A stretch of DNA of 22,958 bases from a virus, in IMG/VR virus record IMGVR_UViG_3300044998_000051, positions 1 to 22,958 of that record; one strand, given 5' to 3'. Positions 1 through 22,958 of this stretch are shown here, one piece after another. The notes under the pieces were generated by a model. It was not told where the DNA came from. It was given only the letters and a program-made list of their open reading frames with translations, and ran no database searches. Each line of letters begins with the position of its first letter. Within the stretch, counting starts at the first letter, position 1. Position numbers and translations under genes: made by a program.

Positions 1-188
1 TCCACCCGATCAACAAATTTTTCCATGACGCGCACCTGCTCCACTGAGCGCCCCTCCAATTGATCCAGGCGGTTTTCAACCGTTGCACCCCAAACAATCA
101 TAGGCGATATAATCGCCACGGTTTGCAGTACATGCCCCCAGGTAACAACCGGATCAAATCTTATTCCCGCGATGGTTTTTTCTGCCAT
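1..188 (-). CDS. Partial small membrane protein with coiled-coil tail (3' end outside window)
   Basis: The ATG at 188 opens a frame that stays open for 62 codons to the window edge, so the C-terminus is missing. The protein begins MAEKTIAGIRFDPVVTWGHV. It has one hydrophobic segment at about residues 16-36 (VLQTVAIISPMIVWGATV). A charged, heptad-like stretch follows (ENRLDQLEGRSVEQVRVMEK). An AAGGGG ribosome binding site lies 4 nt upstream of the ATG, and the gene follows the preceding one by 16 nt in the same operon. One N-terminal membrane helix followed by a coiled coil is common in phage lysis regions and matches the layout of the gene at 1963-2262. The function is unknown. A holin accessory or spanin-like role is inference only. 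Confidence 0.6.
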   Translation of the reverse strand, partial: MAEKTIAGIRFDPVVTWGHVLQTVAIISPMIVWGATVENRLDQLEGRSVEQVRVMEKFVDRV

Positions 189-204
189 GGCACCCCTTCA
201 CAAA

Positions 205-471
205 CTAAAAGATTAACTTAGCCAAAAACCCGCTAGCACCAAAGAATGCCAGATCGACAAGCGTGTCATTCCAGCTATTCACCGGCCACTGATCCACCAC
301 TTCACGCGGCAGCATGGCAATTATCGGCGCTGTAACACACACCCATAACGGCGCGCTGTAATATGCCAGCGGCAGGGCAATCAGCAGCCCCCAGGCATAA
401 TGCAGCATCTGGTCTATGGCCTGCTTGCGCCAGCCACCTAATTTATCAGTCCAGTTACGAGGCAATGTCAT
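205..471 (-). CDS. Small membrane protein, holin-like candidate
   Basis: This is an 88-residue protein with a short basic N-terminus. Hydrophobic segments lie at about residues 24-39 and 41-54, with a weaker one at about 72-88. A conserved-looking polar loop, PREVVDQWPVNSWNDTLVDL, sits between the second and third. I recall similar small membrane proteins in lysis cassettes of proteobacterial prophages, but cannot confirm homology. The ATG at 471 lies inside the preceding 33-residue gene (17-nt overlap), which suggests translational coupling. Size, membrane topology and neighbours make it the best holin candidate here. No endolysin lies beside it in the window, so the assignment is inference. 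Confidence 0.65.
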   Translation of the reverse strand: MTLPRNWTDKLGGWRKQAIDQMLHYAWGLLIALPLAYYSAPLWVCVTAPIIAMLPREVVDQWPVNSWNDTLVDLAFFGASGFLAKLIF

Positions 472-556
472 CGGCTTGTTTTTCTTTCTTCAGTTCTTCA
501 ATCTCTCTCGCAAGCTCAAAAATCTTCTGCTTCGCCAAATCAAGGCGGGCTTTCAT
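455..556 (-). CDS. 33-residue coiled-coil microprotein
   Basis: The minus-strand frame from the ATG at 556 to TAA at 455-457 encodes 33 residues. They are almost wholly charged and helical (IFELAREIEELKKEKQADD), with leucines or isoleucines at heptad positions. The ATG overlaps the TGA of the upstream 32-residue gene (ATGA), and the 3' end overlaps the start of the downstream membrane protein. This gives a tightly coupled cassette. There is no transmembrane segment. The function is unknown; a partner of the adjacent membrane proteins is possible. It is supported mainly by tiling with its neighbours and by heptad composition. Confidence 0.5.
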   Translation of the reverse strand: MKARLDLAKQKIFELAREIEELKKEKQADDIAS

Positions 557-651
557 TTAAGGCCCCGGTCAATCAGCCACACGGTGAAAAGCACCAGAGC
601 CAGAACCATCAGCGCTACGCCAAACATCGTCCCCGCTGCGAACAGCGCCAT
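553..651 (-). CDS. 32-residue single-pass membrane microprotein
   Basis: The ATG at 651 is preceded by a near-perfect AGGAGG with 5-nt spacing, the strongest ribosome binding site in this part of the window. The frame ends with TGA at 553-555. The peptide is a short N-terminus, about 20 hydrophobic residues (MFGVALMVLALVLFTVWLI) and a charged tail DRGLK. The strong Shine-Dalgarno and the ATGA overlap with the next gene support real translation. A single hydrophobic helix of this size in a lysis-type cassette could be a pinholin-like or accessory lysis peptide. That role is inferred, not shown by similarity. Confidence 0.6.
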   Translation of the reverse strand: MALFAAGTMFGVALMVLALVLFTVWLIDRGLK

Positions 652-706
652 GGTGGCCTCCTGATATGCTTTAGTGTATAATGTGCGTGGGTTGATATAT
701 TATGGA

Positions 707-1003
707 CTATCGGTCGTCCTTATCCGGGTGGGTGCGACGGTATTCCAGTAAGAACAGCAGGCAGCAAACCGCGTGCGCCTCATGCGGTAGGCCCGTTTCC
801 GGGTCCGCATCTTCTCCGCTTGCCGCAGCCAGAATATGACGTAGGGCGGCATCGTACATTCGGCTCCAAGCCATTCCGCCTCGCCAGTTGTTTTTGGCAT
901 ACTTCTGCGCCCCAAATTCCAGCACCCGCGCTACGTCGCATAGCGGGCCATACGGCAGCAGGCTTAACTGCACCTTGCCGTCATCGTGCTTGATTCCACT
1001 CAA
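707..1003 (-). CDS. dATP/dGTP diphosphohydrolase-like protein (DUF5664 family)
   Basis: The 98-residue protein begins KHDDGKVQLSLLPYGPL. It then has a VLEFGAQKYAKNNWRGG segment and RHILAAASGEDADPETGLPH with a following HAVCCLLFLLEY helix. This matches my memory of the phage family annotated dATP/dGTP diphosphohydrolase (DUF5664, all-alpha and MazG-like), which hydrolyses purine dNTPs to the monophosphate and pyrophosphate. In some phages these enzymes shift nucleotide pools. The ATG overlaps the stop of the metallophosphoesterase gene by 4 nt, so the two are probably co-translated. The length fits the family. The substrate cannot be read from the sequence. A nucleotide enzyme in a late lysis/tail operon is out of its usual early-gene place. 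Confidence 0.72.
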   Translation of the reverse strand: MSGIKHDDGKVQLSLLPYGPLCDVARVLEFGAQKYAKNNWRGGMAWSRMYDAALRHILAAASGEDADPETGLPHEAHAVCCLLFLLEYRRTHPDKDDR

Positions 1004-1920
1004 GGAACAATCCCCGTCCAGTTACCGTTTCTGTCCAGCGGCATGGGCACCAATTTGGGCCAGCCGTCGATTATCACGCCCACCGATATAATGGGGCGTT
1101 TCGCGTCGTATCGGTTATAGGCAAACGCCAGTGATTTCGTGTCAATCAGGCATCCCGCCGTCATGCCCCACAACAAGACATTGGGCGTTGACACATAGAT
1201 AATTTCCGCCCGCGAATGGTGGTGGCCCTGGACAAAGCACATGCGGTCATCCAGGACGTTGGATTCCACCCGCATTTTCTTGCCGTGGTGAAAATACACG
1301 GGGGCATGCGGGGTTTGTAATATCAGATCGGGATACCAGTGCCAGCCATGTCCCGTAGAAAGTTTAACGCTGCCGTCGTCCAGCTTGTCGCCGAATATCG
1401 CCGATTTGTAGTCAAGAATTAAGTGTCTCGGTATCCCGTGTGCCTTCGCTCTCCGGTACGCCATGGACCCGTGATTGCTGTCCAGAACGTCGGCAACGGG
1501 GAACAGGGCGGCCAATTCCGCCATGAACGTCCGGCCCTTCTGTAGCTCGGCACCCGCTGCGTCTAAATCCGGGTCGCTATCGTGGAAGCTCATGGCGTGG
1601 TAGTCTAGCTCGTCCCCACTCAGCACCACCCGGTCGGGCCTGTACTTACCCGCCACAGCAGCCAGGAACCGCAGCGCGTCGGGGTGGTGGTAGGGCGCGT
1701 GCAAGTCCGAAACAAACAGGATGGATTTGTATGTGTCAACCGGGTCGTCAACAACCGTTCCGGCATCGTTCCGCAGGCGCTTCCGAGCGTCCGCCATGAC
1801 CAGGCGGGCCTTGTCGCCCAAGCTCGACCTGGGAACGTCGTATTTGACGGCCGCCGCACGCTGCGACATGCCGTCAATCAGGCAGGCCTCAAGGGCCGCC
1901 CGCATCCGGTCAGTTGTCAA
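1000..1920 (-). CDS. Metallophosphoesterase with N-terminal helix-turn-helix
   Basis: The 306-residue protein joins a Psq-like helix-turn-helix (about residues 8-45, GMSQRAAAVKYDVPRSSL) to a calcineurin-type phosphoesterase. Metal-binding motifs appear in order: SDLH (D72, H74), GDELD (D103), SNHGS (N149, H150; a variant of GNHD/E), HHG (211-213) and GHHH (232-235). The fold hydrolyses phosphomono- or diesters with two metal ions; the substrate is unknown. The start is TTG at 1920. It is favoured because GGAG lies 8 nt upstream, whereas the next ATG (codon 6) has no such signal. It overlaps the diphosphohydrolase gene by 4 nt. The HTH-phosphatase fusion suggests action on nucleic acid, which is inference. 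Confidence 0.85.
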   Translation of the reverse strand: MTTDRMRAALEACLIDGMSQRAAAVKYDVPRSSLGDKARLVMADARKRLRNDAGTVVDDPVDTYKSILFVSDLHAPYHHPDALRFLAAVAGKYRPDRVVLSGDELDYHAMSFHDSDPDLDAAGAELQKGRTFMAELAALFPVADVLDSNHGSMAYRRAKAHGIPRHLILDYKSAIFGDKLDDGSVKLSTGHGWHWYPDLILQTPHAPVYFHHGKKMRVESNVLDDRMCFVQGHHHSRAEIIYVSTPNVLLWGMTAGCLIDTKSLAFAYNRYDAKRPIISVGVIIDGWPKLVPMPLDRNGNWTGIVP

Positions 1921-1962
1921 ATGACTCTCCGGCTGCTTTAATCTCAGGGATTAAACTGGACG

Positions 1963-2262
1963 CTATTTGTCCGCTTTTTTGTCCAGCTTTTCTTCTATGC
2001 GCGTCAGGTGGTCTTCGATCTTGGAAAACCCCGCCGCCACGTCAGTCTTGATGGTTTTGATGGCCTCTTTGTGGTCCGCCTTGATCTCCGACATGTCCCG
2101 CAAGATGTCCTCTTTGGGCATGTAGCGCTCTGCAACGTGCTTCTCGTGTTGTTGCAACTTGGACTCTACGCCAAACAAGCGCCTCCAGAACCACATCGCC
2201 ACCCCGGACAGGAACGTCACAACCAAGCCGCCAATTATGTCCGCCTCACTCATCCATGCCAT
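1963..2262 (-). CDS. Membrane-anchored coiled-coil protein
   Basis: The 99-residue protein has one N-terminal membrane helix (about residues 10-28, IIGGLVVTFLSGVAMWFW). A long charged coiled coil follows (about 32-99) and ends in a lysine-rich tail (KLDKKADK). GGGAG lies 5 nt before the ATG at 2262; a second ATG at codon 4 could also serve. This layout recalls small proteins near phage lysis or tail-fibre genes (DUF2730- or XhlA-like in arrangement), but I cannot assign a family. Its position between tail genes and the enzyme pair suggests a late membrane function. Confidence 0.6.
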   Translation of the reverse strand: MAWMSEADIIGGLVVTFLSGVAMWFWRRLFGVESKLQQHEKHVAERYMPKEDILRDMSEIKADHKEAIKTIKTDVAAGFSKIEDHLTRIEEKLDKKADK

Positions 2263-2271
2263 CTCCCAGGG

Positions 2272-2724
2272 CTAGGCTGTTTGATCAAAGTTCTTCCACT
2301 GGCTATAATCCGCCACCACTGTCATGCCGACGCGGATTTCGCCAGCCGCGCCCAGCCCGCCGATGCAGTGCACGCGCAGGGTGTTCTCGGTGTTAAATAC
2401 CCTGGACTCTCCCGCAAAAGACGATTGGTTGATGATGGTCAAGTCCCCCACCGACTTGCTGTTCAAAGTGCTAATCGTGTGGTGGTAGTCGTTGTCGTCT
2501 TCACTGCCGATCAGAATATTGTTGGTGCCCGCTGCGGCTGTGCCCTCGGTGTACAACACCAAAAGTTCTTTGATGATCAGCACGCAAGTGCTGCTGCGAT
2601 TGCCCCAGGCCAGCGGCAGGGCCGCCGGAGCAATTGGAAAATCATACGTCACGGCGGAGCCGGACAGGTCAATAACCTGCGGGCACCAAATTTGAAAAGC
2701 AGGCGGGGGCGTTCGTAATGTCAT
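2272..2724 (-). CDS. Hypothetical protein after tailspike
   Basis: This 150-residue protein has no signal peptide or membrane segment. It is rich in beta-forming stretches (CVLIIKELLVLYTEG, TLRVHCIGGL, EIRVGMTVVADY), as expected of a compact beta-sandwich virion protein. The ATG directly follows the tailspike stop (TAAATG), with GGAG 7 nt upstream, so it is translationally linked to the tailspike. Possible roles are a spike accessory, a distal fibre subunit or a receptor-binding domain. None is shown by recognisable similarity. Confidence 0.6.
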   Translation of the reverse strand: MTLRTPPPAFQIWCPQVIDLSGSAVTYDFPIAPAALPLAWGNRSSTCVLIIKELLVLYTEGTAAAGTNNILIGSEDDNDYHHTISTLNSKSVGDLTIINQSSFAGESRVFNTENTLRVHCIGGLGAAGEIRVGMTVVADYSQWKNFDQTA

Positions 2725-4437
2725 TTAGGCGCTCCTGATCAAGCTGACGTTATATTCATTCACCGCCTCGAACACATTCATGTATCCCCGGTCGCTAATC
2801 TGGGCCACGTCGTTGTTGAAGCATTGCACACCGCTAAAAACGTTATAGCTGTCGCCATCGTTCACTGTCGGAAGGTTGCGGACGTTGACGCCGATGCCGT
2901 ATTTCTGGAAGCCCCGGCCATAGGTGCCGTCGCCATTGGCGCGCCCCAGGGTGGTGGCCCCGTTGGTGGTGGCAATGTCGGCCGCGGCAGCCGTGGCGGC
3001 TCCGTTGGTGGTGGCGATGTTGTTTTGGGACAGAGTGGTGTTGTTGAGGTTTTCTGCCGCGTTGAAGGTGCCGCTGACGCCGGTCAGGTAGATATACCCG
3101 TCGCTGTTGCCCAGCGACCAATCACCCGCCGCGCCCGATTGCTGTGACACCCACAGCACCACGCCGGTAGCGCCGCTGGTGGCCCCAGTCAACGTATCTC
3201 CTGCTCTGGGTTTATCGCTGCCGGAATTATACGGCACGCGGGTGGTTACGTTTTTGATGATTTCGCTGCCATTGAACGCGCCATCATTTTCCACCAGATG
3301 GAAGAAGCCAGCCGCATCGCCACCGCCCCATGTCCCGCTGGTGACAACGATACGTCTTACACGGCCCAACTTGTTGCTGGTAGCACCTTGAAGCATACTT
3401 CCCAGCCACGGCTCCGCGCTGCCGGAATTGAACGGCACGATGGTAGCTTTGGTCTGGAACGCCACCACGCCGCAAACCACATTATTGTCAGATGTGCCCT
3501 CGATATTGAGGCCCGAAAACTTGGTGTTGTCGTTGCCTCGCGTCGTCGTGTCAAGGGCATCCCGATTGCCGCGATTATTGTTCCACACCCGCACGCCGGT
3601 GACGACATTGCGCTGAGCCACGTTATATATTTCCGCGCCGCACGCCCAATTGTCATAGCCCTGGACGCCGATGATGGTGTTGTCGCAGGAATTTTCAATC
3701 CGCACGCCGACGTTGCAGTTATACCCGGTCAGGTTTTCCAGGTGGGAATCGTAGGTTTCCTCAACATAAACACCCGACACGGGCGCTAAATGTTCAACAG
3801 ATTGGTTGGAATAGCCGCGCAGGTTCTTCAGGGTCAGGCGGCGGTTGGGGTTTCCACTGGTGCCCCACGACCCGACTGAATGACAATAGCAGTTATATCC
3901 AACCACATCCTCCATGCTGCTGTCTGACATGCCGGAACCGAATATCACGCCGTTTTCTACACCCGTGGCGCGCACGCGCTTCAGATGGATATTGCTGGAT
4001 GACGTAAACAATATGCCATAGGTGTCAAAGCCGTTGTTGGTGAAGGACGTAGCATCTCCGGCGGCAGAGATGCCCTCCAGCGACACGTTGCTGCGGCCTG
4101 TGCCGTAGATAAGATGGGCGGTTCCAGACGAAACACCCAGCACGCCGGGGAAATCAAAATAGGCGTAGTCCGGGCCGTCCGCCCGCAGCCGTTTGTTATT
4201 CACAGTGATGTTGATCCGCGCACCGAAGGTGTATGTAGCGCCGGACTGAAACACAACCTCCTGATAGTTAGATGCCAGGAAATTCGTCATAGCCGTGTCA
4301 TTCAGGCTGCCATCGGTTTTGAAGCCCAACGCCTCCGCCGTGGCCACGCGCCAGCCCTCACGAGCCTTAAAATAGGTGCGCAGTTCAGCCTTGTCCACAT
4401 CCTGGCCGTCAACAAGTATGTCCGTGATGGAAGTCAT
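2725..4437 (-). CDS. Right-handed beta-helix tailspike
   Basis: The 570-residue protein has an N-terminal tail-attachment segment (about 1-35, with GWRVATAEALGF). From about residue 55 to 330 it has a pectate-lyase-like parallel beta-helix. Short strands repeat with N/D/G turns, such as SSNIHLKRVRATGVENGVI and CDNTIIGVQGYDNWACGAEI. Residues 334-397 and 401-466 are two related inserted repeats, followed by an IATTNGA repeat pair. Helix-like coils resume at about 512-570 (YNVFSGVQCFNNDVAQI). Such spikes bind and often cleave surface polysaccharide. Catalytic residues cannot be assigned by eye. It follows the J-like tip gene, the normal place for a receptor-binding protein. Confidence 0.8.
   Translation of the reverse strand: MTSITDILVDGQDVDKAELRTYFKAREGWRVATAEALGFKTDGSLNDTAMTNFLASNYQEVVFQSGATYTFGARINITVNNKRLRADGPDYAYFDFPGVLGVSSGTAHLIYGTGRSNVSLEGISAAGDATSFTNNGFDTYGILFTSSSNIHLKRVRATGVENGVIFGSGMSDSSMEDVVGYNCYCHSVGSWGTSGNPNRRLTLKNLRGYSNQSVEHLAPVSGVYVEETYDSHLENLTGYNCNVGVRIENSCDNTIIGVQGYDNWACGAEIYNVAQRNVVTGVRVWNNNRGNRDALDTTTRGNDNTKFSGLNIEGTSDNNVVCGVVAFQTKATIVPFNSGSAEPWLGSMLQGATSNKLGRVRRIVVTSGTWGGGDAAGFFHLVENDGAFNGSEIIKNVTTRVPYNSGSDKPRAGDTLTGATSGATGVVLWVSQQSGAAGDWSLGNSDGYIYLTGVSGTFNAAENLNNTTLSQNNIATTNGAATAAAADIATTNGATTLGRANGDGTYGRGFQKYGIGVNVRNLPTVNDGDSYNVFSGVQCFNNDVAQISDRGYMNVFEAVNEYNVSLIRSA
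3040..3438 (-). repeat. Two-copy repeat encoding a domain inserted in the tailspike
   Basis: Copy one is 3247-3438 (residues 334-397) and copy two is 3040-3237 (residues 401-466). Shared pattern: VP(F/Y)NSGS, two residues, P, then G, L, GATS, a hydrophobic strand, SG, GD or a similar turn, G, L, and (A/T)FN ending in E. The copies are diverged at both protein and DNA level, so this is an old duplication. Confidence 0.7.
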
Positions 4438-4445
4438 TCAACCCC

Positions 4446-6281
4446 TCATAAAGTTGTATCGGAAGCCGGGCCGGTGGCGGCGGAATAGTTCCCGGTGAAG
4501 CCGGTAAAATTCATGGCGCGAACCCAGTAGTAATAAGTCGTTGCCGTTGTCAGCCCGGTGTTGCTGTAATTCACCACCTGGGATGGTGAGGCCGAACCGC
4601 TGGCAATGAATGCGGCAGCAGCCAGATCAGACGTGGTGTTGCGGTACAGAAGCCAGCCGGTGGAAAAGCTGGCGGGCATGGTGAACTGAATATCAATCTG
4701 TGAGGCAGAGACGGCGTTCGCGGTTAGAAGTGTTGGTGCGCCGGGCGCACCGATAGCACCTATGTCCGGCTCCTGAAGGTCCAGCGCCGCGGCCTTCACT
4801 TCCTGTTCTTCGGAAACGTCCCACTCATACATTTCGGGATTTTCTTCCCGCGCCTGAACTTGGACGGAAAAGTCAGAGCCGATTGCCCAGTTGGTGACCT
4901 GCCACGTCAGGTTGCTGATATGGGCATGGCGGGGGTGCCGCACGGTGATATTATCAAGAGCCTCCCACTTCAGGCCCGTCAAGCTCAGCGGCATGGATAG
5001 CGCCCGCTGCGCCTGGGTTTTCAGCAGTATGATTTTGGATATTCTTTGGACCGCCGCGCCGGATTTCGTGAACGGAAACTCCAGGTCCATCACCCGGTCA
5101 TTCGTTTCCGCATCGCCCACCACCGGAAACTCTACCGGCTGCCACTTGTTGTCCTCAGAAATGAAAACCCCGCGAACACCGTCCATGCGGTTGCTGTCAT
5201 CCGCAAGCGGGTCGTATTTTACCGGGCCGATGAAATCGCCCTCTGCCACCGTCCCGGTTACGGTGCGAAACTTGCCAGGGTAGATTTTCAACTCACCGCC
5301 CACGAAGGTATAATCGGCGGCCATGGCCAACAGCATGGCGGCGCGAATGGTATCAGCGCCCGCCCCAGTATCAATCACGCCGTCGATGCAATAACGGTTT
5401 TCCGATCCGGCTAGTGTGGTGACGCTTTCATCACACACTGCCGCTTGTTCGGATACGAAATCCCAATCCACCGCCTCCTCGTCCAGCCCGAACCCGCCAT
5501 CCACTCGGGGCGTGATGTGGTAGTCATAGGCGCACAGGATGGCGTTGTTTGAGTAAGCGGTTGTATCGGTGTCTGGATCGTAGACTTTCTTGCCCCGGAT
5601 CACCGCCGTCATGCGGGGTATGCCCTGCTTGATAATGTCTTCCGTGAGCTTGAATTTCACATAAAGCTTGGCGATACCCTTGCCTTGATGGCTGGATGTC
5701 CACCGGCTGTTGGTTTCGCTCGTGAATACTGACGGCGGCGCGTCGCTTTCCGTGCCCGTCTGCGGCCAAATCCAGCAGTTGCTTGCGTAATCGCCGGTCG
5801 TTACCATCTGGCTGCCGTCAAGTGTAACGGCGGAATCGTTGAGCCAGATTTCTTCAATGGCATCAATTTCATGCGCGGCCAGCGTTACCACGAAATAGCG
5901 GTAGTCAACCGGCGTGTCGCCTTCCGTCACTTGGCGGGCGTGGTAAAATGCAAACGGCCCGCCCACCCGCGCCCGTCCATAGACAAGCGGCGCGTTGGCG
6001 ATGGGCTGAATGGAGTTGGCAGCTACACCAGCCCCCGGTTGTTTTACGCTGGGCAAGCCAGGAGCAAGAATGCCTCCCGCCACCGAGAGCGCGGCCCCCA
6101 ACAACCCACCAGCAATGCCACCGGCAGTCGCCGCAGTAATGCCTATGCCTGTTACGCCAACGAAAGCGGAGCCCGTAGTCAGGGAAAAACCACTGAATAC
6201 CCCCGCACCAAACCCGCCCGTGCCTATTGCTACCGCACCGACGACAGCGCCAATTGCTGCCGCCTTCAAAACCTTACCCAC
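4446..6281 (-). CDS. J-like tail tip / host specificity protein
   Basis: The 611-residue protein starts with a strongly hydrophobic Gly/Ala-rich region (about 7-75, AAAIGAVVGAVAIGTGGFGAG). It continues with QPIANAPLVYGRARVGGPFA, typical of the first domain of tail-tip proteins of the lambda gpJ/GTA type. The middle holds hub-type beta domains. The last ~90 residues form a fibronectin type III-like domain (PGAPTLLTANAVSASQIDIQ to ATTYYYWVRAMNFTGFTG). It is shorter than lambda gpJ (about 1130 residues) and RcGTA gp15 (about 1300). It should close the distal tail tube and carry the spike encoded next. Its start overlaps the peptidase-like gene by 8 nt. Confidence 0.82.
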   Translation of the reverse strand: MGKVLKAAAIGAVVGAVAIGTGGFGAGVFSGFSLTTGSAFVGVTGIGITAATAGGIAGGLLGAALSVAGGILAPGLPSVKQPGAGVAANSIQPIANAPLVYGRARVGGPFAFYHARQVTEGDTPVDYRYFVVTLAAHEIDAIEEIWLNDSAVTLDGSQMVTTGDYASNCWIWPQTGTESDAPPSVFTSETNSRWTSSHQGKGIAKLYVKFKLTEDIIKQGIPRMTAVIRGKKVYDPDTDTTAYSNNAILCAYDYHITPRVDGGFGLDEEAVDWDFVSEQAAVCDESVTTLAGSENRYCIDGVIDTGAGADTIRAAMLLAMAADYTFVGGELKIYPGKFRTVTGTVAEGDFIGPVKYDPLADDSNRMDGVRGVFISEDNKWQPVEFPVVGDAETNDRVMDLEFPFTKSGAAVQRISKIILLKTQAQRALSMPLSLTGLKWEALDNITVRHPRHAHISNLTWQVTNWAIGSDFSVQVQAREENPEMYEWDVSEEQEVKAAALDLQEPDIGAIGAPGAPTLLTANAVSASQIDIQFTMPASFSTGWLLYRNTTSDLAAAAFIASGSASPSQVVNYSNTGLTTATTYYYWVRAMNFTGFTGNYSAATGPASDTTL

Positions 6282-6684
6282 GTCCCACCACCCACGCCAT
6301 ATGGCAATCTGTTAGGGGCAGGAAGCCCACGCCATCGCCGGTCAGGAATGCAGCGTTCTGACCAATGTGCACCCCGGCGGCATAACCCCGGTCCCGGTGC
6401 GCCACCACATCTCCCATGCCCGCCGCGCTCACTTCGATACGCGCCCCCAGCCGCGCATCCATGGCCGCCAGGAACCCGCCTTGTTCTTTCAACGACCGCA
6501 CCCAATCCCGCGCCCGCGTGATGTTGCCGCGCAGGTCCGCCACCGGGTCACGGCCGGTGATAGAAAGAACGCAATCACCCACGAAAAAGGCGCAGTTGTT
6601 TTCCCATGTAAATGGACGACGCCGCCAGGCATTGATGGTGCGAGTGAGCCGCATTTCCCAGCCGTCTAGCCTTCCGGTCCCCAT
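6274..6684 (-). CDS. DUF6950-type NlpC/P60-like tail protein
   Basis: This 136-residue protein has RPFTWENNCAFFVGDCVLSI with a candidate nucleophile Cys31, then TGRDPVADLRG. A GDVVAHRDRGYAAGVHIG stretch with a candidate His106 precedes a terminal MAWVVGRG. The pattern matches phage DUF6950 proteins as I recall them; they are related to NlpC/P60 peptidases. It sits at the position of RcGTA gp14, a tail peptidase thought to breach peptidoglycan during entry. It overlaps the hub gene by 19 nt and the tip gene by 8 nt. Catalysis is inferred from the Cys/His layout and from gene order. Confidence 0.75.
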   Translation of the reverse strand: MGTGRLDGWEMRLTRTINAWRRRPFTWENNCAFFVGDCVLSITGRDPVADLRGNITRARDWVRSLKEQGGFLAAMDARLGARIEVSAAGMGDVVAHRDRGYAAGVHIGQNAAFLTGDGVGFLPLTDCHMAWVVGRG

Positions 6685-7223
6685 ATAATTCGGACCTCCT
6701 GCATGGCCGCCATGTACTCAAAAAATTTGTCGCCCGCGTATCGGCGTTGCTGTTCTTCGTCCGTGAACCGCCGCACCCGTGCCCGCGTCTGATCCAGAAA
6801 GGCGGTTTCACATTCAACGGAGATTTTGGATGTGTCCGCGCCGTCCACCACCGACACGCGGTTGATCCGCCACACTGAATGGCGCTTCCAGGCCACCACG
6901 TTTGCAAAGCCTTCATCCAACGCGCCGATGTACAAGTCCACCCGCGCCCCGCGATAGGGCTGCTCAATAAGATATGTGGTGAAGTCCGGATCAATGCCTG
7001 AAAGGGTCAACCCTAACCCCGATGCCGTGCCGTCCGACTGTTCCGCCGCGCCGCTGATCCCGCCCAAGCTGCCCACACCAAGAAATGTCTTGCTGTCGAA
7101 CATGATCTCGCCAATGCCGCTCCACGCATAAGCGGGGTCCGGTAAATCAATGGCCACGGCGTAGAAGGGCCTAAGGACCGGCTGCTCTATTTCTGTCGAA
7201 AGAGCAGCATCCAAATCCCTCAT
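6666..7223 (-). CDS. DUF2163-like baseplate hub protein
   Basis: The 185-residue protein starts MRDLDAALSTEIEQPVLRPF and continues FYAVAIDLPDPAYAWSGIG. It contains SGLGLTLSGIDPDF and YRGARVDLYIGALDEGF, and ends with a Cys/Arg-containing stretch (ECETAFLDQTRARVRRFTDE) and DKFFEYMAAMQE. This matches the phage/GTA hub family DUF2163 (RcGTA gp13-like, analogous to lambda gpL). Such proteins form a ring between distal tail and tip. The gene order (tape measure, distal tail, this, peptidase, tip) is that of RcGTA. Coupling to the gene before it is by a 4-nt ATGA overlap. Confidence 0.78.
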   Translation of the reverse strand: MRDLDAALSTEIEQPVLRPFYAVAIDLPDPAYAWSGIGEIMFDSKTFLGVGSLGGISGAAEQSDGTASGLGLTLSGIDPDFTTYLIEQPYRGARVDLYIGALDEGFANVVAWKRHSVWRINRVSVVDGADTSKISVECETAFLDQTRARVRRFTDEEQQRRYAGDKFFEYMAAMQEVRIIWGPEG

Positions 7224-7912
7224 AGGTCTTCCACAAAATCCAGGGTGTAAGACGACAGAAAGGTCACCGTTGTGGGATTCATGCCCGCATCATCAGACAC
7301 CAGCCGGAACCAGCCGGAAACCTGCTGGAAAACAAACTCGTCAGCGGGCACGTCCGACGCCAGCGGGGGCGTGAAATAAAGCGTCCCCTCGCCCTGTTCA
7401 TCGGGCGTGAAGGCTTCCGTCACCATGTGAATACGGCCGTCGCCCATGCCGATATAATCGCCGGGGCGGGCCTGTATTCCTTCAGGCGAAAACCCCCGCA
7501 CAGCCACCACCTCCGCGCCTCGAGATGCAGCAGAGAAGCGCGGCTCCCCGCGCCCTTCCACCACGAAGTGAGTGCCGTCCGTGAAATCTGTGCCGTCCGT
7601 GAAATCTGTCGCGGGAACTGTCGCCGCATAGTCGTTATGAGATGTCCACGCCCCCAGTGGGCTGGGCCGCCGCCAATCGTATATCTGGACACGGTTCACC
7701 CCGCCCTTCAGCTTGGCAATCAGCGCGTCCATTTCGCCCTGCTTTTGTCCGTGCAATGGCGAAAATGTCGCTTGGCACACCCAGCGCGGCGCGGAGAGCT
7801 GATAGTTCTGCTGCTGCCGGGTGAACTCGCTCTGAAAGCGGGCGGTGTTCTGTTGCAGGTAAAATGTGTTGTCAGTTGGGTAAATTGTCGAGGGCCATGT
7901 GTAGTCAGTCAT
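7220..7912 (-). CDS. Distal tail / minor tail protein
   Basis: The 230-residue protein comes directly after the tape measure and before the hub, where RcGTA gp12 and lambda gpM-type proteins lie. It begins TDYTWPSTIYPTDNTFYLQQ and has an RWVCQATFSPLHGQKQGEMD segment. INR-like minor tail features follow (GGVNRVQIYDWRRPSPLGAW). The C-terminus is beta-rich and ends in TVTFLSSYTLDFVEDL, a Dit-like ending. I do not recognise a precise family, so the role is taken from position and size. Residues around 105-118 contain a perfectly duplicated FTDGTD motif. The start overlaps no gene; the stop overlaps the hub gene by 4 nt. Confidence 0.75.
   Translation of the reverse strand: MTDYTWPSTIYPTDNTFYLQQNTARFQSEFTRQQQNYQLSAPRWVCQATFSPLHGQKQGEMDALIAKLKGGVNRVQIYDWRRPSPLGAWTSHNDYAATVPATDFTDGTDFTDGTHFVVEGRGEPRFSAASRGAEVVAVRGFSPEGIQARPGDYIGMGDGRIHMVTEAFTPDEQGEGTLYFTPPLASDVPADEFVFQQVSGWFRLVSDDAGMNPTTVTFLSSYTLDFVEDL
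7573..7608. repeat. Perfect 18-bp tandem duplication
   Basis: TGCCGTCCGTGAAATCTG occurs twice head-to-tail (7573-7590 and 7591-7608) inside the distal tail gene. It keeps frame and encodes a doubled FTDGTD loop. The exact identity suggests recent slippage. Confidence 0.9.
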
Positions 7913-9913
7913 TTATCTGCCCCGCACCGCTTGCGCATAAGAGCCGCCGCGCCGGATCGCTTGCGCTACGCCATCCATGGCGGCTTGTTTCGTCATCGCA
8001 GCAATCTGTAAGACTTCCTGCCGGGTTGCCGCGTTTCCTGCGAAGTTGGGAGCTACGTTCACGGATACACTGATGTTCTGCCCGCCCAACGCATGATTGG
8101 GGACAATCCGGCCCTTAGTGCTGGGAACAAACAACTCCGGCCCGCGTTCGCCCACAATGGACGGGACGCCCACCGGGGGGATACCCCCATCAGCAAAGCC
8201 CAGGAGTTTGCCCGCCACGGCGACAATGGAGCCGGTCTTGCCCTGCCCGCCAAGCGCACTAAAGAACAGATTGGACAATTCGGCCTTGGCCAACTGCACC
8301 AACAGCCCCTTGAGTACGTCGCCCAAACTCTCCGCCTTCAGGATGGCGTCTGCGAATCCATCCGAAACGTTGTGAAGCCAGTTATTCCACGCCACGTCGT
8401 TCTCGTCTGTTTTCTCGGCCAGGTTGTCGAGCGCTTCCTTCATGGTCCGCGAACGCTCCAACATGAGATTGGATGTCGCTTCCCATATCTGTACCTGACT
8501 GGCGTTCAGGTCGGTCAGTTCGCGCTCCAACAACTCGATGTCGTACACAAGGTCCGTGCTAATGGCACCGCCGATGCCGCCCATGGCCTTCTTGGCATCA
8601 AACTCCAAACGGCGAAGGGTGTCCGCCACCCTCTGTGAAGACTGCGCCACAGAAGCCTCCCAGGCATGCCAGGCGTTGATCCTGTCGTCAGAGCCGCCAG
8701 GCCTGATGTGGCCAAATAGCGGCTCCTTGCGGTCGCTGCCGCCGGGGAACTCGGAAGGAGGTGCTGGGGGGGCGGGCGGCATTTTCATTGTGACGCTGCC
8801 GCCCTGCTCCCTAGCAACAACCGCCAGGGTTGCACGAAGCTCAGCGCGCAGGCGGACAAGACGCTGCTCTAACGAGCGCACCTGCCCCTCCATAGAGCGG
8901 GCGGCGGTGGGGTTGGCCGCCATCTGCCTACTGAGTGTCGCTAGGTCGCCTTCCGTCCGCTTGATCTCATCATCAAGGGCGCTGACGCGGGCATTCGCGT
9001 CATCGCTGAATGCGATGACCCATTGGTCCCCCATCTGCTCGGCGACCTTGGCCAATCCGTCCAGGACGTACGCGAGCGAGTTTAGCGCCGCGTTTGCGGT
9101 GCCCTTAATGGGCGTGTTTAGGGCACCAACGAGTTTCGTCCAGGCATTCCCCAGGCGAGTGAAGGCGGCGGACGTGTTGTTCTTGGTCCGCTCCGCCGCG
9201 CCGTCAAACTCCTGCAACGCGACAATCAAGGTTTCCAGGAAGAACCGGGACGTAACCTCGCCGTCCTTCACCAAGTTCCTGAAGCTGCCAGCGGTCTTGA
9301 GTAATTCGGGGTTGGACTTCGCCAGCGCCCGGTCCATGGCTTGGAGCAAGCCCGGCAGCGGCTCCATGACCTGGTTGAGTTCCTGCGCCTGAAGGACTGG
9401 GGAAGTAATGCCCTGCGCCAAACCAAAGAACGACTGCCCCAACTGCACATTATTGGCGCCCAAAGCCTTTCCGGCATTAATCATGCCCTCGAATACCTTG
9501 CGGGCTTCCTGTTGTGAAAGCGTCCCAGCCTTCACAAAAGGAATCAGCTTGGCGTAGGAGTCGCTGAGCGTCAGAATGTCGCTATTCATCCGCTCGGCGG
9601 TTGCCGAGGCGTATTCAAGTTCCCGGTTGGCCTCAGCCTGTGTCCCGGTCAGGGTCAGGTACCGGGTGTTGATGTCTTGCAGCGCGGCAGAGGTTTTAAC
9701 AAGGTCCGTGGTCAGCTTGGCCGTTGCGAACGCTATCGCCGCCGCCGCCATCCGCTTGCCCATGCTGGCAAAGGCTGCGTCTATCCGCTTCGTGCGGGTT
9801 TCAATGGTCCGGGTAGAGCGGTCAACGCCCTTTTCGAGCTTCTCAATTTCACGGCGCGCCTGCTCGGTGGTCGCTTCAATTTTGACAAGCAGCGTTTGGA
9901 GCGTTTCTGACAT
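7913..9913 (-). CDS. Tape measure protein
   Basis: The 666-residue protein begins with a coiled coil (about 8-60, KIEATTEQARREIEKLEKGV) and a basic/hydrophobic segment. It then shows the tape-measure N-terminal domain signature: LQDINTRYLTLTGTQAEANR, then ALGANNVQLGQSFFGLAQGI and QELNQVMEPLPGLLQAMDRA. Further coiled coil lies at about 305-370. A proline-rich linker sits near 380. The C-terminus has FADGGIPPVGVPSIVGERGP and FVPSTKGRIVP, common at tape-measure ends. The protein spans the tail lumen and sets tail length. At roughly 1.5 angstrom per residue this suggests a tail near 100 nm, an estimate from the general rule. The start overlaps the chaperone stop by 1 nt. Confidence 0.9.
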   Translation of the reverse strand: MSETLQTLLVKIEATTEQARREIEKLEKGVDRSTRTIETRTKRIDAAFASMGKRMAAAAIAFATAKLTTDLVKTSAALQDINTRYLTLTGTQAEANRELEYASATAERMNSDILTLSDSYAKLIPFVKAGTLSQQEARKVFEGMINAGKALGANNVQLGQSFFGLAQGITSPVLQAQELNQVMEPLPGLLQAMDRALAKSNPELLKTAGSFRNLVKDGEVTSRFFLETLIVALQEFDGAAERTKNNTSAAFTRLGNAWTKLVGALNTPIKGTANAALNSLAYVLDGLAKVAEQMGDQWVIAFSDDANARVSALDDEIKRTEGDLATLSRQMAANPTAARSMEGQVRSLEQRLVRLRAELRATLAVVAREQGGSVTMKMPPAPPAPPSEFPGGSDRKEPLFGHIRPGGSDDRINAWHAWEASVAQSSQRVADTLRRLEFDAKKAMGGIGGAISTDLVYDIELLERELTDLNASQVQIWEATSNLMLERSRTMKEALDNLAEKTDENDVAWNNWLHNVSDGFADAILKAESLGDVLKGLLVQLAKAELSNLFFSALGGQGKTGSIVAVAGKLLGFADGGIPPVGVPSIVGERGPELFVPSTKGRIVPNHALGGQNISVSVNVAPNFAGNAATRQEVLQIAAMTKQAAMDGVAQAIRRGGSYAQAVRGR

Positions 9914-10110
9914 TACCTACCGCGTGCCTTTTCCGCCGCCTCTACTCTGGCAGCCCATGACGTGTAATCATCTTCCTCGGCTTTTTTCTGGGACGGCGTT
10001 TTGACGCCCTTTGATTCCAGATACCCCTCAAGCCCCGCCATGAGTTCGTGCGGGGTGGCTGACCAAAATTCAGATGGCCCCCAGCGCAGAACGCCAAGGG
10101 CAATCTTCAT
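9913..10110 (-). CDS. Tail assembly chaperone, downstream (T-like) ORF, rcc01693 type
   Basis: The 65 residues from the ATG at 10110 read MKIALGVLRWGPSEFWSATP followed by HELMAGLEGYLESKG. This is the core of the GTA-like chaperone family (rcc01693/TAC_6), as I recall it. No Shine-Dalgarno sequence precedes this ATG. The frame is open upstream for 12 more codons (AHEITHYPLRDH) to the slippery run at 10146-10154. The family core appears to begin within those residues (YPLRDHM). It is therefore most likely made as the C-terminal part of a 183-residue frameshift product, analogous to lambda gpGT. It would recruit tail tube subunits to the tape measure. Confidence 0.82.
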   Translation of the reverse strand: MKIALGVLRWGPSEFWSATPHELMAGLEGYLESKGVKTPSQKKAEEDDYTSWAARVEAAEKARGR

Positions 10111-10133
10111 GTGGTCACGCAGCGGGTAGTGGG

Positions 10134-10463
10134 TTATTTCGTGGGCTTTTTTTTACCCTCGCCATCAACTGGCATACCACCGGCAATGGCGAGCGTAACA
10201 AAATCGCTGATAGGATTCAGTGCCGCCAACATGCCAGCAGACAGCACCGCGTTCCCCACGGTTTCTTCGCTGTCGCTTGTGCCGCTGGCGTGCCGAATGA
10301 TCGACACTACCTGATCAAGCGTCACGTCGCCGGAAGGAAGGGCGCGGGCAAGTGAAATCAACCCACCAGCCTCGCGCTCTATCTTCTTTATGGCCGCGTA
10401 CTCAAGCGCAAGGGTATATTTCTTCTCCCCAAGCGCTAACTCAATCTCCCCGCGTGCGTTCAT
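10134..10463 (-). CDS. Tail assembly chaperone, upstream (G-like) ORF, GTA family
   Basis: The 109-residue protein starts MNARGEIELALGEKKYTLAL and continues with EYAAIKKIEREAGGLISLAR. It ends in a basic tail GEGKKKPTK. It matches the 'gene transfer agent family protein' chaperone type found just after the tail tube gene in alphaproteobacterial phages. The last codons contain the slippery A AAA AAG, so most ribosomes stop at TAA 10134-10136 and a minority should shift into the T-like ORF. It starts at the tail-tube stop with a 1-nt overlap. Confidence 0.85.
   Translation of the reverse strand: MNARGEIELALGEKKYTLALEYAAIKKIEREAGGLISLARALPSGDVTLDQVVSIIRHASGTSDSEETVGNAVLSAGMLAALNPISDFVTLAIAGGMPVDGEGKKKPTK
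10146..10152 (-). promoter_or_regulatory. Programmed -1 ribosomal frameshift site (A AAA AAG)
   Basis: On the minus strand an eight-A run gives codons GGT AAA AAA AAG CCC in the G-like frame. The heptamer A AAA AAG is in the correct phase (codons 105-106). A -1 slip continues GCC CAC GAA ATA and so on with no stop for 12 codons, into the ATG of the T-like ORF. Zero-frame termination is only four codons later. A downstream stimulatory structure was not evaluated. Confidence 0.85.
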
Positions 10464-10876
10464 TAGGTGGCCGCCGTGTAGGTCAGAGCAGCAGCGGGCT
10501 GCAACTCAATGCTGTACTGAGTGGCGTCGTTGACTTCGCCGTCAATCTGGAACGATGTCACATAGAAGGGACCGGCGTATTTGTCGCCGTTGTCATTCAG
10601 TATCAATTCACAGTTCAACGTGGTGCGGGCGTGCCAGGAGGTGCGGACACGCTCCAATGTTGCGTCCCACGTTGCGTTACCGCTACAAGACACGTTGCCG
10701 GAAATCGTGGTAGCAAGGCCCGTCTGCCAACCGCTATTCGATTTGTCCGTGGTGTCCGCCACGTTGGTGGAACCGCCAAAAGTGGTCATTTTCTGACCCG
10801 CGAGGGTCGTGAACGTTTCAGAGGTCGCGCCATTGCCGACCTTCAACAGCACTTTAATGCCGCCCTCAACAGCCAT
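10463..10876 (-). CDS. Major tail tube protein
   Basis: This 137-residue protein begins MAVEGGIKVLLKVGNGATSE and has TFTTLAGQKMTTFGGSTNVA. WQTGLATTISGNVSCSGNAT follows, and the C-terminus is NDATQYSIELQPAAALTYTA. This matches the TP901-1/RcGTA gp9 family of tube-forming proteins. Length and position (before the chaperones and tape measure) fit. It polymerises as hexameric rings around the tape measure. Its start lies 11 nt inside the end of the DUF115-like gene, so that accessory gene is embedded in the tail operon rather than separated by its own terminator. Confidence 0.88.
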   Translation of the reverse strand: MAVEGGIKVLLKVGNGATSETFTTLAGQKMTTFGGSTNVADTTDKSNSGWQTGLATTISGNVSCSGNATWDATLERVRTSWHARTTLNCELILNDNGDKYAGPFYVTSFQIDGEVNDATQYSIELQPAAALTYTAAT

Positions 10877-11498
10877 TTACAGTCTCCTTTGTGATGCCCG
10901 CAGAAATCGCGGCTTTAGCCAGTTCAAGTTTCAGGGTTTGGATGCCGGGTACGAAGTTGACGTGCCGGTCTTTGTCCAATCGGACGGTTTGGGCCTTCAC
11001 AATTTCGACGGTCAGAAATTCCGGCTCGAACTTGTCAGGCGGAAGGTTGTAGATTTCAGTCAGGGGGCCACCGAGCGCGTGAATACGCGGGTCTCTAGGC
11101 GTCCACTTCGAAAGCTGTTCTTTGAGTGTCTTTTTCGCCCCGCTTGCCCCCGTGGGAACGCCGGGCGCGTGGCAGTATTCGTCCTTCTGGTAGCAATCAA
11201 ATCCCGCCAGAAGGATGGCGGTGTAGTTTTGCGTCAGGCAGTACCGAAGCGCACAAACGCCGCTGATCTGCCCTTGCGGGCTATCCCAATAAATGTCCGA
11301 CTTGTTGCGCCAACGGCTGATCTTCTTGCCGGGGAAGTGCTTAACTAAATCCCATGTGCGCTCGTCGTTAAAGACGATGAAATCACAGTCCACCAATTGG
11401 CTGGCGTGGTGGTTGATACCGTACAAATGAGCGCATGGCGGCACCTGCCGAAGCTGTTCAACCAGACTCGGCCCGCCGCCCAATATCGCCGCTATCAT
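10866..11498 (-). CDS. DUF115-like Rossmann-fold protein inserted in tail operon
   Basis: The 210-residue protein opens with a nucleotide-binding-type loop MIAAILGGGPSLVEQLRQ. LYGINHHASQLVDCDFIVFN (a strand followed by Asp) comes next, then ALRYCLTQNYTAILLAGFDC. These motifs (GxGPSL, a GIN segment, LAGFD) are those of the DUF115/MptE-like family, which includes enzymes related to sugar or pterin transfer and flagellin glycosylation factors. The product could modify a virion or host surface glycan, but the substrate is unknown. It is not a standard tail gene. It is joined to its neighbours by 4-nt and 11-nt overlaps. The C-terminal ~40 residues (VPGIQTLKLELAKAAISAGI) are helical and of unknown use. 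Confidence 0.65.
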   Translation of the reverse strand: MIAAILGGGPSLVEQLRQVPPCAHLYGINHHASQLVDCDFIVFNDERTWDLVKHFPGKKISRWRNKSDIYWDSPQGQISGVCALRYCLTQNYTAILLAGFDCYQKDEYCHAPGVPTGASGAKKTLKEQLSKWTPRDPRIHALGGPLTEIYNLPPDKFEPEFLTVEIVKAQTVRLDKDRHVNFVPGIQTLKLELAKAAISAGITKETVNGC

Positions 11499-11896
11499 GT
11501 AGCTTGGGTTATCGCCCGAAACTCGGTGACGCCGTGAATGGTCACGCCGTCCTCATCCATAAAAACGCGGCTGCTTTCATGCCGCATCAAAACCAACGTA
11601 TGACCCGTCAAGGCGAGGTCTTGCTGATGCAAGGCGGTGCGGATCATGTCGATAATGTCCCAGGCTTCCTTCTTCCCAGGGGACTTTGACCAAACGTGAA
11701 TCATGATCCGGTGGTCCCCGCCCACGAACGTCTTTGAGCCCCAGTCCAGAACGATGATTTCACCGATATGGACGTAAGGCAGCGCGTAATCTTGGCTTGG
11801 GCGGTCCTTAAGTCGGCTGCCAATCGCGGTCATGAGTGTGCTGTTGCCAGAAAGCGCCGTGAATATCGCTTTCTGAACCTGCCAGGCGTCGCTCAC
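11495..11896 (-). CDS. DUF3168 tail terminator protein
   Basis: The 133-residue protein starts MSDAWQVQKAIFTALSGNST. It has LPYVHIGEIIVLDWGSKTFV and GGDHRIMIHVWSKSPGKKEA, the typical DUF3168 pattern (the G/D-H-x-h-h-hW strand and a following helix). These proteins cap the tail tube and dock it to the head completion ring (RcGTA gp8-like). Length and place, between gp10-family and tail tube genes, agree. Its start overlaps the preceding gene by 4 nt. Confidence 0.87.
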   Translation of the reverse strand: MSDAWQVQKAIFTALSGNSTLMTAIGSRLKDRPSQDYALPYVHIGEIIVLDWGSKTFVGGDHRIMIHVWSKSPGKKEAWDIIDMIRTALHQQDLALTGHTLVLMRHESSRVFMDEDGVTIHGVTEFRAITQAT

Positions 11897-12300
11897 AGAT
11901 TTGAAGCCCTATCTAACGCCCGATTGACAGCGCTCTTGATTGACTGAACCACACGCGGGAAGTTCCGCAATGCAGCGGGACCAAGGAACGGCTGCGACGG
12001 GTGCTGAACCGTGCCAAATTCAATGAAATGCGCCCGCCAGCCCGCCTTCTTCCACTTGCGGATGTTGCCTTTTTTCCAGTAACCCACGACGGCGCTCAAT
12101 TTGTCGCCGGAAATGCGCCTGTGCAGCGCTTCCTTGAGGTTCCCGGTGGGGCCGACAGGCGCTTCGGCGTAAGCGTCGGCGTAAATCGTTTCAGCCCCGT
12201 AATAGATCGCGTCCTGGACGGGGCGTTTGATATGGTCGGGCATCCGCTTGAGCTTCCGGCGCAACGATTGAGCGCCGGCAACCCGCGAACGCCTAGCCAT
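11893..12300 (-). CDS. HK97 gp10-family tail component
   Basis: The 135-residue basic protein contains LRRKLKRMPDHIKRPVQDAI, then EAPVGPTGNLKEALHRRISG, and near the end HFIEFGTVQHPSQPFLGPAA. The APVxTGxLK and EFGTxxxPxxPFLxPA motifs are diagnostic of the HK97 gp10 family. It acts at the head-tail junction during tail completion. The start lies 8 nt inside the head-closure gene. RcGTA lacks a clear counterpart at this exact position. Confidence 0.88.
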   Translation of the reverse strand: MARRSRVAGAQSLRRKLKRMPDHIKRPVQDAIYYGAETIYADAYAEAPVGPTGNLKEALHRRISGDKLSAVVGYWKKGNIRKWKKAGWRAHFIEFGTVQHPSQPFLGPAALRNFPRVVQSIKSAVNRALDRASNL

Positions 12301-12616
12301 TGTTCACGCCCTCTTGACACTCCATGGTCCAGAACTCTTTGCGTTCGTCCCGGTTTTCCAGGCTGCGGATGTTGAGATACTTCGATCCCCACAGCAGCCG
12401 CGCCGTGGTGTCAAAGCCCGTCCGGTAGCGGATCGTCACCAGATACGTTTGTAGGCTCGCCAGCCGCCCGGTGTCCTGTGTCTCGCGGCCCTTCACGGGC
12501 TTTACATTCGCCCACACGGTGGCCAGATTGGCCCAGGCACGGGTAGACCCGCCGCCGCCGTCTGAGGTGTCCGTGAATGTCTGAATGGTCACGCGCTCGC
12601 GCAGGCTACCAAGCAT
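12293..12616 (-). CDS. Phage head closure (head-tail joining) protein
   Basis: The 107-residue protein begins MLGSLRERVTIQTFTDTSDG, followed by GGGSTRAWANLATVWANVKP. The centre has RYRTGFDTTARLLWGSKYLN and the end RDERKEFWTMECQEG. These are the standard marks of the SPP1 gp16 / HK97-type head-tail joining family. It forms the stopper ring that closes the filled head. It overlaps the adaptor gene by 11 nt. Confidence 0.9.
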   Translation of the reverse strand: MLGSLRERVTIQTFTDTSDGGGGSTRAWANLATVWANVKPVKGRETQDTGRLASLQTYLVTIRYRTGFDTTARLLWGSKYLNIRSLENRDERKEFWTMECQEGVNNG

Positions 12617-13199
12617 GTTTGACCCGGTACTGGTCGATCAGGGAATTGATGTGCATGGGGATCATTCCCATGCTTTCACCGACCGGCTCGCGGTTCAGGT
12701 GCCAGTGCGCCACCAAGCCGCAGATGGCAAGCCGCAGCGGCTCGGGAACGTCATTCCAAGAGCTTCCATAGCCCGCCACAAACGTGATTTCGACCGGCTC
12801 TGCCCTATCCGTATCAACGTCGGTGGGCCAAGTCTGATCACCAAGCAGGTGAACGTACCCGCCAGACGTGCCGCCGGTGATAACCTCGTAAATCGAGGCT
12901 GAAACCGTGTCGAGATTGCCGCCGGTGTCGTAATACTTGACGTGCGTGACCGATTGCAGCGGTGGAAGCGGCAATTTGATGACGCTTTTGAAGTCAGGAA
13001 GCGACAATTTCCAGGTTTGTGACACCAAACAGCGCCCCAAAACGCCCGAAAACCCGTCCAAATGGTGCCTTGCAACAGCAACCAAGCCCGCTAAAAGCGC
13101 GTCATCTTCCGTCAAATCATCGTCGATTTTCAGGTAATTTTTGACTTCTGAGAGCGAAACAGGCTCTACGGAAGGCCCAGAAACCAGCGATAAGGTCAT
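12606..13199 (-). CDS. Head-tail connector (gp6-like / phiE125 gp8 family adaptor)
   Basis: The 197-residue protein has VEPVSLSEVKNYLKIDDDLT followed by DDALLAGLVAVARHHLDGFS. Then come SLPDFKSVIKLPLPPLQSVT and a VEITFVAGYGSSWNDVPEPL segment with a final helix. This is the classic phage adaptor family that binds under the portal (RcGTA gp6-like; TIGR02215 type). It starts 4 nt before the end of the small upstream gene and directly precedes the closure protein. Confidence 0.9.
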   Translation of the reverse strand: MTLSLVSGPSVEPVSLSEVKNYLKIDDDLTEDDALLAGLVAVARHHLDGFSGVLGRCLVSQTWKLSLPDFKSVIKLPLPPLQSVTHVKYYDTGGNLDTVSASIYEVITGGTSGGYVHLLGDQTWPTDVDTDRAEPVEITFVAGYGSSWNDVPEPLRLAICGLVAHWHLNREPVGESMGMIPMHINSLIDQYRVKHAW

Positions 13200-13387
13200 T
13201 TCTTCCTGCGCTTATTCTCTGGTGCGGGGCCAGAATTTTTGTTTTCTGCCTTGATCACGCCGAAACCGTGCGCCAGCGCGTGCTGCGCACATTGATCGCT
13301 GTCCGGCAGTTCGGTATTTTCCGCCACATCAACAGGGCGGTACCCGTCGTAATAGAATCTGAGTGACTTCTGGATAACGACGGTCAT
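13196..13387 (-). CDS. Small basic-tailed hypothetical protein
   Basis: This 63-residue protein starts MTVVIQKSLRFYYDGYRPVD and ends in a strongly basic tail (PENKRRKK). GGAG lies 5 nt before the ATG, and the stop overlaps the adaptor gene by 4 nt, so it is probably real. Small proteins with an initial beta-hairpin (FYYDGYRPVDVAEN) occur at this position in other phage head operons as I recall them, usually without a function. It is the first gene after the intrinsic terminator at 13401-13428. Confidence 0.65.
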   Translation of the reverse strand: MTVVIQKSLRFYYDGYRPVDVAENTELPDSDQCAQHALAHGFGVIKAENKNSGPAPENKRRKK

Positions 13388-13400
13388 GAAAACTCCATAG

Positions 13401-13428
13401 AAAAGGGGCGGCCCCGAAAGACCGCCCC
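13401..13428 (-). terminator. Intrinsic terminator between capsid and connector genes
   Basis: On the minus strand GGGGCGG, a 10-nt loop (TCTTTCGGGG) and CCGCCCC are followed by TTTT. It lies in the 54-nt gap between the decoration-like gene and the small basic gene. It would reduce transcription of connector and tail genes relative to the capsid. Confidence 0.75.
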
Positions 13429-13441
13429 GATTTCATTCAGA

Positions 13442-13906
13442 CTAGCCGTTGGTGGGCTTGCTTCCGTGACCCAGGATGCCCAGCATGGCAATGGGAATGC
13501 CGTTGGTGTGCGTGCCGGTGAAGTCAAACTTCAACCGGACGTACCGCTTCGTCCCCATGTATCCAACGCGGATTTTCCGGGTATCTTCCGCAGCCGCGTC
13601 GATAGTGGCGATGATGCCGTTCGAGTCAGGGGCCGCCGCGACGCCATCAGAGGCGTAGCGGACGGAAGACGCGGCAGTCACCGGGGCATAAGTCACGTCA
13701 TCGTCACTGTCTTCGAGAACGATGTCGACTTTGACGGAACCCGACAGGGTGTCGCCGGAGTCCCCAAGCAGGGCTACCAGCTCGGCGCTGTCAAAACCAC
13801 GGGTATCCAGGCCGTTCGTGGGCGTGCCCTCGGTGTCGTTGTTCCCGACAATCGGAGCAAGAAGCTGAACGACTTTGATGTTGCTGTGCAATTCACGATT
13901 AGGCAT
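13442..13906 (-). CDS. Probable capsid decoration / head-associated protein
   Basis: The 154-residue beta-rich protein lies 11 nt after the major capsid gene with a strong AAGGAGAG site. It has SVKVDIVLEDSDDDVTYAPV, TRKIRVGYMGTKRYVRLKFD and TNGIPIAMLGILG, which suggest an Ig- or jelly-roll-like fold. I recall similar unnamed proteins following HK97-fold capsids in alphaproteobacterial phages. Position directly after the capsid and before a terminator, which favours high expression, supports a decoration role by inference. No diagnostic motif is visible. Confidence 0.65.
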   Translation of the reverse strand: MPNRELHSNIKVVQLLAPIVGNNDTEGTPTNGLDTRGFDSAELVALLGDSGDTLSGSVKVDIVLEDSDDDVTYAPVTAASSVRYASDGVAAAPDSNGIIATIDAAAEDTRKIRVGYMGTKRYVRLKFDFTGTHTNGIPIAMLGILGHGSKPTNG

Positions 13907-13917
13907 GTGAGCTCTCC

Positions 13918-15267
13918 TTAGCCGAATTTGATCAACTGAACGGCTTCGAAGTTCACGACCGCGCCGCCAACACGCTTGCGGGTCTTGTACTTCACGAAAC
14001 CAGTCGTTGAGGTGTAGGGATCGACCAGGACGGAAATGCCCATGCGGTCCACAACCTTGTAGGCGCGGCGGAAGTCACCGAACCCAATGGAAAGGCTGTT
14101 AGAGCCGATGGCGGGCATGTCCTCAGCCAGCGTCACCGGATACCCCAGCAACACGAATGGTTGATTGGCCTGGAAGGACTTTTCCCACAAGTAAGTGCCG
14201 TCGCCGTCCTTTATCTTGCGGGTGGTCGCCAACGTGGTGCGGTTCATCATCCACCGCGCATTGGCCAAGAACGCCTGTTTCGTCTGGCCGATCACGGTGT
14301 GGAAAATGTCGCCCTTGTTGGAGGCGGCGAAGTCACCAGAAACGCCCGTGCCGGTTTGACGGATCACCTCGTAAGCCGCCACCGAAGTGCTGGCCGGGGT
14401 GCCCGCCGTGTAGGTCAGGATGCCACGGGGCTGACCAACGCCGGTGCCTGTGAAGAACGCGGTTTCCTCTTTGCGAGAAAACTCATCCGACACATCGGCG
14501 GCCAGCTCAGCTTCCGCGTCCATGCCGGCGTCTTCCAGCATTTTCAGGCTGATTTCAGGCCAAGCATATAGCTCGTGAACCGGAATCCGCCACACTCCAT
14601 AGGTCGGGGTATCGGTCTCTGCACGAGTGCCGACCTCACCAACCCAGGCAGCCGACGGCTTGCCCAGCTTGTACTTGCCCTCAAGTGCGTCGGTGCCGAT
14701 GCTACGCACATCCGCAACCGCACGCATGGCGGAGCTCTCGTGAATGAACTTCTCGATACCGCCGGAAGCGTCCGGGGTCACAAAGTACCCACCGGAAGGG
14801 TCAGAGCCTACGCTCATCGCCTTGCGTTCGGCATCACTGAAGCTCTCGTCGCGGCGCAGGAACTTCTCAACACCGGACTTGTAGGCGGCCAGATCGTCCA
14901 GGCCGAAAGACACAACACCGCGCCGGTAAGCGCCGATGGTGCGCTTGAAGGCCGCCACTTTCTTTTCAGAGCCCGCATCAGCTTCGGACATGACGCCCCG
15001 CTTGTTCATGCGGGATTCCAGGCCCTTCCGCTCATCCTCTTCCTTCTGAAGTTGAGACTTCAGGGCGTCCAGCTTCACGGTGATGTCGCTGTTGATCTTG
15101 TCGAGTTCCTGTTTGGTCAGGGCGTCTTCCTTGCCCTTCTTGATCTCGACTTCCAGTTGGTCGTTCTTGGCTTTGAGGTCTTCAAAGCCCTTTCGTACGG
15201 CTTCTAAGGCAGCCTTCGCCTCTGCCGAGAGGTCAGCGCCCTCCAGGCTTTTGCGTTCGATGGTCAT
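13918..15267 (-). CDS. HK97-fold major capsid protein
   Basis: The 449-residue protein has an N-terminal coiled-coil delta/scaffold domain (about 10-105, VRKGFEDLKAKNDQLEVEIK). A linker with KRTIGAYRRG follows. The HK97 capsid fold starts with KAMSVGSDPSGGYFVTPDAS and IEKFIHESSAMRAVADVRSI, and continues with HELYAWPEISLKMLEDAGMD, EETAFFTGTGVGQPRGILT and WMMNRTTLATTRKIKDGDGT. It ends in FRRAYKVVDRMGISVLVDPY. AAAGGA lies 7 nt before the ATG. The delta domain should be removed by the protease encoded just upstream. The mature subunit is probably about 330-340 residues. Confidence 0.95.
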   Translation of the reverse strand: MTIERKSLEGADLSAEAKAALEAVRKGFEDLKAKNDQLEVEIKKGKEDALTKQELDKINSDITVKLDALKSQLQKEEDERKGLESRMNKRGVMSEADAGSEKKVAAFKRTIGAYRRGVVSFGLDDLAAYKSGVEKFLRRDESFSDAERKAMSVGSDPSGGYFVTPDASGGIEKFIHESSAMRAVADVRSIGTDALEGKYKLGKPSAAWVGEVGTRAETDTPTYGVWRIPVHELYAWPEISLKMLEDAGMDAEAELAADVSDEFSRKEETAFFTGTGVGQPRGILTYTAGTPASTSVAAYEVIRQTGTGVSGDFAASNKGDIFHTVIGQTKQAFLANARWMMNRTTLATTRKIKDGDGTYLWEKSFQANQPFVLLGYPVTLAEDMPAIGSNSLSIGFGDFRRAYKVVDRMGISVLVDPYTSTTGFVKYKTRKRVGGAVVNFEAVQLIKFG

Positions 15268-15271
15268 GTGA

Positions 15272-15913
15272 CTATCCTTTAAGGTTGAGTGAACGTGTTA
15301 GCGCTCTAAGCGCCATAGTTTCGGCGTCCGCTACATCCCGCAGATCGGTTGCCTTGAAGCCGCCAGCCGCAATGGCCTTGGCGGATTGGAGAGAGAAGCC
15401 GCCTACATCCCGTAGGAAGTCTTCAAACTCTCGAATGGTGGTGATTTGCGCCGCCATGGACTTCAAGGAAGTCAAGCGGGCGCGCTCATTCATTGGGAAC
15501 GTGACAAGGCTGACCTCGAAAAGATCGGCCTTTTTGATGGTCCTAATCCCCGTTTTTTCGTCTCTTTTGGCGTCTACGGCCCGATATCCTATGGAAAGAC
15601 CGTCCAAAGCGCCCATTTTCGCGTCGGAAAACGCGTCTCGGGACATCTGCTTCTCAAGATTGAACTTCGCCTCAATCAGCAGGCCGTTGTCGTCTTCTTT
15701 GGCCGATGAAATGACGCCAAGGATTTTTTCCGGGTCATGGTGCAACAGAAACTTAGGTGTCCTGGTCTTCAGCGATTCCGAAAACGCCTTTTGAGCCACG
15801 ACATCGCCGCCGTGGTCAACGTTGCCAAATACAGAGCCGTAGCCGACGACGGAGCCCGCCTTTTCGTCGAGGTCTTTGACCTCAAACCCCGTCCGTAGCT
15901 TTTCCACCAGCAT
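15272..15913 (-). CDS. HK97-family prohead protease
   Basis: The 213-residue protein begins with a short strand and SVVGYGSVFGNVDHGGDVVA, followed by KFLLHHDPEKILGVISSAKE (His58/59). MGALDGLSIGYRAVD carries the candidate nucleophile Ser107, and the next strand is DLFEVSLVTFPMNERARLTS. These are the His and Ser signatures of the S78/U35 assemblins. It cleaves the capsid delta domain and itself in the prohead. It overlaps the portal gene by 32 nt and lies 4 nt before the capsid gene. The C-terminal ~55 residues (FEDFLRDVGGFSLQSAKAIA) match the family's helical tail. Confidence 0.93.
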   Translation of the reverse strand: MLVEKLRTGFEVKDLDEKAGSVVGYGSVFGNVDHGGDVVAQKAFSESLKTRTPKFLLHHDPEKILGVISSAKEDDNGLLIEAKFNLEKQMSRDAFSDAKMGALDGLSIGYRAVDAKRDEKTGIRTIKKADLFEVSLVTFPMNERARLTSLKSMAAQITTIREFEDFLRDVGGFSLQSAKAIAAGGFKATDLRDVADAETMALRALTRSLNLKG

Positions 15914-17099
15914 CAGCGTTTCCTTGTGTAGCCCCCATGAAGAGTTCGTCAGCGTCCGGCAGTCGGTTCATGTCCTCTGCCTCGCGCACTTCGTTCTGCG
16001 TCATCCACGCCGGGGAGCCGCCAGAGCCCAGCGCTTTGGCGTAAAACTCGGCCCGGTCCTTCGAAGCCCCCCGCATCAGTCCATTGGGAATGAATTTCGT
16101 GTAATGTCCCGCCGCCCTCTCGTCCCGCGTCAGCAGATTCACGTCAGCAGATTGCTCAAGCCGCTCGTACCAGGGGGACAAGGTGTGCACGACGTGCGCG
16201 ATGAACATCTGCTCAGCGCTCGCATACGTCGCGGTCTTGTCGGAATGCATCAACATGATCGGCAGGACGCGAAACGCCCGTCCGATTTCCTCTAATTGGT
16301 ACTTTCGCGTCTCGATTAGCTGTGAATCCACAGCCGTCATGGCCTGTTGCAGCCATTTTGCGCCGTTATCAATCACCAACGGCTTGGCGTTTTTCGTGGC
16401 GTCTTCAAGCCATTTCACCAGCTTTTCGTACTGTTCCGGGCTTAATTTGCCGTCCACCGAGTACACGCCCGACACTTTCGCGCCGTTCTCGAAGTGATCG
16501 TATTGCGTGTCTTCAATGGACTCGCTCAGTTGCAGGCTTTTCGCCACCATCTTCGTGGCAGACATGCCCACCCAGGGGGACCATGCTGGCCCGCGAATGT
16601 GCCAGATCAGTTCGGCGGGCACCTGACGGATTTCCTGCCGCTGATAGTCCATCACGTCATAACGCACCGCGCCATCGACGTACTTCGGACGCACACGCCC
16701 CGGCTCAATCGGCAACAACGCATTAATTTCGCGACGGTTTCCGACACGATCCAGAAAAACATAGGCATTTCCGGTCAAAACCAGGTGAAACATCAGCGTT
16801 TCACGAAAGGCAAAACTCGTTTGGAACTCGTTCGGACGCCAGGACAGGAGGTCATAAAGCCGGTGATCCGTCGCCGGTTGCCGCCCGTCCGCCGTTGTTC
16901 TGAACACCTTCCAGGGGACTTGAGCAACACCCTCGGCCAGAACCCGGCAGGCGCACAGCACCGCCACGCTTTCAAGCGTCTGGATATCGTCCTTCGGCAT
17001 CCGCGACAGGTTGCGCGTGGGGATTCCCAGCTCCCTGAATACGTCGTAGGCCGTGAAGTTCTTAACCTCGCGGCCCAATAGGCGGCTCCAGAATCCCAT
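15882..17099 (-). CDS. HK97-family portal protein
   Basis: The 405-residue protein begins MGFWSRLLGREVKNF and has VAVLCACRVLAEGVAQVPWK. Then come TSFAFRETLMFHLVLTGNAY, IWHIRGPAWSPWVGMS, the FENGAKVSGVYSVDGKLSPE segment and a YASAEQMFIAHVVHTLSPWY clip/stem region. All are classic HK97 portal landmarks. Twelve copies form the DNA entry pore. The ATG follows the terminase stop directly (TAAATG), with GGGAAG as the ribosome binding site. It overlaps the protease by 32 nt. Confidence 0.95.
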   Translation of the reverse strand: MGFWSRLLGREVKNFTAYDVFRELGIPTRNLSRMPKDDIQTLESVAVLCACRVLAEGVAQVPWKVFRTTADGRQPATDHRLYDLLSWRPNEFQTSFAFRETLMFHLVLTGNAYVFLDRVGNRREINALLPIEPGRVRPKYVDGAVRYDVMDYQRQEIRQVPAELIWHIRGPAWSPWVGMSATKMVAKSLQLSESIEDTQYDHFENGAKVSGVYSVDGKLSPEQYEKLVKWLEDATKNAKPLVIDNGAKWLQQAMTAVDSQLIETRKYQLEEIGRAFRVLPIMLMHSDKTATYASAEQMFIAHVVHTLSPWYERLEQSADVNLLTRDERAAGHYTKFIPNGLMRGASKDRAEFYAKALGSGGSPAWMTQNEVREAEDMNRLPDADELFMGATQGNADAGGKATDGV

Positions 17100-18920
17100 T
17101 TATACTTCCCAGAATGATTTTGTCTGTTGCGCGCCCGTTGCCGCGGCCCCCACAGCCATGCAAAGCGCCACCGCCGCGTCAATCTTCGCCGCCGCCCGGT
17201 CCTTCGCCAGCCAGTAGTTGCCCCAGCGGTCTTCATCCGTAACCGCCGACATCATCGCCGACACTAAAACAGGGTTATTCCGCAGCCGTATTCGGCGCTC
17301 CAAGAGCAGTTCTTCCAGAATGCGCACGCTGCCCGGCATCCAGAGACCTTCGGCCTCTTTGTCCGTGTGCTTCGCCGCCTCTTTCATGGATTCCGCTGGC
17401 TTGCCGCGCTTCGTCCCCCCCTGGGGGTGCTCGACAAACTCAACCGATAGACCTAATTCCGCCGTTTCTTCTTCAAATTTCTTGAAGGCATAGCGGTCGT
17501 ATGCAACCAGCTTGACCTCAAAATCGTGCGTAAACTCCGCCACCGCCTGGGCGACATGGCGATAACTGATGTTCCGGCCCTTGGGCGCGTTCAGAAAACC
17601 TTGCTTAACCCACACATCGTAGGGCTGCTGATCTTTCAGCGCCCGCGCCGCTAAGGTATCCCCCGGCGTCCACGCCTCAATCCAGGCGTCATATGTCGGT
17701 TTCCCGTCACGCTCGCCGGTCTGCACAACCGCAGCCAGCGCTGTAATGTCCTTGTTCTGGGACAGGTCAAGCCCCAGATAAACCGGCTTGCCTTTGTGTT
17801 CCGCCGGGTCAAAATCCTTCAAGCAAGGCTCCAACGTCGCCCGCGTCATCCAGGCCGTCTCGGCATCCGTCCAGATGCAGAAGTGAAGCCGAAGAATCCC
17901 GTTTAACTGGCCGGGAATGTTCTTGCCCTGCGCCACCACGTCCGCCAGATAACCCGGCGTGATTGTGATGCCCAGGAGCGGGTTAGCCTTCACCCAGCAA
18001 CTCGGGTCTTCTAGGGGATCATCCCCCTCGTCAAGCGCACAGACATACGAAAATGTCCGGTCGTCAATGACATTCCCCAAAAACGTCGGGTCTGTCTCCG
18101 CATCGTGGTTGCCCGCCGCCACGCGGATGGCGTGGACGTGTTCTTCCCAACAAACCGAAGTCCTGTCCGTGCCGCTGTTCGTAATCATGAACAGCAACGG
18201 ATTGCGGCGGAACTTGAAGCCCCGCTCCAGCATTTCCAGAATCTTCCGATCCGGCATTTCGTGAATTTCGTCTGCCAGAACGAAGTAAGGACGCGGCCCC
18301 GATCCCGTCTTGCCGGTATCCTTCGACACTGGCCGGAAGAACGAAGCCTTCCGGTGATAGGCTATGTTGTATTCCCGGCCCTCGCCCCCGGAGAAATCCA
18401 GGTTCGCCAGAAGCGCCGGTGACTGCCGGACCATCTTCACGGCATCGGCAAAAAGAATGTTCGCCTGTTCACGTTTGGATGCGGCGGAGTACACTTGCGC
18501 CCCCGCCTCGCCATCGGCCACAAGGCCGTAAAGACCTATCCCGCCAGCGAGTGGGGATTTACCGTTGCCCTTGCCCTGTTCAATGTACGCCCGCCGAAAC
18601 CTTCGACTACCGTCCGCCATGAACCATCCGAACAGCGAACCGACTATGAACGCCTGCGACGGGTGAAGCTCGAACGGCTTGCCGTCAAACTGGCCTTCTG
18701 ACAGAAACAGTACCGTCTCGAAAAACTCAAAGACGTGCTCGGCTTCTTCCGGCTTAAATTCCAGCCCGCGCTTGGGGCCTTCCACAAGGTCCAGCAAGTG
18801 CCGCTGGCAGGCGTTCCGCACATGCGGCCCGGCGACAATCGCGCCAGACACCACCGCGTTCGCGTATGCCGTTACCCGGTCAATTGAAGAACTTGGCGGC
18901 GGGGTCTTCTTCCTCGCCAT
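17100..18920 (-). CDS. terL: Terminase large subunit (HK97/Terminase_1 type)
   Basis: The 606-residue protein has a Walker A-like EQGKGNGKS at about 114-122, Walker B YFVLADEIHE at 212-221 and coupling motif ITNSG at 246-250. The RNase H-like nuclease starts at YLGLDLSQNKDITALAAVVQ (Asp385). Further acidic residues lie in KLVAYDRYAF and near KIDAAVAL (Asp581). The architecture is that of Terminase_1 (HK97 gp2-like), the ATP-driven packaging motor and DNA cutter. HNH and small terminase neighbours and the closeness of a candidate cos fit a cos-packaging phage. It overlaps the small subunit gene by 41 nt. Confidence 0.95.
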   Translation of the reverse strand: MARKKTPPPSSSIDRVTAYANAVVSGAIVAGPHVRNACQRHLLDLVEGPKRGLEFKPEEAEHVFEFFETVLFLSEGQFDGKPFELHPSQAFIVGSLFGWFMADGSRRFRRAYIEQGKGNGKSPLAGGIGLYGLVADGEAGAQVYSAASKREQANILFADAVKMVRQSPALLANLDFSGGEGREYNIAYHRKASFFRPVSKDTGKTGSGPRPYFVLADEIHEMPDRKILEMLERGFKFRRNPLLFMITNSGTDRTSVCWEEHVHAIRVAAGNHDAETDPTFLGNVIDDRTFSYVCALDEGDDPLEDPSCWVKANPLLGITITPGYLADVVAQGKNIPGQLNGILRLHFCIWTDAETAWMTRATLEPCLKDFDPAEHKGKPVYLGLDLSQNKDITALAAVVQTGERDGKPTYDAWIEAWTPGDTLAARALKDQQPYDVWVKQGFLNAPKGRNISYRHVAQAVAEFTHDFEVKLVAYDRYAFKKFEEETAELGLSVEFVEHPQGGTKRGKPAESMKEAAKHTDKEAEGLWMPGSVRILEELLLERRIRLRNNPVLVSAMMSAVTDEDRWGNYWLAKDRAAAKIDAAVALCMAVGAAATGAQQTKSFWEV

Positions 18921-19260
18921 CAGGTACGCTCACTTTTGTTTCATCAACCGGGGTCGCCGCCAGCTTCGACAGAACCGCGCTATAGGTCGCTATGGCGTTG
19001 ACACCCATATCAGGGTCATCGTTCAGCCGCGCCCGCAACACACACGCCACTTGCAACAGCGCCCGGTGGGAACTGTTCAGCCACGGCAACTCTTTCTGAA
19101 ACTCCGCCCAGGCGACCTTCTGCGAATCCGTCATTGACTTGTAAGGCTCGCCGACGGGCCGGGTACGCGTCGGAACCGCTCTGCCCTTAAATCTGCCGGG
19201 GTCTTTCAAGTGCGCCCCGGATACCTCCGCCTTGGCTTTCGGCAGTCTTGGCCGCGCCAT
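18880..19260 (-). CDS. terS: Terminase small subunit
   Basis: The 126-residue protein begins MARPRLPKAKAEVSGAHLKD, followed by PGRFKGRAVPTRTRPVGEPY. A helical centre (SQKVAWAEFQKELPWLNSSH) and an acidic tail ending PAAKFFN complete it. The PRLP..K..G....P.RF and W..F..E.PWL patterns match small terminase proteins of alphaproteobacterial phages. It recognises the packaging site and hands DNA to TerL. GAGGT lies 4 nt upstream of its ATG. The 151-nt noncoding gap before it is the likely binding region. Confidence 0.88.
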   Translation of the reverse strand: MARPRLPKAKAEVSGAHLKDPGRFKGRAVPTRTRPVGEPYKSMTDSQKVAWAEFQKELPWLNSSHRALLQVACVLRARLNDDPDMGVNAIATYSAVLSKLAATPVDETKVSVPDGEEEDPAAKFFN

Positions 19261-19411
19261 TGTTACCTCATGTTCTGAATTGCGGATGTGAAAAGAGTGG
19301 ACCCGCGCCGCCCCCGAGGCGGAAGGCCCCAGAGATTTGACCTACCCCCCCCGGTATGATAGGGGGGTCGTCGGGTTTCTTTACACCTTTGATCAGGCGT
19401 GTCGGATTTTC
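19261..19411. other. Candidate cos / packaging-initiation region
   Basis: This is the only sizeable noncoding gap within the structural cluster, between the HNH endonuclease and the small terminase. HK97-like phages place cos there. It holds a GC-rich inverted repeat CCGCC-N5-GGCGG (19308-19322). It also holds a striking ACCCCCC-N11-GGGGGGT inverted repeat (19344-19350 with 19362-19368), and the first of two 17-bp direct repeats. Neither hairpin has a U-run, so they do not look like terminators. The exact nick positions cannot be read from sequence. Confidence 0.5.
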
Positions 19412-19417
19412 TTACAC
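19370..19417. repeat. Two 17-bp direct repeats, 31-bp spacing (candidate terminase sites)
   Basis: GTCGGGTTTCTTTACAC (19370-19386) and GTCGGATTTTCTTACAC (19401-19417) agree at 14 of 17 positions. Their starts are 31 bp apart, about three helical turns, as expected for same-face protein binding. The second overlaps the last codons of the HNH gene. A cosB-like role is inferred. Confidence 0.55.
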
Positions 19418-19729
19418 ATTCCGGTTCGCCGGGTGCCTCGGGTCAGTAGGCCAGCCCTGTGCGTCACAGGCGGTGCTGTAGCCCCTGCGCTCGGCGCGCT
19501 GCTTGGTGGCGTCGTGGTGAACCTTGCAGAGGCTTTGCAGGAGGCCGTGCCAGAACAGGTCGGGGTCGCCTTTGTGCGGCTGTACATGGTCCGCTACCGT
19601 TGCCGGGGTGATCCGCTTGTCCTGAAGGCAGAACGCGCATAGCGGCTCGGCTGTTAGCTGTGCCTGTCGCTTACGTCTCCAGCGGGCCAGCTTGTACCAC
19701 CTATCCCAGCGTGACTTATCTTGCCGCAC
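19412..19729 (-). CDS. HNH endonuclease
   Basis: This 105-residue basic protein has CAFC (a zinc-knuckle pair), then VADHVQPHKGDPDLFWHGL, which carries the DH and PHKGD core, and LLQSLCKVHHDATKQRAE. The layout is that of phage HNH nucleases encoded next to terminase (HK97 gp74-like), which assist cos cleavage with TerL. The second zinc pair reads CKVH instead of the usual CKxC, so a His may replace the last Cys ligand. The ATG at 19729 lies 14 nt inside the preceding gene. Confidence 0.9.
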   Translation of the reverse strand: MRQDKSRWDRWYKLARWRRKRQAQLTAEPLCAFCLQDKRITPATVADHVQPHKGDPDLFWHGLLQSLCKVHHDATKQRAERRGYSTACDAQGWPTDPRHPANRNV

Positions 19730-19976
19730 AGCGTATCGTTATCGTCCTGTCACCAATAAGCCCGTTGGCCGTGGTGACCGTCTCTGTCAGGTGGTACGTC
19801 TGTCCTAATGTCATGCCCTCAACCGTGACCGCTGCACTTGTTGCGTTTGTCAGGGTGGGGCCTGTAGGGGCAATCGTCCACGTCCTTGTGTCGATGCTAT
19901 CACCAGACGCCAGCCAGCTATCCCAATCGTGCTGCCAGTCTAGCTTTTCGTCAGGGTCTTGGAGGTAATACCCCAT
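19716..19976 (-). CDS. Phage fibre-tail adaptor-like protein
   Basis: The 86-residue protein begins MGYYLQDPDEKLDWQHDWDS, followed by WLASGDSIDTRTWTIAPTGP, and ends with VTTANGLIGDRTITIRCAAR. The Y-L-x-DPD-x-x-LD-x-x-x-DW-x-x-WL start and the GxxxDRTIxIR end are those of a small beta-sandwich family that I recall as 'phage fiber-tail adaptor'. It is often encoded just upstream of the packaging genes. It probably links the fibre encoded upstream to the virion. It overlaps its neighbours by 1 and 14 nt. Confidence 0.7.
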   Translation of the reverse strand: MGYYLQDPDEKLDWQHDWDSWLASGDSIDTRTWTIAPTGPTLTNATSAAVTVEGMTLGQTYHLTETVTTANGLIGDRTITIRCAAR

Positions 19977-20482
19977 TACGCACTCGCAGCCGTGAGGGTG
20001 ACAGTGATGTCCAAAGTGTCACCGTCGTTAAGGGTGCGGTTAGCCGACAACGCCGCGCCGCCGATCAGAATGCCAGTGGAACCGCCCTTGGTGCTGTCGG
20101 TTGTAACGAACGCGCCGCCGATGGCTGTGCTGTTGGTGGAGATTGTGAACTGCGCCTTGGAGGCCGTGTTACTTACGGACTGCGCAGAAACGCTGCCCAG
20201 CGTTAGAGCCTCGCGGGTCGCCTCGTCGTATGCGGTCACCTCGGTCCAGCCCGAATGAGATGCCATGGTGTCAGCGGCGGCGAAGGTAGGGGTATTGCCG
20301 GTCAGGCCGACGTAGTGCGCAGCAGAATAGCTCGACCCCTTCCAGAACTTGTCAAGGATTTCGTCAAGGCCAACGTTGACGGTGATATTCTCGCGGCGCT
20401 CCTCCCACAAAAGGTTCCCATGGCGGTCGCGGGCCGTGAAAACGTAGATATGTTTGAAAGTCGCGCCGATTTTCGTAGTCAT
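19976..20482 (-). CDS. Putative virion (head fibre-associated) protein
   Basis: The 168-residue beta-rich protein begins KIGATFKHIYVFTARDRHGN, followed by LLWEERRENITVNVGLDEIL. It has AAHYVGLTGNTPTFAAADTM, and the C-terminus has LNDGDTLDITVTLTAASA. The opening (a tag, RD..G.L.W....N.....GL.ylld..f) and 'hyVGLt...' recall a widespread phage structural protein, usually unnamed, found near fibres. It overlaps the repeat fibre gene by 4 nt (ATGA) and the adaptor by 1 nt, forming one unit. Its function is inferred from context. Confidence 0.65.
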   Translation of the reverse strand: MTTKIGATFKHIYVFTARDRHGNLLWEERRENITVNVGLDEILDKFWKGSSYSAAHYVGLTGNTPTFAAADTMASHSGWTEVTAYDEATREALTLGSVSAQSVSNTASKAQFTISTNSTAIGGAFVTTDSTKGGSTGILIGGAALSANRTLNDGDTLDITVTLTAASA

Positions 20483-21783
20483 ACTACGATTCTCCTGGTT
20501 TGAATCTGTACCTGAATGGCCCGGCCCTGCGCCGGGACTGCAATGATCCGCCGCGCCGGGGGCGTGACGCCCCCCACACTGCTGGCGATAGCCGTTCCCA
20601 GCGCCGCGCCGATCTGAATGGCGTCGAATGTTGATGCCTGGGCCGCAAGTAGAATGTCCGGCGTGATCCCGATGCTGATAGTGGCCTGCGCCGCAGCCTG
20701 TCCGGCCGTTGATATCCCGGCCTCCAGGGTCAGCGTAAAGCCGTCCGCAGCAGCGGCAACGGAAGCCGCCGTAATGCCGATGCCGACACCCAGGCCAATG
20801 CTGTCGCTGTACTGCTGTAGCGCCGCGTCCGAAACCGATATACCAAGGCCAATGCCTACGGAAATCGCCCCGAGAGCGGCCGCAACGCTGTCGTTGTTGA
20901 TGCCCGCCGCCAATCCTAGGGCCAGCGTGTCAACAGCCGCCGCCGTGCCAACGCACGACAACCCGGCTGATAGTCCGATGGAGACCGCATCACCGGCAGA
21001 CGCCACAGAAAGCAGGCTTAGGCCGGAGGTCACCCCCAGGGGAACGCTGTCGTTTGCCGCTGCCAACCCCGCCAGGGATACACCGGCGGAGAGGCCCAGA
21101 CTAATGCTGTCGGAGTAGCTTGCCGGGCCACCCGCCGCCGCCGGGCGGATCGCTACTGTGAAGCAGCCGTTGTTGCCGCCCTCGTTGAGGGTAAACGTGC
21201 CAGGGTCCTCCGAGGCCGCGTTGAGCTGGCGGCGCGCCGATATCACCGAGACGCCGAGATTGGCCCCGCCGCCGGACGCGATCTGCGTCAGGTCGGTATA
21301 GTTGGTGGGCGCGGCCGTGGCGACCTCGTCATCATCCGCCGCGCAGGCCACCGCCAGCCACAATATGTCCTCGCCGCCGAACGACGGCGCGAGATTAGGT
21401 GGATTCGGATTACTCGACGGGCTGACGTTGGCGAACGCAGCCTCGACTCCCGCCGTGGTGGCGTAGGCGCCCGTGATGCGATAGACCTGCGCCGCCGCCT
21501 GCCGCGACAGGCTGATCGACACGCTGAGCGATCCGCCGCCCTCGGTGCCGTCGGCGATGCGGGCGTATACGCCGGAAAAACATCCGGCCGCCGGTCCCGC
21601 CGCCTGGCCGGAGGATATTAAATCGTATCCGCTCGGCGTGGTGATCGCCGGATTGGTCCGCGCCCCGAAAATCAGCAGCAGCAGGTCGCCGCTGCTGACT
21701 GTCGCCGGCATGTTGACGTTATGCGTCGTCGATCCGGACGAAAAAGCCGTCTGCGTAATCGACGCGACTTGGGGGAATGCCAT
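20479..21783 (-). CDS. Repeat-containing fibre protein
   Basis: The 434-residue protein has a beta-rich N-terminal domain of about 222 residues (AFPQVASITQTAFSSGSTTH; ending GCFTVAIRPAAAGGP), a common phage surface-fibre head domain. Nine consecutive repeats of 20 residues follow (about 223-404; one carries two extra residues), of the form xD-x-(I/V/L)-x-(L/I)-G-(L/V/I)-x-x-G-(I/V/L). The basic C-terminal tail has ARRIIAVPAQGRAIQVQIQT, resembling the R-x-I-x-V-P-x-x-x-R repeats of some phage capsid fibres. AGAGGA lies 6 nt before the ATG. It is the first gene of the late cluster in transcription order. A trimeric or solenoid fibre on the head or tail is inferred. Confidence 0.7.
   Translation of the reverse strand: MAFPQVASITQTAFSSGSTTHNVNMPATVSSGDLLLLIFGARTNPAITTPSGYDLISSGQAAGPAAGCFSGVYARIADGTEGGGSLSVSISLSRQAAAQVYRITGAYATTAGVEAAFANVSPSSNPNPPNLAPSFGGEDILWLAVACAADDDEVATAAPTNYTDLTQIASGGGANLGVSVISARRQLNAASEDPGTFTLNEGGNNGCFTVAIRPAAAGGPASYSDSISLGLSAGVSLAGLAAANDSVPLGVTSGLSLLSVASAGDAVSIGLSAGLSCVGTAAAVDTLALGLAAGINNDSVAAALGAISVGIGLGISVSDAALQQYSDSIGLGVGIGITAASVAAAADGFTLTLEAGISTAGQAAAQATISIGITPDILLAAQASTFDAIQIGAALGTAIASSVGGVTPPARRIIAVPAQGRAIQVQIQTRRIVV
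20572..21117 (-). repeat. Nine tandem ~60-bp coding repeats
   Basis: These encode residues 223-404 of the fibre protein. Representative units: YSDSISLGLSAGVSLAGLAA, AGDAVSIGLSAGLSCVGTAA, YSDSIGLGVGIGITAASVAA. Units share the D-x-I-x-L-G-L-x-x-G-I core but differ widely at DNA level, so selection rather than recent expansion keeps the period. Confidence 0.85.
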
Positions 21784-21801
21784 CTGACGTCCTCTGCTAG
21801 A

Positions 21802-21942
21802 TCAGTCGTCGCTGGCCTCTGCCAGGACCTCCGCCTTGGCCTGGTCCAGGATCAGATTGAGATCGGACAAATCGCCATAATGGGACCAAAAAAAATGGTG
21901 ATTATATACTTGCCAAACCCTGACCGTTTGATATAGATTCAA
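21802..21942 (-). CDS. Possible small gene or remnant upstream of the fibre
   Basis: A minus-strand frame with no ATG ends at TGA 21802-21804, 18 nt before the fibre ATG. Its last residues look protein-like: VWQVYNHHFFWSHYGDLSDL followed by NLILDQAKAEVLAEASDD. The composition is unusual for chance (W, H, Y, F) and ends in a charged helix. The only candidate start is TTG at 21942, which has no good ribosome binding site. It may be a short gene with a weak start or the tail of a truncated gene. It overlaps the plus-strand promoter candidate at 21910-21937. Confidence 0.4.
   Translation of the reverse strand: MNLYQTVRVWQVYNHHFFWSHYGDLSDLNLILDQAKAEVLAEASDD
21910..21937 (+). promoter_or_regulatory. 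Sigma70-like promoter for zinc-ribbon gene
   Basis: TTGCCA, a 16-nt spacer and TATAGA lie 29 nt upstream of the ATG at 21966. They fit a housekeeping promoter with a transcript start near 21945 and a short leader carrying a G-rich (GGGGGGG) stretch before the start codon. Confidence 0.5.
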
Positions 21943-21965
21943 CGAGGTATCAACGGGGGGGCGAA

Positions 21966-22106
21966 ATGGCTAAGGGTATTCTAGACGACACCAGCGTTGA
22001 CTTCAGTTGTCCCGGCTGCGGCCAGAAGATCAAGAAGACCATCGGATGGCTCTACTCTAACCCGGAGATAACCTGCCCCGGCTGCGGCGAAACCATCACA
22101 TTGTAG
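21966..22106 (+). CDS. Small CPGC zinc-ribbon protein, amber-terminated
   Basis: The ATG at 21966 starts MAKGILDDTSVDFSCPGCGQ, continuing KIKKTIGWLYSNPEITCPGC and GETITL, then TAG at 22104-22106 (46 residues). Two CPGCG knuckles (Cys15/18 and Cys37/40) should bind one zinc. This is the only well-supported plus-strand gene in the window and it has its own promoter candidate. After the TAG the same frame runs on for 29 coding-looking codons, so the 46-residue product is probably a truncation of a 76-residue form. I recall similar small zinc-ribbon proteins with a charged helical C-terminus in alphaproteobacteria; the function is unknown. Confidence 0.65.
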   Translation: MAKGILDDTSVDFSCPGCGQKIKKTIGWLYSNPEITCPGCGETITL

Positions 22107-22196
22107 ACTAAAGGTCTGAAGCGGGGAGCCGAACAGGCCGACAAGGCTATCAGCGACTTTGCCCGAAGCATTGGCAGACTGAACAAGAGAAAGTAA
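22107..22196 (+). pseudogene. In-frame C-terminal extension beyond amber codon
   Basis: Directly after the TAG the same frame reads TKGLKRGAEQADKAISDFAR then SIGRLNKRK and TAA at 22194-22196. It is an amphipathic, basic helix as expected for the C-terminus of the zinc-ribbon family. This suggests a single-base nonsense change (for example from CAG, GAG or AAG) or readthrough. Confidence 0.55.
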
Positions 22197-22244
22197 GGCC
22201 CGCTCATAGTTGGCTGCATCGCACTCAAAGACAATTTTCATGAT

Positions 22245-22273
22245 ACAAAAAAGCCCGCTCAATCGGCGGGCTT
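22245..22273 (-). terminator. Intrinsic terminator shared by convergent genes
   Basis: AAGCCCGC-TCAATCG-GCGGGCTT is an 8-bp stem with a 7-nt loop. Read on the minus strand it is followed by a run of six T's, a strong intrinsic terminator for the operon from the right. Read on the plus strand it is followed by CTCCTTCTT and may also stop the zinc-ribbon transcript. The stop codon of the 47-residue gene lies inside the loop. Confidence 0.8.
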
Positions 22274-22402
22274 CTCCTTCTTGGGTTGTGGCGTGGCTAT
22301 TCGTCGCAGCTTGTTGTCGAAGGCCTTTTCGTTCTCATCCGTCTCTAGCTCACGGGCGGCTTCTTTAAATTTCTCCGACTGTGATTTCGGCTCACCACTC
22401 AT
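22259..22402 (-). CDS. 47-residue charged hypothetical protein
   Basis: The ATG at 22402 overlaps the stop of the upstream gene (ATGA). The frame ends with TGA in the terminator loop. The product is MSGEPKSQSEKFKEAARELE, then TDENEKAFDNKLRRIATPQP and KKEKPAD. It is acidic-helical, then basic. Similar KFKEAARELExDExExxFxxxLxxIA peptides occur in alphaproteobacterial genomes as I recall them, often beside the kind of gene found upstream here. The function is unknown. Overlap, codon use and terminator placement support it as a real gene. Confidence 0.7.
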   Translation of the reverse strand: MSGEPKSQSEKFKEAARELETDENEKAFDNKLRRIATPQPKKEKPAD

Positions 22403-22958
22403 TCTTCTTGCTTCCTATTCGCGTTGAAGAGATTTTCTCCATCCACCATATTCGGCTTGCAAATTTCGAGATCGGCTCCATCAGCGCGTTTAATCGTGAG
22501 GCCCAATAAATCGCTTCCATCATAAGTATGGAGTTGATCCACATTCCAGCGGACCGCTGTTGCAAGATGTTCAGTGGGGCTCTTGCCACTAAGTATGTTG
22601 ATCTCTCTTAAGGATTTAATATCTACGGGCTTGGGTTCCACATCGCTAAGATCAACAGCACTAACGCGATTAATACTTCCTCTCTTATCGTAAAAAATGC
22701 GCCCCTTCACGCGCACTCGCTTGCCCGCCCAAGCGTCGGTCCAGCTATGACTTGGCCCTTCCCTTGCGGCAAGTTCATCTGACATAACGCAGGGAATGAT
22801 TTTACCAGACAGCCGATCCTTGACGTAAATTGCTGGTTTCCCGTTCCAGGTATCCGTACGCGCCACATGGGCGTCAATCGTTCCATATTCCGACCGGCTG
22901 CGATCTTCGCCCTCCTCGTTCGCCTCCGCCCTCTCAATCGCCCTCAGGCTAGCCCGAG
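22399..22958 (-). CDS. Hypothetical protein, N-terminus outside window
   Basis: The frame is open from the right edge (22958) to TGA at 22399, about 186 residues. A GTG at 22866 could be taken as a start, but 30 upstream codons are open and protein-like (AIERAEANEEGEDRSRSEYG then TIDAHVARTDTWNGK). The true start is therefore probably outside. The visible part has two small beta-domain-like segments: KPAIYVKDRLSGKIIPCVMS with KRVRVKGRIFYDKRGSINRV, resembling an OB-type barrel, and DIKSLREINILSGKSPTEHL. It may belong to an unnamed two-part DUF family of Rhizobiales; I cannot confirm this. It forms an operon with the 47-residue gene. Confidence 0.65.
   Translation of the reverse strand, partial: RASLRAIERAEANEEGEDRSRSEYGTIDAHVARTDTWNGKPAIYVKDRLSGKIIPCVMSDELAAREGPSHSWTDAWAGKRVRVKGRIFYDKRGSINRVSAVDLSDVEPKPVDIKSLREINILSGKSPTEHLATAVRWNVDQLHTYDGSDLLGLTIKRADGADLEICKPNMVDGENLFNANRKQEE

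What the first reader, a model, noticed from the sequence alone, without database searches (positions are those of the whole stretch)
19716..21783. Fibre module with nine 20-residue repeats ahead of the packaging genes
Nine D-x-I-x-L-G-L-x-x-G-I repeats at constant 20-residue spacing suggest a solenoid or trimeric beta shaft. The globular N-terminal domain and basic VP-R type C-terminus could be tip and anchor. The three overlapping genes lie upstream of HNH/terminase rather than with the tailspike. The phage may thus carry two separate adhesin systems, one perhaps on the head.
Basis: partly seen in the sequence, partly recalled or inferred. Interest (0 to 1): 0.6.

Follow-up and report, generated by a model that had tools for sequence, protein, structure and literature searches.

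The report
Beads-on-a-rope neck fibre of phage
Three overlapping genes of this uncultivated tailed phage most likely build a flexible side fibre in which many copies of a small protein are threaded like beads on a rope protein made of 20-amino-acid repeats, hooked to the phage's neck; phages with this type of bead often carry a rope with the same 20-residue spacing, which suggests a common construction rule.

Summary
In detail: a 434-aa protein with nine ~20-residue units (lag-20 identity z 8.3, 0/2000 shuffles; one spacer is 22, Asp in 7/9), followed by overlapping 168-aa and 86-aa genes ahead of HNH/TerS/TerL. The interpretation changes. The 86-aa protein is PF23148, the 'fiber-tail adaptor' of podophage GP4 (3e-17). 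The 168-aa protein belongs to a bead family (solved in phage KPP25, profile 1e-54), and its model matches GP4 'Fiber I' (8jou, prob 0.99). The 434-aa protein then corresponds to the rope linking the beads, not a trimeric or solenoid shaft. Support: (i) in all six GP4-group phages read, a gene between bead and adaptor also has ~20-aa repeats (pooled lag-20 z 11) and an Arg-rich C-terminus; (ii) 23/31 and 23/39 long bead loci hold a protein with lag 20 or 40, against 1/43 long control loci sharing the terminase family, and that one adjoins the only bead gene found there; (iii) about 26 unrelated ropes share the period. One relative fuses the adaptor to a head-tail connector, so the fibre probably sits on the neck. 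Siphophage LSH1 has a similar three-gene module, reported as virion proteins. Bead docking by strand addition is inferred, not shown.

The parts
20479..21783 (-). rope protein gene, 434 aa
   Evidence: ORF; nine ~20-aa units; no Pfam/PHROG/NCBIfam/PDB match
21145..21783 (-). N-terminal beta-rich globular domain, residues 1-213; probable distal tip (inferred)
   Evidence: relatives in 4 viral contigs at 31-45% identity; AF2 residues 1-120 mostly pLDDT 70-85; BFVD matches to minor-tail and uncharacterised phage proteins, prob 1.00
20566..21120 (-). nine ~20-residue units, residues 222-406; proposed bead-docking track
   Evidence: lag-20 z 8.25, 0/2000 shuffles; AF2 puts about one strand in each unit, at low confidence
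20482..20562 (-). C-terminal Arg-x-hydrophobic-x-Val repeats, residues 408-434; proposed anchor on the adaptor
   Evidence: pattern only in adaptor-bearing bead loci (9/28 v 0/144, partly circular); independent Arg-content test p=0.0013
19976..20482 (-). bead protein gene, 168 aa
   Evidence: PDB 26la_U/44nx phmmer 2.5e-12, profile 1.2e-54; the PDB sequence is phage KPP25 ORF007; AF2 pLDDT 82 matches 8jou_a GP4 fiber I prob 0.99; PF23140 2.5e-4, below the family cut-off
19716..19976 (-). adaptor protein gene, 86 aa
   Evidence: PF23148 Gp77 GP4 fiber-tail adaptor 3.1e-17, 63.3 bits v cut-off 27; 8jou_D 9.9e-5, profile 3e-25
12606..13199 (-). head-tail adaptor of this phage (phrog_442); candidate neck platform for the adaptor ring
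   Evidence: phrog_442 5.9e-29; in L017 the adaptor domain is fused to a phrog_442 domain

Best explanation
The three genes encode a bead-chain neck fibre of the GP4 fiber I type. The 86-aa Ig-like protein is the collar subunit that sits on the head-tail connector. The 434-aa protein is the rope: its C-terminal Arg-x-hydrophobic-x-Val repeats hook onto the collar, its nine 20-residue units form a linear track, and its N-terminal domain hangs at the far end as a tip. The 168-aa protein is the bead; its dimers clamp the track, probably because each 20-residue unit lends a beta-strand to a bead subunit, so the rope's length would set the number of beads. SHOWN by sequence or structure comparison: gene order, repeats, families of bead and adaptor, lag-20 rule across bead loci, adaptor fused to a neck protein in a relative. 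INFERRED: dimeric beads and 15-fold collar (from GP4), strand addition, repeat-to-bead stoichiometry, C-terminus as anchor, N-terminus as tip, role in host contact.
For: Adaptor = PF23148 3.1e-17. Bead profile finds KPP25's solved protein at 1.2e-54 and the bead model matches GP4 fiber I, 8jou_a, prob 0.99; 8jou holds ten gp80 and three gp77 chains, as expected for five dimers on three collar subunits. In BcepMigl, JC1, Itty13, PBC5, POI1126 and Atu_ph08 a gene lies between bead and adaptor with ~20-aa repeats and an Arg-rich C-terminus; pooled with the L017 rope, lag 20 z 11.0, 40 z 7.4, 60 z 5.4. Loci >=9 kb with a lag-20/40 protein: 23/31 and 23/39 in two bead sets, 1/43 in TerL-relative controls (all lengths p~2e-12 each); the single control case, L114, has the periodic gene next to the only bead gene in that set. 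About 26 rope clusters without detectable mutual similarity share lag 20/40 (one best at 21). L007/L008 place rope-bead-adaptor between capsid and head-tail adaptor. L017 fuses adaptor to connector. Mycobacteriophage Rumpelstiltskin gp22-gp23-gp24 repeats the trio, and the BFVD search with the 434-aa model returned the 762-aa minor tail protein of phage Tourach, apparently its gp24 counterpart, prob 1.00. LSH1 siphophage gp34-36 is a similar trio described as virion proteins (PMC13243795).
Against: No structure shows a 20-residue unit bound to a bead; I could not model a complex, and GP4's rope is not in the PDB sequence set. That GP4's rope is the gene between bead and adaptor is inferred from relatives, because GP4's genome and paper were not available. 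Bead homologues in KPP25 and in the F116 region read come without a convincing period-20 rope, so a bead does not require one. 37/70 and 43/79 bead loci lack a detected rope at z>7 (many are truncated). Most bead-1 loci lack the PF23148 adaptor, so the anchor differs among relatives. In many bead-2 loci the rope is not adjacent to the bead. The LSH1 authors found no complex among the three proteins with AlphaFold.
Confidence: 0.77

Rival explanations
1. Self-folding repeat shaft: three copies of the 434-aa protein form a triple beta-spiral or beta-solenoid, with the 168-aa protein as a separate fibre or decoration.
For: Repeats are strand-forming in the model and phage fibres are often trimeric beta-structures (general knowledge).
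Against: Repeat region pLDDT <50 and no PDB fold match. The co-occurrence with bead genes and the shared 20-residue period across unrelated ropes are not expected if the shaft folds alone. LSH1's equivalent C-terminal region is also poorly predicted.
Confidence: 0.12
2. Head fibre: the module decorates capsid vertices or edges rather than the neck.
For: PHROG calls a bead subfamily 'head protein' (phrog_240); in L007/L008 the genes follow the capsid gene.
Against: Adaptor fused to a head-tail connector in L017; the GP4 protein of this family is named a fiber-tail adaptor.
Confidence: 0.08
3. Tail-tip adhesin: the rope is attached at the distal tail or baseplate instead of the neck.
For: In L009 the rope's C-terminal part weakly matches DUF2460 (2.8e-5, below cut-off) and the neighbouring genes look tail-like by eye, so some ropes may attach to the tail.
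Against: L009 shows no adaptor hit; the window has the GP4-type adaptor and an Arg-repeat C-terminus, and its module is next to packaging genes, not the tail tip.
Confidence: 0.07
4. Not a virion component, for example cargo genes carried with the HNH endonuclease.
For: Near the contig end and overlapping the HNH gene.
Against: All three families are virion proteins in other phages (8jou; LSH1 virion proteins per PMC13243795).
Confidence: 0.02

Closest known systems
Ralstonia podophage GP4 fiber I and fiber-tail adaptor (PDB 8JOU; Pfam PF23140 Gp80, PF23148 Gp77)
   Same: Adaptor is the same Pfam family; bead has the same predicted fold; in GP4-group phages a repeat gene with ~20-aa units and Arg-rich C-terminus lies between bead and adaptor.
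   Different: This phage is siphovirus-like (tape measure, distal tail protein, J-like hub); its rope carries a ~213-aa N-terminal domain absent from the BcepMigl, JC1, Itty13, PBC5, POI1126 and Atu_ph08 ropes; the bead is 168 aa v 140 and below PF23140's cut-off.
Alishewanella siphophage LSH1 gp34-gp36 'extra structural module' (PMC13243795)
   Same: Three-gene module in a siphophage: large protein with N-terminal domain and poorly predicted C-terminal region, GP4-type bead, Ig-fold protein; described as virion proteins.
   Different: The authors did not know what the C-terminal region is; a phage they cite as sharing the gp34 domain, Slicko01, has a 1843-aa protein with lag-40 repeats near a weak bead hit.
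Mycobacteriophage Rumpelstiltskin (Faithunavirus) gp22-gp23-gp24
   Same: Adaptor, PF23140 bead (7.8e-30) and repeat protein with Arg-rich 9-residue C-terminal repeats, in one run of genes.
   Different: Bead of the PF23140 subfamily; repeat protein includes a Gly-rich domain (PF21722); annotated as minor tail and head proteins.
Anabaena myophage A-1(L) bead-chain neck fibres (PMC10966104)
   Same: Five flexible bead-chain fibres on a 15-fold neck ring with a larger distal bead.
   Different: Beads are trimers that join head to tail without a rope, in the authors' model; no homology tested.

Membership tests
GP4 fiber-tail adaptor (PF23148) | curated Pfam profile above cut-off | tested here: met
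   63.3 bits v 27
GP4 fiber-tail adaptor (PF23148) | 15-fold collar round the tail/neck | not testable with these tools
   neck location supported by the L017 fusion only
GP4 fiber I bead (PF23140 Gp80) | curated Pfam profile above cut-off | tested here: not met
   21.8 bits v 27; so filed as same fold and role, not as a PF23140 member
GP4 fiber I bead (PF23140 Gp80) | fold of 8jou_a | tested here: met
   Foldseek prob 0.99, E 6.3e-3, TM 0.39-0.47: modest superposition
KPP25-type bead (PDB 26la/44nx) | sequence homology over full length | tested here: met
   profile 1.2e-54, residues 10-166 of 171
GP4-type fibre module | rope, bead and adaptor genes together | tested here: met
   gene order
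GP4-type fibre module | rope with 20-residue repeats and Arg-repeat C-terminus | tested here: met
GP4-type fibre module | beads physically threaded on the rope as dimers | not testable with these tools
   needs a complex model or structure
Trimeric beta-spiral or solenoid fibre shaft | confident self-folding repeat structure | tested here: inconclusive
   monomer model pLDDT <50, no fold match; trimer not modelled

The most novel reading that the evidence does not exclude
A 20-residue unit is a general docking ruler for bead proteins of the GP4/KPP25 fold: phages of many kinds evolved unrelated ropes that all keep this spacing, so rope length encodes fibre length and tips and anchors can be swapped freely, giving a modular side-fibre system readable from sequence.
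Probability: 0.6. Interest if true: 0.75.

Novelty: new variant of a known kind. Interest (0 to 1): 0.6.

Why it matters
It turns an unnamed repeat protein into a component of a definable machine, suggests what the unexplained, badly predicted C-terminal region of the LSH1 gp34 protein is, points to the likely gene for GP4's rope, and gives a sequence rule (20-residue lag near a bead gene) for finding neck fibres in uncultivated phages. If the spacing is a docking ruler, fibre length and bead number become predictable from sequence and testable.

Tried and rejected
tblastn of the 434-aa protein against 50,697 phage records: no match. The adaptor gave no confirmed viral relative as a query, and the L007 adaptor only its own contigs. 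PDB fold search of the 434-aa model: nothing significant. Rope sequences of BcepMigl and JC1 are not in the PDB sequence set. A common 7-residue alternation of hydrophobic residues across ropes was only weak (mean z 1.2), so I do not lean on it. The Arg-motif test was partly circular because its pattern came from some of the positives; only L220 and L245 are held-out, so I rely on the Arg-content comparison instead. Other periodicities seen in bead loci (17, 18, 26) I took for unrelated repeats; periodic ORFs in L209 and L218 were left out as likely wrong-frame shadows, and KPP25's lag-20 hit is its annotated pentapeptide-repeat protein. 'rope protein' found no paper in the library; the wording 'rope' for GP4 is from memory of its abstract.

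Full report
OBSERVATION. The window is a complete viral record of 22,958 bases. On the - strand lie 434-aa (20479-21783), 168-aa (19976-20482) and 86-aa (19716-19976) genes that overlap each other and the HNH gene, followed by TerS, TerL, portal, prohead protease and capsid. Residues 218-400 of the 434-aa protein repeat every 20 residues: identity at lag 20 is 32.5%, z 8.25, reached by 0 of 2000 shuffles; lags 40 and 60 also stand out. One spacer is 22 and the Asp is kept in seven of nine units.

WHAT THE PARTNERS ARE. The 86-aa protein is Pfam PF23148, 'Podophage GP4 fiber-tail adaptor gp77' (3.1e-17), and matches chain D of 8jou (with a profile 3e-25). The 168-aa protein matches PDB 26la/44nx (2.5e-12), whose sequence is ORF007 of Pseudomonas phage KPP25; a family profile reaches it at 1.2e-54. 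Its AlphaFold model (pLDDT 82) matches 8jou_a, 'Fiber I and fiber-tail-adaptor of phage GP4', prob 0.99 though with modest TM-scores; the Pfam Gp80 profile is just below cut-off. 8jou holds ten gp80 and three gp77 chains. From memory of the GP4 abstract (J Mol Biol 435:168258, not held), fiber I is five gp80 dimers linked by an elongated rope protein on a 15-fold adaptor ring; the LSH1 paper describes 8JOU_g as a fibril joining an adhesin to the tail collar, and the DEV paper compares its own 15:12 collar mismatch to that of GP4.

THE REPEAT PROTEIN AS ROPE. In GP4's relatives BcepMigl, JC1, Itty13, PBC5, POI1126 and Atu_ph08 (unannotated there) a gene lies between bead and adaptor; it has ~20-residue repeats and an Arg-rich C-terminus. 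Pooled with the rope of L017, lag 20 reaches z 11.0 with harmonics at 40 and 60. The window's trio has the same composition. The same trio occurs in mycobacteriophage Rumpelstiltskin gp22-24; the BFVD search with the window's 434-aa model found the 762-aa minor tail protein of phage Tourach, which I take to be the gp24 counterpart.

A CONTROLLED TEST. I scanned all proteins >=120 aa near bead genes for periodicity. Set 1: 70 loci with relatives of the 168-aa bead, 33 with a lag-20/40 protein at z>7. Set 2: 79 loci with relatives of a different bead subfamily, 36 with one. Control: 79 loci with relatives of the window's terminase, one (Fisher p~2e-12 for each set). Among loci of at least 9 kb: 23/31, 23/39 and 1/43. 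The single control case, L114, has its periodic gene directly after the only bead gene detected in the control set. The periodic proteins with lag 20, 21 or 40 fall into 26 clusters without detectable mutual similarity. The loci within a set are partly related, so the p-values overstate independence; the cluster count is the safer number. Not all beads have ropes: KPP25 and the F116 region do not.

WHERE IT SITS. In L007/L008 the order is capsid, a 104-aa gene, rope, bead, adaptor, head-tail adaptor. In L017 the adaptor domain (residues 6-84, PF23148 1.4e-23) is fused to a head-tail connector (residues 94-292, phrog_442 9.5e-32), the family of the window's own connector at 12606-13199 (5.9e-29); L017 also has bead and rope upstream. 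A fusion of this kind suggests that the two parts sit together, i.e. at the neck. Independently of any motif, C-termini of ropes from adaptor-bearing loci are richer in Arg (5 v 15 ropes, p 0.0013), consistent with the C-terminus binding the adaptor.

MECHANISM (inferred). C-terminus hooked to the collar; 20-residue units threaded through bead dimers, probably by lending a strand to each subunit; N-terminal domain at the tip. The rope alone is not predicted to fold (pLDDT <50 for residues 216-434), as expected for a segment ordered only by its partner, but low confidence with five sequences is weak evidence. The N-terminal domain belongs to a broad class of phage structural domains; whether it binds the host is untested.

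AGAINST KNOWN SYSTEMS. It works like GP4 fiber I and, by adaptor family and module composition, belongs with it; the bead itself is not a PF23140 member by cut-off. LSH1, a siphophage, carries a similar trio described as virion proteins, and its authors could not explain the poorly predicted C-terminal region of gp34. Slicko01, which they cite as sharing the gp34 domain, has a 1843-aa protein with lag-40 repeats (z 12.1) near a weak bead hit (7.2e-5); I did not check that this is the protein they mean. A-1(L)'s bead-chain neck fibres look alike but are modelled as trimers without a rope.

WHAT WOULD CHANGE MY MIND. A complex model or structure without unit-bead contacts, or GP4's rope being a different gene.

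Noticed in passing
window 21966-22106 (+): 46-aa ORF MAKGILDDTSVDFSCPGCGQKIKKTIGWLYSNPEITCPGCGETITL with two CPGCG knuckles: a tiny zinc-ribbon-like protein on the opposite strand just upstream of the rope gene.
   Followed up: no
window 10866-11498 (-): 210-aa protein, not a usual tail gene by eye, inserted between the tail-terminator-like gene and the major-tail-protein-like gene.
   Followed up: no
window 1000-1920 (-): Psq-type HTH (PF05225 1.1e-9) fused to a metallophosphoesterase (phrog_221 7.9e-62).
   Followed up: no
L259:3569-9100: Slicko01 1843-aa protein with lag-40 repeats (z 12.1) near a weak bead hit (7.2e-5): may explain the badly predicted region in LSH1 gp34-like proteins.
   Followed up: partly
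L263:12367-13767: Methanosarcina virus MetMV has a bead gene and nearby a protein with LGLSD-type repeats (z at lag 20/40 only 4.4); the bead model also matches a tail protein of Haloferax virus HFTV1 (9h4p_BD, prob 1.00): bead fibres may reach archaeal viruses.
   Followed up: partly
L017:6485-7372: Natural fusion of the GP4-type adaptor domain with a phrog_442 head-tail connector.
   Followed up: yes
L022, L057 and related bead-1 loci: Ropes lacking the adaptor often end in Trp-rich ~10-residue repeats (e.g. NPNWxxIxDAQTPxW), perhaps a different anchor class.
   Followed up: no
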